64,000 nt of DNA. Origin: Amycolatopsis methanolica 239 (GTDB lineage Bacteria; Actinomycetota; Actinomycetes; Mycobacteriales; Pseudonocardiaceae). Each line of letters begins with the position of its first letter. Position 1 is the stretch's first letter. The stretch spans positions 930,001 through 994,000 of the forward strand of contig NZ_CP009110.1 in the NCBI RefSeq assembly GCF_000739085.1, given 5' to 3'. Position numbers and translations under genes: made by a program. The notes beneath the pieces are model-generated. The model was not told where the DNA came from and made no database searches. It was given only the letters and a program-made list of their open reading frames with translations. Of this stretch, positions 1-64,000 are shown in pieces.

Positions 1-408
1 GTCCTGCGGGATGTGCACGAGGATCATGGTGTCGGTCTGCTTCTCGCCGTCGGACTCGCCGGCGTGCAGCATGTCCAGCACCTCGCGCGGCAGCGGGTTG
101 CCCTGCGCGTCGGTGCGGCTGTCCATGCCGACCAGCAGGATGTCCACCGCGCCGTCGAGCGGGACGGCGTGCAGCTCCTCGTCGAAGACCTGGGTGGTGG
201 ACAGGCCCGAGTTCGGGTCGCCGATGAACTGCCAGCCGTACCAGGTCACGGTGAGCACCGCGACCGACACGAGCGCGACCACGAGTTTGCCGCCCCGGCG
301 CGCGACGATCGCGATACGGTTGCGCCGCCGTCTGGGAGACGGGATGGGCCGCGCCGGCCACGTGACCTCGTCCGCGGCGTCCAGGCGGGTGGTAAGCCCG
401 TCGGTCAC
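1..408 (-). CDS. LCP (LytR-CpsA-Psr) family cell-wall ligase, N-terminal part
   Basis: Only the first 136 codons are inside the window; the gene reads leftward and is cut at base 1. The GTG start follows a GGGAGG ribosome site. A basic cytoplasmic stretch (RRRRN, residues 26-30) precedes one membrane helix at about 42-57. The extracellular LCP fold then begins, with VDILLVGMDSR and the strand DTMILVHIP. LCP enzymes attach lipid-linked glycopolymers to peptidoglycan (arabinogalactan in mycobacteria). It diverges from rmlB, 107 bp away, and an LCP gene also neighbours rmlD-wbbL in M. tuberculosis, so cell-wall ligation is the likely role. The substrate cannot be read from the sequence. Confidence 0.85.
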   Translation of the reverse strand, partial: MTDGLTTRLDAADEVTWPARPIPSPRRRRNRIAIVARRGGKLVVALVSVAVLTVTWYGWQFIGDPNSGLSTTQVFDEELHAVPLDGAVDILLVGMDSRTDAQGNPLPREVLDMLHAGESDGEKQTDTMILVHIPQD

Positions 409-515
409 ACTCGCTCCCTCCCAGCCCCCGACCCGAGTGAATGCGTCCAGATTACTGTTCGGGTGAGTGAAGCGGTCGTGGGCTGGTCCGTGACGATCTT
501 GAGGAGGAGAAGGCG

Positions 516-1508
516 ATGCGGGTCCTGGTGACCGGGGGCGCGGGTTTCATCGGCTCGCACTACGTCCGGCAGGTGCTCTCCGGCGCGTACCCGGCGCTGG
601 CCGACGCCGAGGTGGTGGTGCTCGACAAGCTCACCTACGCGGGCAACGAAGCGAACCTCGCGCCGGTCGCGGACTCGCCGCGGCTGCGGTTCGTGCGGGG
701 CGACATCACCGATGCGCAGGTGGTCGCCGAGGTCATGAAAGGCGTCGGCCTGGTTGTCCACTTCGCAGCCGAGTCGCATGTGGACCGCTCCATCCTCGGC
801 TCCGCCGACTTCGTGCTGACCAACGTGCTGGGCACGCAGACCCTGTTGCAGGCCGCGCTGGACGCCGGGGTGGACAAGTTCGTGCACGTCTCGACGGACG
901 AGGTGTACGGCTCGATCGAAAGCGGATCATGGTCGGAAGACCACGTGCTGGAGCCGAATTCGCCGTACTCGGCGTCGAAGGCGTCCTCCGATCTGATCGC
1001 GCGGTCCTACTTCCGGACGCACGGGCTGCCCGTGTGCGTGACTCGGTGTTCGAACAACTACGGGCCGTATCAGTTCCCGGAGAAGGTCATCCCGCTTTTC
1101 GTTACCAACTTGTTGGACGGTCACACGGTCCCGCTGTACGGCGACGGGCTGAACGTCCGTGACTGGTTGCACGTGGACGATCACTGCGCGGGCATCCAGC
1201 TGGTGGCCGAGGGCGGCCGTCCTGGCGAGATCTACAACATCGGCGGGGGCACCGAGCTGACCAACCGCGAGCTGACCGAGCGGCTGCTGGCCGCGGTCGG
1301 CGTCGGCTGGGAGCGGGTCGAGCAGGTCGCCGACCGCAAGGGCCACGACCGCCGGTACTCCGTGGACATCACCAAGATCAGCACCGAGCTCGGATACGCG
1401 CCGAAGGTTTCCTTCGACGCGGGTCTGGCGGATACGGTGCGCTGGTACGCCGACAATCGGGCGTGGTGGGAGCCGTTGAAGCGGCGCGCCGCGCTGGTGG
1501 GGAAGTGA
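516..1508 (+). CDS. rmlB: dTDP-glucose 4,6-dehydratase
   Basis: The product is 330 aa, the usual length. It catalyses NAD-dependent dehydration of dTDP-glucose to the 4-keto-6-deoxy sugar, the second step of dTDP-rhamnose synthesis. The Rossmann motif GGAGFIGS lies at residues 7-14. The catalytic triplet T127-D128-E129 sits in STDEVYG, and Y151-x3-K155 is in YSASK. The ATG follows a GAGGAGAA ribosome site at good spacing. rmlD starts 2 nt after its stop (or overlaps it by using GTG 1505), so the two form an operon. dTDP-rhamnose would feed the rhamnosyltransferase WbbL encoded at about 10.9 kb. Confidence 0.96.
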   Translation: MRVLVTGGAGFIGSHYVRQVLSGAYPALADAEVVVLDKLTYAGNEANLAPVADSPRLRFVRGDITDAQVVAEVMKGVGLVVHFAAESHVDRSILGSADFVLTNVLGTQTLLQAALDAGVDKFVHVSTDEVYGSIESGSWSEDHVLEPNSPYSASKASSDLIARSYFRTHGLPVCVTRCSNNYGPYQFPEKVIPLFVTNLLDGHTVPLYGDGLNVRDWLHVDDHCAGIQLVAEGGRPGEIYNIGGGTELTNRELTERLLAAVGVGWERVEQVADRKGHDRRYSVDITKISTELGYAPKVSFDAGLADTVRWYADNRAWWEPLKRRAALVGK

Positions 1509-1510
1509 CG

Positions 1511-2395
1511 ATGCTCAGTGTGCTCGTGCCCGGCGGAACGGGGCAGCTCGGCAGCGCCCTGTCCGCGCTCGCCTCGTCCGAGGTCCGGGTGGTCGCGCCG
1601 TCTTCGGCCGAACTGGACGTCACGAGCGCGGGTTCGGTGATCGCCGCGGTGAACGCACTCGCCGCCGAGGCGGCGGAGGCCGGGCGCAGCCCGCTGGTGA
1701 TCAACGCGGCGGCCTACACGGCGGTCGACGCGGCGGAGACCGACGAGTCGCGCGCGTTCCGGGTCAACGCGGACGGCGCCCGGGTGATCGCCGCGGCCTG
1801 CTCGTCCCGGCGGGTGCCGCTGATCCACGTGTCCACGGACTACGTCTTTCCCGGCGACTCGTCCCGGCCCTACGAGCCGGAGGACCCGCTCGGCCCGCGC
1901 AGCGCGTACGGCCGGACGAAGGCGGCCGGTGAGGACGCCGTGCTGGGTTCGGGGGCGCGGGCCTGGGTGGTGCGCACGGCGTGGGTGTACGGCGCCGGCG
2001 GGGCGAACTTCGTGGAAACCATGCGACGCCTGGAAGGCGAGCGGGACACCGTGTCCGTTGTGGACGATCAGCGCGGTTCGCCCACCTGGTCCGCCGATCT
2101 GGCCGCGGGCTTGCTGGACCTCGGCCGGGCGGTGGTGAGCGGGCGCGCGCCCCAGCGGCGGGTGCTGCACTGCACGAACGCCGGGGAGACCACCTGGTAC
2201 GGCTTCGCGCGGGCGGTCTTCGAGGAGATCGGGGCCGATCCGGAGCGCGTGAAGCCCTGCACGACGGCGGAGTTCCCCCGGCCGGCGCCGCGGCCGCCGT
2301 ACTCGGTGCTGTCCAACGAGGCGTGGCAGCAGGCCGGGCTCACGCCGCTGCGCCCGTGGCGCGAGGCGCTGCACGACTACCTCGCCGGGAAGTAG
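1511..2395 (+). CDS. rmlD: dTDP-4-dehydrorhamnose reductase
   Basis: The 294-aa product performs the last, NADPH-dependent step of dTDP-L-rhamnose synthesis. The nucleotide-binding loop PGGTGQLG is at residues 7-14, STDYVFPGD begins at 108, and the catalytic Y133-x3-K137 lies in YGRTK. ATG 1511 is chosen because GGTGGGG lies about 8 nt upstream. An in-frame GTG at 1505 overlaps the rmlB stop as GTGA and is also possible. The gene is followed after 6 bp by a convergent TetR gene. In M. tuberculosis rmlD is directly followed by wbbL and the mannose-1-phosphate guanylyltransferase gene; here about 8.5 kb of other genes intervenes. Confidence 0.95.
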   Translation: MLSVLVPGGTGQLGSALSALASSEVRVVAPSSAELDVTSAGSVIAAVNALAAEAAEAGRSPLVINAAAYTAVDAAETDESRAFRVNADGARVIAAACSSRRVPLIHVSTDYVFPGDSSRPYEPEDPLGPRSAYGRTKAAGEDAVLGSGARAWVVRTAWVYGAGGANFVETMRRLEGERDTVSVVDDQRGSPTWSADLAAGLLDLGRAVVSGRAPQRRVLHCTNAGETTWYGFARAVFEEIGADPERVKPCTTAEFPRPAPRPPYSVLSNEAWQQAGLTPLRPWREALHDYLAGK

Positions 2396-2401
2396 CCGGC
2401 G

Positions 2402-2956
2402 TCAGCGCGGACGCAGACCGTCGACGATCACCGCGACGATTCTGTGCGCCCGCGCGTCCCACTCCGCCTCCGGCACCCGGGACAGGGCGCCCAGCAGGAG
2501 GATGACGTCCGCGGCGTCGACCTCCGCGCGCACCTCGCCGGCGGCCTTGCCGTGGTCGAGCACCGTGCCGAGCGCGTCGTCGAGCCGGTGGTGCTGGTCC
2601 GCGTAGAGGTCCTGCCATGCCGACGCCTCGATCGCCGCCATCACACCGCGCTTGACCCGCGCGTACTCGATCAGCCGCTGCATCCAGATCGTCAGCGCGT
2701 CGAGCGGGGCGTGCTCCGCCAGCAGGGGAGCCACGGCGTCCACGAGCTGGGTCAGCTCGTGCCGGTACACCTCGGCCAGCAGGTGCTCGCGGGTCGGGAA
2801 GTGCCGGTAGAGGGTGCCCTGGCCGACGCCGGCCGCCTTGGCGACCGCGTGCAGTTTCAGCTCGCCGCCGTCGGAACCGCTCAGTTCGGCCCGCGCCGCC
2901 TGGACGATGCGGTCGCGGTTGGCGACGGCGTCCGACCTGCGCTCACGGCTTCCCAC
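2402..2956 (-). CDS. TetR/AcrR family transcriptional repressor
   Basis: The product is 184 aa. The N-terminal helix-turn-helix includes KLHAVAKAAGVGQGTLYRHF (about residues 34-53), followed by a variable ligand-binding domain with a C-terminal helix ending DGLRPR. GTG 2956 is chosen because GAGGAGG lies 6-7 nt upstream; a TTG five codons further up is in frame but lacks a ribosome site. It diverges from an SDR oxidoreductase with only 74 bp between the starts, and that gap holds two tandem operator-like repeats. The simplest inference is a repressor of itself and of the SDR. The ligand is unknown. Confidence 0.9.
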   Translation of the reverse strand: MGSRERRSDAVANRDRIVQAARAELSGSDGGELKLHAVAKAAGVGQGTLYRHFPTREHLLAEVYRHELTQLVDAVAPLLAEHAPLDALTIWMQRLIEYARVKRGVMAAIEASAWQDLYADQHHRLDDALGTVLDHGKAAGEVRAEVDAADVILLLGALSRVPEAEWDARAHRIVAVIVDGLRPR

Positions 2957-2969
2957 GGGCCACCTCCTC

Positions 2970-3013
2970 AAGCGGACAATTGTCCGGTACCGTTAAGCGG
3001 ACAGTTGTCAGCT
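2970..3013. promoter_or_regulatory. Tandem TetR operator candidate between regulator and SDR
   Basis: A 15-nt direct repeat (AAGCGGACAATTGTC at 2970 and AAGCGGACAGTTGTC at 2995) recurs with a 25-bp period. The first copy contains the perfect 14-bp palindrome CGGACAATTGTCCG (2973-2986). The second lies in an imperfect palindrome from TAAGC to GCTTA. Two operators on the same helix face between divergent genes are typical of TetR autoregulation. Binding by the adjacent TetR is inferred. Confidence 0.7.
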
Positions 3014-3030
3014 TAGTGGGAAGTCATGCG

Positions 3031-3771
3031 ATGAGCGGAGTGGTCGGCAAGGTCGTCGCCATCACCGGCGCCAGCAGCGGTATCGGGGCGGCGACGGCGA
3101 TCGAGCTGGCGGACCGCGGGGCGGCGGTCGTGCTGGGGGCGCGGCGGGGCGACCGGCTCGCGTCGCTGGTGGACCGGATCCGGGGCGACGGCGGTCGGGC
3201 GGAGATGCTGGAGGTCGATGTCACCAGGCGGGGCGACCTGGCGGAGCTGGTGCGCCTGGTGGTGGACCGGTTCGGGCGGCTCGACGTGCTGGTGAGCAAC
3301 GCCGGGATCGCCAGCCTGGCGCCGGTGGCCGACCTGGAGGTGGACGCCTGGGACGCGATGATCGACGTCAACGTGCGGGGCGTCCTGTACGGGATCGCCG
3401 CCGCGATGCCGGTCTTCCGAAGCCAGGGGCGGGGGCACTTCGTCACCACGGTGTCGACGTCGGGGCTGAAGATCGTGCCGACGCAGGCCGTGTACGCGGG
3501 CACCAAGAACGCGGTGCGCACGGTACTGGAGGCGTTGCGGCAGGAGTCGACCGACGGCGTGGTGCGGACGACCGCGATTTCGCCGGGGTACGTGCGGACG
3601 GAGCTCGTCGACAACGTCCCCGACCCGGACCAGCGGGAGGCGGCGCGGCGGGCCATGGCCGAGATGGGGATCGCTCCGGAGGCCGTGGCGCGGGCGGTCG
3701 CGTTCGCGATCGAGCAGCCGGATGACGTGGAGATCGGGGAGCTGGTTATTCGGCCTGCGCGGCAGGGGTGA
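3031..3771 (+). CDS. Short-chain dehydrogenase/reductase (classical SDR)
   Basis: The product is 246 aa, a typical classical SDR length. The cofactor loop TGASSGIG is at residues 13-20 and NAG at about 91-93. The catalytic serine is near 143-145, with Y155-x3-K159 in YAGTK. An arginine just after the first glycine-rich strand (GARRGD) suggests NADP(H). ATG 3031 follows GGGAAG at about 7 nt; in-frame upstream starts would run into the operator repeats. It diverges from a TetR gene that probably controls it. The substrate cannot be predicted. Confidence 0.88.
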   Translation: MSGVVGKVVAITGASSGIGAATAIELADRGAAVVLGARRGDRLASLVDRIRGDGGRAEMLEVDVTRRGDLAELVRLVVDRFGRLDVLVSNAGIASLAPVADLEVDAWDAMIDVNVRGVLYGIAAAMPVFRSQGRGHFVTTVSTSGLKIVPTQAVYAGTKNAVRTVLEALRQESTDGVVRTTAISPGYVRTELVDNVPDPDQREAARRAMAEMGIAPEAVARAVAFAIEQPDDVEIGELVIRPARQG

Positions 3772-3836
3772 TGGTTGGCTGGCCGTGTTGGGTGTGGGAT
3801 GACCACCCAGCTCGGGGTGTGTTCGGGGCGCTTGCG

Positions 3837-4922
3837 CTAACGCTCGGTCGCTTGGCGGTAGGCCGCCAGTGTCGTTTCCGCTGTGCGGCGCCACGTGAAG
3901 CTCGCCGCGTGTGCGCGGCGCTCCACGGACCTCGACGCCAGCGGCGACTCCGCCACGGCCTCGCGCAGCGCGGCGATCAGCGCGTCCACCTCGCCGTACG
4001 GTGCGAGCCGTGCGAAGCCGCCCGAGATCTCCCTCAGCGCGGGGATGTCCGAGCACACCACGGGCACGTCCGAGGCCAGCGCCTCCAGCACGGGCAGACC
4101 GAAACCCTCGTCCCGGGACGGGAGCACCAGCGCGGCCGCCCCGGCCATCACGTTGTGCAGGTCTCGTTCGGACAGGTAGCCGAGACGACGGCTGCGGGGC
4201 GTGCCCGGCGCGGGGCCCGGCCCGGAAAACACCAGCGGCGGCAGGTCTTCAGCCGCGGCGTGTGCCTTCAGCAGCCAGTCCATGCCCTTGCGCGGGCCGG
4301 CCGCGCCGACGAACAACAAGTACCGCTCCGGCAACCCGAGGCGCTCGCGCATCGGCTCGTCCGGCGGGCGGCCGGTGAACCACGCCGCGTCCACGCCGAG
4401 CGGCGTCACCACCACCTTGCCTCGGTCCACGTCGAGCCGGGTCGCCACCGCGTCCGCCACCGCGGCCGTCGGCGTGCAGATCACGTCCGCACGGGCGGCG
4501 CCGCGGCGCACCAGCTCCGGCAGTTCGCGGTCGCTGGGCGGCAACTCGCCGGGCGCGTCCAGGAACGCCAGATCGTGGATCGTCAGGACACCCGCGGCCC
4601 GCACCGCGCCGGGCAGCACGAAGTTCGTCCCGTGAACCACGTCCGCGCGGCCGGCGAACAGCTCGATCGGCGGGAACGTCGACCGCAGCCACGCCTTGCG
4701 CAGCATCCGCGCGGCCACCGGCATGCCCCGCGCCCGCGCGCCGTGCGGCAGCACGTAACGCAACCGCCGCCAGCCGCGCAAGGTGAACGCCACCGCACGC
4801 ATGTCCACATCGGACATCGAGGCGAGCTCTTCGGCCAGGGACGCGGTGTAGCGCCCGATGCCGGTCCGGTCACCCAGCAACGGGGTGCCGTCCAGCAGGA
4901 CCCGGAGCGCTCGCTCAGCCAC
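3837..4922 (-). CDS. Glycosyltransferase family 4 protein
   Basis: The 361-aa protein has a GT-B fold. The N-terminal donor loop GIGRYTASLAEEL is near residue 21, and the C-terminal retaining-transferase motif EGFGLPVLEALASDVPVV carries the E-x7-E signature. It resembles cytoplasmic enzymes that add a sugar to lipid-linked glycans. GTG 4922 overlaps the stop of the upstream GT2-GT4 gene by 8 nt (GTGGCTGA), so the two are translationally coupled. The gene belongs to a group of five glycosyltransferases placed between rmlD and wbbL, pointing to a surface glycan. Donor and acceptor are unknown. Confidence 0.88.
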   Translation of the reverse strand: MAERALRVLLDGTPLLGDRTGIGRYTASLAEELASMSDVDMRAVAFTLRGWRRLRYVLPHGARARGMPVAARMLRKAWLRSTFPPIELFAGRADVVHGTNFVLPGAVRAAGVLTIHDLAFLDAPGELPPSDRELPELVRRGAARADVICTPTAAVADAVATRLDVDRGKVVVTPLGVDAAWFTGRPPDEPMRERLGLPERYLLFVGAAGPRKGMDWLLKAHAAAEDLPPLVFSGPGPAPGTPRSRRLGYLSERDLHNVMAGAAALVLPSRDEGFGLPVLEALASDVPVVCSDIPALREISGGFARLAPYGEVDALIAALREAVAESPLASRSVERRAHAASFTWRRTAETTLAAYRQATER

Positions 4923-7419
4923 GACCGCGGACTACCTTCCGCACGCGGCCCGCGACCCGCCGCGCCAGCTCCTTCGGGCCGCCGTCGGCGAGGTACTCCT
5001 TCACCAGGGCCAGATCCCGCCGCACCGCCACCGCGCCACGCGGCGGCACCTCCGCCGTCAGCGGAGCCGCGCCGATCAGCCGGTCGGCCGCCGGGCGCGG
5101 GTCGCGGCAGAACTCCACCAGCGGAGCCAGCGCCGTCGGCCACGCGAACCGCTGCGCCACGACCTCGATCCGCGCCCGGCACTCCGCGGCGAAGTCCTCG
5201 TCGTACAGCACCCGCTCCAGCGCGTCGGCCAGCGCGTCCACGTCCTCGGCGGGCACCACGACACCGAGCTTCTCCTCGCGGACCAGGTCGGCGAACGCGT
5301 CACCGTCCGTGGTCACGATCGGCAGCCCCGCCCACAGGTAGTCCAGGACCCTGGTGCGGAACGCGAACGTGGTCTCCACGTGCTCGTAGTGCGTCGTCAC
5401 GCCGCAGTTCGCGTCGAGCAGCCAGTTCTGCCGCTCACCGAAGGGCACCCACTGCTCGTTGAAGTAGACGTGCTTGTCGGTCAGCCCGAGCCGGTCGGCC
5501 AGGTGGATCGTGCGCGCTCCGATGTCCATCTCGGCGACCTCGGGGTTCGGGTGCTTCATGCCGAGGAACACCAGCTTCACGTCCGGCCGCCGCTGCCGCA
5601 GCCGGTCGATGGCGCGCACCAGCGTCAGCGGGTCGAACCAGCTGTAGACGCCACCCGCCCACAGCACGACCCGGTCGGCTCCGTCGATGTCCAGCGTCGC
5701 CCGCAGGCCGGGGCCCGTCCGCACCGGCGGCTCCGGCGACAGGCCGAACGGGACGACCGACAGCAGCGACTGCGTGGTCGGGTCCGCGTCGTACAGCCGC
5801 GGCGACAGGCGGCCCAGCGCGGCCAGGTGCCCCAGCCAGAACAGCCGCTGCCGCTCCGACGCGCACAGGAAGAAGTCACCGCGCAGCAGCTGCGCGTCGA
5901 GCACCCGTGTCACGCCGGCCAGGTCCGCCGCGCGACGGTCGTCCGGCGCGCTCTTGCCCTGCTCCAGCAGCTCCAGGTGCATCGGGTCGTACAGATCGCA
6001 GACCACGATCTTGCTGGAGTCCTGCGCCTTCAGCGCGGGCGCCATCTCCAGCACGTGGCCCTGCAGGATCACGATGTCCGCCCACTCGACCGGCTCGGTC
6101 AGATCCCGCTTCTTCGCCGCGCTCACCGGGAACGGCGCGGGCGGCGGCGCGGCCAGCGGGTTGACCGTGACCAGGCGCACGTCGTGCTCGGCGGACAGCA
6201 CGGTGGCGATGTTCCACGCGCGGATCGCGGGGCCCGCCATCCGGTCGGTGATCGCGTCGCCGGTGATCACCAGGACCTTGCGGCGCTGCCCGAACACGGC
6301 CTCGATGCCGAAGACGTCGGCCAGAATGTCGTGCGCGTCCAGGTATCGCGGCAGGGGATAAGCCGGCTCCATCGCCTTGCGCATCAACGGGATCAGGTCC
6401 GCGTCGGTGCGCACACGCGCGGCCTGCTCGGCGGCGCGCGACTCGGCCAGCGACGGCAGCAGCTCGACGAACTGGTCGATGGCCAGCACCCCGGCGAGCG
6501 TGGTGCGCGGGATCGCCACCGGCGCGGTCTCGACCGGGCCGGCCTTGGCGAGGTCCAGCCGTGTGGGGTCCAGCTCGCCGCGAGCGGTGGCGCGGCGCAC
6601 GGCCAGCGCCAGCGCGGCGGGCAGCACCTTCGCCAGCGTCTCGTCGGAGAGGTTCTTGTAGAGGGCGGCGAGAGCGTTGCGCTCCAACAGGAACGTCTCC
6701 CGGCCGGTGTCCGGCGCGTCCACTTCGGACATCGTCCCGTGGTGGCGGTGGTAGGCCACCGACTCCGGCACGTACCGCACGCGCCAGCCGCGTAGGTTCA
6801 GCCGCCAGCCCAGGTCGACGTCCTCATAGAACATGAAGAAGCGTTCGTCGAACCCGCCGAGCGCCTGGAAGACCTCGGCGCGCACGAACATCGCCGAGCC
6901 GGTGGCGAACAACACGTCCTTGGCGACGTCGTGCTCACCCGGCGCGACATCGGCCAGCGGGCCGCCCGCGTGCCGCTTGTAGCCCATGCCGAACCAGGTC
7001 AGGCCGGCGTCCACGAAGTCCACACCGGTGCCGTCCCAGTCCAGGACCTTGCTGGCCACGGCCGCGACCGTCGGCTGGGTGCGCAGCACGTCGACCGCCG
7101 CCTTCGCCCACGCGGCGTCCGGCCGGGCGTCGTTGTTCAGGAACGCGAGCACGCTCCCGCGGGCGTGCCGGGCGCCGAGGTTGCAGCCGCCCGCGAAGCC
7201 GGTGTTGGTGCCGGACTCGATCACCCGGGCGTCGCCGGCCGCCGCCTTGATGCGCGCGACGTCGTCACCGCCCGAGGCGTTGTCGACGACCAGCACCTCG
7301 AGCTCCGGGTAGTCGAGGTCCTCGCGCAGGGCGCGCAGGCAGGCGATCGTGTGCTCCGCGCCCCGGTAGTTCACCAAGATCACCGAGACCAGCGGCAGTG
7401 GTGTGTCCCCCTGGACCAA
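4915..7419 (-). CDS. Bifunctional GT2-GT4 glycosyltransferase fusion
   Basis: The 834-aa protein has two catalytic modules. An N-terminal GT2 (GT-A) domain spans roughly residues 8-290, with VILVNYRG, VVDNASGG, the metal site NNDARPD and YEDVDLGWRL, as in rhamnosyltransferase-like enzymes. A linker leads to a GT-B module from about residue 370, starting VLVITGDAITDRMAGPAIR and resembling family 4 glycosyltransferases. The start is TTG 7419 with GGAGG 7 nt upstream. Two fused transferases suggest sequential addition of two sugars to one acceptor. It is coupled to the following GT4 gene. No signal peptide or membrane helix is seen. Confidence 0.85.
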   Translation of the reverse strand: MVQGDTPLPLVSVILVNYRGAEHTIACLRALREDLDYPELEVLVVDNASGGDDVARIKAAAGDARVIESGTNTGFAGGCNLGARHARGSVLAFLNNDARPDAAWAKAAVDVLRTQPTVAAVASKVLDWDGTGVDFVDAGLTWFGMGYKRHAGGPLADVAPGEHDVAKDVLFATGSAMFVRAEVFQALGGFDERFFMFYEDVDLGWRLNLRGWRVRYVPESVAYHRHHGTMSEVDAPDTGRETFLLERNALAALYKNLSDETLAKVLPAALALAVRRATARGELDPTRLDLAKAGPVETAPVAIPRTTLAGVLAIDQFVELLPSLAESRAAEQAARVRTDADLIPLMRKAMEPAYPLPRYLDAHDILADVFGIEAVFGQRRKVLVITGDAITDRMAGPAIRAWNIATVLSAEHDVRLVTVNPLAAPPPAPFPVSAAKKRDLTEPVEWADIVILQGHVLEMAPALKAQDSSKIVVCDLYDPMHLELLEQGKSAPDDRRAADLAGVTRVLDAQLLRGDFFLCASERQRLFWLGHLAALGRLSPRLYDADPTTQSLLSVVPFGLSPEPPVRTGPGLRATLDIDGADRVVLWAGGVYSWFDPLTLVRAIDRLRQRRPDVKLVFLGMKHPNPEVAEMDIGARTIHLADRLGLTDKHVYFNEQWVPFGERQNWLLDANCGVTTHYEHVETTFAFRTRVLDYLWAGLPIVTTDGDAFADLVREEKLGVVVPAEDVDALADALERVLYDEDFAAECRARIEVVAQRFAWPTALAPLVEFCRDPRPAADRLIGAAPLTAEVPPRGAVAVRRDLALVKEYLADGGPKELARRVAGRVRKVVRGRG

Positions 7420-7455
7420 CGCCCGACCTCCGTACTCGCCGTATGTCCGCAGAGA

Positions 7456-8361
7456 CTATCGGGAGGTCCAGGCCGCCCAGACCGCGCCTCGGCCGACCGT
7501 CGAGCGGCGCGTGATCGACTTCCGCGCGGCCAGCGTGCCGGGCAGCCGTAGGGCCACTTCGCCGAGCACGCGGCACCGCAGGCCCAGGCGGAAATTGGGC
7601 GCTTCCGGCACGTCGCGCTTCAGCGGCAGCAGGGCGGTGATCGCGGCGAACCGGGCGAGCTCCCGCGCGGCGATCGCGGCCGGGGCGCAGCGCAGGAGGG
7701 TGAGCAGGCGGTTGCGTTCGTTCCACCGGTGGAAGGCGTCGGATCCCGGGTTCGTGCTGGCGCCGTGCCGGTGTGTGACACGGGCCGTGGGGACCGTCAC
7801 GATGTCGTGCCCGGCCAGCCGCAGCCGCCACGCGGTGTCGGTGTCTTCGTAGTAGCAGAAGAAGCTCGCCGGCACCCCGCCCACTTCGCGAAGCGTGCGG
7901 GTGCGGATCAGCGCGGCGCCTCCGCAGAAGCCGAAGGCCGGGGTCTCCGGGGTGTCGTAGCCGTGGCCGTCCGGGGTGAGGTTCACGCCGAGGGACTGGA
8001 CCTGGCCGTCGGCGTATTCCAGGCGCGACCCGGCGGCCGCGGCGTCGCCGACGTGGTCCTCCAGCTCGGCGAGCCAGTCGGGGGCAGGGGCGGCGTCGTC
8101 GTTGAGCCACACCGTGAACTCGGTGTCCACTTCGGACACGGCGTGCGCCGTCGCGCCCGCGTAGCCGGCGTTGCGCGGCAGCCGGACGACCTCCGGCGCG
8201 GACGGGTGCGTGGCCAGCAGGCGGGCGGTGCCGTCGTCGGAGGCGTTGTCGATCACCAGCAGCCGGTGCGGGCGCGTCTGGGCGGCGAGGGCGTCCAGGC
8301 AGGCGGTGATGTGCGCGGCGCCGCGCCAGGTGACCACCACGACGGTGCTGCGGATCGGCAC
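7456..8361 (-). CDS. Glycosyltransferase family 2 protein (rhamnosyltransferase-like)
   Basis: The product is 301 aa. GT2 signatures in order are TVVVVTWRG at the N-terminus, VIDNASDD, the metal-binding WLNDDAAP and CYYEDTDTAWRL, followed by a basic C-terminal region. The family transfers an activated sugar, often rhamnose or galactofuranose, to a lipid-linked acceptor at the inner membrane face. The start is taken as GTG 8361. No ribosome site is visible, but TATTCT lies 6 nt upstream, so the transcript may be leaderless. The divergent GT4 gene starts only 18 bp away, and the fusion gene follows 36 bp downstream on the same strand. Confidence 0.85.
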   Translation of the reverse strand: MPIRSTVVVVTWRGAAHITACLDALAAQTRPHRLLVIDNASDDGTARLLATHPSAPEVVRLPRNAGYAGATAHAVSEVDTEFTVWLNDDAAPAPDWLAELEDHVGDAAAAGSRLEYADGQVQSLGVNLTPDGHGYDTPETPAFGFCGGAALIRTRTLREVGGVPASFFCYYEDTDTAWRLRLAGHDIVTVPTARVTHRHGASTNPGSDAFHRWNERNRLLTLLRCAPAAIAARELARFAAITALLPLKRDVPEAPNFRLGLRCRVLGEVALRLPGTLAARKSITRRSTVGRGAVWAAWTSR

Positions 8362-8379
8362 ACCGGGAGAATACGGGCC

Positions 8380-9429
8380 GTGCCGGAACTCGTGGTCATC
8401 GCCGAGCAGTTGCTCGCGCCCGTGCCGGGCGGGACGGGCCGCTACACCGCGGAGCTGCTGCGCGCGCTGGCCGAGACGGCGCCGCCCGGGTGGACGGTGT
8501 CGGCCGTCACCGCGCGGCACGCGGAGGGGTTGCCGGGCGCGCGGATGCTGCCGTTGCCGCCGCGGGCGCTGGTCGCGGCGTGGCAGGCCGGGCTGCCGTA
8601 CTGGCCGGGCGGGGACGCGGTGCACGCGCCGACGCCGCTCGCCCCGTCGCGGGTGCCGCGCGGCCGCACGTTGTCGGTGACCGTGCACGACACCGTGCCG
8701 TGGACGCACCCGGAAACGCTGACGCCACGCGGGGTTCGCTGGCACCGCGCGGTGATCGCGCGGGCGGCCCGGCGCGCTTCGGGGCTCGTCGTGCCGACGC
8801 GGGCGGTGGCGGACGACCTGCGCACGCGGGTGCCGGTCGGGGTGCCGGTGACCGTGGCCGGGCACGGCGCGGCGGCCGTGTTCACCCGCGACGACCTGCC
8901 CGAAGTGGACGTGCCGGAGTCCTACGTGCTGGCGATCGGGACCATCGAGCCGCGCAAGGGGATCGACGTCCTGGTCGAGGCGGTGTCGCGGCTCGGTGTG
9001 CCGCTGCTGCTCGCGGGGCAGCCGGGCTGGGGTGGTCTGGACCCGGTCGCGATGGCCGGGAACCGGGCGGACGTGCGGGTTCTGGGGCGGTTGAACGACG
9101 TTTCGCTCGCCGCGGTGCTGCGGCGCGCGTCCGTGCTGGCGGCGCCGAGCGTCGCGGAGGGGTTCGGGTTGCCGGTGCTGGAGGCGATGGCCGCCGGGGT
9201 GCCGGTGGTGCACTCGGACGCTCCAGCGCTGGTCGAGGTCGCCGGGGGAGCGGGGATGGCGTTCCCGCGCGGGGACGCGACGGCGCTGGCGGCGGCGTTG
9301 CGCGAGGTGCTGTCCAGTCCGGAACTCGCGGCTGACCTGGTCGCTCGTGGACGGGCGCGGGCGGCGTCGTTCTCCTGGGCGGGCGCGGCACGGGCCGTGT
9401 GGGCGGTTCACGAGCGCGCCACTTCGTGA
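8380..9429 (+). CDS. Glycosyltransferase family 4 protein
   Basis: The 349-aa GT-B protein has PVPGGTGRYTAELLRAL near the N-terminus and GTIEPRKGIDVLVEAV at the start of the donor domain. The retaining-GT signature EGFGLPVLEAMAAGVPVV follows. GTG 8380 is chosen (PELVVIAEQ follows), with GTG 8392 as an alternative. Upstream in-frame sequence is antisense to the neighbouring GT2 gene and is not credible coding. A second GT4 gene lies 42 bp downstream on the same strand, giving a two-gene unit. It probably acts on the same surface glycan as the minus-strand transferases. Confidence 0.87.
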   Translation: MPELVVIAEQLLAPVPGGTGRYTAELLRALAETAPPGWTVSAVTARHAEGLPGARMLPLPPRALVAAWQAGLPYWPGGDAVHAPTPLAPSRVPRGRTLSVTVHDTVPWTHPETLTPRGVRWHRAVIARAARRASGLVVPTRAVADDLRTRVPVGVPVTVAGHGAAAVFTRDDLPEVDVPESYVLAIGTIEPRKGIDVLVEAVSRLGVPLLLAGQPGWGGLDPVAMAGNRADVRVLGRLNDVSLAAVLRRASVLAAPSVAEGFGLPVLEAMAAGVPVVHSDAPALVEVAGGAGMAFPRGDATALAAALREVLSSPELAADLVARGRARAASFSWAGAARAVWAVHERATS

Positions 9430-9471
9430 GTTCCTGACCACCGCGATCCCGATCAGCCGTACCCTGCACGG

Positions 9472-10620
9472 GTGGGAAGAGGCGAACCCAGCGTCCTGAT
9501 CGATGCCACGGCCGTGCCGGCGGATCGCGGCGGGGTCGGGCGCTACGTGGACTCGCTGGTCGCGGCCCTGGACGAAGGCGGCGCGCCGATCACGGTGGTC
9601 TGCCAGCCGCGTGACTTCCGGCTCTTCGACCGGCTCGCGCCGCACTCGCGGGTCGTCCCGGCGGTCCAGTCCACCGCGACGCGCACCGCGCGGCTGATCT
9701 GGGAGCAGACGACGCTGCCGTCGCTGGCGCGGCGGCTCGGGGTGGACGTGGTGCACTCGCCGCACTACACGATGCCGCTGGCAGGGCCGTCGGCGTCGGT
9801 CGTGACGCTGCACGACGCGACGTTCTTCACCGACGCCGTGCTGCACTCGTCGGTGAAGGCGCGGTTCTTCCGCGGGTGGACGCGGACGGCGCTGCAGCGG
9901 GCGACGTTGTGCGTGGTGCCGTCGAAGGCGACCGCGTCGGAGCTGGCGCGGGTGGCCCGTCCGCGGCGGCAGCCGGAGATCATCGAGCACGGGGTCGATG
10001 TGGAGCGCTTCCACCCGCCGACGCCGGACGAGGTGCGGGCCGCGCGGGCGGCGATCGGCCTGGAGCGGATGCCGTACGTGGCGTTCCTCGGGGCGCTGGA
10101 GCCGCGGAAGAACGTGCCCGCGTTGATCCGCGGTTTCGTGAAGGCCGTGGAGAACCGGCCCGACCCGCCCGCGCTCGTGCTGGCCGGTCAGCCGGGCTGG
10201 GACACGCAGGTGGAGAACGCGCTGGCGGCGGCCCCATTGCGCTTGCGGGTGATCCGGGCCGGGTACCTGCCGTTCGACTCGCTGGCGGGTTTCCTCGGCG
10301 GGGCGGAGCTGGTGGCCTACCCGAGCCTCGGTGAGGGGTTCGGACTACCGGTCCTCGAGGCGATGGCGTGCGGGGCCTGCGTGCTCACCACCCGGCGCCT
10401 GTCGCTACCCGAGGTGGGCGGCGACGCGGTCGCGTACTGCGGCGTCGGCCCCGGCGACGTGGCGGTCGCGCTGGGCGAACTGCTGGACGACCCCGCGCGC
10501 CGGGCGTCCCTCGCCTCGGCCGCCCAGAGGCGCGCGAAGGAGTTCTCCTGGGCCACGAGCGCGGACAAGCACCGCGAGGCGTACGCGAAGGCGTGGCACC
10601 TGCACCAGCGGGAGCAGTAG
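9472..10620 (+). CDS. Glycosyltransferase family 4 protein
   Basis: The product is 382 aa. VLIDATAVPADRGGVGRYV is the N-terminal acceptor loop, FLGALEPRKNVPALIRGF begins the donor domain, and GEGFGLPVLEAMACGACVL carries the E-x7-E motif. It is close in layout to the preceding GT4 gene, which suggests a duplication that diverged. The start is GTG 9472 with an indistinct ribosome site. It ends the plus-strand glycosyltransferase pair, and a hairpin-prone 273-bp gap follows before wbbL. Sugar donor and acceptor are unknown. Confidence 0.87.
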   Translation: MGRGEPSVLIDATAVPADRGGVGRYVDSLVAALDEGGAPITVVCQPRDFRLFDRLAPHSRVVPAVQSTATRTARLIWEQTTLPSLARRLGVDVVHSPHYTMPLAGPSASVVTLHDATFFTDAVLHSSVKARFFRGWTRTALQRATLCVVPSKATASELARVARPRRQPEIIEHGVDVERFHPPTPDEVRAARAAIGLERMPYVAFLGALEPRKNVPALIRGFVKAVENRPDPPALVLAGQPGWDTQVENALAAAPLRLRVIRAGYLPFDSLAGFLGGAELVAYPSLGEGFGLPVLEAMACGACVLTTRRLSLPEVGGDAVAYCGVGPGDVAVALGELLDDPARRASLASAAQRRAKEFSWATSADKHREAYAKAWHLHQREQ

Positions 10621-10893
10621 TCGTTGGACGGTGTTTCGCCGGATGGGGTAAAAGTCAGTGACGCGAGGCCTCCGTAGGGCCGAGAAGTGAGCCCGTGGTG
10701 CGTCCGGACGGTCGTGTCACGGGCACCTCGCGGCTGTCGAACACCAGCTGGTGCGCGTTGAGGTCCATGAAGGTGTGAACCGGCACCAAGCCATCTTGGA
10801 CGAGCAGTACACGTACGACTGCAAGCGGTAGCGGACCACCGCGGTCAGCAATCGAGGGGTGCCTGCCCCGTCGCGCTGCGTGGTGGGGGCACA
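10621..10893. other. Intergenic stretch with hairpin and possible coding remnant
   Basis: This 273-bp stretch lies between a GT4 gene and wbbL. GCCCGTG (10691-10697) pairs with CACGGGC (10718-10724) around the perfect palindrome CGTCCGGACG (10701-10710), possibly a terminator for the GT4 pair. A minus-strand open frame here contains MDLNAHQLVFDSREVPVT with host-like codons but has no credible start or known family, so it may be a remnant. The remainder probably carries the wbbL promoter, which I could not place. Confidence 0.4.
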
Positions 10894-11766
10894 ATGGCCC
10901 GCGTGACCGAGCCGAGCCGTTACGGCGACGGGGTCGCCGTGGTTGTCGTGACGTACTTCCCCGGTGAGGACCTCGACCGCTTCCTCGACAGCCTCGAAAA
11001 GGCGACCACCCGCGACGTCCACGTGGTCGTCGCCGACAACGACTCGACCGACGACGCCCTCGACCGGGCCGAGAAGCGCAAGAACACGCACGTCCTGCGC
11101 ATCGGCGAGAACCTCGGCTACGGCGGCGGCGCCAATCGCGGCGTGGCCACCCTCGACGACCGCTACGGCTGGATCGTCATCGCCAACCCGGACCTCGAGT
11201 GGGAGCCCGGCTCGCTGGACACGCTCGTCGAGGCCGCCCAGCGCTGGCCCCGCGGCGGGGCCTTCGGCCCGCTCATCCGCGACCCCGACGGCACCGTCTA
11301 CCCGTCCGCGCGCCTGCTGCCCTCGCTCGGCCGCGGCGTCGGCCACGCCGTCTTCGGCAAGATCTGGCCCGCCAACCCGTGGACCCGCGCCTACCGCCAG
11401 GAACACGCCGCCCCCACCGAACGCACGTCCGGCTGGCTGTCCGGCTCGTGCCAGCTCATCCGCCGCGCAGCGTGGGACTCGGTCGGCGGCTTCGACACCC
11501 GCTACTTCATGTACTTCGAGGACGTCGACCTCGGCGACCGCATCGGCCGCGCCGGCTGGCACAACGTGTACGTGCCCTCGGCGGCGGTCACCCACATCGG
11601 CGGCAAGGCCACGTCCCGGGCGCCGAAGAAGATGCTGGCCGCCCACCACGACAGCGCTTACCGCTACCTCGCCGACCGCCACCGCGGCCCGGCCTGGAAG
11701 CCGGTGCTCGCCGCGGTGAAGCTCGGTCTCAAGCTGCGCCTGAAGTTCGAGACGCGCGGCAAGTAG
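10894..11766 (+). CDS. wbbL: Rhamnosyltransferase WbbL-like, family GT2
   Basis: The product is 290 aa (the M. tuberculosis protein is about 300). WbbL transfers rhamnose from dTDP-rhamnose to decaprenyl-diphospho-GlcNAc, building the arabinogalactan linker in mycobacteria. VVVVTYFPGEDL lies at the N-terminus, VVADNDSTDD next, ANPDLEW is the metal site and YFMYFEDVDLGDRIG is the acceptor-side motif. The GT2 fold is certain. The specific function rests on the neighbouring rmlB, rmlD, LCP and mannose-1-phosphate guanylyltransferase genes, which match the mycobacterial order. Its stop abuts the stop of a convergent small gene. Confidence 0.82.
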   Translation: MARVTEPSRYGDGVAVVVVTYFPGEDLDRFLDSLEKATTRDVHVVVADNDSTDDALDRAEKRKNTHVLRIGENLGYGGGANRGVATLDDRYGWIVIANPDLEWEPGSLDTLVEAAQRWPRGGAFGPLIRDPDGTVYPSARLLPSLGRGVGHAVFGKIWPANPWTRAYRQEHAAPTERTSGWLSGSCQLIRRAAWDSVGGFDTRYFMYFEDVDLGDRIGRAGWHNVYVPSAAVTHIGGKATSRAPKKMLAAHHDSAYRYLADRHRGPAWKPVLAAVKLGLKLRLKFETRGK

Positions 11767-12108
11767 TCACAGGCCTTCCAGCCGCCGCGCGAAATCGGAG
11801 TTCCCGGTCTGGGTCTTGGTCGTCGGCACCAGACCGTCGACCTCTTCCTCGGGCTGCACCGGCGCCATGTTCACGTGGGTGTCCGGTTTCGACGCGGCGA
11901 GGCTCCCCTGCACCGACTCGATCACCGACGACGGCACCACGGCCGTGGTGTCCGGGTCGTCGTTGTCGATCTCGTTGACGACGTTCCGGGGGATCTGCTG
12001 GGTGGTCGAAGCGTCCATCGGCGAGGTCGCGGCGTCCGGCGTCACGACGAACGCGCCACGGGACTGTGCCCTGGCCAGCAGAGCATTCGCTCGATCGCGG
12101 GGGTCCAT
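11767..12108 (-). CDS. Conserved-looking small hypothetical protein
   Basis: The 113-aa protein has no domain I recognise. It is polar and acidic in the middle (NEIDNDDPDTTAVVPS), has no cysteine, membrane helix or signal peptide, and its C-terminus TGNSDFARRLEGL looks helical. ATG 12108 has GGGAGG upstream at suitable spacing, and codon use matches real genes here, so it is probably expressed. It converges on wbbL with abutting stops (11766/11767) and diverges from the mannose-1-phosphate guanylyltransferase gene. It could be a disordered partner of envelope enzymes, but that is speculation. Confidence 0.7.
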   Translation of the reverse strand: MDPRDRANALLARAQSRGAFVVTPDAATSPMDASTTQQIPRNVVNEIDNDDPDTTAVVPSSVIESVQGSLAASKPDTHVNMAPVQPEEEVDGLVPTTKTQTGNSDFARRLEGL

Positions 12109-12253
12109 CCCCTAGGCCTCCCGACTCGACGTGGGCCCTCTCCGAACGGGGCCCTCCGTGTGCTGTCTAGGGTAGGCCCTCCGGGCCGTCGCCGTCATTG
12201 TTTCCCGCGGCTTGTCGCCCACCGGAGCGTGATAACGGGAAGGATTTTTCGAG
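12109..12253. promoter_or_regulatory. Divergent promoter region upstream of manC
   Basis: This 145-bp gap separates two divergent starts and must carry both promoters. TGATAAC near 12230 and GGAAGGA (about 8 nt before GTG 12254) are visible on the plus strand. No convincing -35/-10 pair could be assigned on either strand. Confidence 0.4.
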
Positions 12254-13333
12254 GTGACATCGGAGCTTGATGTCGATGCCGTGGTGCTCGTCGGCGGTAA
12301 GGGAACCCGCCTGCGGCCGTTGACCCTGTCCGCCCCGAAACCGATGCTGCCCACGGCGGGCGTGCCGTTCCTGACACACCTGCTGTCCCGCATCCGCGGC
12401 GCGGGGATCCGGCACGTAGTGCTCGGTACGTCCTATCGCGCCGAGGTGTTCGAGGAGCACTTCGGCGACGGCGCGTCGCTGGGGCTGGAACTGGAGTACG
12501 TCGTCGAGGACGAGCCGCTCGACACCGGCGGCGCCATCCGCAACGTCGCGGACCACCTGCGCGCCGACCACGCCGTGATCTTCAACGGCGACATCCTGTC
12601 CGGCGCCGACCTGCGCGCACTGGTCCAGACCCATCTCGACACCAGCGCCGACGTGACGCTCCACCTGCAGCGCGTCGAGGACCCGAGCCGCTTCGGCTCG
12701 GTGCCCACCGACGCCGACGGCCGCGTCACCGCCTTCCTGGAGAAGACGCCCAACCCGCCGACCGACCAGATCAACGCCGGCTGCTACGTGTTCCGCCGCC
12801 CGGTGCTGGAGTCGATCCCGGCCGGCCGCCGCGTGTCGGTCGAGCGCGAGACCTTCCCCGGCCTGCTGGAGGGGGGCGCGCACCTGCACGGGTTCGTCGA
12901 CGCCTCCTACTGGCTCGACGTGGGCACCCCGGAGGCGTTCGTGCGGGGCAGCGCGGACCTGGTGCGCGGGCTCGCTCCCACGTCGGCGCTGCCCGGCCCG
13001 GTCGGTGAGGCCCTGGTCCTCGACGGTGCGGAGGTCGCGGCGGACGCGGCCGTCACCGGCGGCTCGACGGTCGGCGCGGGAGCCCAGGTCGCCGCCGGCG
13101 CCCGGATCAGCGGGTCGGTGCTGTTCGACCGGGTGTCCGTGGCGGAGAATGCGGTCGTGGAGAACTCCGTGCTGGGTGTGGGCGCGCGCGTCGGCAAGGG
13201 CGCGGTGCTCAAGGGCGTCGTCCTCGGTGACGGCGCGGTCGTCGGCGCCGGGTGCGAGCTGCTCGACGGCGCCCGGGTGTGGCCGGACGTGACCCTGCCC
13301 GACGGTTCGATCCGGTTCTCCAGCGACGCCTGA
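12254..13333 (+). CDS. manC: Mannose-1-phosphate guanylyltransferase (NDP-sugar pyrophosphorylase)
   Basis: The 359-aa length equals that of the mycobacterial homologue Rv3264c. It would make GDP-mannose from mannose-1-phosphate and GTP for mannolipids and glycoproteins. The N-terminal nucleotidyltransferase domain begins VVLVGGKGTRLRPLTLSAPK (about residues 9-28), with FNGDI as the metal-binding strand. From about residue 240 a left-handed beta-helix of hexapeptide repeats follows (VGAGAQVAAGARI and similar). The GTG start has GGAAGGA upstream. Its stop overlaps the next ATG as TGATG. Substrate assignment rests on synteny; a glucose-1-phosphate enzyme cannot be excluded from sequence alone. 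Confidence 0.85.
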   Translation: MTSELDVDAVVLVGGKGTRLRPLTLSAPKPMLPTAGVPFLTHLLSRIRGAGIRHVVLGTSYRAEVFEEHFGDGASLGLELEYVVEDEPLDTGGAIRNVADHLRADHAVIFNGDILSGADLRALVQTHLDTSADVTLHLQRVEDPSRFGSVPTDADGRVTAFLEKTPNPPTDQINAGCYVFRRPVLESIPAGRRVSVERETFPGLLEGGAHLHGFVDASYWLDVGTPEAFVRGSADLVRGLAPTSALPGPVGEALVLDGAEVAADAAVTGGSTVGAGAQVAAGARISGSVLFDRVSVAENAVVENSVLGVGARVGKGAVLKGVVLGDGAVVGAGCELLDGARVWPDVTLPDGSIRFSSDA

Positions 13334-14229
13334 TGCGTTACCGCCCGCCGTTCCCCCTCGACCTCGACGCGGTCCTCCGGCCGTTGCGCCGGGGCAAGGG
13401 CGATCCGTGTCTGCGGGCGGATGACTACGGCCGGACGTGGCTGACCGGCAACACCGCCGACGGCCCGGGAACGCTGGCGCTGCGGCGGATGCCGGACGGC
13501 GAGATCGAGGCCGCGGCGTGGGGCCCGGGGGCGGACCGGCTGCTCGACGGCGTGCCCGCGCTGGTCGGCGCCGAGGACGACGACAGCGGGTTCGTCTCGC
13601 ACCACGACCGCATCGCCGAGGTGCGGCGCCGCATGCCCGGGCTGCGGCTCGGCTCGACCGGGCGCGTGTGGGACGTGCTGGTGCCGGCCGTGCTGGAGCA
13701 GAAGGTCACCGGGTTCGAGGCGCGCCGGTCGTGGCGGGAGCTGTGCCGGTGGTTCGGCGAGCCGGCGCCCGGCCCGGCGCCGGCGGGCATGCGGGTGCCG
13801 CCGACGCCTGCGGCTGTGCTGTCCATTCCGGACTGGACGTGGCACCGCGCCGGGGTGGACCACAGCAGGCGGAAGGCGCTGATCTTCGCGGCGCAGGTGG
13901 CGCACCAGCTGGAGAAGGCGGTCGAGCTGCGGGGCGCCGAGGGGCGGGCGTGGCTGCGGAAGGTGCCGGGCATCGGGGTGTGGACCGCGTCGGAGGTCGC
14001 GCAGCGCGCGTGGGGCGACCCGGACGCGGTCAGCTTCGGTGACTTCCACATCCCGGCGGTGGTCGGGTACGCGCTGGTGGGCGAGCCCCTGGACGACGAG
14101 GGCATGGCGGAGGTCCTGGCGCCCTACGCGCCACAACGCCAGCGCGCGGTGCGCTACCTGGAGGCCGCTGGTTTCTCGCGGCCGCGGTTCGGGCCGAGGT
14201 TTTCGCCGCGGGACTACCGCGCGATGTGA
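13333..14229 (+). CDS. AlkA-type DNA-3-methyladenine glycosylase II (HhH-GPD)
   Basis: The 298-aa protein removes alkylated bases in base excision repair. It has the HhH-GPD superfamily core: VLEQKVTGFEARRSWREL, the helix-hairpin-helix LRKVPGIGVWTASEVA, and the catalytic aspartate in SFGDFHIP. Upstream in-frame codons overlap manC and are not needed, because ATG 13333 overlaps the manC stop as TGATG, implying coupling. Co-transcription with a sugar-nucleotide gene looks incidental. No iron-sulfur cysteine cluster is present, unlike EndoIII/MutY enzymes. Confidence 0.85.
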   Translation: MRYRPPFPLDLDAVLRPLRRGKGDPCLRADDYGRTWLTGNTADGPGTLALRRMPDGEIEAAAWGPGADRLLDGVPALVGAEDDDSGFVSHHDRIAEVRRRMPGLRLGSTGRVWDVLVPAVLEQKVTGFEARRSWRELCRWFGEPAPGPAPAGMRVPPTPAAVLSIPDWTWHRAGVDHSRRKALIFAAQVAHQLEKAVELRGAEGRAWLRKVPGIGVWTASEVAQRAWGDPDAVSFGDFHIPAVVGYALVGEPLDDEGMAEVLAPYAPQRQRAVRYLEAAGFSRPRFGPRFSPRDYRAM

Positions 14230-14246
14230 AGCGCGCTGCCGGCCCG

Positions 14247-14335
14247 AACTCGCGCGCCGGAACGCAGAACTCGCGCGGCTGAGCGTGGGACTCGCGCGGT
14301 GGAGGGTGGGACTCGCGGGCTTGGGCGAGTCCCAC
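14247..14335. repeat. 21-bp-period tandem repeat ending in a hairpin
   Basis: Four copies of (A/G)ACTCGCGCGG or a close variant begin at 14247, 14268, 14289 and 14310, exactly 21 bp apart. The last copy is followed by its inverse: GTGGGACTCGC (14306-14316), an 8-nt loop, then GCGAGTCCCAC (14325-14335), an 11-bp perfect stem. It lies between convergent alkA and gntR genes, so the hairpin may act as a bidirectional terminator, although no T tract follows. A second 21-bp-period array lies at about 63.1-63.4 kb. Confidence 0.75.
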
Positions 14336-14377
14336 GTTCGCGGGCATGAGGTCTGCGGTTGGCGGCGTGAGGTCTGC

Positions 14378-14734
14378 TCAGTGGGCGAGTGCGGCGCGGA
14401 CGATCTTCAGCGCGTCCTCACCCGACAACCCCAAAGCCCGGGTCACCGCGGCGTAGGTCTCGGCCGCCTCGCGGGCCCGCGAAAGTGACTCGTCGCCCGA
14501 GGAGGCCACGAACGAACCCGCCCGGCCGCGCGTTTCGATCAGCCCGGCCTCCTCCAGTTCCCGGTAGGCGCGGGCGATCGTGTTCGGCGCGATGCCCAGC
14601 TCCTCCGCCAGCCCGCGCACCGTCGGCAGTTTCGTGCCCACCGCGAGCGCGCCGGAGTTGATCTGCCGGGCCAGCCCGGACCGCACCTGCTCGTACGGCG
14701 GCACCGCGGACGCCGGGTCGACCGAGACGATCAT
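14378..14734 (-). CDS. Short GntR family regulator (YtrA type)
   Basis: The product is 118 aa. The winged helix spans about residues 14-75, with TVRGLAEELGIAPNTIARAY as recognition region and a wing GLIETRGRAGSFVAS. There is only a short C-terminal helical dimerisation tail and no effector domain, as in the YtrA subfamily, which usually regulates the operon it sits in. ATG 14734 overlaps the Nudix stop as ATGA. It is the last gene of the GNAT-fbiA-fbiB-Nudix-GntR unit, so it may regulate F420-related genes. This is inference. Confidence 0.85.
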   Translation of the reverse strand: MIVSVDPASAVPPYEQVRSGLARQINSGALAVGTKLPTVRGLAEELGIAPNTIARAYRELEEAGLIETRGRAGSFVASSGDESLSRAREAAETYAAVTRALGLSGEDALKIVRAALAH

Positions 14735-15261
14735 TCGCACGCCGCCGCGATCAGTTCCGTCAGGTCCTCGCTCCCGGGCGGCAACGCGGTCAGCGGCCAC
14801 CACCGCAGGTCGTCCGACTCCGCGCTCCGCACCGGGGGCGCGCCCTCCGGCGCCACGACCACGAACCGCACGTCGAAGTGCCGCGTCGGCACCCCCAGCG
14901 AGCACGTGATCGGGTGCACGTCCAGGTGCACCGGCTCCGCCGAGATCGTCAGCCCGCTCATCCCGGACTCCTCCGACGCCTCCCGCAACGCGGCCGCCGC
15001 CAGCGAGGTGTCCGAGTCCTCGCAGTGCCCGCCCAGCTGCAACCACCGCCCGACGCGCGGGTGCAGGGTCAGCAGCACGTGCGACCGCGAAGCGTCCAGC
15101 ACGACGGCCGACGCGGTGATGTGCCCGGCCGCGCACGACCGGCGGCACGCGTCCTCGCGCGCGGCGAGGAAACCCAGGAACGCGTGCCGCAGCGCCTCTT
15201 GCCCTGCCGTCCCCGGCTGCCACTTCTCCAGCGTCTCGACCACGTCGGTGTGCAGGTTCAC
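14731..15261 (-). CDS. Nudix hydrolase
   Basis: The product is 176 aa. The Nudix box lies at about residues 69-91: [20 protein letters not shown] then EESGM, fitting G-x5-E-x7-RE-x2-EE-x-G. The N-terminal helical part includes [17 protein letters not shown]. The start is GTG 15261, overlapping the fbiB stop as GTGA, and the stop overlaps the GntR start as ATGA. Nudix enzymes cleave nucleoside diphosphate-linked compounds. Beside F420 genes it might clean up GTP- or dinucleotide-linked by-products, but no substrate-specific residues are recognisable. Confidence 0.88.
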
Positions 15262-16592
15262 AGCTCGACCAGCCCGTCCAGCGCGGGCGAGCGCGGCGCC
15301 GCGGGCCCGCCCACCGGGTGCCCGATCGCCACCGCGCCCAGTGGCTCCCACGACTGCCCCAGCCCCAGCACCTCACGCACCACGTCGGCCGCGAAGATCG
15401 TCGACCCGATCCAGCACGAGCCGAGGTCCTCCGCCGCCAGCGCCACCAGCAGCCCCTGCACCGCGGCCCCGCCCGCGACGGTGAACATCGTCCGCTCGCA
15501 GGCGTTGCGCCGCTCGTCCGGATACGTGTGCGCGCCGTCCGGCACCAGGAACGGGATCACCACCTCCGGCGCCTCGAACAGGATGTCGCCGCGGGACACC
15601 CGCTTCGCGACCTGCTCCTCGGTGAACGCGTCGCCGCACAGGTCCGCCCGCCACGCCTCGCGCATCGCTTCGAGCAGCTTCGTCCGCAACCCGCGGTCGC
15701 GCAGCCACACGAACCGCACCGGCCGCGTGTGGTGCGGCGCGGGCGCGGTCAGCCCGGCGCCGATCGCGCGGCGCAGCGCTTCCGGGTCGACCGGCTCGTC
15801 GGTGAACGAGCGCACCGACCGGCGGACCAGCACGGCCTCGCGGCGGCCCTGCGCGATGGCCTCCCGCGTGCCGAGGGAGAACATGTCCTCCTCCGACGGC
15901 CGCACCAGCTTCCGCGCGTCGGACCCGTCGTCGGCGATCTCCAGCCCGCGCACCACCGCGACCGGCGTCGCGGTCAGCTTGCCCTTCACCAGGTCCGCGG
16001 CCGCGGCGATTTCGTCGGCCACCGCGATCTCGGTCACCTGCAGCTCGTTGCCCTGCGGGTCGACCTCGCCCTCGTAGGAGTGCAGCACGCGCAACCCGCT
16101 GGCCCCGATGGCGTTGTCGGTCTGGCCGACCCGCCACGCCCGGCCCATCGTGTCGGTGATGACGACCGCGACCTCGACACCCAGCCGCTCGCGCAACCCG
16201 TTGCGCAGGGCCAACGCCGCCGCGTCCGGATCGGCGGGCAGCAGCGCGATCTCGTCACCGTTCACATTGGACGCGTCCACGCCCGAGGCGGCCTGCACGA
16301 TCCCGATCCGGTTCTGCGTGATCAGGGTCCGGTTGAACCGGGCCAGCACCCGCACCGACTCCTGCTCGACCAGCTCGCGCCGGGCCGCGTCGCGGGCCTC
16401 CGGGTCGCTGGGCACGCGCACCAGGCGTCCCTCGATCTTCGATACGACCTTGCTGGTGACCACGACGACGTCGCCGGAACGCAGCCACGGCGCGGCGGTC
16501 GCGACCGCGCCCGTCAGGTCGTCGCCCGGCCGGAACTCCGGCAGGCCCTGGACCGGCAGGATCTCCAGTCGTGCGGCGGAGTGGTCACTCAA
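15258..16592 (-). CDS. fbiB: Coenzyme F420 gamma-glutamyl ligase / FMN reductase
   Basis: The 444-aa two-domain protein is close to the mycobacterial length of 448. The N-terminal CofE-like ligase (about residues 5-240) adds glutamates to F420-0, with [20 protein letters not shown] and [20 protein letters not shown] typical of GTP and metal binding. The C-terminal nitroreductase-fold domain (about 250-444, [13 protein letters not shown] to GHPVGG) reduces dehydro-F420 with FMN. The best start is TTG 16592, which overlaps the fbiA stop by 8 nt; no ATG or GTG fits. This actinobacterial fusion completes F420 synthesis in the cytoplasm. Confidence 0.95.
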
Positions 16593-17580
16593 CTTCGGCC
16601 CCCGCGAGTTCGAGCGCGGCGCGCGCCATGGCCGCGGTGGCGTCCACATCGGACATCAGCAGCGGCACCGCCCGCACCGCGACACCCGGCACGTGCACGG
16701 TTTCGCCCTCCGCGACCAGCCACCCGTCGAGCAGCCCGTCCTCCGATGTCTGGCGCGACCCGTAGTGGATGCCGACCGCCTCGGCCGACGTCTCCACCCC
16801 GATCGCGGTCAGGCACGCGTCAGCCATGCCGCGCACCGGTTTGCCGCTGATGATCGGCGACACGCCGACCACCCCGGCCTCGGTCTTGCGCAGCGCCTCC
16901 GTCATGCCCGGCACGGCCAGCACGGTGCCCACCGAGACGACCGGGTTGGACGGTGCGAACAGGACGGCGTCGGCCTCCGCGATGGCGTCCAGCACACCCG
17001 GCGCCGGCTTGGCCTCCTCGACACCGACCGGCACGATCGAATGCGCCCGCGGCTCCGCGCGGTAGCGCACCCACCACTCCTGGAAGTGGATCGCCTTGCG
17101 GCTGCCCGGCTCGTCCGGGTCGTCGATGACGACGTGCGTCTCGACCCGGTCGTCGGTCATCGGCAGCAGCCGCACGCCGGGCTGCCACCGGTCGCACAGC
17201 GCTTCGGTGACCGCGGACAGCGGGTAGCCCGCGCGCAGCATGCGGGTGCGGATGAGGTGGGTGGCGACGTCCTTGTCGCCGAGGCCGAACCAGGTCGGCT
17301 CGGCGCCGTAGGCCGCCAGTTCCTCCTTGACCACCCAGGTCTCGCCCTGGTGCCCCCACCCGCGCTCGGTGTCGATCCCACCGCCCAGCGTGTACATGCA
17401 GGTGTCCAGGTCCGGCGCGATCCGCAGGCCGTGCATCCACACGTCGTCGCCGGTGTTCACCACCGCGGTGATCTCGTGCGTCGAGTCCCCAGGGCCGATG
17501 GGGGGCAGACCCAGCGCGGCTTTGACTCCGAGCAGGAAGCGGGCGCCGCCCACCCCGCCGACAACTACGACAACCTTCAC
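16585..17580 (-). CDS. fbiA: 2-phospho-L-lactate / phosphoenolpyruvate transferase (CofD)
   Basis: The 331-aa length is the same as M. tuberculosis FbiA. It transfers the phosphoenolpyruvyl or phospholactyl group from the guanylylated donor to FO, making (dehydro)F420-0. The N-terminal [20 protein letters not shown] is the family fingerprint. [19 protein letters not shown] and [11 protein letters not shown] line the GDP and FO sites. GTG 17580 overlaps the GNAT stop as GTGA. It is coupled to fbiB downstream. FO synthase (fbiC) is not in this window. Confidence 0.96.
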
Positions 17581-18323
17581 AGCGAGCGATCCTCGCACGC
17601 CCGGGGTCCCGGAACCCAGTACCGGTACCTGTGGTGCTCGGCGAACCCGAGCCGGTCGTAGAACGCCAGCGCCCCGGCGTTGTCCACCGCGACCTGGAGT
17701 ACGGCCCGCGTCGCCCCGCGCTCGGCCGCCCACGGTCCGCAGGCGGCCATCAACGCCGAGGCCAGACCGCGCCGGCGGTACCCGGGCCGGACGGCGAGCC
17801 GGGCGATGTGGAGCACGTCGTCGACCACCGCCGCACGCACCGCACCGGCTATGACACCCATCACCTCGGCGACCCCGTAGCCGATTTCGCCGGTGGTCAG
17901 CACGTGCCGTTCGGCATCCGTCGGTTCGGGCCGTCCGACGGTCAGCTCCCACCAACCCGCGGTCGGCGCGGCGAGGACGGGCACCTCGTCGGCGCCCGTG
18001 CCGAGCGGGCCGGTGAGCACGGACACCAGGTGCCCGGCCACGTGACCGGTGTTCGGCACCCAGCCCGCGGCCTCGATCGCGCGCTCGTTCGCGCTGCCGA
18101 CGACCGCGTGGGCGACGGGCGGGATGCCGTTGGCGTGGGCGAAGTCACAAACGGCCGCCAACGCGCTCGCCACCGGCACTCCCGGGTGGCCGACGGCCAG
18201 TGCGCTGTTGGCGCGTCCGGTGAACCCGCCCGCGGCGCGAAGCCGCCAGTCACCGATCTTGTCCACGGTCACCGCCGGCCAGGCCTCGGCGCAGCGGAGC
18301 TCGAGCGTCTCGGAGGAGTCCAC
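17577..18323 (-). CDS. GNAT family N-acetyltransferase
   Basis: The product is 248 aa. The C-terminal half is a clear GNAT fold: HIARLAVRPGYRRRGLASAL contains the acetyl-CoA pyrophosphate loop R/Q-x2-G-x-G/A, followed by AVLQVAVDNAGALAFYDRLG. The N-terminal half (WPAVTVDKIGDWRLRAAGGF) looks like a degenerate second GNAT domain. GTG 18323 begins the gene. It is the first gene of the F420 operon, overlapping fbiA by 4 nt, and diverges from ferredoxin. The target is unknown; similar double-GNAT layouts occur in mycothiol synthase, but the length is too short to claim that. Confidence 0.85.
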   Translation of the reverse strand: MDSSETLELRCAEAWPAVTVDKIGDWRLRAAGGFTGRANSALAVGHPGVPVASALAAVCDFAHANGIPPVAHAVVGSANERAIEAAGWVPNTGHVAGHLVSVLTGPLGTGADEVPVLAAPTAGWWELTVGRPEPTDAERHVLTTGEIGYGVAEVMGVIAGAVRAAVVDDVLHIARLAVRPGYRRRGLASALMAACGPWAAERGATRAVLQVAVDNAGALAFYDRLGFAEHHRYRYWVPGPRACEDRSL

Positions 18324-18352
18324 GTCCCCATTGTGCTCGCCGATCCCCGGAT

Positions 18353-18366
18353 TAAGGGTGGCCTTA
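18353..18366. promoter_or_regulatory. Inverted repeat between GNAT and ferredoxin genes
   Basis: TAAGG (18353-18357) and CCTTA (18362-18366) form a perfect 5-bp inverted repeat with a 4-bp spacer in the 117-bp divergent promoter region. It faintly recalls actinobacterial iron boxes, but only about half the consensus positions match. It may be an operator for either gene; evidence is weak. Confidence 0.3.
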
Positions 18367-18440
18367 CTTTGGAAGGTCCGCGCATCGGCGCGTAATGTCC
18401 AGGATCGGTAGTGGATCCTTGGACCTAGCTGGAGATCGCA

Positions 18441-18761
18441 GTGACGTACGTGATTGCCGAGCCCTGCGTCGACGTGCTCGACAAGGCGTGCATCGACGAA
18501 TGCCCCGTCGACTGCATTTACGAAGGCGACCGCATGCTCTACATCCACCCGGACGAGTGCGTGGACTGCGGTGCCTGCGAGCCGGTGTGCCCGGTCGAGG
18601 CCATCTACTACGAGGACGACGTTCCGGACGAGTGGGCCGAGTACACCAAGGCCAACGTCGACTTCTTCGACAGCCTCGGCTCGCCCGGCGGCGCCTCCAA
18701 GGTCGGCAAGACCAGCAACGATCCGCAGTGGGTCAAGGACCTGCCCCCGCAGGGCGAATGA
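18441..18761 (+). CDS. fdxA: 7Fe ferredoxin ([3Fe-4S][4Fe-4S])
   Basis: The 106-aa electron carrier has cysteines at 9, 17, 21 and 25 and a second set at 40, 43, 46 and 50 (C-x2-C-x2-C-x3-CP). This gives one 3Fe-4S and one 4Fe-4S cluster, as in mycobacterial FdxC and Streptomyces 7Fe ferredoxins. The acidic C-terminal extension is normal for the family. The start is GTG 18441. Its stop overlaps the dapC ATG as ATGA, matching the Rv1177-Rv1178 arrangement. The redox partners are unknown; coupling to an aminotransferase gene has no obvious electron-transfer logic. Confidence 0.95.
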
Positions 18762-19852
18762 ACCGCGGCGGCGCCGGCCTGCCCGACTTTCCGTGGGACT
18801 CGCTCGCCGAGCCCACGGCGCGGGCGAAGTCCCACCCTGGCGGCCTCGTCGACCTCTCGGTCGGCACACCGGTCGACCCGGTCCCGGAGTCGATCCGCGC
18901 CGCGCTGGCGTCGGTGTCGGAGATCCCCGGGTACCCGACCACCCACGGCACGTCCGAGCTGCGTGCGGCGGCGGTCGAGGCGCTGAGCCGTCGGCACGGG
19001 GTCACCGGCGTCGATCCGGCGGCGGTGCTGCCCACGATCGGGTCCAAGGAGCTGGTCGCGTGGCTGCCGCGGCTGCTGGGCGCCGAGCCCGGCGACACCG
19101 TGGTGATCCCCGAGCTGGCCTACCCGACCTACGAGGTCGGCGCGCTGCTGGCGGGCGCCGGGATCCTGCGTGCCGACGACCCCCCACGCCTCGCCGAGCC
19201 GCCCGCGATGGTGTGGCTGAACTCGCCGTCCAACCCGACCGGGCGCGTGCTGGGCGCCGAGGCGCTGCGCGAGATCGTCGAGTGGGCGCGCGAGCGGGAC
19301 GTGATCGTGGTCTCCGACGAGTGCTACCTCGCGCTGGGCTGGGACGCCGATCCGGTGTCGATCCTGCACCCGTCGGTGTGCGGCGGCCGCCACGACAACC
19401 TGCTGGCCGTGCACTCGCTGTCGAAGTCCGCGAACCTGGCCAGCTACCGCGCCGGGTTCGTCGCCGGTGACCCGGAGCTGGTCGCCGGGCTGCTGGCGGT
19501 GCGCAAGCACGCCGGCATGATCGTGCCGCGCCCGGTCCAGGAGGCGATGACCGTCGCACTGGCCGACGACAGCGCACTGTCGCTGCAGCGCGAGCGCTAC
19601 GCCCGCCGTCGTGTGGTGCTGCAGAAGGCGTTGCAGGACAACGGTTTCCGCATCGACCACTCGGAGGCCGGGCTCTACCTGTGGGCCACCCGCGGTGAGG
19701 ACTCCTGGGAGACCGTGCGGTGGCTGTCCGAACGCGGGATCCTGGTCGCGCCGGGCACGTTCTACGGCCCCGCGGGCGGCGAGCACGTGCGGGTCGCGCT
19801 CACCGCGACCGACGAGCGCGTCGAAGTCGCCGCCGAGCGCCTCGGTCAGTAG
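18758..19852 (+). CDS. dapC: N-succinyldiaminopimelate aminotransferase
   Basis: The 364-aa fold type I PLP enzyme makes N-succinyl-LL-DAP in the succinylase branch of lysine and meso-DAP synthesis. SNPTG is at 157-161, SDECY binds the cofactor ring, and the PLP lysine is K223 in [18 protein letters not shown] 18758 overlaps the ferredoxin stop; earlier in-frame sequence lies inside ferredoxin. dapD and dapE lie 3-5 kb further on, consistent with one pathway. Its 3' end overlaps a convergent TetR gene by 7 bp. Confidence 0.92.
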
Positions 19853-20442
19853 TCGCGGCCGGTGAGGCCTCGGTAGACGAACCGGGTGAGGGCTTCGAGC
19901 GCCTCTTCTTCGGACATGTCCACGACTCCGTCGTGCCACTGCCGGACGAAGGTCTCGGCCGCCGTGGTCATCATCGTGACGCTCGCGAGCGGGGTGCCGG
20001 GCAGGCGGTGGCCTGCCTTGGTCACGTAGTCGACGTGGTCGGTCAGCTCCTCGTTCTGCGCCCGGGTGAACTCCGCGAGCTTGCGGGCGAAGTCCGCGTT
20101 GACCATCGCCGCATGCTGCAGCGCGCGCAGGGTCGGCGCGTGCTCGCGGTAGAAGCGCCAGTACGCCTCGACGTGGAAGCGGACCGCCGCGGGGTCGGCG
20201 AAGTCCGGGCTGTGGCCCGGCTGGTCGGCGCTCTCGTCGCCGGCTTCCTCCAGGTCCGCCAGCAGTGATTCGAGCAGCTCTTCCTTGCCGGCGAAGTGGT
20301 TGTAGAACGATCCGGCCGCCCGGCCCGCCTCCGCCGCGATGTCGGTGATCTTCGTGTTCAGGTAGCCACGCGTGGCGAACAGTCGCTGCGCCGCGGCCTT
20401 CAGCGCGGCCTCGGTCTCCGCGGCCTTCTCCTTGCGCTTCAC
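19846..20442 (-). CDS. TetR/AcrR family transcriptional repressor
   Basis: The product is 198 aa. After a lysine-rich start (KRKEKAAETE) the DNA-binding domain contains TKITDIAAEAGRAAGSFYNH (about residues 33-52). The remainder is a helical ligand domain with VDMSEEEALEALTRFVYRGL near the end. GTG 20442 follows AAGGAGG at ideal spacing. It diverges from the FAD monooxygenase with 37 bp between starts, where two tandem TGAAT-N4-ATTCA sites lie. Such pairs often sense the aromatic substrate of the oxygenase. Since the oxygenase is frameshifted, the regulator may now control only itself. Confidence 0.9.
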   Translation of the reverse strand: MKRKEKAAETEAALKAAAQRLFATRGYLNTKITDIAAEAGRAAGSFYNHFAGKEELLESLLADLEEAGDESADQPGHSPDFADPAAVRFHVEAYWRFYREHAPTLRALQHAAMVNADFARKLAEFTRAQNEELTDHVDYVTKAGHRLPGTPLASVTMMTTAAETFVRQWHDGVVDMSEEEALEALTRFVYRGLTGRDY

Positions 20443-20479
20443 GGCACCTCCTTGACGGGAGCACGCTAGCAAGTCCGTC

Positions 20480-21890
20480 ATGAATTCTAATTCAGTGAAT
20501 GGAGATTCAGCGTTGGACGTGTTGATCGCGGGCGCAGGACCGGCCGGACTGGCCCTGGCCATCGATCTCGCCCGGCGCGGCATCGGCGTGCGGATCGTCG
20601 ACAAAGCGACCGAGTTCTTCCGCGGCTCCCGGGGCGACGGGCTGCAGCCGCGCACGCTGGAGGTGTTCGACGACCTCGGGGTCATCGACGCCGTGCTGGC
20701 CGCGGGCCGCGAGATACCGGCCTTCCGAGTGCACCTCGATGGTGAGTACGTCATGGAGCGCCGGATGGGCGAGCGGCGCGAGCCGGCACCCGACGTGCCC
20801 TACCCGAACGGCTGGGTGCTGGGGCAGTCGCAGACCGAGGGCATCCTGCGCGACCGCCTGGCCGAGTTCGGGGTGCGCGTCGAGCTGGGCGCGGAGTTGA
20901 CCGGCTTCACGCAGGACGGCGCGGGGGTCACCGCGGAGCTGTCGACCGGCGAGACGGTGCGCGCGGACTACCTGGTCGGCGCCGACGGCGGGCGCAGCTT
21001 CGTGCGGAAGGCGCTGGGGATCGAGTTCGAGGGCGGCACTGACGAGTCGGTGAAGATGCTGCTCGGCGACGTCGAGGCCGACCTGGACCCGGAGTTCGGC
21101 TACTGGTTCGCGCGCGCGGCGGATCCGGGCAGCGGGGTCATGATGAGCCCGCTGCCCGGGATCGGCCTGTTCCAGTTCGGCGCGCCGCTGGGGGAGGCCG
21201 ACGCGGAGCCGACGGCGGAGACGCTCCAGTCCATTCTGGACGGTCTGAACGCGGGGGTGCGGCTCGGGGAGCTGGCGTGGTCGACGGTGTGGCGGCCGAA
21301 CGTGCGCCTGGCGAAGCGGTTCCGGGAGGGTCGGGTGGTTCCTGACCGGCGACGCGGCGCACGTCCACCCGCCGACCGGTGGGCAGGGGCTGAACACGAG
21401 CGTGCAGGACGCCTACAACCTGGGCTGGAAGCTGGCCGACGGCTCACCCGAGCTGCTGGACAGCTACGAAACCGAGCGGCGCGCGGTGGCCGAGCGGGTG
21501 CTGGGGATCTCCTCGGAGCTGCTGCGCAGGCACCTGGACGGCGACGAGCGGGCCCACGAACGCGGTGCGGACACCCAGCAGCTCGACATCAGCTACCGGG
21601 TGTCGGACGAGCCGGGCCTCGCTGTGGGGGACCGGGCACCGGACGCGCCGGTCCTCGACGACAGTGGCGCGAAGGTCCGCCTGTTCGACCTGTTCCGCGG
21701 CCCGCACGCCACGAGGCTGCTCTTCGACGGCGACGCACCGGACGAGCCGCACACCTATGCGGTGCTGCGCCCGGGGGCGGAGGCGGCGGGGCGGTACGTC
21801 GTTGATGCCGAGGGCTTCGCGTTCTCTGCCTACGACGCGAAGGAGGTCGTCGTGCGGCCGGACGGTTATGTGGGTGCGCTGATCCGCTAG
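20480..21890 (+). pseudogene. FAD-dependent aromatic monooxygenase, frameshifted
   Basis: This is a group A flavoprotein hydroxylase. The N-terminal part has DVLIAGAGPAGLALAIDLAR (FAD binding) and LVGADGGRSFVRKALGI. Reading stays in one frame up to RFREGRVV at about 21338. The expected continuation, FLTGDAAHVHPPTGGQGLN and the C-terminal domain to 21890, is in another frame. A single extra base at about 21338 restores GRVFLTGDAAH. As written, the product would lose the second FAD motif and be inactive. It could be a true mutation or a sequencing error. The start is ATG 20480 or TTG 20513. Confidence 0.85.
20481..20509. promoter_or_regulatory. Tandem TetR operator TGAAT-N4-ATTCA x2
   Basis: Two 14-bp inverted repeats, TGAAT-TCTA-ATTCA (20481-20494) and TGAAT-GGAG-ATTCA (20496-20509), stand 15 bp apart. 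Identical arms with different spacers are strong evidence for a real binding site. They overlap the first codons if the monooxygenase starts at ATG 20480. A downstream TTG 20513 with GGAG 8 nt before it would place them in the promoter. Confidence 0.75.
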
Positions 21891-21932
21891 CCGGGGGCGG
21901 CCGCTGGTGAGCGGGCGGCGGTTGGCGGCGGG

Positions 21933-22877
21933 CTAGCCGCAGACCTTGGTGGCCGCCGCGTCCACGTCTGCCAGCACCGCCGTCCAGGTGGCCCGTGCGG
22001 TGGCTCGCCGCCTCAGTTCGCGCTCCGCGATGCGGCCCGCGACGAAACCGACGGCGGTCTCGTCCGTCGCGGCGAGGAGCGCCCGCATCCGCTCGGCGGC
22101 CACCACCGCGTCCTGGTGGTCGCCCAGCACGTCCTGCAGCCGCTTCGTCGCCTTGATCAGCTCGCGCACCTGCGTGACCTGCTTCTTCCGCGCCACCGAC
22201 TTCGCCGTCTCCGCCGCGTACCGCAGGCGCTTGCCGTGGATCCGCAGCTCGTGCAGCTCGGCGTCCGGCGGGTCGGCCGGCAGCGCGGCCACCGCCTTCG
22301 TCAGCTTCCGGTACGGCTTGCGCACCACGGCGGCGACGTCGACCGGCCCGGGCGCGGCGCCGGGGGTGAGCTGCAGCTCCGTCAGCACCAGCCGCGCCGT
22401 CGACCGCAACAGCGCCGCGTACCGGGCGCTGCCGAGGCGCCGGTTCAGGCGGCGCTTCGCCTTAGCGCGTTCCGCGACGAAGATCCGCACCAGCCGCGCG
22501 CCCGCCTGCTGGTCGGACTCGTCGAACGACGCGACCGTGGCCCGCAGGTGGTCGATCAGCACGTCGTGGTCGCGCACCTCGCCGAGCCCGGCGCCGAGCC
22601 ACTTGAGCTCGGCCCGCACGTCGTCGCCCGCCGGCCCCAGCAGCTTCAACGCGCTGCGGAGCCGGCGGACGGCGACGCGCATCTGGTGCAGGTCCTCGGG
22701 ATCGGCGCCGGAGCGCGTGCCCGGCTCGTGGGCGAGCATCGCGCGCAGCTGCTCGTCGATCCGCGCCCGCAGCATGGACTCCGGGGTGTCGCGGGGGCCG
22801 GTTGTCAGCGGCGCCTCGGGCAGACCCAGATCACCGGCGGTCACGACACGGGATGACAACGCGGCGGTGCTCACCAC
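21933..22877 (-). CDS. CHAD domain protein (polyphosphate-associated)
   Basis: The product is 314 aa. The CHAD fold spans about residues 32-310 and contains the conserved histidines and basic residues expected to bind polyphosphate: LHQMRVAVRRLRSALKL near residue 64, EVRDHDVLIDHLR, and ELHELRIHGKRLRYAAE. It lacks an N-terminal CYTH catalytic domain, so it is a stand-alone binder rather than a triphosphatase. The start is a GTG-GTG pair at 22877. It sits 33 bp upstream of a same-strand dapD start only in the sense of gene order; no functional link to DAP synthesis is known. Confidence 0.88.
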   Translation of the reverse strand: MVSTAALSSRVVTAGDLGLPEAPLTTGPRDTPESMLRARIDEQLRAMLAHEPGTRSGADPEDLHQMRVAVRRLRSALKLLGPAGDDVRAELKWLGAGLGEVRDHDVLIDHLRATVASFDESDQQAGARLVRIFVAERAKAKRRLNRRLGSARYAALLRSTARLVLTELQLTPGAAPGPVDVAAVVRKPYRKLTKAVAALPADPPDAELHELRIHGKRLRYAAETAKSVARKKQVTQVRELIKATKRLQDVLGDHQDAVVAAERMRALLAATDETAVGFVAGRIAERELRRRATARATWTAVLADVDAAATKVCG

Positions 22878-22910
22878 ATGAATGATAGGTGAACGAAAAT
22901 CGCACCCCGG

Positions 22911-23891
22911 TCAGTTGGCGTGCAGCATCTCGTTCAGCTCGATGCCGGCCCCGGTCCGCGGAACGGCTTCGACCGCACCGGTCTCGGAGTTGCGCCGGAA
23001 CAACGCGCCGGAGATCCCGGACAGCTCACGCGCCTTGACGGTCTTGCCCTCGACCACGACCTTCGTCCCGGCCGTGACGTAGAGCCCGGCCTCGACCACC
23101 GAGTCGTCGCCGAGTGAGATGCCGACCCCGCCGTTCGCGCCGATCAGGCAGCGCTCGCCGAGCGAGATGACCTCCTTGCCGCCGCCGGACAGCGTGCCCA
23201 TGATCGACGCGCCGCCGCCGACGTCGGTGCCGTCGCCCACGACCACACCCGCCGAGATGCGGCCCTCGACCATCGACGCGCCGAGCGTGCCCGCGTTGAA
23301 GTTCACGAAGCCCTCGTGCATGACGGTGGTGCCGTTGGCCAGGTGCGCGCCGAGGCGCACGCGGTCGGCGTCGCCGATCCGGACGCCGGCGGGCATCACG
23401 TAGTCGACCATGCGCGGGAACTTGTCGACGCTGTAGACGGTGACCGGGCCGCGCGCCCGCAGCCGCAGCCGGGTCTGCTCGAAGCCGTCGACCGGGCACG
23501 GGCCGTGGTTGGTCCACACGACGTTGGCCAGCAGGCCGAAGATGCCGTCCAGGTTCTGCCCGTGCGGCTGCACCAGGCGGTGCGACAGCAGGTGCAGGCG
23601 CAGGTAGATGTCGTGCGCGTCGGCTGGGGCCTGCGCGAGCGTGCCGATGGTGGTGCGGACGGCGACCACCTCGACGCCGCGGGCCTCGTCCGGGCCGAGC
23701 AGCGCGGCGGCGGCCTCGCCGAGCACCTCGGCGGCCTGCTCGCGGGTCAGCCGCTCGGTTCCGCTGGTGCCGGGCTCGCCCAGCTTGGGCTGCGGGAACC
23801 AGGTGTCCAGCACGGTCCCGTCGGTGGTGACGGTGGCCAGGCCGACGCCGTGCGCACCGGTGGTCTCGGGGTTGGGGCTCTGCTCGCTCAC
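22911..23891 (-). CDS. dapD: 2,3,4,5-tetrahydropyridine-2,6-dicarboxylate N-succinyltransferase
   Basis: The 326-aa enzyme is of the actinobacterial (Rv1201c-like) class. It transfers succinyl from succinyl-CoA to tetrahydrodipicolinate. The N-terminal domain (to about 160) ends in [21 protein letters not shown] left-handed beta-helix of hexapeptide repeats follows, with [20 protein letters not shown] and [23 protein letters not shown] 23891 is the start. Divergent dapE begins about 480 bp away across a lipoprotein gene. Together with dapC and dapE it gives three of the four succinylase-branch steps in 7 kb. Confidence 0.95.
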
Positions 23892-23906
23892 GGCCCCAAC
23901 CGTAAC

Positions 23907-24341
23907 TCAGCCGGTCACGAGCTGGGTGTCCACCAGTTGCTTGACCGACCTCAGGCTGTCGGAGATCGCGGTCAGCGCCGTGGTGCACGCCCCGCCCGGG
24001 TCGGCGACGGCGTCGCAGTGGCCGCCGCGGTAGTCGCCGATGGCCTTTTCCAGGCCGTTCGCGGCCGCTACCAGGTCCGGGTGCTTGGTGCCGGCCTGCT
24101 CGCGGACCAGTCCCGGCGTGCTGCCCAGTTCGGTGACGTACTTGCCGCAGCCGCGCGGGGTCTGCCCGGCCGGGTCGCGGAAGCAGGTGTCCGCGGTGAG
24201 GGCGTTGAGCTTGACCGACAGGGCGTAGGGCGTCTCCGCCTGGCCCGCGCCGCCCTTCGGGGTCGGGCCGGCCTCGTTCGAACAGCCGGCCAGCACGAGT
24301 GCCAGCGCACCGAGCGTGATCAGGGCCTTCCACGTGCGCAT
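23907..24341 (-). CDS. Putative lipoprotein of unknown function
   Basis: The product is 144 aa. A signal peptide with hydrophobic core LITLGALALVLAGC gives a lipobox with Cys20 as the lipidated residue. The mature part has four more cysteines (CFRDPAG, RGCGK, GHCD, GACTT), so one or two disulfides are likely outside the membrane. ATG 24341 is preferred over an upstream GTG because the signal peptide then has normal length. It lies 15 bp before the dapD start on the same strand and 34 bp from divergent dapE. No known domain is recognised. Confidence 0.78.
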   Translation of the reverse strand: MRTWKALITLGALALVLAGCSNEAGPTPKGGAGQAETPYALSVKLNALTADTCFRDPAGQTPRGCGKYVTELGSTPGLVREQAGTKHPDLVAAANGLEKAIGDYRGGHCDAVADPGGACTTALTAISDSLRSVKQLVDTQLVTG

Positions 24342-24375
24342 CCGCCCACCGTACGACACCCCCTAGAGTCGGGAC

Positions 24376-25452
24376 ATGACGACTCTCGACCTGCACGCCG
24401 ACCCCGTCGACCTGACCGCCGCGCTGGTGGACGTCCAGAGCGTGTCCGGACAGGAGGTGGCGCTGGCCGACGCGGTGCAGGCCGCGTTGCTCGCGCAGGC
24501 CGGGCACCTCGAAGTGGTGCGCAACGGGGACGCCGTGCTGGCCAGGACGAACCTCGGCAGGCCCTCCCGCGTGGTGCTGGCCGGGCACCTGGACACGGTG
24601 CCGGTCAACGAGAACCTGCCGGTGCGCCGCGAGGGTTCCGGCGACGACGAGGTGCTGCACGGGCTCGGCACGGTCGACATGAAGGGCGGTGACGCGGTGT
24701 TCCTGCACCTGGCCGCCACGGTCACCGAGCCGCGTCACGACGTCACGTTCGTGTTCTACGACAACGAGGAGGTCGAGGCCGTGCGCAACGGTCTCGGCCG
24801 GATCGAGCGGGAGTTGCCGGAGTGGCTGGCGGGTGACCTGGCCATCGTCGGGGAGCCGTCGAACGCGGTCATCGAGGCCGGCTGCCAGGGCACCATGCGG
24901 GTCGAACTGCGCCAGACCGGCAAGCGCGCGCACACCGCGCGGGCGTGGATGGGCGTCAACGCGATCCACGCGCTCGGCGAGCCGCTGCGGCGGCTGGAGG
25001 CCTACGAGGCGCGGGTGGTCGACATCGACGGCCTGACCTATCGCGAGGGCCTGCAGGCCGTGCGGATCGCCGGCGGAGTGGCGGGCAACGTCGTGCCGGA
25101 CGAGGCCGTGCTCGCGGTGAACTTCCGGTTCGCCCCGGACCGCAGCCCGGAACAGGCCGAAAAGCACCTGCGCGAGGTGTTCGACGGCTACGAACTGTCC
25201 GTTGTGGACCTCTCGCCGGGCGCGCTGCCCGGGCTGACCGCCCCGGCGACGGCCGAGCTGGTCCAGGCCGCCGGGGGCGAGGTGGCGGCGAAGCTGGGGT
25301 GGACGGACGTCGCCCGGTTCGCCGCGCTCGGCATGGCCGCGGTGAACTTCGGTCCCGGGAACCCGACCCTCGCGCACACCCGCGAGGAGCACGTCGCGGC
25401 GCGGGAGATCCGGCAGGTCACGCGCGTGCTGCGGGACTTCCTGGGCCAGTAA
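24376..25452 (+). CDS. dapE: Succinyl-diaminopimelate desuccinylase
   Basis: The 358-aa M20 dizinc hydrolase releases LL-DAP from N-succinyl-LL-DAP. H71 and D73 in GHLDTVP are metal ligand and catalytic partner. D101 in TVDMKGGD bridges the metals, and E131-E132 in DNEEVEA supply the general base and a ligand. The lid/dimer domain lies around residues 170-290 and a final metal histidine in AHTREEH. ATG 24376 is the start. It is followed 10 bp later by a LOG-family gene. The role is in peptidoglycan and lysine precursor supply. Confidence 0.94.
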
Positions 25453-25462
25453 GCTCGGCGGC

Positions 25463-26248
25463 GTGACAGGGCCAGAAGTGGACGGAACGTCCGAGTATCC
25501 CGAGCACCCGCGGGAGAAGCAGCGGGGGCCGGTCGTGCTGCGCCGCGAGCGTCGCATCGAGCCGACCACCACCGACCAGCGCCTCCTCGACTCGCGCGGG
25601 CCCAGCGACTGGGTGCACACCGACCCGTGGCGGGTCATGCGCATCCAGGCCGAGTTCGTCGAGGGCTTCGGCGCGCTGGCCGAGGTGCCGCGCGCGGTCA
25701 CCGTGTTCGGATCGGCCCGCACGCCCCGCGACCACCCCGAGTACGAGCTGGGCCGCAAGATCGGCGCGGGCCTGGCGAACGCCGGGTTCGCGGTGATCAC
25801 CGGTGGCGGGCCGGGCGCGATGGAGGCCGTCAACCGCGGCGCGTCCGAGGCGGGCGGGCTGTCCATCGGGCTCGGCATCGAGCTGCCGTTCGAGCAGGGC
25901 CTGAACCCGTGGGTCGATCTCGGGGTGAACTTCCGGTATTTCTTCACCCGCAAGACGATGTTCATCAAGTACGCGCAGGCGTTCATCTGCCTGCCCGGTG
26001 GGTTCGGCACACTGGACGAGCTGTTCGAGGCGCTCACCCTGGTCCAGACCAAGAAGGTGACGAAGTTCCCGGTGGTCCTGTTCGGACGGTCCTACTGGGG
26101 CGGGCTCTACGACTGGGTCCGGGACTCGGTGCACGCCCAGGGCAAGATCAGTGACAAGGACCTGGCGCTGCTGCACCTCACCGACGACGTCGACGAGGCG
26201 GTGGCGATGGTCGAGGAGGCCTACAAGGCCTGGGAGGACACCCACTAA
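25463..26248 (+). CDS. LOG family protein (TIGR00730), longer paralogue
   Basis: The product is 261 aa. A Rossmann-like core carries VFGSARTPRDHPEYELGR, ITGGGPGAMEAVNRGA and the family signature PGGFGTLDELFEALTL, where family members bind and hydrolyse nucleotide 5'-monophosphates (cytokinin-activating or purine-scavenging lyases). An N-terminal basic extension of about 60 residues precedes the core. The start is GTG 25463. The next gene is a second LOG protein beginning at the base after its stop, so the pair is co-translated. The exact substrate is not evident. Confidence 0.88.
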   Translation: MTGPEVDGTSEYPEHPREKQRGPVVLRRERRIEPTTTDQRLLDSRGPSDWVHTDPWRVMRIQAEFVEGFGALAEVPRAVTVFGSARTPRDHPEYELGRKIGAGLANAGFAVITGGGPGAMEAVNRGASEAGGLSIGLGIELPFEQGLNPWVDLGVNFRYFFTRKTMFIKYAQAFICLPGGFGTLDELFEALTLVQTKKVTKFPVVLFGRSYWGGLYDWVRDSVHAQGKISDKDLALLHLTDDVDEAVAMVEEAYKAWEDTH

Positions 26249-26815
26249 GTGAAGCGCATCTGTGTGTTCTGCGGTTCTTCCGGCGGCGGCGACCCGGTGT
26301 ACGTGGACGCCGCCACGGCGCTCGGCAAGCTGCTCGCCGAACGCGGCATCGGACTGGTTTACGGCGGCGCGAGCGTCGGCCTGATGGGCGCGGTCGCCGA
26401 CGGCGCGCTCGCGGCGGGCGGCGAGGTGATCGGCGTGATCCCGGAGCACCTCAAGCGGGTGGAGATCGCCCACGCGGGCCTGTCGGAGCTCGTGGTGACC
26501 GCCGACATGCACGAACGCAAGGCGAAGATGGCCGAGTATGCCGACGCGTTCCTGGCCCTGCCCGGCGGCGCCGGGACGCTGGAGGAGCTGGCCGAGGTCT
26601 GGACCTGGGCCCAGCTGGGTCTGCACGGGAAGCCGATCGGCCTGCTCGACGTGCGCGGGTACTACCGCCCGTTCCAGGAGTTCATCGACCACATGGTCAC
26701 CGAGAAGTTCCTGCGCCCGGAACACCGGGACCTGGTCTTCGTCGACGAGGACCCCGCCTCTCTCCTGGACGCCTTCGCAAAGTACGAGGCCCCCACCACC
26801 GCCAAGTGGCAGTAA
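26249..26815 (+). CDS. LOG family protein (cytokinin riboside phosphoribohydrolase-like)
   Basis: The 188-aa length is typical of plant LOG and Rv1205. RICVFCGSSGG starts the fold, VYGGASVGLMGAVADGAL binds phosphate, and the catalytic PGGAGTLEELAEVWTWAQLG carries the conserved PGGxGTxxE. GTG 26249 follows the previous stop with no gap. Rv1205 in M. tuberculosis lies in the same gene neighbourhood (dapE-LOG-gpgS) and is reported to produce cytokinins. Here a tandem paralogue is present as well. A hairpin follows at 26880-26929. Confidence 0.92.
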   Translation: MKRICVFCGSSGGGDPVYVDAATALGKLLAERGIGLVYGGASVGLMGAVADGALAAGGEVIGVIPEHLKRVEIAHAGLSELVVTADMHERKAKMAEYADAFLALPGGAGTLEELAEVWTWAQLGLHGKPIGLLDVRGYYRPFQEFIDHMVTEKFLRPEHRDLVFVDEDPASLLDAFAKYEAPTTAKWQ

Positions 26816-26879
26816 GAGCAGTCACCAACAGCAAACCGCCACCCGGCACTGAAAGCCAACCACCCCACGAGCCAGCCCT

Positions 26880-26929
26880 CTCCCGCAACCCGATCCCCCG
26901 CCAAAACACTGAAAGATCGGGTTCGGGAG
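26880..26929. terminator. Hairpin between convergent LOG and plsC genes
   Basis: CTCCC (26880-26884) and AACCCGATC (26887-26895) pair with GATCGGGTT (26915-26923) and GGGAG (26925-26929) around a 19-nt loop with a small internal bulge. It lies in the only sizeable gap between convergent genes and could end both transcripts. No T tract is present. Confidence 0.55.
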
Positions 26930-26992
26930 GGCACCTCTCATCCGGGCGTAGCGAAGCGAAGCCGGCGCTCGAGATACGCGCGTAGCGCCCGC

Positions 26993-27664
26993 CTAAGCCG
27001 CTTCCCCAGGCCGCTTGTGGTACTTGTCCACGTACTCCTGCCCTGACAACTCAGCGATCGCATACATCACCTCATCGGTGACCGCCCGCCGAATCGCCGG
27101 CGACGCGTCCAGCCCGTCGTAGCGGGAGAAGTCCAAAGGCTCCCCGAACTCGACGGTGACCTTCGCGAACCGCGGGAACAGCTTGCCGTTGGGCAGCAGC
27201 TTCTCCGTCCCGGTCAGCGCCACCGGCACGACCTTCGCCCCGGTCGCCAGCGCCAGCGAGCCGACCCCGGTGTGCCCGCGGTGCAGGCGGCCATCGAGCG
27301 AGCGCGTGCCCTCCGGGTAGATGCCGAACACGCCACCCTCGTCGAGCACCTTGCGGCCGGACTCCAGCGCCGCCAGCCCGGCCTTCGCGTTGCCGCGCTC
27401 CACCGGCACGAACCCCACCGCGTCCAGGAACGCGGCCATCAACCGGCCCTTCAGGCCCTTGCCGGTGAAGTACTCCGCCTTGCCGAGGAACCGCACCCGT
27501 CGCGGGCTGACCAGCGCCAGCAGCGTCGTGTCCACGGCCGCCCGGTGGTTCGGCGCGAGGATCACCGGGCCGTAGGCCGGAACCCTCTCCGCGCCGCGCA
27601 CCTCCGGCCGGTAGATCAGCTTGACCACCGGTACGGCCAGGAGACGGATCAGCTGGTAAAGCAC
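26993..27664 (-). CDS. 1-acyl-sn-glycerol-3-phosphate acyltransferase (PlsC family)
   Basis: The 223-aa membrane-associated acyltransferase makes phosphatidic acid or a related acyl ester. The catalytic H40-x4-D45 is in APNHRAAVD, the glycerol-phosphate site EGTR is at 118-121, and an N-terminal hydrophobic helix spans about residues 3-17. GTG 27664 has GGAGGAA at 4-5 nt. It diverges from gpgS 29 bp away. The extended loop after EGTRSLDGRLHRGHTG is typical of the family. The acceptor could be a lysophospholipid other than lysophosphatidate. Confidence 0.9.
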   Translation of the reverse strand: MLYQLIRLLAVPVVKLIYRPEVRGAERVPAYGPVILAPNHRAAVDTTLLALVSPRRVRFLGKAEYFTGKGLKGRLMAAFLDAVGFVPVERGNAKAGLAALESGRKVLDEGGVFGIYPEGTRSLDGRLHRGHTGVGSLALATGAKVVPVALTGTEKLLPNGKLFPRFAKVTVEFGEPLDFSRYDGLDASPAIRRAVTDEVMYAIAELSGQEYVDKYHKRPGEAA

Positions 27665-27693
27665 GGTTCCTCCAGTTCGTCGTCAATCCCAGC

Positions 27694-28656
27694 ATGGCAC
27701 GATCGGCGGTCATGGACACCGGCTGGTTCGCGCTGCGCACGTGGCAGGAGCCCGATTTCGACCCCGCTGACCTGGTACGGGCGAAAGCGGGCCGCACCGT
27801 GTCGGTGGTGCTGCCCGCCCTCGACGAGGAGAAGACGGTCGGTGACGTGGTCGCGTCGGTGCGGCCGCTGGTCGGCACCCTCGTCGACGAGCTGGTGGTC
27901 GTCGACTCCGGCTCCACCGACGCGACGATCGAGGTCGCGGCGGCGGCGGGCGCGCGGGTGGTGCGCCGCGAGGACGTGCTGCCGGGCCTCGAACCGCTGC
28001 CCGGCAAGGGCGAGGTGCTGTGGCGGTCACTGGCGGCGACGGCCGGTGACCTCGTCGTGTTCCTCGACTCCGATCTCGTCGACCCCGACCCGGGGTTCGT
28101 GCCCGCGCTGCTCGGCCCGCTGCTGCTGACCGAGGGCGTGCACCTCGTCAAGGGGTTCTACCGGCGGCCGCTGCGGGTCGAGTCCGCCGAGGCCGGGCAC
28201 GGCGGCGGGCGGGTGACCGAGCTGCTCGCGCGCCCGGTGCTGTCCGCGCTGCGGCCGGCGTTGTCGGCGGTGGTCCAGCCGCTCGGTGGCGAGTACGCGG
28301 CCACACGCGAGTTCCTCGAGTCGGTGCCGTTCGCGGCCGGGTACGGGGTGGAGATCGGGTTGCTGCTCGACGCCGAGGCACGCTACGGGATGGCCGGGCT
28401 CGCGCAGGTCAACCTGGGTGTGCGCAAGCACCGGAACCGGTCGCTGCTGCAGCTGGGCGTCATGGCGCGGCAGATCCTCGGCACGGCGCTGGCCCGCTGC
28501 GGGGTCGGCGCGGGCGGCTCCGGGACGCTGATCCAGTTCGTGGCCGAGGCCGGGGCGTGGGTGCCGCTGGAATCGGACGTCCTGGTCGCCGACCGGCCGC
28601 CGATGCGCGAGGTGCGCTCGGGGGACGAACCGCGCCCGGGTGTGTCACGATTCTGA
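27694..28656 (+). CDS. gpgS: Glucosyl-3-phosphoglycerate synthase
   Basis: The 320-aa GT81 family enzyme (GT-A fold) transfers glucose from UDP-glucose to 3-phosphoglycerate, the first step of methylglucose lipopolysaccharide synthesis in mycobacteria. SVVLPALDEEKTVGDVV is the nucleotide-binding start, DSGSTD follows, and D125-S-D127 is the metal site. LPGKGEVLWRSL and RKHRN complete the active site. ATG 27694 is used; ATG 27712 (MDTGWFALRTWQ) is equally possible. It is followed by the same small membrane gene, SRPBCC gene and tag as in the Rv1208-Rv1210 neighbourhood. Confidence 0.92.
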   Translation: MARSAVMDTGWFALRTWQEPDFDPADLVRAKAGRTVSVVLPALDEEKTVGDVVASVRPLVGTLVDELVVVDSGSTDATIEVAAAAGARVVRREDVLPGLEPLPGKGEVLWRSLAATAGDLVVFLDSDLVDPDPGFVPALLGPLLLTEGVHLVKGFYRRPLRVESAEAGHGGGRVTELLARPVLSALRPALSAVVQPLGGEYAATREFLESVPFAAGYGVEIGLLLDAEARYGMAGLAQVNLGVRKHRNRSLLQLGVMARQILGTALARCGVGAGGSGTLIQFVAEAGAWVPLESDVLVADRPPMREVRSGDEPRPGVSRF

Positions 28657-28657
28657 C

Positions 28658-28960
28658 GTGACGACCGCCCTGATCTACCTCGTGATCATGCTGCTCGTGG
28701 CGGCTGTGGTGTTCCTGCTGGCCGCCGTCGTGTTCGGCCGCGGCGAGGAGCTCGCCCCGCTGCCGCCGGGCAGCTCGCCGACGCGCCTGCCGGTGCGGGA
28801 CATCACCGGCGAGGACGTGCAGAAGGTGCGCTTCCAGCTCGTCCTGCGCGGGTACAAGATGTCCGAAGTGGACTGGGTGGTGCGGCGGCTCGGCGCCGAG
28901 ATCGACGAGCTCCGCGCCAGGGTGGCCGAGCTCGAGGCGGAACGGCAGACGTCGGGATGA
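28658..28960 (+). CDS. Small membrane protein with DivIVA-like segment
   Basis: The product is 100 aa. One N-terminal helix (about residues 4-27, LIYLVIMLLVAAVVFLLAAV) is followed by a short linker. VRFQLVLRGYKMSEVDWVVR resembles the lipid-binding N-terminus of DivIVA/Wag31, and an alpha-helical coiled-coil tail (IDELRARVAELEAE) follows. GTG 28658 starts one base after the gpgS stop, and the gene overlaps the next by 4 nt. The layout matches Rv1209. A role in polar growth or positioning of neighbouring enzymes is a guess. Confidence 0.82.
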   Translation: MTTALIYLVIMLLVAAVVFLLAAVVFGRGEELAPLPPGSSPTRLPVRDITGEDVQKVRFQLVLRGYKMSEVDWVVRRLGAEIDELRARVAELEAERQTSG

Positions 28961-29412
28961 TCGACCTGGTCCTGTCCGTGGACGTGCACGCGAGCGCGGG
29001 CACGACGTGGCTCGCGTTGACCGACTGGGAGCGGCAGCACGAGTGGATGCTCGGCACGCACGTCGAGGTCGTCGAGGGTGACGGCCGCAGCGTCGGGTCG
29101 AAGCTGAGCGCGTTCACCGGGGTGCGCGGGGTCGGCGTCACCGACCCGATGGTGATCACCAGCTGGGAGCCGCCGGTGCGGTGCACGGTCCGGCACCTGG
29201 GCGGCGTCGTCAAGGGCACCGGCGCCTTCCACGTGCACGCGAAGGGCGCGCACCGGTCGACGTTCGTGTGGTCGGAGAGCCTGGTGCCGCCGCTCGGGCC
29301 CGCGGGTCAGCTGGGCTGGCCGGTCGTCAAGCCCGCGTTCGTGCTCGGGCTGCGGTACTCGTTGAAACGGTTCGCGAAGTTCGCGGAGAGCTATTCGGTG
29401 GGGCAGGTATGA
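28957..29412 (+). CDS. SRPBCC (START-like) family protein
   Basis: The 151-aa single-domain protein has the helix-grip pattern: a first beta strand IDLVLSVDVHASAGTTWLAL, a central sheet, and a long C-terminal helix (GLRYSLKRFAKFAESY) that would close a hydrophobic ligand pocket. It has no catalytic signature. ATG 28957 overlaps the previous stop (ATGA) and its stop overlaps tag the same way, so four genes from gpgS to tag are one translational unit. It probably carries or cyclises a lipid or polyketide-like ligand; which one is unknown. Confidence 0.82.
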   Translation: MIDLVLSVDVHASAGTTWLALTDWERQHEWMLGTHVEVVEGDGRSVGSKLSAFTGVRGVGVTDPMVITSWEPPVRCTVRHLGGVVKGTGAFHVHAKGAHRSTFVWSESLVPPLGPAGQLGWPVVKPAFVLGLRYSLKRFAKFAESYSVGQV

Positions 29413-29978
29413 CGGAGTCGATCGGCGCCGACGGGGTGTCGCGGTGCCCGTGGGGGAACTCGGCCCCGGACTACGCCGAGTACCACGACACGGAGTGGGG
29501 CGTGCCGCTGCGCGGGCAGGACGCGCTGTACGAGCGGCTGTGCCTGGAGGCGTTCCAGTCCGGGCTGTCGTGGATCACGATCCTGCGCAAGCGGGAGGGC
29601 TTCCGGAACGCGTTCGCCGGTTTCGTGCCGGAGAAGGTGGCCGAGTTCGGTGACGACGACGTCGAGCGCCTGATGGCGGACGCGTCCATCGTGCGGAACC
29701 GGGCGAAGATCCTGGCCACGATCACGAACGCCCGCGCGATCACCACGCTGAACCAGCCGCTGGACGACCTGCTGTGGTCGTTCGCGCCGACGGGGGAGCG
29801 GCCCCGCCCGCGCACGATGGCCGACGTCCCGGCCATCACGCCCGAGTCGACGGCGATGGCGAAGGCGCTGAAGAAGCGCGGGTTCGCGTTCGTCGGGCCC
29901 ACGACGTGCTACGCGCTGATGCAGGCGACCGGCATGGTCGACGACCACCTGGTCACCTGCTTCCGCGCCAGTTCATGA
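29409..29978 (+). CDS. tag: DNA-3-methyladenine glycosylase I
   Basis: The product is 189 aa, the usual size. The zinc-holding residues C13 (RCPWGN), H26 (YHDTEWG), H180 and C184 (HLVTCF) are all present. The conserved glutamate in FQSGLSWITILRKRE is in the base pocket. The enzyme excises 3-methyladenine from alkylated DNA. ATG 29409 overlaps the previous stop. It follows the SRPBCC gene as TagA does the corresponding region in M. tuberculosis. With the AlkA-like gene at 13.3 kb, the window has two unrelated alkylation glycosylases. Confidence 0.95.
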   Translation: MTESIGADGVSRCPWGNSAPDYAEYHDTEWGVPLRGQDALYERLCLEAFQSGLSWITILRKREGFRNAFAGFVPEKVAEFGDDDVERLMADASIVRNRAKILATITNARAITTLNQPLDDLLWSFAPTGERPRPRTMADVPAITPESTAMAKALKKRGFAFVGPTTCYALMQATGMVDDHLVTCFRASS

Positions 29979-30050
29979 CCGCGTGGCGGTGAACACCCGC
30001 GACGGGCCGGCTGCGTGCGTGGCGACAGCGGCTCCGCCGCGGGAACCGCC

Positions 30051-30845
30051 CTACTTGCCCTGGAAGTCCGGCCTCCGCTTGGCGACGAAGGCCTCCACCG
30101 CCTCGCGGTGGTCGGCCGTCGAGCCGAGCACCGTCTGCGCCGCGTCCTCGGCGGCCAGCGCGTCCTCCAGCGAGCCCTCCGCGGCGACGGTCAGCACCTG
30201 CTTGATCTTCGCGTAGCTGACCGTCGGCCCGGCGGCGAGCTTCGCCGCGAGCGCCTGCGCCCGGCCTGCCAGCTCCTCGTCCGGCACGACCTCGGTGACC
30301 AGGCCCAGCGACAGCGCCTCCTCGGCGCCGACCGTGCGGGCGAGCAGCATCAGCTCGGCCGCCCGGCCGTAGCCGACCAGCCGCTGCAGCGTCCACGACG
30401 CGCCCGAGTCCGGGCCGAGCCCGACGTTGGCGAACGCCATCAGGAAGTTCGCCGACGACGCGGCTACCCGCAGGTCGGCGGCGTAGGCGAAAGCCGCCCC
30501 GGCGCCGGCGGCGGGCCCGTTCACCGCGGCGATCACCGGTTTCGGCATCTCCACGATGGCCCGGACGATCGGGTTGTAGTGGTCCTGCACGGTCCGCAGC
30601 GGCGCCGGGTCGCCCGCCTGCAGCAGCCCGACGTGCTCCTTGAGGTCCTGGCCCGCGCAGAACGCCTTGCCCGCGCCGGTCAGCACGACCGCGCGCACCG
30701 CCGGGTCCGCCGACGCCTCGCGCAACGCGGCCAGCAGGCGCTCCTTCAGCTCGACGGTGAGCGAGTTGTAGGCCTTGGGGCGGTTCAACGTCACGGTGCG
30801 CACGCCGTCGGCGTCGGCGGTGAGCAGCACGTCCTCGGTGGTCAC
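30051..30845 (-). CDS. Enoyl-CoA hydratase/isomerase family protein
   Basis: The 264-aa crotonase-fold protein has the oxyanion-hole strands GAGKAFCAGQDLKEH and NGPAAGAGAAFAYAADL. The acid in GLGPDSGASWTLQRLVG resembles PaaG-type isomerases more than classical hydratases with two glutamates. GTG 30845 has AGGAGG upstream at good spacing; codons further up are not needed. It diverges from a DUF3117 gene. The reaction on acyl-CoA (hydration or isomerisation) cannot be settled from sequence alone. Confidence 0.88.
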   Translation of the reverse strand: MTTEDVLLTADADGVRTVTLNRPKAYNSLTVELKERLLAALREASADPAVRAVVLTGAGKAFCAGQDLKEHVGLLQAGDPAPLRTVQDHYNPIVRAIVEMPKPVIAAVNGPAAGAGAAFAYAADLRVAASSANFLMAFANVGLGPDSGASWTLQRLVGYGRAAELMLLARTVGAEEALSLGLVTEVVPDEELAGRAQALAAKLAAGPTVSYAKIKQVLTVAAEGSLEDALAAEDAAQTVLGSTADHREAVEAFVAKRRPDFQGK

Positions 30846-31012
30846 CGGAGGGCCTCCTGAAATCTCGGGTGAGGGGTGATACCAGCACCTAAGCAAACAC
30901 GAAAAGATCGGTCCGCGTTCGCGCGCCCATCCTGATGAGGGAGAATGGGCCTGACCCGGTTGGCTTGAAGAGCGCGACCCGGGCGCGCCGGTTGATACGG
31001 AGGGAGCACGCT

Positions 31013-31180
31013 ATGGCGGCCATGAAGCCCCGGACCGGAGATGGTCCCCTCGAGGTGACTAAGGAGGGGCGGGGCCTCGTGATGCGCGTTCCGCTCGAGG
31101 GCGGTGGGCGACTTGTCGTCGAGCTGTCGGCCGAAGAGGCCAAGGACCTGGGGGTTGCCCTGCAGGAGGCCACCAGCTGA
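31013..31180 (+). CDS. DUF3117 small conserved protein
   Basis: The 55-aa protein has a very conserved actinobacterial sequence type: starts MAAMKPRTGDGPLEVTKEG, then GRLVVELSAEEAKDLGVAL. Rv1211 in M. tuberculosis belongs to the same family and lies in the equivalent position. ATG 31013 is chosen because CGGAGGGA precedes it, and the longer in-frame upstream part is not part of the family. Two beta strands and one amphipathic helix are expected, and there is no signal or membrane helix. Function is unknown. Confidence 0.9.
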   Translation: MAAMKPRTGDGPLEVTKEGRGLVMRVPLEGGGRLVVELSAEEAKDLGVALQEATS

Positions 31181-31253
31181 CCCGCTCCCGTTCCGTCGTC
31201 ACCGGCTGACGTCACGCGCGGCCGCAGTCCCTTGAGTTCCAGGAGGTCGCCAG

Positions 31254-32675
31254 ATGGCGCGGTTCTCCCTGCCGTCCGTTCCCACCCGGCTGATCGACGT
31301 CGAGGTCGCCGACGGCCGCCGTCGAGGCGCCGACCTGGCCGTCCTGGTCCCCGCTGGTGCGGACGCGCCGGTCGCCGGGGTCGAGCACGCCGGCAAGGCC
31401 GGTGAGGTCCGCCGGCTCTCCGGCGGGGACGTGCGCTGGCTGGTGGGGATCGGCGAGGGCGGGCCCGCGCACTGGCGCGCCGCGGGCGCGGCCCTCGCCC
31501 GGGAGGCCGCGGACGTCAAGGCGGTGCAGGTCGAACTGGGTGACGACGTCACCGGCGAGCAGGTCGCGGAGCTGACCGTGGGGGCGCTGCTCGGCGGGTA
31601 CCGGTTCAAGGTCAGCGGAGACGCGGACCAGCCCGCGCTTCGCACCCTGCGCCTGGTCACGGCCGAGGCCGGTCACCAGCGGGTCGTCGAGCGCGCGCGA
31701 GTGCTGGCAGGCGCGTCGGCGCTGGCCAGGGACCTGGCGAACACCCCGTCCAACATCAAGAACCCGTCGTGGCTGGCCGACACCGCCGCGCGCCTCGCCG
31801 ACGAGGTGCCCGGCCTGAGCGCCACCGTCCGGGACGAGCAGTGGCTGGCGGCGCAGGGCTTCGGCGGGGTGCTCGCGGTCGGCGGTGGCTCGGCGAGCCC
31901 GCCGCGGCTGATCGAGCTGACCTACCGGCCGCGTGGCGCGGCCCGTCACCTGCTGCTGGTCGGCAAGGGCATCACGTTCGACACCGGTGGCCTGTCGATC
32001 AAACCGGCCGATGGCATGCACCTGATGCGCACCGACATGGCCGGCGGTGGCGCGGTCATCGCGGCCGCGCTGGCGATCGCCGCGCTGCGGCTGCCGGTGC
32101 GGGTCACGGCTCTCGTGCCGGCGGCGGAGAACCACGTGTCCGGCTCGTCGTACCGGCCGGGCGACGTGGTGCGGCACTACGGCGGGCGGACCACCGAGGT
32201 GTCCAACACCGACGCCGAGGGCCGCATGGTTCTCGCCGACGCGCTGGCCTACGGGATCCGGCGGTTCAGCCCGGACGCGGTGGTGGACGTGGCCACGCTG
32301 ACCGGCGCGATGAAGGTCGCGCTCGGCCTGCGGACCGGTGGGCTGTTCGCCACGGACGACAAGCTGGCCGACGAGATCCGCGAGGCCGGCGCGAGCGTCG
32401 GGGAGGCGTGGTGGCGGATGCCGCTGCTGGACGCCCACGCCGACGCGGTGCGCGGCGAGCTCGCCGACGTGAAGCAGGCGCCGGGCGGGCCGGGCGGCAT
32501 CACGGCGGCGCTGTTCCTGCGCGAGTTCACCGAGGGCCTGCCGTGGGCGCACCTGGACATCGCGGGCCCGGCTCGGGCCGAGAAGCCGTACGCGGAGGTC
32601 GTCCCGGGGGCGACGGGTTTCGCGGCGCGGACGCTGGTGGCGTTCGCGGAGTCGTTCGGCTCGGACCAGGCGTAG
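31254..32675 (+). CDS. pepA: Leucyl aminopeptidase (M17)
   Basis: The 473-aa cytosolic hexameric enzyme is dizinc. The N-terminal regulatory domain reaches about residue 155. The catalytic domain has K238 and D243 (VGKGITFDTGG), K250 (SIKPADGMHLMRTDMAGG) and the M17 signature NTDAEGRM at 318-325 with catalytic R324. It releases N-terminal residues from peptides, and Xaa-Gly peptides in related family members. ATG 31254 has AGGAGG 8 nt upstream. A strong hairpin follows its stop. Confidence 0.95.
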   Translation: MARFSLPSVPTRLIDVEVADGRRRGADLAVLVPAGADAPVAGVEHAGKAGEVRRLSGGDVRWLVGIGEGGPAHWRAAGAALAREAADVKAVQVELGDDVTGEQVAELTVGALLGGYRFKVSGDADQPALRTLRLVTAEAGHQRVVERARVLAGASALARDLANTPSNIKNPSWLADTAARLADEVPGLSATVRDEQWLAAQGFGGVLAVGGGSASPPRLIELTYRPRGAARHLLLVGKGITFDTGGLSIKPADGMHLMRTDMAGGGAVIAAALAIAALRLPVRVTALVPAAENHVSGSSYRPGDVVRHYGGRTTEVSNTDAEGRMVLADALAYGIRRFSPDAVVDVATLTGAMKVALGLRTGGLFATDDKLADEIREAGASVGEAWWRMPLLDAHADAVRGELADVKQAPGGPGGITAALFLREFTEGLPWAHLDIAGPARAEKPYAEVVPGATGFAARTLVAFAESFGSDQA

Positions 32676-32681
32676 GTCCGG

Positions 32682-32702
32682 GCGCCCCCACCGTGGGGGT
32701 GC
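32682..32702. terminator. Hairpin between convergent pepA and LysR genes
   Basis: GCGCCCCCA (32682-32690) pairs with TGGGGGTGC (32694-32702) across a 3-nt loop with one G-U pair. It lies between the two stops and could terminate both transcripts. Confidence 0.65.
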
Positions 32703-32711
32703 GAGCCGCCG

Positions 32712-33641
32712 TCAGGCGTAGCGCGTGCCGTTCGTGCGCACGTAGTCGCGGAAGGCGGCCACCGCCGGGGTCGGTTCCTCGCCCGCTCGCCAGGTGAGTC
32801 CGATCGTGCGGCTGACCCGTGGCGACAGCGGCACCTCCACCACCCCGGCCGGCGGCGCGGGCCCGAAGCGCGGCAGCAGCGCCACCCCCAGCCCCGCGGC
32901 GACCAGCCCCCGCGCGGTGTCCGACTCCTGGCTCTCGAACGCGATCTTCGGCTCGAACCCGGCCGCCGCGCACAGGTCGTCGATGATCTGCCGCAGGCCG
33001 TAGCCGTGTTCGAGCGTCACGAACGGTTCGTCGGCCAGCTCTTCGACCCGGATGCGGCGCCGCCGGGCCAATGGGTGCGCCTCGGGCACCGACAGCAGCA
33101 GGTCCTGCTCCGACAACGCGTAGCTGTCCAGCGCCGCGGTGTCCGGCAGCGGAGCCACCAGCGCCAGGTCCAGCTCGCCGTCTGCCAGTCGGTCCAGCAC
33201 GTGCTGCCGCGAGCCCTGGACCAGCGAAAACCGTACGCCGGGGTGGTCGGCGCGGAAGTCGCGCAGCAGCGAGGGGACCAGCCAACGGCCCAGCAGGTGC
33301 AGGAACCCGAGCACGACGTGGCCGCTGTCCGGCGATATCTCCTCCCGCGTCTGCCGCACGCCCGTCTCGATAGCGGCGAGTGCGCGGGTGGCCGTCGCCG
33401 CGAGGATCTCGCCCGGGCGTGTGAGCCGGACGCCGCGCCCGTCCGGCCGGGTCAGCGGCGCGCCGACGACCTCGGACAACCCGGCCAGACGACGGCTCAC
33501 CGTCGGCTGCGGAATGCCGAGCCGCTCCGCCGCGCGGGTGATGTTGCGTGTTTCACGCAGGGCCGCCAGCAGGGCCAGGCTGGGCGCCAGCTCCGCGGCC
33601 AGCCGCTGGTCAGAAGCTTCCGCCGGACTTTCATACGTCAC
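32712..33641 (-). CDS. LysR family transcriptional regulator
   Basis: The product is 309 aa. The winged helix-turn-helix contains ITRAAERLGIPQPTVSRRLA (about residues 34-53). A two-lobed LysR substrate-binding domain follows, with GHVVLGFLHLLGRWLVPSLL and SDTARGLVAAGLGVALLPRF. GTG 33641 lies inside an 8-bp-arm inverted repeat, so the protein may bind its own start region. It diverges from an MFS transporter 62 bp away. The usual inference is activation of the transporter in response to its substrate. Confidence 0.9.
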   Translation of the reverse strand: MTYESPAEASDQRLAAELAPSLALLAALRETRNITRAAERLGIPQPTVSRRLAGLSEVVGAPLTRPDGRGVRLTRPGEILAATATRALAAIETGVRQTREEISPDSGHVVLGFLHLLGRWLVPSLLRDFRADHPGVRFSLVQGSRQHVLDRLADGELDLALVAPLPDTAALDSYALSEQDLLLSVPEAHPLARRRRIRVEELADEPFVTLEHGYGLRQIIDDLCAAAGFEPKIAFESQESDTARGLVAAGLGVALLPRFGPAPPAGVVEVPLSPRVSRTIGLTWRAGEEPTPAVAAFRDYVRTNGTRYA

Positions 33642-33649
33642 CGTATGAA
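33630..33649. promoter_or_regulatory. Inverted repeat TTCATACG-N4-CGTATGAA
   Basis: Perfect 8-bp arms with a 4-bp spacer, TTCATACG (33630-33637) and CGTATGAA (33642-33649), surround the LysR start codon. It is AT-rich compared with its surroundings and is the best operator candidate for the LysR/MFS divergent pair. Confidence 0.65.
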
Positions 33650-33703
33650 TTCTGCCAGTTCCGCGCATTGGAAGTATTTTTTAGCGCGGCTTACTTTCGA
33701 GGC

Positions 33704-34909
33704 GTGTCAGTCGATGTGCTCGCCCCAGCCCGCCCGGCCACGCGGCGGGTGAAGCTCGCGGTCGCCGCCGCCGGGATTTCGTCGTTCGCCCTGCTCTACG
33801 CGCCGCAGCCGGTCCTGCCGCAGCTCGCCGCGCAGTACCGGCTCGACCCCGGTTCGGCGTCGCTGGCGGTGTCGGTGGCGACCGGGGCGCTGGCGATCGC
33901 GGTGCTGCCGATCGCGGCGCTGTCGGAGATCGTCGGGCGGCGGCCGATCATCGTCGCGTCGGTGACTTTGTCGGTCGTGCTCGGCCTGCTGATGCCGTTC
34001 GCGCCGTCGTACCCGGTGCTGCTCGCGTTGCGGGCGCTGCAGGGGATCGCGATCGCCGGGTTCGCCGGGGTGGCGTCGGCGTACCTGGTGGAGCAGCTCG
34101 GCAAGACCGGGGTGGCCGCGGCGGTCGGGGCGATGATCGCGGGCAACACGGTCGGCGGCATGTTGGGCAGGCTGTCCACCGGGTTCAGTGCGGAGGCGCT
34201 CGGCTGGCACGGCGCGTTGGCCGTGGTCGCCGGGGTGGCGCTGGTGTGCAGCGCGGTCACGGTGTTGTCGTTGCCGGCGGGCGTGCGGCCGAGCGGTTCG
34301 GGGTCGCGGTTGCGGGACGTGCTGACCGGCGTCGGGACCGCGTTGCGGCGGCCGGTGCTGCTGGCGCAGTACGGGGTGGCGATGCTCGCGATGGGCGCCT
34401 TCGTGGCGATGTACAACGCGGCGGGGTTCCGGCTGACCGGGGAGCTCGGCCTGTCGCCGGCGGTCGCTTCGCTGGTGTTCCTGGCGTACGCGGTGGGCTC
34501 GGTGTCCTCGTCGAACGCGGGCAGGATGGTCGCCCGGTTCGGCCGTCCGCGCGCGGTGCTCGGCGGGCTGGCCGTGATGGCGGCCGGGATCCTGCTCACC
34601 CTGCCCGATTCGCTGCCGCTGGTGGTGCTTGGTTTCGTGGTGCTCACCGGCGGTTTCTTCGCCGCGCACGCGGTGGCCAACGGCTGGGCCGCGGCGGAGG
34701 CCCCGGAGGGGGCGCGGGGCCAGGCGTCCGGGATGTACACGCTGGCCTACTACCTGGGCAGCAGCGTCGGCGGCACGGTCGGGAGCGTGGTCTTCGGGCG
34801 GTTCGGCTGGAGCTGGCTGGTCGGGGCCGCGGTGGTGTGGCTGGCACTGGCCGGCGCCGCGGTGGCCGGTTTGCGGGTACGGACCGCGCGGTGGGTGGTT
34901 TCGGCATAG
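33704..34909 (+). CDS. MFS transporter (12 helices)
   Basis: The 401-aa product has about twelve hydrophobic segments. ALSEIVGRRPIIVASV is the loop 2-3 signature of the major facilitator superfamily, and LRALQGIAIAGFAGVASAYL lies in helix 4-5. The overall form resembles YnfM/sugar-drug efflux members regulated by LysR proteins. GTG 33704 is chosen; earlier in-frame codons lie in the promoter. It is likely a proton-driven exporter at the cytoplasmic membrane, substrate unknown. Confidence 0.87.
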   Translation: MSVDVLAPARPATRRVKLAVAAAGISSFALLYAPQPVLPQLAAQYRLDPGSASLAVSVATGALAIAVLPIAALSEIVGRRPIIVASVTLSVVLGLLMPFAPSYPVLLALRALQGIAIAGFAGVASAYLVEQLGKTGVAAAVGAMIAGNTVGGMLGRLSTGFSAEALGWHGALAVVAGVALVCSAVTVLSLPAGVRPSGSGSRLRDVLTGVGTALRRPVLLAQYGVAMLAMGAFVAMYNAAGFRLTGELGLSPAVASLVFLAYAVGSVSSSNAGRMVARFGRPRAVLGGLAVMAAGILLTLPDSLPLVVLGFVVLTGGFFAAHAVANGWAAAEAPEGARGQASGMYTLAYYLGSSVGGTVGSVVFGRFGWSWLVGAAVVWLALAGAAVAGLRVRTARWVVSA

Positions 34910-35026
34910 GCCGACCAGCGCGGCGCACGGCGCGGGCTTCGGTCCAGGAGGCGGGCGCCGCCATGATCAGCCTGCGGGCAGCCGCCTACCCGCCGGACCA
35001 GCCCGGACCGGCGATCACCGCCGCGC

Positions 35027-35398
35027 TCAGCCCTCCAGCAGGAAATACTCGTTCCCGAACGGGTCGGCGAACCACGTCGCCTTCGTGCCCCACGGCATGA
35101 CCTGCGGTTGCCCCGCGAAGGGCACCCCGCGGGCGGACATCTCGGCGTGCGCGGCGGCCACGTCCGGCGTCATCATCGTGATCCCGGTGCCGCCCGGGAC
35201 CACCTCCCGCGCGTACACCTCCGGCTGTCCCAGCACGATCGACGTCACCGCGCCCGGCGGCGCCACGCTCAGGAACCGGTGCACCGGCCCGAACCGCAGG
35301 TCCTCCCGCTTCTCCCATCCCAGCGTGCCCACGTAGAAGCGCAGCGCCTCCTCCTGGTCGCCGACCAGGATCGTGGCGGAGTGCAGGTGCGTGATCAC
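35027..35398 (-). CDS. VOC (glyoxalase/bleomycin resistance) family protein
   Basis: The 123-aa product has two beta-alpha-beta-beta-beta modules: SATILVGDQEEALRFYVGTL at the start and WFADPFGNEYFLLEG at the end. Conserved H4/H6 and E near the C-terminus could bind a metal. Members isomerise, cleave or merely bind small electrophiles or antibiotics. GTG 35398 starts 24 bp after the stop of the AraC gene on the same strand, so the two are probably co-transcribed. A detoxification role under AraC control is inferred. Confidence 0.85.
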   Translation of the reverse strand: MITHLHSATILVGDQEEALRFYVGTLGWEKREDLRFGPVHRFLSVAPPGAVTSIVLGQPEVYAREVVPGGTGITMMTPDVAAAHAEMSARGVPFAGQPQVMPWGTKATWFADPFGNEYFLLEG

Positions 35399-35422
35399 CC
35401 TCCGGACGCTACGACCGCGCTC

Positions 35423-36196
35423 TCACCGGTGTCTTCTTCGTTCTTGCGCATCGGCCGAGGCGAGCGCCGGCAGGGCGATCAGCACCGGCGGCGACCAGTC
35501 CTGCCCCAGGTCCAGGTGCACGTCCCGTTGGTGCACCGGCGCCTCCGCCGACACCCGCACCGCCCGCGGGCACGCGCCGGCCACGGTCCGGCACGGGATG
35601 AGCTGCGCCGCCGCGCCGCCGCCACTGGGCAGCGCCGAGGACATCACCCAGTACGTGCCCGCCGGGACACCGGTGAGCAGGAAATCGCCCGGTTGGGCCA
35701 GCAGGGTGCCGCTGACCGGGAACCCACGGGCGGCGCGCTTGGGGAACAGCCCGACGTACACGGCCGGGTCCGGCCCCAGCGCAACTTGCGCGGCCGCGCT
35801 CAGCCGCACCGTGCCCATCACCGTGCCGCCGCCCGCGCCCGGGGACGACGTCGGTCGCGGCGGCGAGGCGGTGAGCACGTCCGGTAGCCGCCGGAACTCG
35901 ACCGGCGTGGTGCCGACCGCGGCGGCGAACCGCGAGGTGAACGTGCCGACCGCGGAGAAGCCCACCGCGTTGCAGATGTCGATGATCCGCTCGTCGGTCA
36001 GCAGCAGCAGCTGTTTGGCCCGCTCGAACCGGCGCGCGGTCAGATACTGGCAGGGCGGCATGCCCAGCTCCCGCGTGAATGTGCGGGCCAGGTGGAACGG
36101 GCTGTAGCCGACGTGGTCGGCGACGTCCCCCAGCCCCAACGGCTCCTCCGCGTGCGTGGTGATGAACCGCGCGGCGCTCAGGACTGCCTCGCGCAT
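35423..36196 (-). CDS. AraC family regulator with unusual C-terminal domain
   Basis: The product is 257 aa. Two AraC helix-turn-helix motifs occupy residues 1-105: LGLGDVADHVGYSPFHLART and IIDICNAVGFSAVGTFTSRF, ending in the usual GTTPVEFRR. After a glycine-rich linker (SSPGAGGGT), residues 130-250 look like a beta-sandwich resembling carboxypeptidase-regulatory folds (GTVRLSAAAQVALG, GDFLLTGVPAGTYWV). Having the DNA-binding domain first is less common for AraC proteins. It is the first gene of a pair with the VOC protein. Confidence 0.83.
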   Translation of the reverse strand: MREAVLSAARFITTHAEEPLGLGDVADHVGYSPFHLARTFTRELGMPPCQYLTARRFERAKQLLLLTDERIIDICNAVGFSAVGTFTSRFAAAVGTTPVEFRRLPDVLTASPPRPTSSPGAGGGTVMGTVRLSAAAQVALGPDPAVYVGLFPKRAARGFPVSGTLLAQPGDFLLTGVPAGTYWVMSSALPSGGGAAAQLIPCRTVAGACPRAVRVSAEAPVHQRDVHLDLGQDWSPPVLIALPALASADAQERRRHR

Positions 36197-36317
36197 GACG
36201 ACCCCCTCGTCGATCCGGACGTTTCCCGCGTGAGGAGATCCTGCACCAGGGGTACGACGATTTCGAGGGGCGTCACACCGCGCCAGTGCCCGGCGACACA
36301 GCGCTGACCAGCGATGA

Positions 36318-36956
36318 TCACTGCACCGCGGCGACCAGCAACCCTCCGCCGACCGGAAGCAGCGCCGGCACCAGCCGCTCGTCCTCGCGGATCGCCCGCG
36401 CCAGTTCGCGCGCCGCGAGCACCCCGGGCTCCCGCCGCTCGCCGCGGGCCGCGTCGGTCACGCCGTGGAACGCGATCACCCCGCCGGGCCGCAGCAGCTG
36501 GACGCCGTGCTCGTAGTAGCGCGGGTACTCGGCGCGCGCCGCGTCCACGAACACCAGGTCGTAGCCGCCGCTGGTGAGACGTGGCAGCACGTCCAGCGCC
36601 CGGCCCATGATCAGCCGGGTGCGGCCGGGCGGGTACCCGGCCTCGCGGAAGGTGCGGCGCGCGGCCTGGTGGTGCTCCGGCTCGATGTCGATCGAGGTGA
36701 GGACCCCGTCCGGGGCCATGCCGCGCAGCAGGTAGAGCCCGCTGACCCCGATGCCGGTGCCGATCTCGACCACCGCGCGGGCCCGCAGGCTCGTCGCCAG
36801 GAAGCACAGCGCCGCGCCGGTCGCGGGTCCGAGCGCCGCGCAGCCCAACTCCGCCGAGCGCGCCCTTGCGGTGAGCAGCGCGGCGTCCGCCGGGTGGTCG
36901 GGCAGGTAGCCCTCGGCGTGGTCGCCGCCACTCGCCGCGAGCGTCTCGGAGGTCAC
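36318..36956 (-). CDS. SAM-dependent O-methyltransferase (Rv1220c-like)
   Basis: The 212-aa member resembles the catechol O-methyltransferase-like family. SAM binding is shown by [19 protein letters not shown] and [31 protein letters not shown] supplies the metal-binding aspartate of this family. GTG 36956 is preferred. It diverges from sigE, exactly as Rv1220c does from Rv1221 (sigE) in M. tuberculosis. The acceptor is unknown. Confidence 0.88.
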
Positions 36957-37086
36957 GCGGCAAAGGTTAGCGCTGGTCGTCGCCAAACCCGTGGAAGACG
37001 TGCACACTTCTCTCAGGCGGCTCTCAGTCTCGTCTCACTACCCACATAAGGAGAGGGGCCAAGCTGGGTCTCAACGGGTGCCAGGG

Positions 37087-37121
37087 GTTCCCGGGAACAC
37101 AGTGCGGATGGCCCGCGTTGG
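37087..37121 (+). promoter_or_regulatory. Putative ECF (SigE-type) promoter for sigE
   Basis: GGGAAC (37093-37098) and CGTTGG (37116-37121) with 17 nt between match the GGAAC/CGTT pattern of SigE-class promoters. The -35 half also lies in the perfect palindrome GTTCCCGGGAAC (37087-37098). If real, transcription starts near 37127 and translation must begin at ATG 37147, implying autoregulation of sigE as in mycobacteria. Confidence 0.65.
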
Positions 37122-37146
37122 ACAGATCAGTTGGGAGAACAGCCTG

Positions 37147-37764
37147 ATGGAGGTGCCGTCCCCCACGATGCAGAACAGCCTGGAGAACGAGCAGGTCGAG
37201 GGCCGCCCGGTCACCGTCGACGAGTCCGCGTGGACTCCGCCGTCGTGGGACGAGGTCGTCCGCGAGCACGGCGACCGCGTCTACCGGCTGGCGTACCGGT
37301 TGACCGGCAACACCCACGACGCCGAGGACCTCACCCAGGAGACGTTCATCCGGGTGTTCCGCTCGCTGGCCTCCTACAAGCCGGGCACCTTCGAGGGCTG
37401 GCTGCACCGCATCACCACGAACCTGTTCCTGGACATGGCGCGCCGCCGCTCGCGGGTGCGCATGGAGGGGCTGCCCGAGGACACCGACAGAATCGTCGGT
37501 GACGACCCGAGCCCGGAGCAGGTCTACAGCGACACGCACCTGGACCCGGACCTGCAGGCCGCGCTCGACGAGCTGCCGCCGGAGTTCCGCGCCGCCGTGG
37601 TGCTGTGCGACGTCGAAGGACTTTCCTACGAGGAGATCGGTGCGACGCTCGGCGTGAAGCTGGGCACCGTGCGCAGCCGGATCCACCGCGGCCGGCAGGC
37701 GTTGCGTGCCTCGCTCGAACGGCGCCGGGCGGCCAAGGAGGAATCCGTGGGGGTTTCCGCATGA
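37147..37764 (+). CDS. sigE: ECF RNA polymerase sigma factor SigE
   Basis: The product is 205 aa from ATG 37147, or 218 aa from ATG 37108. Region 2 ([20 protein letters not shown], then [10 protein letters not shown]) binds core polymerase and the -10 element. Region 4 ([20 protein letters not shown]) reads the -35 element. The later ATG is preferred since a GGGAGAA ribosome site precedes it and an ECF promoter overlaps the earlier one. It is coupled to the anti-sigma gene (ATGA at 37761). SigE governs the envelope and heat stress response; htrA and tatB follow. Confidence 0.95.
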
Positions 37765-38414
37765 GCGAACTGCGAGGCTGGGGCCTGCCCGAGTCTCACC
37801 TGCTTCCCGACGCCGTCGTCGCCTTCGTGGACGGCGAGATGAGCCTGGGCGCCCACGAGCGTGCCGCGTCGCACGTCGCCCGGTGCCCGATCTGCGCGGC
37901 CGAGGTGACGTCGCAGCGCCAGGTGCGCGCGGCGGTCCGGCGCGCGGAAGCCCCGTCGATGCCCGCCAGCCTGCTGGCGAGCCTGCGCAACATCCCGCAG
38001 GACACCGACCTGCCGACCAGTCCCGACAACCTCGCCGTCACCGAGGACGGCCAGCTGGTCGCCATCCAGCGGCCCGACCGCGTCGCCGGTCTCCGGTCGT
38101 CCCCTTTTGGTTCGTCGGCGCCGCTCGGGTCGAGCGCGCCCCTCGGTAGTGGTTCCGCCGTACTGGGCGGGCAGCGTCAACCCTCGGTGCGGCGCCGTGT
38201 CGCGCAGGGCGCCGGGGTGGCCGTGTCCGGCCTGGTCCTGAGCGCGCTCGCGCTCGTCGCGACCTCGGCGACCGGCGACCCGACGCAGGCCAACCCGGAG
38301 CCGGGCCAGGCGCCCGCGCCCGGCGTGCTGCGCGCCCAGCTCGGTGGCGAGCCGAGCGCGGCCGCCACCACCACGACGACGACCACGACTCCCGCTCCCG
38401 TGGCCGGTCGCTGA
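37761..38414 (+). CDS. rseA: Zinc-binding anti-sigma factor RseA
   Basis: The 217-aa partner of SigE has the ZAS zinc motif H38-x3-C42-x2-C45 (HVARCPIC) inside the N-terminal sigma-binding domain. It is followed by a low-complexity linker with [18 protein letters not shown] repeats. A single membrane helix at about 152-170 ([18 protein letters not shown]) and a proline/threonine-rich outer tail with eight threonines in a row end the protein. ATG overlaps the sigE stop. Release of SigE would need redox change or proteolysis, possibly helped by adjacent HtrA. Confidence 0.92.
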
Positions 38415-38495
38415 CGCGCCCTTCACCGTCCGCGGGGGAGAATCGGTGGCGTAGGGTCGCGCCGACAGCACGACGAGCCATCCACCCGGGGAACG

Positions 38496-40019
38496 ATGAG
38501 TCAGCCGAACCCACCACAGGACAGCGCCGGCGCGGAACCGCGGCTGGCGCCCCGCCCGCTGGACCGGCCGCCGGTGGATCCCGCGGAAGCCGGCGTGTTC
38601 GGCCGCCCGCACGGCGTGGACGGTGCCTTCGACAAGCTCTACACCCCCGGCACGCGCAACGGCGACAGGATCGCGGCCGCGCCGCCCGCGCCGGAGTCGC
38701 TGGCCGAGGCGTTCGGCCGCCCGCCCGGCGCGGAGGACGTGCGGCTCCAGCGCCCCGCCGGGGACAACGGCAGGCAGCCGGGCGGTGATCCGGAGCCGCC
38801 GCTGTGGTCCCGCATGACCGACCCGTGGCGTGACCCGGGTTCGGCCGCGGTGCTGTCCCGCCCGGCGCTCGATCCCGACGATGAGGACGACGAGGACGCC
38901 AACCGTCCGCGCAGCGCCCAGCTGTCGTTGCCCGAGCTGCTGTTCGGCCGCCGCGTGAAGCCGGTCGCGCTGGGGCTGCTCGGGGTTGTGTGCCTGCTCA
39001 TCGGCGCCGTCGGCGGTCTGATCGGCTGGTGGCTCGGCGGCGCGGGCGACTCGCTGACCGGGTCGGCGACCATCTCCGAGGCCGAGGCGGGCAAGGAACG
39101 CGCGCCCGGTTCGATCGCCGAAATCGCGAAGCGCGTGGCGCCGGCGGTCATTTCGATCGAGGTCAAGTCCGGTCAGTCCGGCAGCGTCGGCTCCGGGGTG
39201 ATGATCGACCCGCAGGGCTACGCGATCACCAACAACCACGTCATCTCGCTGGCCACCAGCGATCCGCAGGCGAAGATCACCGCGGTGTTCACGGACGGCA
39301 CCCGCACCGAGGCGCGGGTCGTCGGGACGGATCCGAAGACCGACCTGGCCGTGATCAAGGTGGCGGTGTCGAACCCGACGGTGCTGCAGATCGGCGACCC
39401 GGCCGGCCTCGAACCGGGCGATTCGGTGATCGCCGTGGGTTCGCCGCTGGGCCTGGAGAACACCGTGACCTCTGGCATCGTGAGCGCGCTGCACCGGCCG
39501 GTCACCGCGGCCGGGGAGAACGGCGAGCCGCCGGTCACGTACGACGCGATCCAGACCGACGCGCCCATCAACCGCGGCAACTCGGGTGGCGCGCTGGTCG
39601 ACTCGACGGGCGCCCTGGTCGGCATCAACTCGTCGATCCGCACGGACGGCGGCGCGGACGGTGGGGGTGGCAGCATCGGCATCGGGTTCGCCATCCCGGC
39701 CGACGACGCGATCAAGATCGCCCGCACGCTCATCAGCAGTGGCCAGGTCAAGCACGCCGACATCGGGGTGAACGCGGCGTCGGTCGCGGCGGAGACGTCG
39801 GAGGGCGCGCAGGTGCTGAACGTCGCCGACGGCGGTCCGGCCGCGCGGGCAGGCATCGCGGAGGGCGACGTCATCACGAAGCTCGGCGACCGCCTGGTCC
39901 GCAATGCGGCGGAGCTGACGGTGGCGGTGCGGCAGCACGAGATCGGGGAGACGGTGCCGGTGCAGCTGGTCCGGCAGGGGCGGACGCTGATGGTCGACGT
40001 GACGCTGGGCTCGGACTGA
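38496..40019 (+). CDS. htrA: HtrA-type membrane-anchored serine protease with PDZ
   Basis: The 507-aa protein has a long disordered cytoplasmic N-terminus (residues 1-150), a single helix at about 155-180, and an extracytoplasmic trypsin-like domain with H248 (TNNHVIS), D283 (KTDLAVIK) and S363 (NRGNSGGAL). A C-terminal PDZ domain follows from about 435. Layout and context (sigE-rseA-htrA-tatB) match Rv1223. It would degrade or refold damaged envelope proteins under SigE control. ATG 38496 is preceded by GGGGAACG, a weak ribosome site. Confidence 0.94.
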   Translation: MSQPNPPQDSAGAEPRLAPRPLDRPPVDPAEAGVFGRPHGVDGAFDKLYTPGTRNGDRIAAAPPAPESLAEAFGRPPGAEDVRLQRPAGDNGRQPGGDPEPPLWSRMTDPWRDPGSAAVLSRPALDPDDEDDEDANRPRSAQLSLPELLFGRRVKPVALGLLGVVCLLIGAVGGLIGWWLGGAGDSLTGSATISEAEAGKERAPGSIAEIAKRVAPAVISIEVKSGQSGSVGSGVMIDPQGYAITNNHVISLATSDPQAKITAVFTDGTRTEARVVGTDPKTDLAVIKVAVSNPTVLQIGDPAGLEPGDSVIAVGSPLGLENTVTSGIVSALHRPVTAAGENGEPPVTYDAIQTDAPINRGNSGGALVDSTGALVGINSSIRTDGGADGGGGSIGIGFAIPADDAIKIARTLISSGQVKHADIGVNAASVAAETSEGAQVLNVADGGPAARAGIAEGDVITKLGDRLVRNAAELTVAVRQHEIGETVPVQLVRQGRTLMVDVTLGSD

Positions 40020-40121
40020 CCGCCGGATGGACGAGACGTGAACTCCACGCGCGGGATCCGAACCAGCCGGTTGGCGGGGTAATCTGAGGTAGCTGGAGCC
40101 GTGTGAGGCGGAGGTTCGCGA

Positions 40122-40535
40122 ATGTTCGAAAGCGTTGGCTGGGGCGAGATCCTCGTCCTGATCGTCGCGGGCCTGTTCATCCTCGGCCCGGAGCGCCTTC
40201 CCGAGGCGGCGGCCTGGCTGGGCCGGAGCGTGCGGAAGGTGCGCGATTTCGCGACCGGCGCCCGGCAGCAGCTCAAGGAAGAGATGGGCTCGGACTTCGA
40301 GCAGTTCCAGAAGCCGCTGGAGGACCTGCGGCAGCTGCGCAACTTCGACCCACGCCGGGCGGTCACCCAGCACCTCTTCGACGGTGACCCGGACCCGCTC
40401 GGGATCAACGGCCTGTCCGGCGGCAGCGTGAAGCCGAACGGCTACCCCGCCGCGACGACCACCCCGGCCGCGAAGCCGGAACCGGAACCACTCAAACCAG
40501 GCGAAAAGCCCCCCACAGACCCAGACGCCACGTAA
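40122..40535 (+). CDS. tatB: Sec-independent protein translocase subunit TatB
   Basis: The product is 137 aa. An N-terminal membrane helix ([15 protein letters not shown]) is followed by the hinge GPERLPEAA and a long amphipathic helix ([20 protein letters not shown]), ending in a proline-rich tail ([17 protein letters not shown]). With TatC it recognises twin-arginine signal peptides. It lies 102 bp after htrA, as Rv1224 does after Rv1223. A terminator-like hairpin begins 5 bp after its stop. Confidence 0.94.
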
Positions 40536-40539
40536 AAGA

Positions 40540-40563
40540 GGGCCACCCCAGCAGGGGAGGCCC
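40540..40563 (+). terminator. Terminator hairpin after tatB
   Basis: GGGCC-A-CCCC (40540-40549) pairs with GGGG-A-GGCCC (40554-40563) across the loop AGCA, with a single A-A mismatch. It stands 5 bp after the tatB stop. The following CACTATTTCG is only weakly T-rich. Confidence 0.75.
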
Positions 40564-40617
40564 CACTATTTCGAAACCGCAAGCCGGCAACGAAAAGCAA
40601 GCGACCACCCCAACCAG

Positions 40618-40743
40618 ACCTCCCCCGCCCCCGATCCACAGCCGATCTTTAGTCGCCGAGCAGGCGTGTCAAGGCGGGAAAGAGTGCCTTGACACGTCTG
40701 CTCGGCGACTGAAACACAATCAGGCATCGGGGGCGGGGGTGGT
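40618..40743. repeat. Nested long palindrome (inner 25-bp, outer 14-bp stems)
   Basis: Inner arms 40651-40675 and 40686-40710 pair over 25 bp with one G-U and a 10-nt loop; three more pairs extend it to 40648-40713. Outside them, CCCCCGCCCCCGAT (40622-40635) pairs perfectly with ATCGGGGGCGGGGG (40726-40739), and ACC/GGT pairs at 40618-40620 and 40741-40743. The whole is about 126 nt between convergent tatB and mrp. It is far larger than a simple terminator and resembles a palindromic mobile or REP/MITE-like element; no transposase is nearby. Confidence 0.8.
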
Positions 40744-40794
40744 CGAAAGGTGACCTTTCGAGCGCCGTGAGGCGCTTTCCGCGCGATGGCGCGG
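40744..40794. repeat. Three consecutive short palindromes
   Basis: Directly next to the nested palindrome are CGAAAGGT-G-ACCTTTCG (40744-40760), AGCGCC-GTGA-GGCGCT (40761-40776) and CCGCGC-GATG-GCGCGG (40779-40794), all perfect. The remaining sequence to the mrp stop at 40871 shows no gene. Together with the nested palindrome this is a 175-bp run of inverted repeats. Confidence 0.75.
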
Positions 40795-40870
40795 GTTTAA
40801 AGATCAAAAGACAGTCCTCGCCGGACGGGCAGGCTCCGGAATGACCACCCAGCTCACCTGTGCATGCGGG

Positions 40871-42016
40871 CTACCGTCCGCTGGGGCTGAGGTTCAGCAT
40901 CTTCCCGGCCAGCCCACGGGCCCGCACCGAGAGCTTCTTCGCCACATCCCGCAGCACCTCGGACGCCGGAGCTTCGGGTTCGGCGAGCACCAGCGGCGTC
41001 CCGGCGTCACCCTGCTCCCGCAGGCGCGGGTCGAGCGGCACCTGGCCCAGCAGCGGCACCTCGGAGCCCACCGACTTCGACAGCGAATCGGCCACGGTCC
41101 TGCCGCCGCCGGAGCCGAAGATCTCCATCCGCTCGCCGGACGGGGTCTCCAGCCACGACATGTTCTCGATGACCCCGGCGACCCGCTGCCGCGTCTGCAT
41201 CGCGATCGCGCCCGCCCGTTCGGCGACCTCCGCGGCGGCCTGCTGCGGCGTGGTCACCACCAGGATCTCCGCGTTCGGGATCAGCTGGGCGACCGAGATC
41301 GCGATGTCACCGGTGCCCGGCGGCAGGTCCAGCAGCAGGATGTCCAGGTCGCCCCAGAACACGTCGGCCAGGAACTGCTGCAGCGCGCGGTGCAGCATCG
41401 GGCCGCGCCACACCACCGGCGTGTTGCCGGGGGTGAACATGCCGATGGAAATGACCTTCACGCCGTGCGCCTGCGGCGGCATGATCATCTGCTCGACCTT
41501 CGTCGGCTTCTCACGCGCGCCCAGCATGCGCGGCACCGAGTGGCCGTAGATGTCCGCGTCGACCACGCCGACCGACAGCCCGCGCTGGGCCATCGCCACC
41601 GCGAGGTTGACCGTCACGCTCGACTTGCCGACCCCGCCCTTGCCGGACGCGACGCAGTACACCCGCGTCATCGAGCCCGGCTGGGCGAACGGGATGACCG
41701 GCTCCGCGGCGTCGCCGCGCAGCTGTTTCCGCAGCTCGGTGCGCTGCTCGTCGCTCATCACGTCGAGCTCGACCCGGACCTCACGCACCCCGGGGAGCTT
41801 GCCGACCGCGGCCTTGGTGTCCTTGGTGATGGTGTCCTTGAGCGGACAGCCGGCCACCGTCAGGTACACCGCGACCGAGACGACACCGTCCGAACCGACC
41901 GCGACGTCCTTGACCATGCCGAGTTCCGTGATGGGCTTGCGGATCTCGGGGTCGTGAACGTCCTTCAGCGCCGCGCGGACGTCCTCGACACTGGGGATCT
42001 GCTGCGTACTGGTCAC
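40871..42016 (-). CDS. mrp: Mrp/ApbC family iron-sulfur carrier ATPase
   Basis: The product is 381 aa. The N-terminal MIP18/DUF59 domain (about 8-85) has C57 in TVAGCPL. The P-loop ATPase has the deviant Walker A GKGGVGKS at 125-132, with DADIYGHSVPRMLG and LLLDLPPGTGD. The CxxC pair of many ApbC proteins (after ENMS) is absent here, as often in actinobacteria. It probably assembles or delivers Fe-S clusters. GTG 42016 starts 9 bp after the DUF1003 gene on the same strand, so it likely ends a three-gene unit. Confidence 0.9.
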   Translation of the reverse strand: MTSTQQIPSVEDVRAALKDVHDPEIRKPITELGMVKDVAVGSDGVVSVAVYLTVAGCPLKDTITKDTKAAVGKLPGVREVRVELDVMSDEQRTELRKQLRGDAAEPVIPFAQPGSMTRVYCVASGKGGVGKSSVTVNLAVAMAQRGLSVGVVDADIYGHSVPRMLGAREKPTKVEQMIMPPQAHGVKVISIGMFTPGNTPVVWRGPMLHRALQQFLADVFWGDLDILLLDLPPGTGDIAISVAQLIPNAEILVVTTPQQAAAEVAERAGAIAMQTRQRVAGVIENMSWLETPSGERMEIFGSGGGRTVADSLSKSVGSEVPLLGQVPLDPRLREQGDAGTPLVLAEPEAPASEVLRDVAKKLSVRARGLAGKMLNLSPSGR

Positions 42017-42025
42017 CCCACCATG

Positions 42026-42547
42026 CTACGGACCGGTAATGGCCTCTGCCTGCGCCCTATTGCTTTTCCCACGTCGCGGCTTCGTGTTGAGGTCCTCACG
42101 CAGCTTGTCCAGCTCCCCGCGCAGGTAGTCGCGGGTGGCGACCTCGCCGACCGCAAGGCGCAGCGCGGCCAGCTCGCGCGCCAGGTACTCGGTGTCGGCC
42201 TTGGTCTGCGCCGCCCGGTGCCGGTCCTCCTCCAGGGACACCCGGTCCCGGTCGTCCTGCCGGTTCTGCGCGAGCAGGATCAGCGGCGCCGCGTACGCCG
42301 CCTGCGTGGAAAACGCCAGGTTGAGCAGGATGAACGGGTACGGGTCCCAGCGGAGCGCGGCCGCGCTCAGGTTGACGATGATCCACACGACGACGATGAG
42401 GGTCTGCCAGAACAGGTACTTCCCGGTGCCGAGGAACCGGGCCAGCCGCTCCGACAGCCGTCCGAAGCTGTCCGGGTCGATGCTGACCAGTGGACCCCGT
42501 CCGGAGCGGGGCTGGTCGAGGCGGCGCCGCGCGGTCAACTCAGGCAC
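42026..42547 (-). CDS. DUF1003 two-helix membrane protein
   Basis: The product is 173 aa. Two membrane helices lie at about residues 45-63 (LFWQTLIVVVWIIVNLSAAA) and 72-92 (FILLNLAFSTQAAYAAPLIL). Around them are the family residues of DUF1003 and a highly charged coiled-coil tail (DRVSLEEDRHRAAQTKAD). GTG 42547 overlaps the stop of the MgtE-N/CBS gene by 8 nt, so both should be made in equal amounts. The family is unassigned. Its pairing with an MgtE sensor-like protein suggests magnesium handling. Confidence 0.85.
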   Translation of the reverse strand: MPELTARRRLDQPRSGRGPLVSIDPDSFGRLSERLARFLGTGKYLFWQTLIVVVWIIVNLSAAALRWDPYPFILLNLAFSTQAAYAAPLILLAQNRQDDRDRVSLEEDRHRAAQTKADTEYLARELAALRLAVGEVATRDYLRGELDKLREDLNTKPRRGKSNRAQAEAITGP

Positions 42548-43832
42548 TGTCGATCTCCTGTCCCTCGGTGATGTCGTGCAGCCCGGTCTCGCGCCAGCGG
42601 TCGGGCAGCAGGTGGTCGAGCAGGTCGTCGACCGTGACGGCGCCCAGCAGGTGGTCCTGGTCGTCCACGACCGGACCGCACGCCAGGTTGTATGCCGCGA
42701 AGTAGCGGGTGATCTCGGGCAGGTCGGCGTCCGGTCCGAGAGCGGGCAGGTCGGTGTCCACGGCGCTGGCGACCAGCTCGGCAGGCGGTTCCCGGAGCAG
42801 GCGCTGGAAGTGCGCGCACCCCACGTAGCGGCCGGTCGGGGTCTCGGTCGGCGGGCGGCACACGAACACCAGGCTGGCCAGCGCGGCGGGCAGGTCGGGG
42901 TTGCGGATGTGCGCCAGCGCCTCGGCGATCGTGGCGTCCGGGGTGAGGATGACCGGCTCCGGCGTCATCAGGCCGCCCGCCGTGTCGGAGGAGTAGGTGA
43001 GCAGGCGCTTCAGCGGCTCGGACTCGTCCGGGTGCATCAGGTCGAGCAGGCGGCTCTGCTCGGCCGGGGCCAGCTCGGCGAGCAGGTCGGCCGCGTCGTC
43101 CGGATTCATCGCCTCCAGGATGTCGGCGGCGCGCTCCTCGGCCAGGTGGGCGAGCAGTTCCTTCTGGTCCTCCTCGGGCAGCTCCTCCAGCACGTCGGCG
43201 AGCCGCTCGTCGTCCATCGAGTCGACCACCTCGTGCCGCCGCTTGGTCGGCAGGTCGCGCATGGTCGCGGCGATGTCGACGGCCCGCATGGTGTCGAACA
43301 GCATGAGCAGCTGCCCGGCGCCCTGCGGCTGCCCGGTGAGGTCGGTCAGGCCCAGCCCGCGCACCTCCGACCAGGGCAGGACCTGCAGCGAGGACCGCCG
43401 CCTTCCGATGCCGAGCCGTCCGGAGCGCTCGCGGACGGCGAGCTTGGCCAGCACCCAGTCGCGGGTGCGGACCGGTTCCATCGCCGCGTCGGAGACCGTG
43501 ACGCGGGCGTCGGTGGAGGCCAGCCGGGCCTGTGCGTCGATCAGCTGCCCGAGCACGAGGACCTCGTTGGGGCGGCGGTGGAAGCGGCGCATGTTGACCG
43601 TGCCGGTCGCGAGCGTGACGGCGTTCGGCTCGATCGCGGTGACCCGGAGCATCGGCACGAACACCCGGCGGCGGGTGGCCAGCTCGACCACGAGCCCCAG
43701 CACCCGCGGCGGCTGCTGGTCGAGCCGCAGGCCGGCGACCAGGTCGCGCACCTTGCCGATGGACTCGCCGTCCGGTCCGAAGACCGGAAGGCCGGCCAGC
43801 TGGGCGGCGAAGACCCTGTTCACTCCAGCCAT
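42540..43832 (-). CDS. MgtE N-domain/CBS protein with PRC-barrel, no channel
   Basis: The 430-aa protein begins with a PRC-barrel-like domain (LAGLPVFGPDGESIGKVRDL, about 9-90). An MgtE superhelical N domain follows (about 195-285, with LADVLEELPEEDQKELLAHL and MNPDDAADLLAELAP). Two CBS domains occupy 290-425 (AGGLMTPEPVILTPDATIAE, LLGAVTVDDLLDHLLPD). The transmembrane pore of true MgtE is missing. ATG 43832 is the start. It heads an operon with the DUF1003 membrane protein and mrp, as in Rv1232c-Rv1229c. It would act as a cytosolic magnesium or nucleotide sensor; the partner is inferred. Confidence 0.86.
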   Translation of the reverse strand: MAGVNRVFAAQLAGLPVFGPDGESIGKVRDLVAGLRLDQQPPRVLGLVVELATRRRVFVPMLRVTAIEPNAVTLATGTVNMRRFHRRPNEVLVLGQLIDAQARLASTDARVTVSDAAMEPVRTRDWVLAKLAVRERSGRLGIGRRRSSLQVLPWSEVRGLGLTDLTGQPQGAGQLLMLFDTMRAVDIAATMRDLPTKRRHEVVDSMDDERLADVLEELPEEDQKELLAHLAEERAADILEAMNPDDAADLLAELAPAEQSRLLDLMHPDESEPLKRLLTYSSDTAGGLMTPEPVILTPDATIAEALAHIRNPDLPAALASLVFVCRPPTETPTGRYVGCAHFQRLLREPPAELVASAVDTDLPALGPDADLPEITRYFAAYNLACGPVVDDQDHLLGAVTVDDLLDHLLPDRWRETGLHDITEGQEIDSA

Positions 43833-43842
43833 GCCGCCAACA

Positions 43843-44637
43843 CTATTCGAGCGCGGCCCACTCGGCGATCGCACTGAGGATCGCCACGCTGGGGAAACCG
43901 CCGTGCTCAGCGGCCCACAACCAGTTGTCCACGGCCCGCACGAGCGTCCACGCGCGGGCGCGGTCCGGGTCCAGCCCGGCGGTCGGCACACGCATCCGTT
44001 CTTCCACTGTGGACTCTCCGAACCGGTTCCACAGCAGGGGGATCAGGCCGAACGAGAACATCCTTGCCGGGACATGGGAACCGTGGCTGGTGATCGACCC
44101 TCAGCCGATCGCCGGGGACCCGGAGGCGGCGTCGAGCAACCGCTTCGGCACGGGCCCGCCCAGCCGTGTCCAATCGGCGGGCATCTCCTCGGCGAACCGG
44201 ACCGCCTCGTCGCGCAGCGTGCGGCCGAGCGGGGGAGCGGGGACGGTCAGCCGGTGCAGCAGGCCGCGCGTGGTCTCCAGCGCCTTGTCCAGCGGCTCGG
44301 TGAGCAGTGGGCGGGACGCGTCCAGCCGCTCCAGCAGCAGCGCGCCGCGGGCGCTTTCCAGCAGCCGCACGGCTCCCCGGCCGTCCCAGGCGGACAACGC
44401 CATCGGCTCGTCGCGGGTGCCGTCGTCCTGCCAGGCGAGATTCAGCACGAGCGGTTCGCCGTCGCGGCGCACCGGGAACACCAGCGCGGTGTACCCGTGC
44501 CACGGCGGGCCCTCGATCACCAGCCCCCACCGGCGGCAGCACCAGGCCACCAGGTCCGGCAGCGCGGCCAGCCACGGCCGCACCACGTCGCCCTCGTTGT
44601 CGATCAGCCGTTGTGAAAACTCCCCCGGTACCCGCAC
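43843..44637 (-). pseudogene. Streptomycin/hydroxyurea kinase-like pseudogene with inverted segment
   Basis: The N-terminal part (44637 down to about 44126) resembles aminoglycoside 6-phosphotransferase/hydroxyurea kinases (PALPDLVAWCCRRW-like start, PVPKRLLDAA). The C-terminal part (from about 44053 down to 43843) continues as FGLIPLLWNRFGEST. Between them, 72 bp (44054-44125) are inverted: on the plus strand they read ENILAGTWEPWLVIDPQPIA then GDPE, the missing core of the same family. The catalytic HGDLH loop, about 20 codons, is gone. The gene therefore cannot make an active kinase. Confidence 0.85.
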
Positions 44638-44727
44638 CTCACCGAGCCTGCCAGTGATCGGGCACTTCCCAACCGGTGTGACGGGGGTAACATCACGTCA
44701 AGGGACACGCACCCCCCGGGAGCCGCC

Positions 44728-45558
44728 ATGCTGGCTGAAATCGTCTCCATAGTCGCGGCCGTGGGAGTCACCGGGCTCGCCATGAGCGTTCGCGTCGTGA
44801 AGCAGTACGAGCGCGGGCTGATCTACCGCTTCGGCCGGGTCTCCTCGGCCATCCGGGAGCCCGGCCTGACCATGCTGATGCCGATCGCGGACCGGCTGCA
44901 GAAGGTGAACATGCAGATCGTCACCCTGCCGGTGCCCGCGCAGGAGGGCATCACGCGGGACAACGTGACGGTCCGCGTCGACGCGGTCGTGTACTTCAAG
45001 GTCATCGACCCTGTGGTCGCCGCGGTCAACGTGCAGGACTACCGGTTCGCCGTCGGGCAGGTGGCCCAGACCTCGCTGCGCTCCATCATCGGCAAGAGCG
45101 ACCTGGACGACCTGCTGTCCAACCGTGAGCGGCTCAACCAGGGGCTCGAGCTGATGATCGACAGCCCGGCGCTGGACTGGGGCGTGCACATCGACCGCGT
45201 GGAGATCAAGGACGTCGCGCTGCCCGAGTCGATGAAGCGGTCGATGTCGCGCCAGGCCGAGGCCGAACGCGAGCGCAGGGCGCGGGTCATTTCCGCCGAC
45301 GGCGAGCTGCAGGCGTCCCACAAGCTGTCCGAGGCGGCGGGCGTCATGGCCGACACCCCCGCGGCGCTGCAGTTGCGCCTGCTGGAGACGGTGGTGCAGG
45401 TGGCGGCGGAGAAGAACTCCACCCTGGTGCTGCCGTTCCCCGTGGAGCTGCTCCGCTTTCTCGAACGGAGCACCGCCCAGCCGGGGAACGTGAGCGAGCA
45501 GCCCGCGAACGGGCAGGCGCCGATCCCGAGGCAGTCGGAGGAGTCCGCCCCCGGGTGA
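44728..45558 (+). CDS. Slipin / SPFH (stomatin-prohibitin) membrane protein
   Basis: The product is 276 aa. An N-terminal membrane helix (about 2-20) is followed by the SPFH domain starting VVKQYERGLIYRFGRV and containing ITRDNVTVRVDAVVYFKVID. A helical oligomerisation region (SRQAEAERERRARVISADGE) and a proline-rich tail complete it. Slipins form large membrane rings that organise proteases or lipids. No NfeD partner gene is adjacent. ATG 44728 starts 90 bp from the divergent kinase pseudogene. Confidence 0.9.
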   Translation: MLAEIVSIVAAVGVTGLAMSVRVVKQYERGLIYRFGRVSSAIREPGLTMLMPIADRLQKVNMQIVTLPVPAQEGITRDNVTVRVDAVVYFKVIDPVVAAVNVQDYRFAVGQVAQTSLRSIIGKSDLDDLLSNRERLNQGLELMIDSPALDWGVHIDRVEIKDVALPESMKRSMSRQAEAERERRARVISADGELQASHKLSEAAGVMADTPAALQLRLLETVVQVAAEKNSTLVLPFPVELLRFLERSTAQPGNVSEQPANGQAPIPRQSEESAPG

Positions 45559-45634
45559 GGCGCGCCATATGCGGGAAGGCGGAACGGGGACCATACTCGC
45601 CGGTAATTCCGCCCGCTGACACAGGAGTCGCCCC

Positions 45635-46831
45635 ATGGCCCGTCTGGCCCAGACCGCCGGTCTCACCGACGTGCAGTCGGAGATCCTGTCCACGGTTCGC
45701 TCGTTCGTGGACAAGGAGATCATCCCGCACGCCCAGGAGCTGGAGCACGCGGACGCCTACCCGGCGGACATCGTCGAGGGCATGAAGGAGATGGGCCTGT
45801 TCGGGATCACGATCCCGGAGGAGTACGGCGGGCTGGGGGAGTCGCTGCTGACCTACGCGCTCGTGGTCGAGGAGATCGCGCGCGGCTGGATGAGCGTGTC
45901 GGGTGTCATCAACACGCACTTCATCGTGGCGCACATGATCTCCCGGCACGGCACGCCGGAGCAGAAGCAGAAGTACCTGCCGAAGATGGCGGCGGGCGAG
46001 GTCCGCGGTTCGTTCTCGATGTCCGAGCCCGACCTCGGCTCGGACGTGGCGGCCATCAAGACCCGCGCGCGGCGGGACGGGGACGACTACGTCATCGACG
46101 GGTCGAAGATGTGGCTGACCAACGGCGGCTCGTCGAACCTGATCGCGCTGCTGGTGCGCACCGACGAGGGTGCGGAGAAGGCGCACCAGAACCTGACGAC
46201 GTTCCTGGTGGAGAAGCCGGAGGGCTTCGGCGAGGTCGCGCCGGGGCTGACCATCCCCGGCAAGATCGACAAGATGGGTTACAAGGGCGTCGACACCACC
46301 GAGGCGGTGTTCGACGGCTTCCGCATCCCGGCCGCGCAGGTTCTCGGCGAGGCGCCGGGCAGGGGCTTCTCGTTCATGATGGACGGCATCGAGGTCGGCC
46401 GGGTGAACGTGGCGGCGCGGGCGTGCGGCATCGCGATCCGGGCGTTCGAGCTGGCGGTGGAGTACGCGCAGCAGCGCAAGACGTTCGGCAAGCCGATCGC
46501 CCAGCACCAGGCCATCGCGTTCAAGCTCGCGGAGATGGCCACCAAGGTCGAGGCGGCGCACCTGATGATGGTCAACGCGGCGCGGCTGAAGGACACCGGC
46601 GAGCGCAACGACGTGGCGGCGGGCATGGCCAAGCTCATCGCGTCCGAGTACTGCGCCGAGGTCACCCAGGAGGCCTTCCGCATCCACGGCGGTTACGGCT
46701 ACAGCAAGGAGTACGAGATCGAGCGCCTGATGCGGGAGGCGCCGTTCCTGCTCATCGGCGAGGGCACCAGCGAGATCCAGAAGACGATCATCAGCCGCGG
46801 CTTGCTGCGCGAGTACCAGTCCCGCTCCTGA
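45635..46831 (+). CDS. Acyl-CoA dehydrogenase
   Basis: The 398-aa flavoprotein has the three-domain fold: an alpha N-domain to about 130, a beta domain with FSMSEPDLGSDVAAIKTRAR, and a C-domain with EYAQQRKTFGKPIAQHQAIA. HGGYGYSKEYEIERLMRE contains the glutamate expected to act as base near residue 364. It oxidises acyl-CoA at C2-C3 in fatty or branched-chain acid breakdown. ATG 45635 has CAGGAG upstream. A perfect hairpin follows the stop. Confidence 0.93.
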   Translation: MARLAQTAGLTDVQSEILSTVRSFVDKEIIPHAQELEHADAYPADIVEGMKEMGLFGITIPEEYGGLGESLLTYALVVEEIARGWMSVSGVINTHFIVAHMISRHGTPEQKQKYLPKMAAGEVRGSFSMSEPDLGSDVAAIKTRARRDGDDYVIDGSKMWLTNGGSSNLIALLVRTDEGAEKAHQNLTTFLVEKPEGFGEVAPGLTIPGKIDKMGYKGVDTTEAVFDGFRIPAAQVLGEAPGRGFSFMMDGIEVGRVNVAARACGIAIRAFELAVEYAQQRKTFGKPIAQHQAIAFKLAEMATKVEAAHLMMVNAARLKDTGERNDVAAGMAKLIASEYCAEVTQEAFRIHGGYGYSKEYEIERLMREAPFLLIGEGTSEIQKTIISRGLLREYQSRS

Positions 46832-46837
46832 GGGCAC

Positions 46838-46861
46838 GGCCCGCCCATCCGTGGGCGGGCC
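46838..46861. terminator. Terminator hairpin after acyl-CoA dehydrogenase
   Basis: GGCCCGCCCA (46838-46847) pairs perfectly with TGGGCGGGCC (46852-46861) across the loop TCCG, 7 bp after the stop codon. It probably ends this gene and, from the other side, the convergent pseudogene. Confidence 0.8.
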
Positions 46862-46862
46862 G

Positions 46863-47303
46863 CTACGCCTTCGCGACCATCGACAGCCCGTCCGTCGCGA
46901 GGGCGAACACCCGGACGAGCGCCCGCGGACCGCGGAGTCGCGGTCGAGCCGCTCGAGCGAGGCGAACCGTTCGGGAGCGAGGTCGACCGTGACGATCCCA
47001 CCGGTCCCAGCGCGATCCGCGGCCGCGAACAGCGCCAGGCACCGGTGGCCCGCACGCTCCCGCCGCGCTCCTCGCGCATCAGCGACTGCAGGAGCACGGC
47101 TCCCGGCCGGATCTGGCCGCGGAGCGCCTCGACGGAGCTCCACCGGGTCGCGAAACCCCGGGACTCCGCCTCCGCCTGGATTTCGAGCAGTGTTCCGAAG
47201 CTGATTCGCACACGCGGAAGTCGGCGTCGGCCGAGTCGATCAAGGGCACCGGTGCATCATCCCCGCCGAAGGCAGTCGGAGTGTCGGGTTCGCGTGGTTT
47301 CAT
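46863..47303 (-). pseudogene. Small hypothetical gene with three apparent frameshifts
   Basis: Piecing three frame changes together gives one continuous protein: MKPREPDTPTAFGGDDAPVP and SADADFRV, then RISFGTLLEIQAEAESRGFA and SLMREERGG, then RCLALFAAADRAGTGGIVTV and ERFASLERLDRDSAVR, then RALVRVFALATDGLSMVAKA and stop at 46863. Shifts fall near 47209, 47045 and 46925 and each looks like one missing base (or two extra). Each piece has host-like coding. It is therefore a decayed gene, or a poorly sequenced one. The family is unrecognised. Confidence 0.65.
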
Positions 47304-47347
47304 AGGGGTTGGCAGGATGAAGTCACTCGATCACTACGACAGCACAG

Positions 47348-47884
47348 GTGATGACCGTGACCAGCCCGTTCTCCTCCGGCGGCCGTCAAGCACAGGGCCT
47401 GCCGCGCTTGCCGACGCCGCCCACGGGATGGCCGATCGGCTCCTACGCCACCTACCAGGAGGCGCAGCGGGCGGTCGACTACCTCGCTGACAACCAGTTC
47501 GCGGTCGAGGACGTGACCATCGTCGGCGTGGACCTGATGCTCGTCGAACGGGTGCTGGGCCGCCTGTCGTGGGGTCGGGTCCTCATGACGGGCGCGATCT
47601 CCGGCGCCTGGTTCGGCCTGTTCGTGGGTTTCCTGCTCGCCATGTTCGCCTCCGGCGCGGAGGTCACTTACCAGCCGATCCTGGTCGGCCTGGTGTCCGG
47701 TGTGCTGTTCGGCCTGGTGTTCGCGGCCATCAGCTACGCCTCCTCGCGCGGCCGTCGCGACTTCGCCTCGGCCAGCCAGCTCGTCGCCGGCCGCTACGAC
47801 GTCCTGTGCCAGCCGCGCAACGCGGAGCAGGGCCGTGACCTGCTGGCGAAGCTCGCGATGCGGCCATCCGGGTCATCGAGCTGA
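47348..47884 (+). CDS. General stress protein 17M-like membrane protein
   Basis: The product is 178 aa from GTG 47348; ATG 47351 and GTG 47357 are alternatives. A YflT/GSP17M-type N-domain (GSYATYQEAQRAVDYLADNQ, then VEDVTIVGVDL) precedes two membrane helices (MTGAISGAWFGLFVGFLLAM and LVGLVSGVLFGLVFAAISYA). It lies immediately before lpqY, as Rv1234 does. Related proteins are induced by heat or salt. Whether it interacts with the sugar transporter is unknown. Confidence 0.82.
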   Translation: MMTVTSPFSSGGRQAQGLPRLPTPPTGWPIGSYATYQEAQRAVDYLADNQFAVEDVTIVGVDLMLVERVLGRLSWGRVLMTGAISGAWFGLFVGFLLAMFASGAEVTYQPILVGLVSGVLFGLVFAAISYASSRGRRDFASASQLVAGRYDVLCQPRNAEQGRDLLAKLAMRPSGSSS

Positions 47885-47957
47885 ATCGTGACCTCCACCG
47901 CTTGCGGGCGGTGATCCCCGGGCATAGTTTGACTTCCCACCGATCGTGCGACCCGGG

Positions 47958-47985
47958 TTGACAGCCTCGGGTTGCTTGATTGCAT
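47958..47985 (+). promoter_or_regulatory. Putative sigma-70-like promoter of lpqY-sugABC
   Basis: TTGACA (47958-47963) is a perfect -35, followed after 16 nt by TTGCAT (47980-47985) as a fair -10. The inverted repeat GCACG-ACGG-CGTGC follows a few bases later and could be an operator. lpqY starts at 48042. Confidence 0.5.
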
Positions 47986-48041
47986 GCACGACGGCGTGCG
48001 GGGTGGGTCTCCCGCCGGCCGCGTGCCGAGGAGGAGGCCTG

Positions 48042-49358
48042 ATGGGGAACGGTACGAGCCGGGGCAGGCCGCCCGGCCGGATCGCAGCAGCGGTCGGCGT
48101 GAGCGTCCTGACCGCCGGTCTGGTGACCGCGTGCGGATCCGAAGAGGGGATCACGCTCAACCTGTACTACGCGCCGGAGGACACGTTCCAGACGGTCGTG
48201 GACAACTGCAACGCCAAGGCGGCGGGGCGCTACAACATCGTCTACAACAAACTGCAGCGCGGCGCCGACGACCAGCGGGTGCAGATGGCGCGCCGGCTCG
48301 CCGCCGGTGACGACGGCCTGGACATCCTGGGCCTCGACGTCACCTGGGTGCCGGAGTTCGCCGAGGCAGGCTGGGCCGAGGAGTGGACCGGCGCCAACCG
48401 CGACCAGGCCGAGGCGGGTGTGCTGCCCGGGCCGCTGGCCACCGCGACCTGGAACGGCAAGCTGTACGCCGCGACGAAGAACACCAACGTCCAGCTGCTC
48501 TGGTACGACGACCGCATCACGCCGCAGCCGCCCGAGACCTGGGACGAGATGATCGCCGAGGCCGAGCAGCTCAAGGCGGCGGGCAAGCCGCACAACATCC
48601 TGTTCACCGGCGCCCAGTACGAGGGCCTCGTGGTCATCTACAACACTCTCGTCGCCTCCGCGGGCGGGCACATCCTCTCCGACGACGGCAAGTCCGTGGT
48701 CATGGACGAGGGCGCGGTGCAGGCCCTGGAGATCCTGAAGCGGGTTACCTCCAGCGGCATCACCGACCCGTCGCTGACGAACATGAAGGAGGACGAGACC
48801 CGTCAGGCCTTCCAGCGCGGCAACGGCGCCTTCGAACTGAACTGGCCGTTCGTGTACGCGTCCTACGCGGAGGAGCAGCCGCAGGACCTGCCGCACTTCA
48901 AGTGGTCGACCTACCCGGCCGTCGATCCCGGCGTCCCGGCCCGCACCACGATCGGTGGCTACGACCTCGCCGTCAGCTCGACCTCGAAGCACAAGCCCGA
49001 GGCGTTCGAGGCGGCGCTGTGCCTGCGCAGCCAGGAGAACCAGAAGTTCTCCGCGCTCAACGACGGTGTGCCGCCGAGCATCGAGGCGCTCTACACCGAC
49101 GAGACCCCGCTCGACCCGACCAAGCCGGTCAACGCGGACGACAACCCGAGCATGGCGACCGCGTACCCGATGCGGGACGCGATCTTCGCCGCGCTCAAGG
49201 ATCCCGCGGTGCGCCCACTGACCCCGGCATACCAGAGCCTGTCGACCGTGATCTCCAAGGTGCTGTCGCCGCCGTCGGAGATCGACCCGCAGAAGACCGC
49301 CGAAGAGCTGCGCACCAAGCTGACCGACGCGCTGAACTCGAAAGGGGTGATCCCGTGA
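48042..49358 (+). CDS. lpqY: Trehalose ABC transporter substrate-binding lipoprotein
   Basis: The 438-aa product has a signal peptide with lipobox LVTACG, lipidated Cys31. It is followed by a type I extracellular sugar-binding fold (ITLNLYYAPEDTFQTVVDNC to QSLSTVISKVLSPP). ATG 48042 has GAGGAGG upstream; sequence before it is non-coding. It captures trehalose released at the cell surface in mycobacteria and delivers it to SugA/SugB. Its stop overlaps the sugA GTG by 4 nt. The orthology rests on order Rv1235-Rv1238 and length; binding of another disaccharide is possible. Confidence 0.9.
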   Translation: MGNGTSRGRPPGRIAAAVGVSVLTAGLVTACGSEEGITLNLYYAPEDTFQTVVDNCNAKAAGRYNIVYNKLQRGADDQRVQMARRLAAGDDGLDILGLDVTWVPEFAEAGWAEEWTGANRDQAEAGVLPGPLATATWNGKLYAATKNTNVQLLWYDDRITPQPPETWDEMIAEAEQLKAAGKPHNILFTGAQYEGLVVIYNTLVASAGGHILSDDGKSVVMDEGAVQALEILKRVTSSGITDPSLTNMKEDETRQAFQRGNGAFELNWPFVYASYAEEQPQDLPHFKWSTYPAVDPGVPARTTIGGYDLAVSSTSKHKPEAFEAALCLRSQENQKFSALNDGVPPSIEALYTDETPLDPTKPVNADDNPSMATAYPMRDAIFAALKDPAVRPLTPAYQSLSTVISKVLSPPSEIDPQKTAEELRTKLTDALNSKGVIP

Positions 49359-50302
49359 GCACGGTCGAGGACGTTTCCACGACGCCACAGACCACGGCGA
49401 AACCGGGGAAACCGGCCCTGAGCGAAGGGAAGCGGGCGGAGCGGCGGCTGGGCTGGCTGCTGTGCGCTCCCGCGGCCTTCGTGATGGTCGCGGTCACGGG
49501 TTACCCGATCGCGTACTCGATCTGGCTGTCCCTGCAGCGGTACGACCTGCGGTTCCCGAACGACACCGAGTTCGTCGGCCTCGCGAACTACGCGGCCGTG
49601 CTGTCGGACTCCTACTGGTGGACGGCGTTCGCCACGACCGTGGTGCTCACCGTGGTCTCGGTGGCCATCGAGCTGGTGCTCGGCATGCTGCTGGCGCTGA
49701 TCATGCACCGCACGCTCGTCGGGCGGGGTCTGGTGCGCACGGTGGCGCTGATCCCGTACGGGATCGTGACCGTGGTCGCCGCGTTCTCCTGGTACTACGC
49801 GTGGACCCCGGACACCGGGTACCTGGCGAACATCCTGGCCGGGGATTCGGCGCCGCTGACGCAGTACCTGCCGTCGATGGCGATCATCATCCTGGCCGAG
49901 GTGTGGAAGACGACACCGTTCATGGCGCTGCTGCTGATGGCCGGGCTCGCGCTGGTGCCGGACGACCTGCTCAAGGCCGCCGCCATGGACGGCGCCAACG
50001 GGTGGCAGCGGTTCATCAAGGTGATGGTGCCGGTGATGAAGCCGGCGATCCTGGTGGCGCTGCTGTTCCGCACGCTCGACGCGTTCCGCATCTTCGACAA
50101 CATCTACGTGCTCACCGGCGGTCAGAACGACACGTCGTCGGTGTCCATGCAGACCTACAACAACCTGATCAAGGGGCTGAACCTCGGCATCGGCTCGACG
50201 ATGTCCGTGCTCATCTTCATCACGGTCGCGATCATCGCGTTCATCTTCATCAAGCTGTTCGGCACCGCGGCGCCGGGCAGTGACCAAGGGGGGAAGCGCT
50301 GA
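49355..50302 (+). CDS. sugA: Trehalose ABC transporter permease SugA
   Basis: The 315-aa inner-membrane subunit has about six helices starting with [20 protein letters not shown]. The EAA loop that docks on the ATPase is [20 protein letters not shown]. The cytoplasmic N-terminus of about 35 residues is hydrophilic. GTG 49355 overlaps the lpqY stop (GTGA), and the stop shares one base with the sugB ATG. It forms a heterodimeric channel with SugB. Confidence 0.92.
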
Positions 50303-51144
50303 TGGTGATGGGCGGAGCGGTTACCACCGGCCGCAGGACGAGATGGACCCTCATCGACATCCTGGTGGTGGTCTACGCGCTGGTGCCGGTGCTGTGGATC
50401 CTGTCGCTGTCGTTGAAGACCAAGGACACCATCGACGACGGGAAGTTCATCCCGCGGTCGTGGACCCTGCAGAACTACGCGGACATCTTCCAGACCCTGG
50501 ACTTCGTGCGGGCGCTGATCAACTCGATCGGCATCTCGCTCATCGCGACGCTGATCGCGGTGGTCCTGGGGATGATGGCGGCGTACGCGATCGCGCGGCT
50601 GGACTTCCCCGGCAAGCGGCTGCTGGTCGGGATCTCGTTGCTGATCGCGATGTTCCCCCAGGTGTCGCTGGTGAGCCCGCTGTTCAACATCGAACGGACG
50701 CTGGGGCTGTTCGACACGTGGGCCGGCCTGATCCTGCCGTACATCACGTTCGCGCTGCCGCTGGCGATCTACACGCTGTCCGCGTTCTTCCGCGAGATCC
50801 CGTGGGAGCTGGAGAAGGCGGCCAAGATGGACGGCGCCACGCCGGGCCAGGCGTTCCGCCGGGTCATCGCGCCACTGGCGGCGCCCGGCGTGTTCACCAC
50901 CGCGATCCTGGTGTTCATCTTCTGCTGGAACGACTTCCTGTTCGCCATCTCGCTGACCTCGACCAACGCGTCGCGGACGGTGCCGGCGGCGTTGTCGTTC
51001 TTCACCGGGGCCTCGCAGTTCGAGGACCCGACCGGGACGATCTGCGCCGCCGCGGTCGTGATCACCATCCCGATCATCCTGTTCGTGTTGTTCTTCCAGC
51101 GCCGCATCGTCGCGGGGCTGACCTCCGGTGCGGTGAAGGGGTAG
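50302..51144 (+). CDS. sugB: Trehalose ABC transporter permease SugB
   Basis: The 280-aa product has six helices from [20 protein letters not shown] to [13 protein letters not shown]. The EAA loop is [20 protein letters not shown]. The short C-terminus TSGAVKG is typical of this permease subfamily. ATG 50302 overlaps the sugA stop by one base. SugC follows after 5 bp. Confidence 0.92.
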
Positions 51145-51149
51145 CGCCA

Positions 51150-52331
51150 ATGGCTGAGATCGTGCTGGACAAGGTGAGCAAGCGCTATCCGGACGGTGCG
51201 CTCGCCGTGTCCGAAGTGGACCTGCAGGTCGCCGACGGCGAGTTCATCATCCTGGTCGGTCCGTCCGGGTGCGGGAAGTCGACCACGCTGAACATGGTGG
51301 CGGGGCTGGAGGACATCTCCTCGGGCGAGCTGCGCATCGACGGCGAGCGGATGAACGAGAAGGCGCCGAAGGACCGGGACATCGCGATGGTATTCCAGTC
51401 CTACGCGCTGTACCCGCACATGAGCGTGCGGGAGAACATGGCCTTCCCGCTGCGGCTGGCCAAGGTGGACGATGCGACGGTCAAGGCGAAGGTCGAGGAG
51501 GCCGCCGAGATCCTGGACCTGACGCAGCACCTGGACCGCAAACCGTCCAACCTGTCCGGTGGTCAGCGGCAGCGGGTGGCGATGGGACGCGCGATCGTGC
51601 GCAGCCCCAAGGCGTTCCTGATGGACGAGCCGCTGTCCAACTTGGATGCGAAGCTGCGCGGGCAGATGCGGACGTCGGTGTCGAAGTTGCAGCGCCAGCT
51701 CGGCACCACCACGTTGTACGTCACGCACGACCAGACGGAGGCCATGACGCTGGGCGACCGGGTCGTGGTGCTGCGGGCGGGGTATGTGCAGCAGATCGGT
51801 TCGCCGCAGTTCCTCTACGACCACCCGACCAACCTGTTCGTCGCCGGGTTCATCGGGTCGCCGTCGATGAACTTCGTGCCGGCCACGCTGGAGGAGGGGA
51901 GCCTGAAGAGCGCACTGGGCACGGTCCAGCTGCCGGACCGGTTGCGGCGGCTGGCGGAGGAGGCCGGTGCGCCGCGTGAGGTGATCGCGGGCATCCGGCC
52001 GGAGCACTTCGAGGACGCCGGGCTGCTGGAGGAGTCCGCCCGCGCCGGCGGTTGCGTGTTCAGCGCCCACGTCGACGTGCTGGAGTCGATGGGCTCGGAG
52101 AAGTACGCGTATTTCACGGTCGAGGGCGAGCTGGCCACGACGTCGGAGCTGGCCGAGCTGGCGGCGGACGCCGGAGCGGACGACGTGCCGGGCGGCGGAG
52201 CCTCCATCACGGCCCGGTTGTCCCCCGCGTCGGGCGCCCGGGAGGGCGGCACGCTCGACGTGTGGTTCGACGTGCAGAAGGTCCAGCTGTTCGACCCGGC
52301 GTCGGGGAAGAACCTGACCTACGAGGGCTGA
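51150..52331 (+). CDS. sugC: Trehalose ABC transporter ATPase SugC
   Basis: The product is 393 aa, as in M. tuberculosis. Walker A GPSGCGKS is at 37-44, the Q-loop in VFQSYALYPHM, the signature LSGGQ at 135-139, Walker B ending in D159-E160 (MDEPLSNLDAKL) and the switch histidine in VTHDQTEAM. The C-terminal regulatory/TOBE part (about 240-393) is typical of MalK/UgpC-like ATPases. A 16-bp hairpin follows the stop. Confidence 0.94.
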   Translation: MAEIVLDKVSKRYPDGALAVSEVDLQVADGEFIILVGPSGCGKSTTLNMVAGLEDISSGELRIDGERMNEKAPKDRDIAMVFQSYALYPHMSVRENMAFPLRLAKVDDATVKAKVEEAAEILDLTQHLDRKPSNLSGGQRQRVAMGRAIVRSPKAFLMDEPLSNLDAKLRGQMRTSVSKLQRQLGTTTLYVTHDQTEAMTLGDRVVVLRAGYVQQIGSPQFLYDHPTNLFVAGFIGSPSMNFVPATLEEGSLKSALGTVQLPDRLRRLAEEAGAPREVIAGIRPEHFEDAGLLEESARAGGCVFSAHVDVLESMGSEKYAYFTVEGELATTSELAELAADAGADDVPGGGASITARLSPASGAREGGTLDVWFDVQKVQLFDPASGKNLTYEG

Positions 52332-52342
52332 GCACTCCGTTC

Positions 52343-52384
52343 GGGCCGGAGCGCCACTGTCACCCGCGAGTGGTGCTCCGGCCC
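52343..52384. terminator. Strong terminator hairpin after sugC
   Basis: GGGCCGGAGCGCCACT (52343-52358) pairs with AGTGGTGCTCCGGCCC (52369-52384) over 16 bp with one G-U pair and a 10-nt loop, 11 bp after the sugC stop. It separates the importer from the toxin-antitoxin-like genes. Confidence 0.8.
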
Positions 52385-52400
52385 GTTCTCGGCTTGATCC

Positions 52401-52426
52401 GACAGCATGGTTGCTAGCATGCTGTC
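52401..52426. promoter_or_regulatory. Operator inverted repeat abutting the antitoxin start
   Basis: GACAGCATG (52401-52409) and CATGCTGTC (52418-52426) are perfect 9-bp arms with an 8-bp spacer, ending at the base before ATG 52427. TAGCAT (52415-52420) stands as a -10 exactly where a leaderless message would begin at the ATG. TTGATC (52394-52399) may be the -35. This fits autoregulation by a ribbon-helix-helix antitoxin. Confidence 0.8.
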
Positions 52427-52732
52427 ATGAGTCAGGTCAGCTGGCGCGCCGCCGACGAACTGGTGCATCGGGTCCGGCAGGCCGCGGCTCAACGGGGGGA
52501 AAGCATGAACGAGTTCATCACGCGCGTCCTCGACGCGGCGACGGATCCGGATCTGGCGGGCGACGAGAACGCCCGGCTGCGCGAACGCCTCCGCCGGGCC
52601 GGGCTGCTGTGGGAACCCGAAACGCCGACCACGCGCCCCGACCCGGCCGCGGTGACCGCCGCGGCCCGCCGCGCGGCCGCGAGCGGCCCTTTGGCTGCCG
52701 ACTTGATCAGGGAAGAACGCGGCCGGCGGTGA
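52427..52732 (+). CDS. VapB-like ribbon-helix-helix antitoxin
   Basis: The product is 101 aa. The N-terminus VSWRAADELVHRVRQAAAQR and GESMNEFITRVLDAA have the strand-helix-helix pattern of RHH DNA-binding antitoxins. The basic C-terminal half (RLRERLRRAGLLWEP, LIREERGRR) would wrap the toxin. The start follows a perfect operator with no room for a ribosome site, so leaderless translation is likely. A PIN-domain gene follows, but unusually 351 bp later. The family assignment of the N-domain is from pattern only. Confidence 0.78.
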   Translation: MSQVSWRAADELVHRVRQAAAQRGESMNEFITRVLDAATDPDLAGDENARLRERLRRAGLLWEPETPTTRPDPAAVTAAARRAAASGPLAADLIREERGRR

Positions 52733-53083
52733 GGGGTTTCGCGGTGGCCGGGGACGTTGGGCGAGTTGGGGGTCCGCGACCGGCGCGAAGGCCCGTGCGG
52801 CTGGTGTCTGTGTCCAGCGGTGTCCGTCCGGCTGCGTGGGCAGGCCGGGCGGCTGGGCGCGCCCGCGCGCGGAGGCGGCATCCGGCGCTGGACCGCCGTT
52901 CGGGGATGTTGGCTGGGGTGGCTGTGCTGCGGTTGGGCTTGGAGCCGCAGGGAGTGGGGCTGTGGTGATCGGCGTGCCCGAGCGCGGTTGGCCGGCGGGG
53001 CGTGCCGCCCGGGCGGACGGAGCACTGGCCGGACGGCCGCCGGTCACCCGCGTGAGCGTGCTCTTCTGGAAGCGCGGCGCACG
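52733..53083. other. Unexplained 351-bp G-rich spacer inside toxin-antitoxin pair
   Basis: No gene is supported here. The plus strand is G-rich (GGTTGGGCTTGGAGCC, GGGGATGTTGGCTGGGG). Open frames on both strands have low-complexity, non-host codon patterns. VapB/VapC genes normally touch or overlap. The stretch could be a decayed or inserted sequence, or a G-quadruplex-prone regulatory RNA; neither is shown. Confidence 0.5.
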
Positions 53084-53521
53084 ATGAGCGTCTTCGTCGA
53101 CTCATCCGCGCTCGTCAAGCTCTACGTGGCCGAGCCGGGCAGCGAGCAGGTCCAGGCGCTGTCCGGGATGGTCGTCTCCCAGATCGCGCGCGTCGAGATC
53201 CCGGCCGCGCTCTGGCGCAAGCACCGCACGGGCGCTATCTCCGCGGGTGACGCTCGCCTGCTGGTGTCCGCCTTCGAGGCCGACTACCACGGCACACCGG
53301 ACGAGCCGCCCCGGTTCGCCGTCGTTCCGGTGACCCCGATCGTCCTCGACGTCGCCGCCCGGCTCACCGGGGTGCACGGCCTGCGGGCCTACGACGCCAT
53401 CCAGCTCGCCACCGCCCAGCTGGTCGCGTCGGCCGACCGCGAGTGCCGGACCTTCGCGGCGTTCGACAAGGCGCTGTCCGAAGCCGCCGCGGGGGAGGGC
53501 TTCCACCCGGTCGGTGGCTGA
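53084..53521 (+). CDS. PIN-domain ribonuclease toxin (VapC-like)
   Basis: The product is 145 aa. The acidic active-site residues are in place: D6 in VFVDSSALVKLY, a glutamate in ARVEIPAALWR, and aspartates in LRAYDAIQLATA and ADRECRTFAAFD. VapC toxins cleave tRNA or rRNA. ATG 53084 is chosen since MSVFVDSSA is the family start; in-frame codons before it belong to the G-rich spacer. Without the RHH gene nearby one would expect lethality, so the pair is probably functional. Confidence 0.85.
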   Translation: MSVFVDSSALVKLYVAEPGSEQVQALSGMVVSQIARVEIPAALWRKHRTGAISAGDARLLVSAFEADYHGTPDEPPRFAVVPVTPIVLDVAARLTGVHGLRAYDAIQLATAQLVASADRECRTFAAFDKALSEAAAGEGFHPVGG

Positions 53522-53622
53522 CCCCTCGGCCGCGACCAGGTAGGAGCTGCCACCCGCCGGGTGCCCTGAAGGATCTCTCAGCCTGGAGCGGGCATTCTCA
53601 CCTCAACAACGGGAGGTGGCGG

Positions 53623-53649
53623 ATGACCGGCTCGGCGGTGCCGCGATGA
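53623..53649 (+). CDS. Eight-residue leader ORF coupled to transporter
   Basis: ATG 53623 has the best ribosome site here (GGGAGG, 6-7 nt upstream) and encodes MTGSAVPR followed by TGA. That stop overlaps the transporter ATG 53646 as ATGA. The transporter has no ribosome site of its own, so ribosomes finishing the leader may re-initiate. A longer transporter start at GTG 53616 in another frame is less likely because the ribosome site then overlaps the start. Confidence 0.5.
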   Translation: MTGSAVPR

Positions 53650-54611
53650 TCTTCCTCGGGGTGGTCTGCGCGGTCCTCGGGGCGGTCGCCGCCGCGTTCG
53701 GGGCCTGGTTGCAGCACCGCGGTGTCACCACCACCGGCCGCACGAACCCGGCCGCCCTCCTGCGCAACCCGGCCTGGCGGCAGGGCGTTCTCGTGCTCAC
53801 CACCTGCACCGTCCTGCAGGCGCTCGCCCTCGCGTTCGCCCCCGTCACCGTCGTGACCCCGGTCGTCGTGCTGGCGCTGCCGATCCTGACCGTCCTCAAC
53901 GGACCCCGCGACCACGTCACGCGCGCCGCCGTCGCCGCCGTCACCCTCGCCGTCGCGGTGTTCGTCACCCTGAGCGCGCGCGACGCGCGGCCCACCACGA
54001 TCCCGCCGGACACCGTCGTCGACGCAGGGCAGCTCGTCGGCGTCCTCGTCATCGCCCTGGTCGCCGTCGCCGCGCTCGCCCAGGGCATCGCCCGCAGCGC
54101 GGCCCTCGCCGTCGCCGCCGGGGCAGGTTACGGCCTGGCCGCCGTGCTCACCAGGGACGTCCTGCACTCCGACGGCCTGCCCGTGCTCTCGCTGCTCGCG
54201 GCGGTCCTCGCGTTCGCCACCGCCGCCTGGCTCGTCCAGCACGCCTACGCCAGCGGCCCGCCGGACGTCGTCGTCGGGTGCCAGACCGCCGGCAACCCGG
54301 TGGCCGCCACCGCGCTCGGCATGACCGTCCTCGGCGAGGCGCCCGAACTCGACCTGCCGGTCCTCGCCGCGTGCGGGGCCACCGCGATCGCCGGCGTCGC
54401 GGTGCTCGCGGTCCGGCGCCACCACCTCAACGCCGCGAGTGCCACGCCTTCATCGCACAGTCCAGCATCTCGTGGTCCAGCGGCGGCACCGGCAGCTCCT
54501 GCCGCTCGCCGCCGTCCGCGCGCAGTCCGTCAAGCAGCATGGTCAGGTACCGCTGCCACAGGTCCGGGGCCACGTCGTGCGAGTACTCCACGACCGACAC
54601 GACCATCTTGA
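53646..54611 (+). CDS. DMT-superfamily transporter
   Basis: The product is 321 aa. About eight to nine hydrophobic segments start MIFLGVVCAVLGAVAAAFGA and include VVTPVVVLALPILTVL and LSLLAAVLAFATAAWLVQ, as in DMT/EamA-like permeases. Family-like sequence ends near residue 268 (AVLAVRRHH). The last 50 residues (ATPSSHSPASRG and on) are antisense to the TetR gene and look non-native, suggesting a lost stop. Substrate unknown. Confidence 0.75.
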   Translation: MIFLGVVCAVLGAVAAAFGAWLQHRGVTTTGRTNPAALLRNPAWRQGVLVLTTCTVLQALALAFAPVTVVTPVVVLALPILTVLNGPRDHVTRAAVAAVTLAVAVFVTLSARDARPTTIPPDTVVDAGQLVGVLVIALVAVAALAQGIARSAALAVAAGAGYGLAAVLTRDVLHSDGLPVLSLLAAVLAFATAAWLVQHAYASGPPDVVVGCQTAGNPVAATALGMTVLGEAPELDLPVLAACGATAIAGVAVLAVRRHHLNAASATPSSHSPASRGPAAAPAAPAARRRPRAVRQAAWSGTAATGPGPRRASTPRPTRPS

Positions 54612-55098
54612 ACAGCACCGGGCAGTCCGTCTCGACGAAGTCCGCCCGCAACGCGCCGCTGTCCTTCGCCCGCTGCACCAGTTCGGTCACCACCGGGATC
54701 ATCCGGTCCTTGACCCGCGCCACCTCGACCTGGCCGAACGCGTTGCTGAGCAAGGTGTCCCGCATTCCGCGGTCGGCCGCCATCATGCCGACGGCCTCCC
54801 ACACGAACTTGCGGAAACCCTCCCACGGATCCGGATCGGCCAGCGCCGCGCGGGCGTTCTCTTCGATCTCCTCCAGCCGGCGCGCGAACATCGCGTCGAT
54901 CAGGTGTTCCTTGTTCGGGAACCGCCGGTAGACCGTGCCGACGCCCAGCCCCGCCGCGTGCGCCACGTCGTCCAGCGTCGCGTCGAAGCCCCGCTCCCGG
55001 AACACGTCCCGGGCCGCCGACAGGATCCGCAGCCGGTTCCGTTCGGCGTCGCGCCGCAGCGGCCGCGGCGATGCGGCCGGCAGTGTGTCCCGCGTCAT
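54427..55098 (-). CDS. TetR/AcrR family transcriptional repressor
   Basis: The product is 223 aa. The helix-turn-helix DVAHAAGLGVGTVYRRFPNK lies at about 43-62. The helical ligand domain continues to LDCAMKAWHSRR. ATG 55098 is chosen, with TAGAAT 7 nt upstream possibly giving a leaderless transcript; ATG 55107 is an alternative. It diverges from a DHA2 efflux pump, 100 bp between starts, with ATCTGAGAT (55116-55124) as the only palindrome. Likely a drug-responsive repressor of the pump. Its 3' end is overlapped by the DMT gene for 185 bp. Confidence 0.9.
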   Translation of the reverse strand: MTRDTLPAASPRPLRRDAERNRLRILSAARDVFRERGFDATLDDVAHAAGLGVGTVYRRFPNKEHLIDAMFARRLEEIEENARAALADPDPWEGFRKFVWEAVGMMAADRGMRDTLLSNAFGQVEVARVKDRMIPVVTELVQRAKDSGALRADFVETDCPVLFKMVVSVVEYSHDVAPDLWQRYLTMLLDGLRADGGERQELPVPPLDHEMLDCAMKAWHSRR

Positions 55099-55115
55099 GA
55101 AACCCATTCTACCAA

Positions 55116-55124
55116 ATCTGAGAT
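55116..55124. promoter_or_regulatory. Small palindrome ATCTGAGAT in TetR/MFS intergenic region
   Basis: The 9-bp palindrome lies 18 bp from the TetR start and 75 bp before the pump start, in the most AT-rich part of this gap. It is a possible TetR half-operator; short enough to be chance. Confidence 0.3.
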
Positions 55125-55198
55125 AGCTCCTCCGGTTTTTGGGTACGGTGGGAAGCGAAGGGGAGGTACCCACTCCACATACGTCTGCGAGGACCGGA

Positions 55199-56701
55199 AT
55201 GACGCAAACCACCTACGTCGAGCCCGCCGGGGGGAGACCAGCCGGCTCGACGGCCGACCCGCACCACGCGCGGCGCTGGCTGATCCTGGTGATGATCGGG
55301 CTCGCCCAGCTGATGGTCGTGCTCGACGCGACCATCGTGAACATCGCGCTGCCCACCGCCCAGCACGAACTGGGCTTCTCCAGCGACGCCCGCCAGTGGG
55401 TCGTCACCGCCTACGCGCTCGCCTTCGGCAGCCTGCTGCTGCTCGGCGGCCGCGTCAACGACCTGTTCGGCCGCAAGCGCGCCTTCCTCATCGGCCTTGC
55501 CGGATTCGCGCTCGCCTCGGCGGTCGGCGGCGCCGCGAACGGCATCGAGATGCTGATCGTCGCCCGCGCCGCGCAGGGTGTGTTCGGTGCGCTGCTCGCG
55601 CCCGCCGCGTTGTCGCTGCTGACCACCACGTTCACCGACCCGAAGGAACGCGGCCGCGCGTTCGGCATCTTTGGCGCGATCGCAGGCGGGGGTGCCGCGG
55701 TCGGACTGCTGCTCGGCGGGGTGCTCACCGAGTACCTCGACTGGCGCTGGTGCATGTTCGTCAACATCGTCTTCGCGGTGATCGCCTTCGCCGGCGGCTC
55801 CAGCCTGCTGCGGCACCGGCCGTCGGAGGACCGGCCGAAGCTGGACATCCCCGGCACGGTCGTGTCGACCCTGGGCCTGTTCGCTGTCGTCTACGGCTTC
55901 GCCAACGCCGAGACCCACGACTGGTCGTCGCCCCTGGTGTGGGGTTTCCTGGCGGCCGGTGTCGTGCTGCTCGGCGTGTTCGTCCGCATCGAGACCCGCG
56001 TGGCGCACCCGCTGCTGCCGATGCGCGTGCTGCTCGACCGCAACCGCGGCGGCGCCTACCTCGCGGTGTTCCTGCTGGGCATCGGGATGTTCGGCATCTT
56101 CCTGTTCCTGACCTACTACCTGCAGCAGAACCTCGGGTTCACGCCGATCACGTCCGGCCTGGCGTTCCTGCCGATGGTCGGCACGCTGATGGTGAGCGCG
56201 ACGCTGTCCACGAGCGTGCTGCTGCCGCGCATCGGGCCGAAGGTCCTCGTCGGGGCAGGCATGGTGATCGCCGCGGCCGGGCTGTTCTGGCTCAGCGGCA
56301 TCGACTCGGCCAGCACCTACGCCAGCGGCGTGCTGTTCCCGCTCATGGTGGCCGGCGTCGGCATCGGGTTGTCGATGGCGCCCTCGATGAACGTCGCCAT
56401 CTCGGGCGTCGACCCGCACGACGCCGGGGTCGCCTCGGCGACGGTCAACACCGGCCAGCAGATCGGCGGCTCGATCGGCACCGCGCTGCTCAGCTCGGTC
56501 GCCGCCGACGCCGCGAGCTCGTTCGCCGCGGGAAAGACGCCGACCCCGCAGCTGCTGGCGGACGCCGCGATCCACAGCTACACCACGGCATTCACCTGGG
56601 CGGCGGGCATCTTCCTGCTCGGCGCGGTGGTCTGCGGACTGCTGATCAAGCCGGGCGTGCCGGAAGTGGTCGACACCGACATGCCGGTCGTCCACGCGTG
56701 A
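55199..56701 (+). CDS. DHA2-type MFS multidrug efflux transporter (14 helices)
   Basis: The product is 500 aa. Fourteen hydrophobic segments begin at WLILVMIGLAQLMVVLDATI, whose LDATIVNIALP motif is the DHA2 signature. GGRVNDLFGRKRAFLIG is the MFS loop motif. ATG 55199 is selected as the start. It probably exports amphipathic drugs using the proton gradient and is likely derepressed through the divergent TetR. It ends in a hairpin shared with the convergent ParB-like gene. Confidence 0.92.
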   Translation: MTQTTYVEPAGGRPAGSTADPHHARRWLILVMIGLAQLMVVLDATIVNIALPTAQHELGFSSDARQWVVTAYALAFGSLLLLGGRVNDLFGRKRAFLIGLAGFALASAVGGAANGIEMLIVARAAQGVFGALLAPAALSLLTTTFTDPKERGRAFGIFGAIAGGGAAVGLLLGGVLTEYLDWRWCMFVNIVFAVIAFAGGSSLLRHRPSEDRPKLDIPGTVVSTLGLFAVVYGFANAETHDWSSPLVWGFLAAGVVLLGVFVRIETRVAHPLLPMRVLLDRNRGGAYLAVFLLGIGMFGIFLFLTYYLQQNLGFTPITSGLAFLPMVGTLMVSATLSTSVLLPRIGPKVLVGAGMVIAAAGLFWLSGIDSASTYASGVLFPLMVAGVGIGLSMAPSMNVAISGVDPHDAGVASATVNTGQQIGGSIGTALLSSVAADAASSFAAGKTPTPQLLADAAIHSYTTAFTWAAGIFLLGAVVCGLLIKPGVPEVVDTDMPVVHA

Positions 56702-56706
56702 CGGAA

Positions 56707-56734
56707 GCCCGCCGGTGCGTCAGCGCCGGCGGGC
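56707..56734. terminator. Hairpin between convergent MFS and ParB-like genes
   Basis: GCCCGCCGG (56707-56715) pairs perfectly with CCGGCGGGC (56726-56734) across a 10-nt loop. It follows the MFS stop by 5 bp and overlaps the last codons of the ParB-like gene, so it can terminate in either direction. Confidence 0.7.
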
Positions 56735-57568
56735 CCGCAGCGCTTCGATGACCTCGTCGTCCCAGCGGTGCTGGCGGATCAGGCGATAGCGCTCCCCGGC
56801 GACCCACATGTAGGCCTCGGCCTCGGTGCGGTCGCCGACCAGCTCCGCCTGCCGCATCATCTCCACCACCGGCAGGTACTCCTCCTCGTACCAGCGCCGC
56901 GCGATCGTGGCGCGGTCGAGGAACTTCCCCTCGGACTGCATCAGCCGGAAACCCCAAGCCTCGACGTGCTCCCCGAGGTGCGCGTAGTCCCACGGGTCGC
57001 TCACCACGATCGCCGCCCGCGCCTCGCCGGACAGCGGCACCCGCGACAGGAACAGCCGCCGGTAGTCCTTCACGATCAGGTCGCCCCGGTAGCGGATGCC
57101 CTTCGGGTTGAGCTTGGTGTGCACCTCGGTCACCGCGGCCTCGATGGTCTCCAGCCCCAGCGCGTAGGCCACCGACACCCGGTGGTGCCCGTCGATCACG
57201 AAGTGCAGGTCGCCGACCCGGTACACCTCGATCGGCGGGATGTGCTCACCGCGGCGGGCGGCCAGCGCGAGCCGTTCCCACCGTTCCCGCACCCGGCCGG
57301 ACGTCGGCCGGAACCGGCGGTCGAAGTCGCGGCCCCGGTCGACGCTGCCGATGATCGAGCTCAGCGGGATCACCCGCAACCCGATCCGCCGCTCGCTCAC
57401 GTAACCGAGCGCGTCCACGACCTCGTCGAACGGCAGCATGATATTGACGTCGTCGGGCTCCCGGCGCAGCCAGTTCGCCAGCCGGGACAGCACCTGCCGC
57501 CGCCGGGCGCGCAGGAAGTCGTGCTCGGCGTCGGCGCGGGGGTAACCGGTGTCCCGTGCCGCGTTCAC
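56720..57568 (-). CDS. ParB/sulfiredoxin-fold domain protein
   Basis: The product is 282 aa. The central part has the ParB N-terminal fold: LRVIPLSSIIGSVDRGRDFD, then IPPIEVYRVGDLHFVIDGHH and RVSVAYALG. The C-terminal half is family-specific (YRGDLIVKDYRRLFLSRVPL). It lacks the helix-turn-helix of chromosomal ParB, so it is not the segregation protein; nucleotide hydrolysis is possible. GTG 57568 overlaps the metallophosphoesterase stop by 4 nt. The two probably cooperate; the substrate is unknown. Confidence 0.82.
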   Translation of the reverse strand: MNAARDTGYPRADAEHDFLRARRRQVLSRLANWLRREPDDVNIMLPFDEVVDALGYVSERRIGLRVIPLSSIIGSVDRGRDFDRRFRPTSGRVRERWERLALAARRGEHIPPIEVYRVGDLHFVIDGHHRVSVAYALGLETIEAAVTEVHTKLNPKGIRYRGDLIVKDYRRLFLSRVPLSGEARAAIVVSDPWDYAHLGEHVEAWGFRLMQSEGKFLDRATIARRWYEEEYLPVVEMMRQAELVGDRTEAEAYMWVAGERYRLIRQHRWDDEVIEALRARRR

Positions 57569-58233
57569 ACGCGCACCTCGTGCGGGGTGAACGCGATGAG
57601 GTGCCTGCCGACGACGTTGCGGACGCGCGTGTCGCCCATCCGGTGCTCCCTGGGGTGTTCGCCGTAGGGGTGGATGTGCCCGTGCAGCAACCAGTCCGGC
57701 CGCATCTTCTCGACCGTCCGGTGCAGGCAGTCGAAGCCCTGGTGCGCCGGGTCTTCGCGGTCGCCGACCCCGCGCGGCGGGGCGTGCGTGAGCAGGACGT
57801 CGACTCCGTGCCCGTCGCGGCGTTGCCTGCGCGCGGCCTGCCGCACCAGCCGCCGGGCGCGCCGGGCCTGCTGCGCCTGCGTCCACTGGTTGGGCCCCTC
57901 GTTGTAGCGGACCGAGCCGCCAAGGCCGGCGATCCGCAGGCCGCAGACGTCGACGACCCGGCCGTCGGCGTTGATCGCGCCGGCCGGTCCCGGCCAGGCC
58001 CGCGGGAAACCGGCCCGCATGAACAGGCCGCCGTGGCGGGTGAACCCGGACAGGTCCGGGTCGTGGTTGCCGGGCACGAACACGCACGGCACGCCGCCCA
58101 GCGAGTCGGTCAGGAACTCCAGGTAGTCGAACGGCAGGTCGCCCGCGGCCAGGACGAGGCCGACCTCGCAGCCGGGGCCGACACCGGCCCACAGCTGCTC
58201 GTCGACCTCGTCGGAGACCACCAGCGCGCGCAT
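57565..58233 (-). CDS. Metallophosphoesterase
   Basis: The 222-aa calcineurin-like phosphoesterase lacks the first DxH at the very N-terminus, having VVSDEVDEQLW instead, but has GDLPFDYLEF, PGNHD (about residue 54), LLTHAPPRG and LLHGHIHPYGEH for metal binding. ATG 58233 is the start. It is coupled to the ParB-like gene. The atypical first metal motif suggests a specialised phosphodiesterase. Confidence 0.85.
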   Translation of the reverse strand: MRALVVSDEVDEQLWAGVGPGCEVGLVLAAGDLPFDYLEFLTDSLGGVPCVFVPGNHDPDLSGFTRHGGLFMRAGFPRAWPGPAGAINADGRVVDVCGLRIAGLGGSVRYNEGPNQWTQAQQARRARRLVRQAARRQRRDGHGVDVLLTHAPPRGVGDREDPAHQGFDCLHRTVEKMRPDWLLHGHIHPYGEHPREHRMGDTRVRNVVGRHLIAFTPHEVRV

Positions 58234-58253
58234 GCCTCCACGATAGGTACTCG

Positions 58254-58367
58254 TCAGTGGGCCTGCGCGAGTTCCGGGTGATCGGCGATCAGCACCGCCA
58301 CCACCGCGATCCACACCAGGGTCAGGGCGAGGGCCCAGAACTTGAGGCTCGTGAGCAGTCTGGTCAT
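58254..58367 (-). CDS. 37-residue membrane peptide downstream of corA
   Basis: This short gene encodes MTRLLTSLKF then WALALTLVWIAVVAVLIADH and PELAQAH. The basic N-terminus, one strong helix and a polar C-terminus suit a single-pass membrane peptide with its C-terminus outside. AAGGAG lies 7 nt before the ATG, and codons are host-like. It begins 36 bp after the corA stop on the same strand, so co-transcription is likely. Such peptides sometimes tune transporters, but no homologue is known to me. Confidence 0.7.
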   Translation of the reverse strand: MTRLLTSLKFWALALTLVWIAVVAVLIADHPELAQAH

Positions 58368-58403
58368 CGGAGAACTCCTTCCAGCGAACAGGTCAGGAAA
58401 GGG

Positions 58404-59489
58404 TCAGAGCCACTTGTTCTTCCTGAATATTCGATAGAGAAGCAGGCAGATCCCGAGAATCAGCACGAGAACCGCCGGATACCCGAACTTCCAGCGCAAC
58501 TCCGGCATGTAGTCGAAATTCATGCCGTAAATACCCGCGATCATCGTGGGAACGGTGATCATGGCCGCCCACGAGGTGATCTTGCGCATGTCGGTGTTCT
58601 GCTGGAGCGTGATCTTGGCGACCGTGGCGTTCACCAGGGTCGTCAGCAGCTCGTCGAAGTTGCCCACCCGCTCCGACACGGTGGTCAGGTGGTCGTCGAC
58701 GTCGCGGAAGTACGACCGGACCTCGTCGGGGACCAGCCGGGTGAAGCCCTCCGCCAGCCTCCGCACCGGCGTGACCAGCGGCATCACCGCGCGGCGCAGC
58801 TCCAGCACCTCGCGTTTCATGAGGTAGATCTGCTCGGCGCTGACCGACGAGCGGGGCGCGAACACCCGCGCCTCCATCTCGTCGATGTCGTCCTCGATCG
58901 AGGAGGTGACGTCGAGGTACTGGTCGACGATGAGGTCGGTGATGGCGTGCAGCACCGCGGCCGGGCCGTTCGTCAGCCGCTCCGGGTCCTCGTCGAGGTC
59001 GCGGCGCAGCCGGGCCAGGCCGGAGTGCGCCCCGTGCCGGACGGTGATGATGAAGTCCAGCCCGAGGAACGCCATCAGCTCGCCGGTCTCCACGATCTCG
59101 TTGGCCGTGGTCGGCGACTCGTGCTCGACGTAGCGGACCGTCTTGAGCACCATGAACAGCGTGTCGTCGTAGCGCTCCAGCTTGGGCCGCTGGTGCGCCT
59201 GCACGGCGTCCTCCACGGCCAGCTCGTGCAGGCCGTAGACCTCCGCGATGCCCTGGATCTGCTGCTGGTCCGGCTCGTGCAGTCCGATCCAGACGAACCC
59301 GTCGCGCCGGCGCCGGACCTCCTTGATGGCCTCGGCGTGCGTCCAGCGCCCGGGCAGCCGCTCGCCGTCGACGTACACGGCGCAGTCGACGATGTAGGCA
59401 GACACGGGCACCGGCACGGGCGGCTCGACCCGGCCGGCTCGGCCGTTGCCCCGGCCGCGCAGGCCGCCGAGGGAGGGAATCGCAGGCAT
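58404..59489 (-). CDS. corA: Magnesium/cobalt channel CorA
   Basis: The 361-aa pentameric channel has a large cytosolic N-domain (residues 1-300) and two C-terminal helices. The pore signature G322-M323-N324 is in YGMNFDYMPE, with TVPTMIAGI before it. The basic C-terminus RKNKWL is typical. ATG 59489 is preceded by AGGAG. Rv1239c corA also lies next to sugC. A 25-codon leader ORF and an inverted repeat stand upstream, suggesting post-transcriptional control. Confidence 0.95.
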   Translation of the reverse strand: MPAIPSLGGLRGRGNGRAGRVEPPVPVPVSAYIVDCAVYVDGERLPGRWTHAEAIKEVRRRRDGFVWIGLHEPDQQQIQGIAEVYGLHELAVEDAVQAHQRPKLERYDDTLFMVLKTVRYVEHESPTTANEIVETGELMAFLGLDFIITVRHGAHSGLARLRRDLDEDPERLTNGPAAVLHAITDLIVDQYLDVTSSIEDDIDEMEARVFAPRSSVSAEQIYLMKREVLELRRAVMPLVTPVRRLAEGFTRLVPDEVRSYFRDVDDHLTTVSERVGNFDELLTTLVNATVAKITLQQNTDMRKITSWAAMITVPTMIAGIYGMNFDYMPELRWKFGYPAVLVLILGICLLLYRIFRKNKWL

Positions 59490-59558
59490 GGGATCTCCTG
59501 GCTTTCGCAGTGCGTACCACGACCGCCGGGCGGGCAGGAATGCGTCCGCTCGGCTCTA

Positions 59559-59626
59559 CCAGCGTTTCCCGGGCGAAATGGCCTAAGGCGCGGAAATGGT
59601 TCCGGCCACGTGGAGGGAAACGCTGG
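59559..59626 (-). promoter_or_regulatory. 12-bp inverted repeat in corA leader
   Basis: CCAGCGTTTCCC (59559-59570) and GGGAAACGCTGG (59615-59626) pair perfectly. TGGCC (59579-59583) and GGCCA (59604-59608) nest inside. On the corA transcript one arm lies within the leader ORF and the other just after its stop, so a translating ribosome would decide if the stem forms. A weaker TCCTG/CAGGA pairing could cover the corA ribosome site. Confidence 0.6.
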
Positions 59627-59660
59627 GTTTACTAGGGAGCGGACTATCGCCACTACTCAT
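59583..59660 (-). CDS. 25-residue leader peptide upstream of corA
   Basis: This leader encodes MSSGDSPLPSKPSVS then LHVAGTISAP. GAGGAGGTGAGG precedes ATG 59660. It uses codons rare in this genome (four AGT, AAA, CCT, ATT), unlike real proteins here, which would slow ribosomes. Three prolines in codons 7-12 recall proline-sensing magnesium leaders such as mgtL. The stop lies 94 nt before corA. Function as an attenuator leader is inferred. Confidence 0.5.
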   Translation of the reverse strand: MSSGDSPLPSKPSVSLHVAGTISAP

Positions 59661-59804
59661 CTTGCGTTCCTCACCTCCTCCAGCCGGACCGGCAACGTGG
59701 CGGCTGTCGCGTTGACGCACCGCCGCCATTGGTCGAGGGTACTCCTCAACATCAGTTGACGTCGCTCCAGGTCGGTGTGGCGTTACCCGCAGGGAGGTCG
59801 ACCA
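59661..59804. promoter_or_regulatory. Divergent promoter region corA leader / MaoC gene
   Basis: TTGACG at 59756-59761 could be a -35 for the MaoC gene, but no good -10 at normal spacing follows. Nothing convincing is seen for the corA direction. The MaoC ribosome site AGGGAGG lies at 59791-59797. Confidence 0.35.
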
Positions 59805-60308
59805 GTGCAGTTCGGGCGGTACTTCGAGGAGTTCGAGGTGGGTGCGGTGTACAAGCACTGGCCAGGCAAGACGGTGACCGAGTACGACGACCACCTGTTC
59901 TGCCTGCTCACCATGAACCACCACCCGCTGCACATGGACGCGCACTACGCGGCGGAGACCACCGACTTCGGCAAGAACGTCGTGGTGGGCAACTACATCT
60001 ACTCGCTGCTGCTGGGCATGTCGGTGCCGGACGTGTCGGGCAAGGCGATCGCCAACCTGGAGATCGAGTCGCTGCGGCACGTCAAGCCGACCTTCCACGG
60101 TGACACCATCTACGGTGAGACCGAGGTGCTGGACAAGACCCCGTCGAAGTCGAAGGACGACCGGGGCGTGGTGTACGTGGAGACCCGGGGCTACAAGCAG
60201 GACGGCACGATCGTGTGCATCTTCCGCCGCAAGGTCCTGGTGCCGAAGCAGAACTACGGTGAGGCGCGTGGGGGCGAGCAGCCGGGCCGTCCCGTGCCGC
60301 ACGGGTGA
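59805..60308 (+). CDS. MaoC-type acyl dehydratase (hot-dog fold)
   Basis: The product is 167 aa. The hydratase signature YDDHLFCLLTMNHHPLHMDA carries the catalytic aspartate/asparagine-histidine pair. GKAIANLEIESLRHVKPTFH and GDTIYGETEVLDK follow, as in mesaconyl-CoA or beta-hydroxyacyl hydratases. GTG 59805 has AGGGAGG 7 nt upstream. Ten bases later a DUF2332 gene starts, then an acyl-CoA synthetase, suggesting CoA-thioester metabolism. Confidence 0.87.
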   Translation: MQFGRYFEEFEVGAVYKHWPGKTVTEYDDHLFCLLTMNHHPLHMDAHYAAETTDFGKNVVVGNYIYSLLLGMSVPDVSGKAIANLEIESLRHVKPTFHGDTIYGETEVLDKTPSKSKDDRGVVYVETRGYKQDGTIVCIFRRKVLVPKQNYGEARGGEQPGRPVPHG

Positions 60309-60318
60309 GGGAGAGCGC

Positions 60319-61422
60319 GTGACGATCGGGTTGGCCGAAGCCAAGCGGCGGCTGGACGAGTTCGCGGGGAGCGCGGCGGGCGAGTCGCCGCTGTACGAGC
60401 ACCTCGCGTCCAAGGCCGCCGAGGACGACGAGGTGGCCGGTCTGCTGGCCGCCGCGCCCGAGGAGGCGAGCCCCGCGCTGTTGTTCGCGGTCGCCCACCG
60501 GCTGGTCCAGGCCGACCCGATCCACCCGCTGTACCGGTACTACCCCGCGCTGGGCGGGGCCAACGGCGTGGACGACGAGACGTGGCCGCTGTTCCGCGAG
60601 TTCCTGCTCGCGCATGCCGGCGAGGCGGCGGGCATGCTCGCGTCGCGGTCGCTGGCGAACAACGAGGTGCGGCGGGCCGCGTCGGTGTTCCCGGCGGTCG
60701 CGATGGCGGCCAAGCAGGCGGGCGGCAAGATCGCGCTGCTCGAGGTCGGCACCGCGGGCGGGCTGCTGCTCGGGATGGACAAGTTCGCCTACCGGTACCA
60801 GTGCGACGGCGGTGAGCAGCTGGTCGCCGGGCCTGCCAAGGCGGCGGTCGGGCTGCACTGCGCGCTCGACCTGGCGCCCGGCGCGGTGCTGCCGAAACTG
60901 CCGAAGAAGCTGACCGTCGTGGCGCGCGCCGGGCTCGACCCGCAGCCGCTGGATCTGTCCGATGAGGACGAGCTGGCGTGGCTGGAGGCCTGCGTGTGGG
61001 GCGACCAGCCGGACCGCGTGCGGCTGCTGCGGGCGGCGGCGCTGGCGCAGCGCAAGTCGCCGCCGCGGATCGTCGCCGGGGACGCGGTCGGCGCGTTCGA
61101 CGAGGCTCTCGCCCTGCTGCCCGCGGACGTGCCGCTGGTGGTGCTCACCTGCCGGACGATGGGGCACATGCACGACGCCGACCGCGGCGAGTTCCTGTCG
61201 CGGCTGGCCGCGCTGGGGGAGTCGCGTCCACTGTGGTGGGTCATGGACGAGACGTACGAGCACGGGTTGTCCGCGGTGCTGCCGGGGCGGGACGAGCTGG
61301 CGTTCGCTGTCGACGGCCAGACGGCGCTCGGCCTGGCGCGGCGCACGGCCGGCGGCTGGGACGCGGTCGCGCTGGCCCGCACCACGCGCTATGGCGCCCG
61401 GATGACCTGGCTGGCCGTCTAG
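60319..61422 (+). CDS. DUF2332 family protein
   Basis: The product is 367 aa. The family core includes LFAVAHRLVQADPIHPLYRY, LLEVGTAGGLLLGMDKFAYR and a late HMHDADRGEFLSRLAALG. The EVGTAGGLL segment resembles a Rossmann/SAM loop, but catalytic residues are unclear. GTG 60319 follows GAGGGAGAG. It sits between a MaoC hydratase and an AMP-forming ligase and may be translated with both. Function unknown. Confidence 0.82.
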   Translation: MTIGLAEAKRRLDEFAGSAAGESPLYEHLASKAAEDDEVAGLLAAAPEEASPALLFAVAHRLVQADPIHPLYRYYPALGGANGVDDETWPLFREFLLAHAGEAAGMLASRSLANNEVRRAASVFPAVAMAAKQAGGKIALLEVGTAGGLLLGMDKFAYRYQCDGGEQLVAGPAKAAVGLHCALDLAPGAVLPKLPKKLTVVARAGLDPQPLDLSDEDELAWLEACVWGDQPDRVRLLRAAALAQRKSPPRIVAGDAVGAFDEALALLPADVPLVVLTCRTMGHMHDADRGEFLSRLAALGESRPLWWVMDETYEHGLSAVLPGRDELAFAVDGQTALGLARRTAGGWDAVALARTTRYGARMTWLAV

Positions 61423-61461
61423 CTGTTGTGTGCCGGCCGCCACTGCGGTGAGGATGTGGTC

Positions 61462-63051
61462 ATGGCTGACACGTGGTTCACCCCGCTGACCCCGCTGGCC
61501 TTCCTGGAGCGCTCCGCCGAGGTCTTCCCGGACAAGGACGCGATCGTCTACGGCGATCGCCGCGTGACCTACCGCGAGTTCGCCGCGGAGGCCACCCGCG
61601 TGGCGCAGGCGCTGCGGGCGAGCGGCGTCGAGCCGGGGGACCGCGTGGCCTACCTGCTGCCGAACATCCCCGAGATGCTGGTCGCGCACTTCGCGGTGCC
61701 GCTCGCGGGCGCGGTGCTGGTGGCGATCAACACCCGGCTCGCGCCCGCCGAGATCCGCTACATCCTGGCGCACTCCGGGGCGAAGGTGCTGGTCGTCGAC
61801 GCCGCGCTGCACGCATCGGTGCCGCTGGACACCGGCGTGGACGTCGTGACGGTGGTGGACGGCGCGGAGCCCGACCCGGCCGTCGGCGGCATCACCTACG
61901 ACGCGCTGCTGGCGCGGGGCAGCGACGAGCCGCTGCCGTGGAGCGTCGCGGACGAGCGGTCGACGATCTCGATCAACTACACGTCCGGGACCACTGGCAG
62001 GTCGAAGGGCGTCCAGTACCACCATCGCGGCGCGTACCTGAACTCGCTGGCCGAGATCATCCACTCGGGGCACACGCCGGAGTCGAAGTACTTGTGGACG
62101 TTGCCGATGTTCCACTGCAACGGCTGGTGCACGACGTGGGCGGTCACCGCGATCGGCGGCACGCACGTGTGCCTGCGGGCGGTCGAGGCGACCGAGATCT
62201 GGCGGCTGCTGGACGGCGAGGGGATCACGCACCTCAACGGCGCGCCGACGGTGCTGAACACGATCGCCGGGTACCCGGGGGCGCACCCGCTGCCGCGTGA
62301 GGTCGTGGTGACCACCGCGGGTGCGCCGCCGTCGCCGACCGTGATCCGGCGGATGACGGACCTGGGCGCGCGCCTGGTGCACGTGTACGGGCTGACCGAG
62401 ACGTACGGGCCGTACACGGTGTGCGAGGCGCAGGAGGGGTGGGTCAAGCTCGACATCGCCGAGCGGAGCCGTCTGATGGCGCGGCAGGGCGTCGGGATGC
62501 TGGTGACCGACGGGATCCGGGTGGTGGACGAGCAGATGCGCGACGTGCCTCGCGACGGCGTGACCATGGGCGAGGTCGTGATGCGCGGGAACAACGTGAT
62601 GTCCGGCTACTTCGCCGACCCCGAGGCGACGGAGAAAGCGTTTCGCGGCGGCTGGTTCCACTCCGGTGACCTGGGCGTGTGGCATCCGGACGGCTACATC
62701 CAGCTGCGCGACCGGGCGAAGGACATCATCGTCTCCGGCGGCGAGAACATCTCCACGATCGAGGTGGAGGCGGCGCTGGACTCGCACGAGGCCGTCGCGG
62801 AGGTCGCGGTGGTCGGCGTGCCGGACGAGAAGTGGGGCGAGCGGCCGAAGGCGTACGTCGTGCTGCGGCCAGGCGCGTCGGCGACGGCGGACGAGCTGCG
62901 GGCGCACGTGCGGGAGCAGATCGCGCGATTCAAGGTGCCGGACCAGGTCGAGTTCGTGGAGGCGCTGCCCAAGACGTCGACGGGGAAGATCCAGAAGTTC
63001 CAGCTGCGCGAACGCGAGTGGGGTGGTTCGGAGTCCCGAATCCAGGGCTGA
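61462..63051 (+). CDS. Acyl-CoA synthetase (AMP-forming)
   Basis: The 529-aa ANL-superfamily ligase has the P-loop YTSGTTGRSKGV, VYGLTETYG (A5 motif), SGDLGVWHPDGYIQLRDRAK (A7-A8) and the catalytic C-terminal lysine in PKTSTGKIQKF. It activates a carboxylate with ATP then CoA; the family includes short-chain and medium-chain ligases. ATG 61462 is used rather than the upstream in-frame codons. It completes the hydratase-DUF2332-ligase row. Confidence 0.92.
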   Translation: MADTWFTPLTPLAFLERSAEVFPDKDAIVYGDRRVTYREFAAEATRVAQALRASGVEPGDRVAYLLPNIPEMLVAHFAVPLAGAVLVAINTRLAPAEIRYILAHSGAKVLVVDAALHASVPLDTGVDVVTVVDGAEPDPAVGGITYDALLARGSDEPLPWSVADERSTISINYTSGTTGRSKGVQYHHRGAYLNSLAEIIHSGHTPESKYLWTLPMFHCNGWCTTWAVTAIGGTHVCLRAVEATEIWRLLDGEGITHLNGAPTVLNTIAGYPGAHPLPREVVVTTAGAPPSPTVIRRMTDLGARLVHVYGLTETYGPYTVCEAQEGWVKLDIAERSRLMARQGVGMLVTDGIRVVDEQMRDVPRDGVTMGEVVMRGNNVMSGYFADPEATEKAFRGGWFHSGDLGVWHPDGYIQLRDRAKDIIVSGGENISTIEVEAALDSHEAVAEVAVVGVPDEKWGERPKAYVVLRPGASATADELRAHVREQIARFKVPDQVEFVEALPKTSTGKIQKFQLREREWGGSESRIQG

Positions 63052-63072
63052 CCGCGGCTGCTGATCGCCCTC

Positions 63073-63422
63073 CACGGCGGCCCCCGCCCAGCCCACCTGC
63101 CGCAACGGCTGCGGCATTGCGGCATGCGGCCGCGCCACCGCTGCGACGGGCTGCGCCATTGCGGCATGCGGCCGCCCCATTGCCGCGACCGGCCGCCCCG
63201 CCGTATCGGGCCGCGGCACTGCCCGCGAGCCGCCCCACCGTCGCAACGGCGACGCCACGGCCGCAACGGGCCGCGCTACTGCGCGACCGGCCAAACCCAC
63301 TGCCGTAACGGGCCGCGCCACCGCCGCGACCGGCCCAACCCGCTGCCGCGCCACGGCGCTGGGCCGTGGCCACTCCAGAAAGCGTGTTGGCGGTTCCCCA
63401 CAGCGAGTTGGCCGTTCCGAGC
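63073..63422. repeat. 21-bp-period degenerate minisatellite
   Basis: About fourteen units of 21 bp with core CATTGCGGCATGCGGCCGC or CACTGCCGTAACGGGCCGC run from 63073 to about 63370, some shortened by 1-3 bp. A second, different 21-bp pair (AGCGTGTTGGCGGTTCC / AGCGAGTTGGCCGTTCC) stands at 63381-63422. The array lies between convergent acyl-CoA synthetase and Nudix genes, as does the other 21-bp array at 14.2 kb. All six frames stay open over long stretches, but no real protein is coded. Confidence 0.8.
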
Positions 63423-63459
63423 AGCGGCGCACACCGCCACCGAGCGGCGGAAAGCGCCC

Positions 63460-63861
63460 TCAGCAGCGCGGCAGCATCTCCCAGCCACGCAGCGTGTCGG
63501 CCAATCCGTCCGTCAGCGCAAGCGCCACGAACGTCGCCTCATCGACCCAGCGCACCTCGGCCGCGTCGTCGCCCGCCCGCAGGAAACCGCCCTCCACCTC
63601 GCAGATGTAGTCGTGGATCTCGTAGCGGCCGCGGACCACGTGGCCCACCAGCGCGCCGGGGCGGACGACGAGCCCGGTTTCCTCGCGCATCTCCCGGATC
63701 AGGGCCGCATTGTCCGTTTCGCCTGGTTCCACGCGTCCACCCGGGATCGACCACAGTCCGCGTCCGGGGTCGTTGGCGCGCCGGACGAGCAGCAGGCGGC
63801 CCGCTTGATCGTGCAGGATCCCGCCTACGCAGCGCACGGGGACCGGGCCGATCGCGCTCAT
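63460..63861 (-). CDS. MutT-like Nudix hydrolase
   Basis: The 133-aa protein has the Nudix box at about 41-63: GGRVEPGETDNAALIREMRE and ETGL, all catalytic glutamates present. It is a small stand-alone enzyme like MutT/NudF that hydrolyses modified nucleoside triphosphates. ATG 63861 is the start. The next gene is outside the window. Its 3' end faces the minisatellite. Confidence 0.9.
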   Translation of the reverse strand: MSAIGPVPVRCVGGILHDQAGRLLLVRRANDPGRGLWSIPGGRVEPGETDNAALIREMREETGLVVRPGALVGHVVRGRYEIHDYICEVEGGFLRAGDDAAEVRWVDEATFVALALTDGLADTLRGWEMLPRC

Positions 63862-64000
63862 GAGGGCAGCCTAACCCGGGCCTGGCGGACGCGGAGAGTA
63901 ACCAACCGATTAGATCACAGCCGGACACTGACCCAAGCGCGGGACTTACCTCCCGTAACCCTGCGGAGTGCGGTACAACGTTACTGGTGAGCTTGCCAGT
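63862..64000. other. Promoter region and possible next gene start
   Basis: This 139-bp stretch holds the MutT-like promoter to the left. GTG 63987 (GTGAGCTTGCCAGT) could start the next plus-strand gene, but only five codons are present, so nothing can be said. TACAAC at 63974 might be its -10. No repeat or RNA gene is seen. Confidence 0.3.

What the first reader, a model, noticed from the sequence alone, without database searches (positions are those of the whole stretch)
59490..59660. Leader ORF plus 12-bp inverted repeat upstream of corA looks like a translation-coupled attenuator
Seen: a 25-codon ORF with a strong ribosome site, prolines at codons 7, 9 and 12 and many codons rare in this genome, overlapping one arm of a perfect 12-bp inverted repeat whose other arm lies 13 nt after its stop, all 94 nt before corA. 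Known: proline-rich leaders (mgtL) sense magnesium in enterobacteria. Inferred: an unrelated actinobacterial leader controlling CorA.
Basis: partly seen in the sequence, partly recalled or inferred. Interest (0 to 1): 0.75.

Follow-up and report, generated by a model that had tools for sequence, protein, structure and literature searches.

The report
Riboswitch-related leader ORF before corA
In Amycolatopsis and its relatives the gene for a CorA-family magnesium transporter is preceded by a tiny conserved reading frame, similar in sequence to one that sits behind magnesium riboswitches in another bacterial family, and its translation is predicted to choose between two RNA hairpins and so would likely tune corA to magnesium.

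Summary
A 25-codon ORF with a strong Shine-Dalgarno (SD) lies 93 nt before corA, and one arm of a perfect 12-bp inverted repeat is inside it (0 of 1000 shuffles reach 12 bp). A like ORF precedes corA in 75 of 80 related loci; four lack it, one is masked. The in-ORF arm (strand 2) is complementary to two competing partners: the ORF's own SD linker (strand 1) and a strand after the stop (strand 3). Both pairings beat shuffles and synonymous recoding over 29 clusters, 1:2 strongly, 2:3 modestly for recoding.

Unexpected: the same SD plus ATG...GGC GAT AGT CCG (GDSP) element stands about 90 nt behind M-box magnesium riboswitches in another family of the order, where it fits the published description of mycobacterial uORF2 (Rv1805A; "specific for mycobacteria", role unclear). 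The window's genome has no M-box. So corA carries an aptamer-less relative of the M-box uORF.

Most likely it is a ribosome-position attenuator analogous to corL/mgtL. Magnesium sensing and a Rho-type output are inferred. Sequestration of the corA SD was tested and not supported. In the M-box uORFs the strand pairings did not exceed controls.

The parts
58404..59489 (-). corA, CorA-family Mg2+ transporter, 361 aa
   Evidence: Pfam PF01544, 203 bits
59494..59499 (-). corA Shine-Dalgarno (AGGAGA)
   Evidence: sequence; pairing with the leader just upstream not above shuffles (p=0.39)
59525..59533 (-). strand 5: 3' side of hairpin 4:5 (CCGCCCGGC)
   Evidence: 9 bp with one A.C mismatch in the window, p=0.05; p<=0.05 in 14 of 22 Amycolatopsis-type and 5 of 15 Kibdelosporangium/Actinokineospora-type leaders tested
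59546..59554 (-). strand 4: 5' side of hairpin 4:5 (GCCGAGCGG)
   Evidence: 59551-59544 alternatively pairs with 59644-59637
59559..59570 (-). strand 3: second arm of the inverted repeat (GGGAAACGCTGG), after the leader stop
59583..59660 (-). leader ORF MSSGDSPLPSKPSVSLHVAGTISAP, 25 codons
   Evidence: similar ORF in 75 of 80 corA loci
59615..59626 (-). strand 2: first arm (CCAGCGTTTCCC) in codons 12-16, complementary to strand 3 and to strand 1
59630..59633 (-). AGTA (rare Ser codon AGT and next base) just before strand 2
   Evidence: AGT codon within 5 codons upstream of the Val codon in 73 of 75 leaders; role unexplained
59637..59644 (-). strand 2': GTCCGCTC, codons 6-8, complementary to 59551-59544 (Amycolatopsis-type)
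   Evidence: I12; 96.3% of cells paired, no pair with a double change
59640..59651 (-). GGC GAT AGT CCG (codons 4-7, GDSP), the block shared with M-box-linked uORFs
59664..59675 (-). strand 1: GGTGAGGAACGC, SD and linker of the leader ORF
59671..59678 (-). leader Shine-Dalgarno GGAGGTGA
   Evidence: GGAGGTG core in nearly all leaders listed
59730..59750 (-). block GTTGAGGAGTACCCTCGACCA conserved in Amycolatopsis-type loci; TACCCT (59741-59736) fits the actinobacterial -10 TANNNT (recalled), likely promoter
   Evidence: 25 of 26 loci given were aligned; a GAGG(A/G)GTAC or GTACCC-type block in 44 of 74 loci; the sigma-70 consensus scan found none

Best explanation
This is a conserved leader ORF before corA, similar in sequence to the uORF behind M-box riboswitches but without the riboswitch, and its translation is predicted to choose between two mutually exclusive hairpins and so would likely set corA expression by magnesium. 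Shown by sequence: the ORF, its SD and its frame are conserved in related corA leaders; a strand inside it (2) is complementary both to its own SD linker (1) and to a strand after its stop (3); the SD-ATG...GGCGATAGTCC block recurs about 90 nt behind M-box aptamers in another family. Predicted by folding: without a ribosome 1:2, which closes the leader SD, is on average the likelier of the two; a ribosome on the first codons frees strand 2 for 3; a ribosome further along the ORF breaks both. Inferred: at low Mg2+ ribosomes are slowed or lost at the early D..P (GAT AGT CCG) codons, 2:3 forms and corA is expressed; at high Mg2+ they run on, 2:3 is broken, and transcription would stop early, probably through Rho, because neither an intrinsic terminator nor an anti-SD against corA is seen.
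For: ORF in 75 of 80 corA loci. Strand-2 core located without regard to frame in 72 of 75 leaders: its distance from the start takes ten values yet is a multiple of 3 in 69 of 72; frame 0 open in 72 of 72 against 18 and 21 in the other frames; next stop within 45 nt in 71 of 72 against 14 and 1 (openness and stop of frame 0 are partly by construction, as short ORFs were looked for). 2:3 is the one helix (5 bp) in the RNAalifold consensus of 75 leaders. Pair counts on 24 leaders for 2:3 plus an inner 4-bp extension: 91.5% of cells, 6 pairs with double changes (3 in each helix) against 3.0 in shuffles (2 of 500 reach it), slid controls 34-45%; in 17 Amycolatopsis-type leaders two double changes, both in L011. 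Over 29 clusters: 1:2 z 2.09, p 2.5e-12 and 2:3 z 0.57, p 8e-4 over synonymous recoding, singly p<=0.05 in 47 and 7 of 74 leaders; other ORF parts z 0.20 or below. Dinucleotide shuffles: z 2.08 and 1.92. Cognate arms beat swapped ones, permutation p 0.0002 and 0 of 5000. Median P(2:3) 0.04 free, 0.77 with the leader start occupied. M-box just upstream in 9 of 10 loci of the other family found by the leader pattern; 14 of 24 M-boxes found by Rfam alone carry a GGAGGTG plus DSP uORF; nhmmer from Amycolatopsis-type corA leaders: 14 hits at E<1, best 2.8e-5, in 34 such loci (31 distinct, ten of them pattern-chosen), reversed sequence none.
Against: No expression, translation or magnesium data exist for this leader. 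Occlusion of the corA SD, the obvious output, is not supported: p 0.39, strand 2 x corA SD p 0.61, and SD accessibility changes little between ribosome states (means 0.33, 0.25, 0.40, 0.35, 0.41). In the window itself 2:3 dominates even in free RNA (1.00), and 1:2 appears only with a ribosome at codons 8-9. The preference for 1:2 in free RNA is only an average (means 0.48 against 0.28 over 75; 0.41 against 0.32 over 29 representatives). With wider windows not centred on strand 2, corA leaders give 1:2 z 1.32, p 5e-6 but 2:3 z 0.46, p 0.09. In the M-box uORFs neither pairing exceeds controls (z -0.42 and -0.72, with window codon usage; -0.02 and 0.49), so the switch is not shown to be shared. 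Leader MFE z only -0.93. DSP is limited to 24 of 75 leaders. Four loci lack the leader.
Confidence: 0.62

Rival explanations
1. The leader encodes a small protein that acts in trans, for instance on CorA, as was proposed for Rv1805A; the RNA stems are secondary.
For: N-terminal residues (D..P; SDSP/GDSP in Amycolatopsis-type and M-box uORFs) are conserved; PMC12810186 proposes a peptide role (Discussion read).
Against: Length varies 18-33 aa and the C-terminal half differs between genera. In Allokutzneria (L062, L064) the strand-2 letters are kept in a shifted frame, so the amino acids change while the RNA does not. Strand 2 exceeds synonymous recoding. PMC12810186 saw no difference with or without the peptide in a biofilm test.
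Confidence: 0.15
2. Translation-coupled control of corA initiation: leader ribosomes or 2:3 expose or hide the corA SD directly.
For: Hairpin 4:5 lies between strand 3 and the corA SD, and the region before the SD folds better than shuffles (cluster z 1.30, p 4e-5); CCUCCGG opposite CUGGAGG in some leaders (read by eye).
Against: corA-SD x upstream pairing z 0.18, p 0.39; strand 2 x corA SD z -0.10, p 0.61, cognate permutation p 0.18; mean accessibility 0.33 free, 0.25 start occupied, 0.41 at stop.
Confidence: 0.15
3. General translation or stress attenuator: the rare AGT/GAT codons slow ribosomes under any translational stress, magnesium being incidental.
For: Rare-codon block (GAT AGT, CCT AGT) kept in the Amycolatopsis-type leaders of alignment A3 with few exceptions; AGT codon before strand 2 in 73 of 75.
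Against: The element occurs on corA and behind magnesium-sensing M-boxes; behind one of these a gene is Nramp by Pfam (L186) and two more read alike by eye. One locus (L189) has no M-box and a TrkA_N gene.
Confidence: 0.08

Closest known systems
M-box-associated uORF2 / Rv1805A of mycobacteria (PMC12810186; abstract, Results and Discussion read)
   Same: Strong SD, short uORF with Pro at position 7 (MSSGDSP), leader of a metal-transport gene; SD and GGCGATAGTCC shared letter for letter with M-box-linked uORFs found here; MSSGDSPLPSTTSVP (L017, corA) against MSSGDSPSRYLTSVP (L211, M-box) 11 of 15 residues
   Different: No M-box here; the gene is corA; the host family is Pseudonocardiaceae, while the paper calls the peptide specific for mycobacteria. 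The anti-SD in the paper is part of uORF1, upstream of uORF2; here it lies inside the ORF itself.
corL leader of corA in E. coli and Salmonella (PMC11552253; abstract, Introduction and passages read)
   Same: Short ORF before corA inside a stem (A); two mutually exclusive structures (A+B OFF against C+D ON)
   Different: No sequence similarity noticed (not tested); different phylum; Rho and Mg2+ response shown there, not here
mgtL leader of mgtA (PMC11282234 and PMC11552253; passages read)
   Same: Early acidic and proline codons; passage of the ribosome selects the structure
   Different: EPDP with two acidic residues there; a single D then S-P-x-P here
Translated uORFs of Mtb B12 riboswitches (PMC11260477; outline and abstract read)
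   Same: Actinobacterial uORFs that set downstream expression
   Different: B12 aptamer present, other genes, no sequence comparison made

Membership tests
M-box-linked uORF2 family (Rv1805A-like) | strong conserved SD and conserved N-terminus with proline at position 7 | tested here: met
   window MSSGDSP with SD GGAGGTGAGG. Across the family only partly: P7 in 45 of 75 corA leaders, in 12 of 29 clusters
M-box-linked uORF2 family (Rv1805A-like) | nucleotide similarity to M-box-linked uORFs | tested here: met
   pattern in 16 of 200 genomes of the order (12 of this family, 4 of another), reversed control 0; nhmmer from Amycolatopsis-type leaders best 2.8e-5, reversed none. Weaker: R1 hit E 0.008 per genome, chance level over 249 genomes by itself; the HMM from all genera reaches only 0.055, and its reversed control gives hits at 0.16
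M-box-linked uORF2 family (Rv1805A-like) | M-box aptamer upstream (not strictly defining: Rv0115A lacks one, PMC12810186) | tested here: not met
   no RF00380 at the window locus, at three relatives' corA loci (L031, L025, L071) or in the whole own genome
M-box-linked uORF2 family (Rv1805A-like) | similarity to Rv1805A itself | not tested
   its sequence is not in the text read and no named Mtb record was searched
corL/mgtL-type Mg2+ leader | uORF SD sequestered by the uORF's own strand, exclusive with an alternative hairpin | tested here: met
   by computation over the family; in the window alone 1:2 is predicted only with a ribosome at codons 8-9
corL/mgtL-type Mg2+ leader | EPDP-like destabilising motif | tested here: inconclusive
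   D/E followed by P within 3 residues early in 67 of 75 leaders, 24 of 29 clusters; a single acidic residue in the window
corL/mgtL-type Mg2+ leader | Rho-dependent termination and response to Mg2+ | not testable with these tools
   needs bench work
M-box riboswitch | RF00380 aptamer | tested here: not met
intrinsic-terminator attenuator | GC hairpin followed by a T run | tested here: not met
   0 found in 59480-59830, shuffles 0.2

The most novel reading that the evidence does not exclude
The M-box uORF2 of mycobacteria and the corA leader ORF of Pseudonocardiaceae are one portable translation-based magnesium sensor: behind M-boxes it acts as the riboswitch's relay, and on corA it works alone, sensing Mg2+ through the ribosome on its GAT-AGT-CCG codons, with the anti-SD moved inside the ORF.
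Probability: 0.33. Interest if true: 0.86.

Novelty: new variant of a known kind. Interest (0 to 1): 0.74.

Why it matters
The role of the uORF behind mycobacterial M-boxes is described as unclear and its peptide as specific for mycobacteria (PMC12810186). A relative on corA without any aptamer separates the uORF from the riboswitch and makes its role testable in harmless soil actinomycetes. If it works as proposed, corA would be governed by a leader ORF with two exclusive RNA folds in a second phylum besides the enterobacteria's. I saw no paper on a corA leader ORF in actinobacteria in the listings of eight full-text searches; several listings were capped, only some searches named corA, and the library is open-access only.

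Tried and rejected
Intrinsic terminator: none. Known Rfam family at the locus: none near its gathering score. Domino to the corA SD (strand 5 against SD): looked good by eye in some genera, rejected as a general feature (p 0.39). Strand 2 as anti-SD for the corA SD: rejected (p 0.18, p 0.61). Switch strands in M-box uORFs: not above controls (one search used the window's codon usage, which does not suit those genomes). 2':4 outer stem: conserved in Amycolatopsis-type leaders but without double changes. Loop-E reading of AGUA: considered, no partner GAA seen by eye. CorA paralogue in the same genome (L002): the leader model finds only one significant place in the genome. The synonymous tests used codon counts from three ORFs of which one was read out of frame; one search repeats the main ones with five ORFs in frame (1:2 from z 2.32 to 2.09, 2:3 from 0.82 to 0.57). 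L042 was dropped from the cluster statistics; L065 was found late and is in none of the leader statistics; L078 is masked. Clusters were made by shared 6-letter words, single linkage. MAFFT also misaligned strand 5 in A3, so 4:5 was judged per sequence, not by pair counts.

Full report
WHAT IS THERE. The window is part of a 7.24-Mb single-contig genome close to Amycolatopsis thermalba (CorA 96% identical, L003). On the minus strand, corA (58404-59489, Pfam CorA) follows a leader. The leader holds a likely promoter block (59750-59730), a strong SD (59678-59671), a 25-codon ORF (59660-59583), a perfect 12-bp repeat with one arm in the ORF and one after its stop, a further hairpin and the corA SD. 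No 12-bp stem arises in 1000 shuffles of the region. The divergent neighbour is a MaoC-like gene.

CONSERVATION OF THE ORF. One search kept the best 80 of 557 confirmed corA loci; titles are Pseudonocardiaceae genera except one Rhodococcus and one 'Actinomycetes bacterium'. Of the 80, 74 show an SD-driven short ORF at the same place and L065 a 75th. L047, L050, L054 and L060 lack it and L078 is masked. Peptides differ by genus: MSSGDSPLPS..SVP (Amycolatopsis, most Prauserella), MSNDPHPASTSRVL (Saccharothrix), MSKDPHPASTKRVL (most Lentzea), MSGTDSAPSTSSVP (Kibdelosporangium), MDPAPGSSTERVP (several Pseudonocardia). The frame is kept although the spacing varies: a multiple of 3 in 69 of 72, frame 0 open in 72 of 72, next stop within 45 nt in 71 of 72 against 14 and 1 in the other frames (75 leaders given, the core found in 72; openness and stop are partly by construction since short ORFs were sought, the multiple of 3 is not). 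This is what a translated ORF looks like. Outside the family, of 36 upstream regions of corA relatives examined, one has a clear homologue (L159, MRNDRPCSTSRVPHPVPAGPRG, R1 E 5e-4) and two are tentative (L175, L158). The leader model R1 finds 32 of 249 genomes of the order, 31 of them in this family, and one significant place in the own genome (three further places at E 0.7-4).

THE TWO PAIRINGS. On a checked alignment of 24 leaders, that stem plus an inner 4-bp extension is paired in 91.5% of cells (stem alone 93.2%), with six pairs changed on both sides, three in each helix (shuffles 3.0; slid controls 34-45% paired). In 17 Amycolatopsis-type leaders two pairs change on both sides, both in L011. 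The ORF arm also matches the SD linker of the ORF itself, for example GGTGAGGAC / GTCCTCACC in Lentzea. Over 29 clusters of 74 leaders both pairings exceed dinucleotide shuffles (z 2.08 and 1.92) and synonymous recoding (z 2.09, p 2.5e-12; z 0.57, p 8e-4; singly significant in 47 and 7 of 74). N-terminal and C-terminal parts of the same ORFs do not. Cognate arms pair better than arms swapped between clusters. With wider, uncentred windows 1:2 still stands out (z 1.32) and 2:3 does not (z 0.46, p 0.09). In Allokutzneria a one-base shift keeps the strand-2 letters and changes the amino acids. So strand 2 is held as RNA, while the early part of the ORF is held as SD, codons and D..P residues.

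FOLDING WITH RIBOSOMES. Partition functions for 75 leaders give a median P(1:2) of 0.60 and P(2:3) of 0.04 in free RNA (means 0.48 and 0.28), and a median P(2:3) of 0.77 when the leader start is occupied. A codon-by-codon scan of 29 representatives shows 2:3 highest with the ribosome on the first codons and near zero while it covers strand 2. The window differs: 2:3 is already complete when free, survives a ribosome at codons 1-7 (including D5 and P7), is lost at codons 8-18 and returns from 19 on. Corresponding changes at the corA SD are small and inconsistent, and no anti-SD against it exceeds chance. With no intrinsic terminator either, a Rho-type output is an inference by elimination and by analogy with corA in E. 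coli (PMC11552253, abstract, Introduction and passages) and the pe20 M-box leader (PMC12810186, Results and Discussion).

THE M-BOX LINK. Model R1, built only on corA leaders, gave one hit in another family of the order (G296, E 0.008), by itself at chance level over 249 genomes. It reads GAGGAGGTGAGGGACACATGAGTTCTAGCGATAGTCCG, nearly the Amycolatopsis leader. The pattern GAGGTGAGGN{2,9}TGNNNNNNNGCGATAGTCC occurs in 16 of 200 genomes of the order (12 of this family, 4 of the other) and in 7 of 151 of the other family (two of these also in the first count), reversed control 0. Of the ten loci outside Pseudonocardiaceae, nine have an M-box aptamer (140-150 bits) just upstream; L189 has none. In a search by M-box alone, 11 of 150 genomes gave 24 loci, and 14 of the 24, all in one genus, carry an SD plus DSP uORF. 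The same scan of the 40 loci L146-L185 gave one hit, itself the M-box locus L177. Genes behind these uORFs: Nramp by Pfam in L186 and alike by eye in L187 and L188, a TrkA_N protein in L189, an 84-aa ORF and then an ileS-like frame (recognised by eye) in L202. The L202 arrangement is the rv1535-type described for mycobacteria. That paper reports a conserved uORF2 with proline 7, calls it specific for mycobacteria and leaves its function open. The own genome has no M-box, and none of the 11 genomes with M-boxes is of this family. In the M-box uORFs the 1:2 and 2:3 pairings do not exceed controls. The homology therefore covers the SD, start, GDSP block and in some cases the Val-Pro, not the demonstrated switch. 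A reasonable reading (inference) is that behind an M-box the anti-SD sits upstream under aptamer control, while on corA it lies inside the ORF.

VERDICT. The leader is a cis-acting, ribosome-read element of corA with about 0.62 confidence; magnesium as the signal and Rho as the output are inferred. It would work like corL/mgtL. In sequence it resembles the M-box uORF2 family, in a form without an aptamer.

Noticed in passing
window 59633-59630; nearly all leaders: A rare AGT codon stands a few bases before strand 2 in 73 of 75 leaders; neither pairing nor amino acid explains why AGT and not AGC is kept.
   Followed up: partly
window 59750-59730: Block GTTGAGGAGTACCCTCGACCA strongly conserved in Amycolatopsis-type loci between corA and the divergent MaoC-like gene; probable promoter, perhaps a shared operator.
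   Followed up: partly
L042 (Prauserella isguenensis) leader ORF: The leader carries three copies of a CCGCTCAGTACC-like unit and lacks the Val codon; strand 2 looks lost.
   Followed up: no
L047, L050, L054, L060: Four corA loci with a promoter-like stretch (by eye) but no leader ORF.
   Followed up: no
L189: The GDSP-type leader ORF stands, without an M-box, before a TrkA_N-domain gene: a third context for the element.
   Followed up: partly
L204, L205: Two M-box aptamers in divergent orientation about 230-245 bases apart.
   Followed up: no
L165, L168 (another family of the order): The N-terminus of CorA itself begins with an SD-led stretch containing GRVL, resembling the leader motif; chance or a fused leader.
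   Followed up: no
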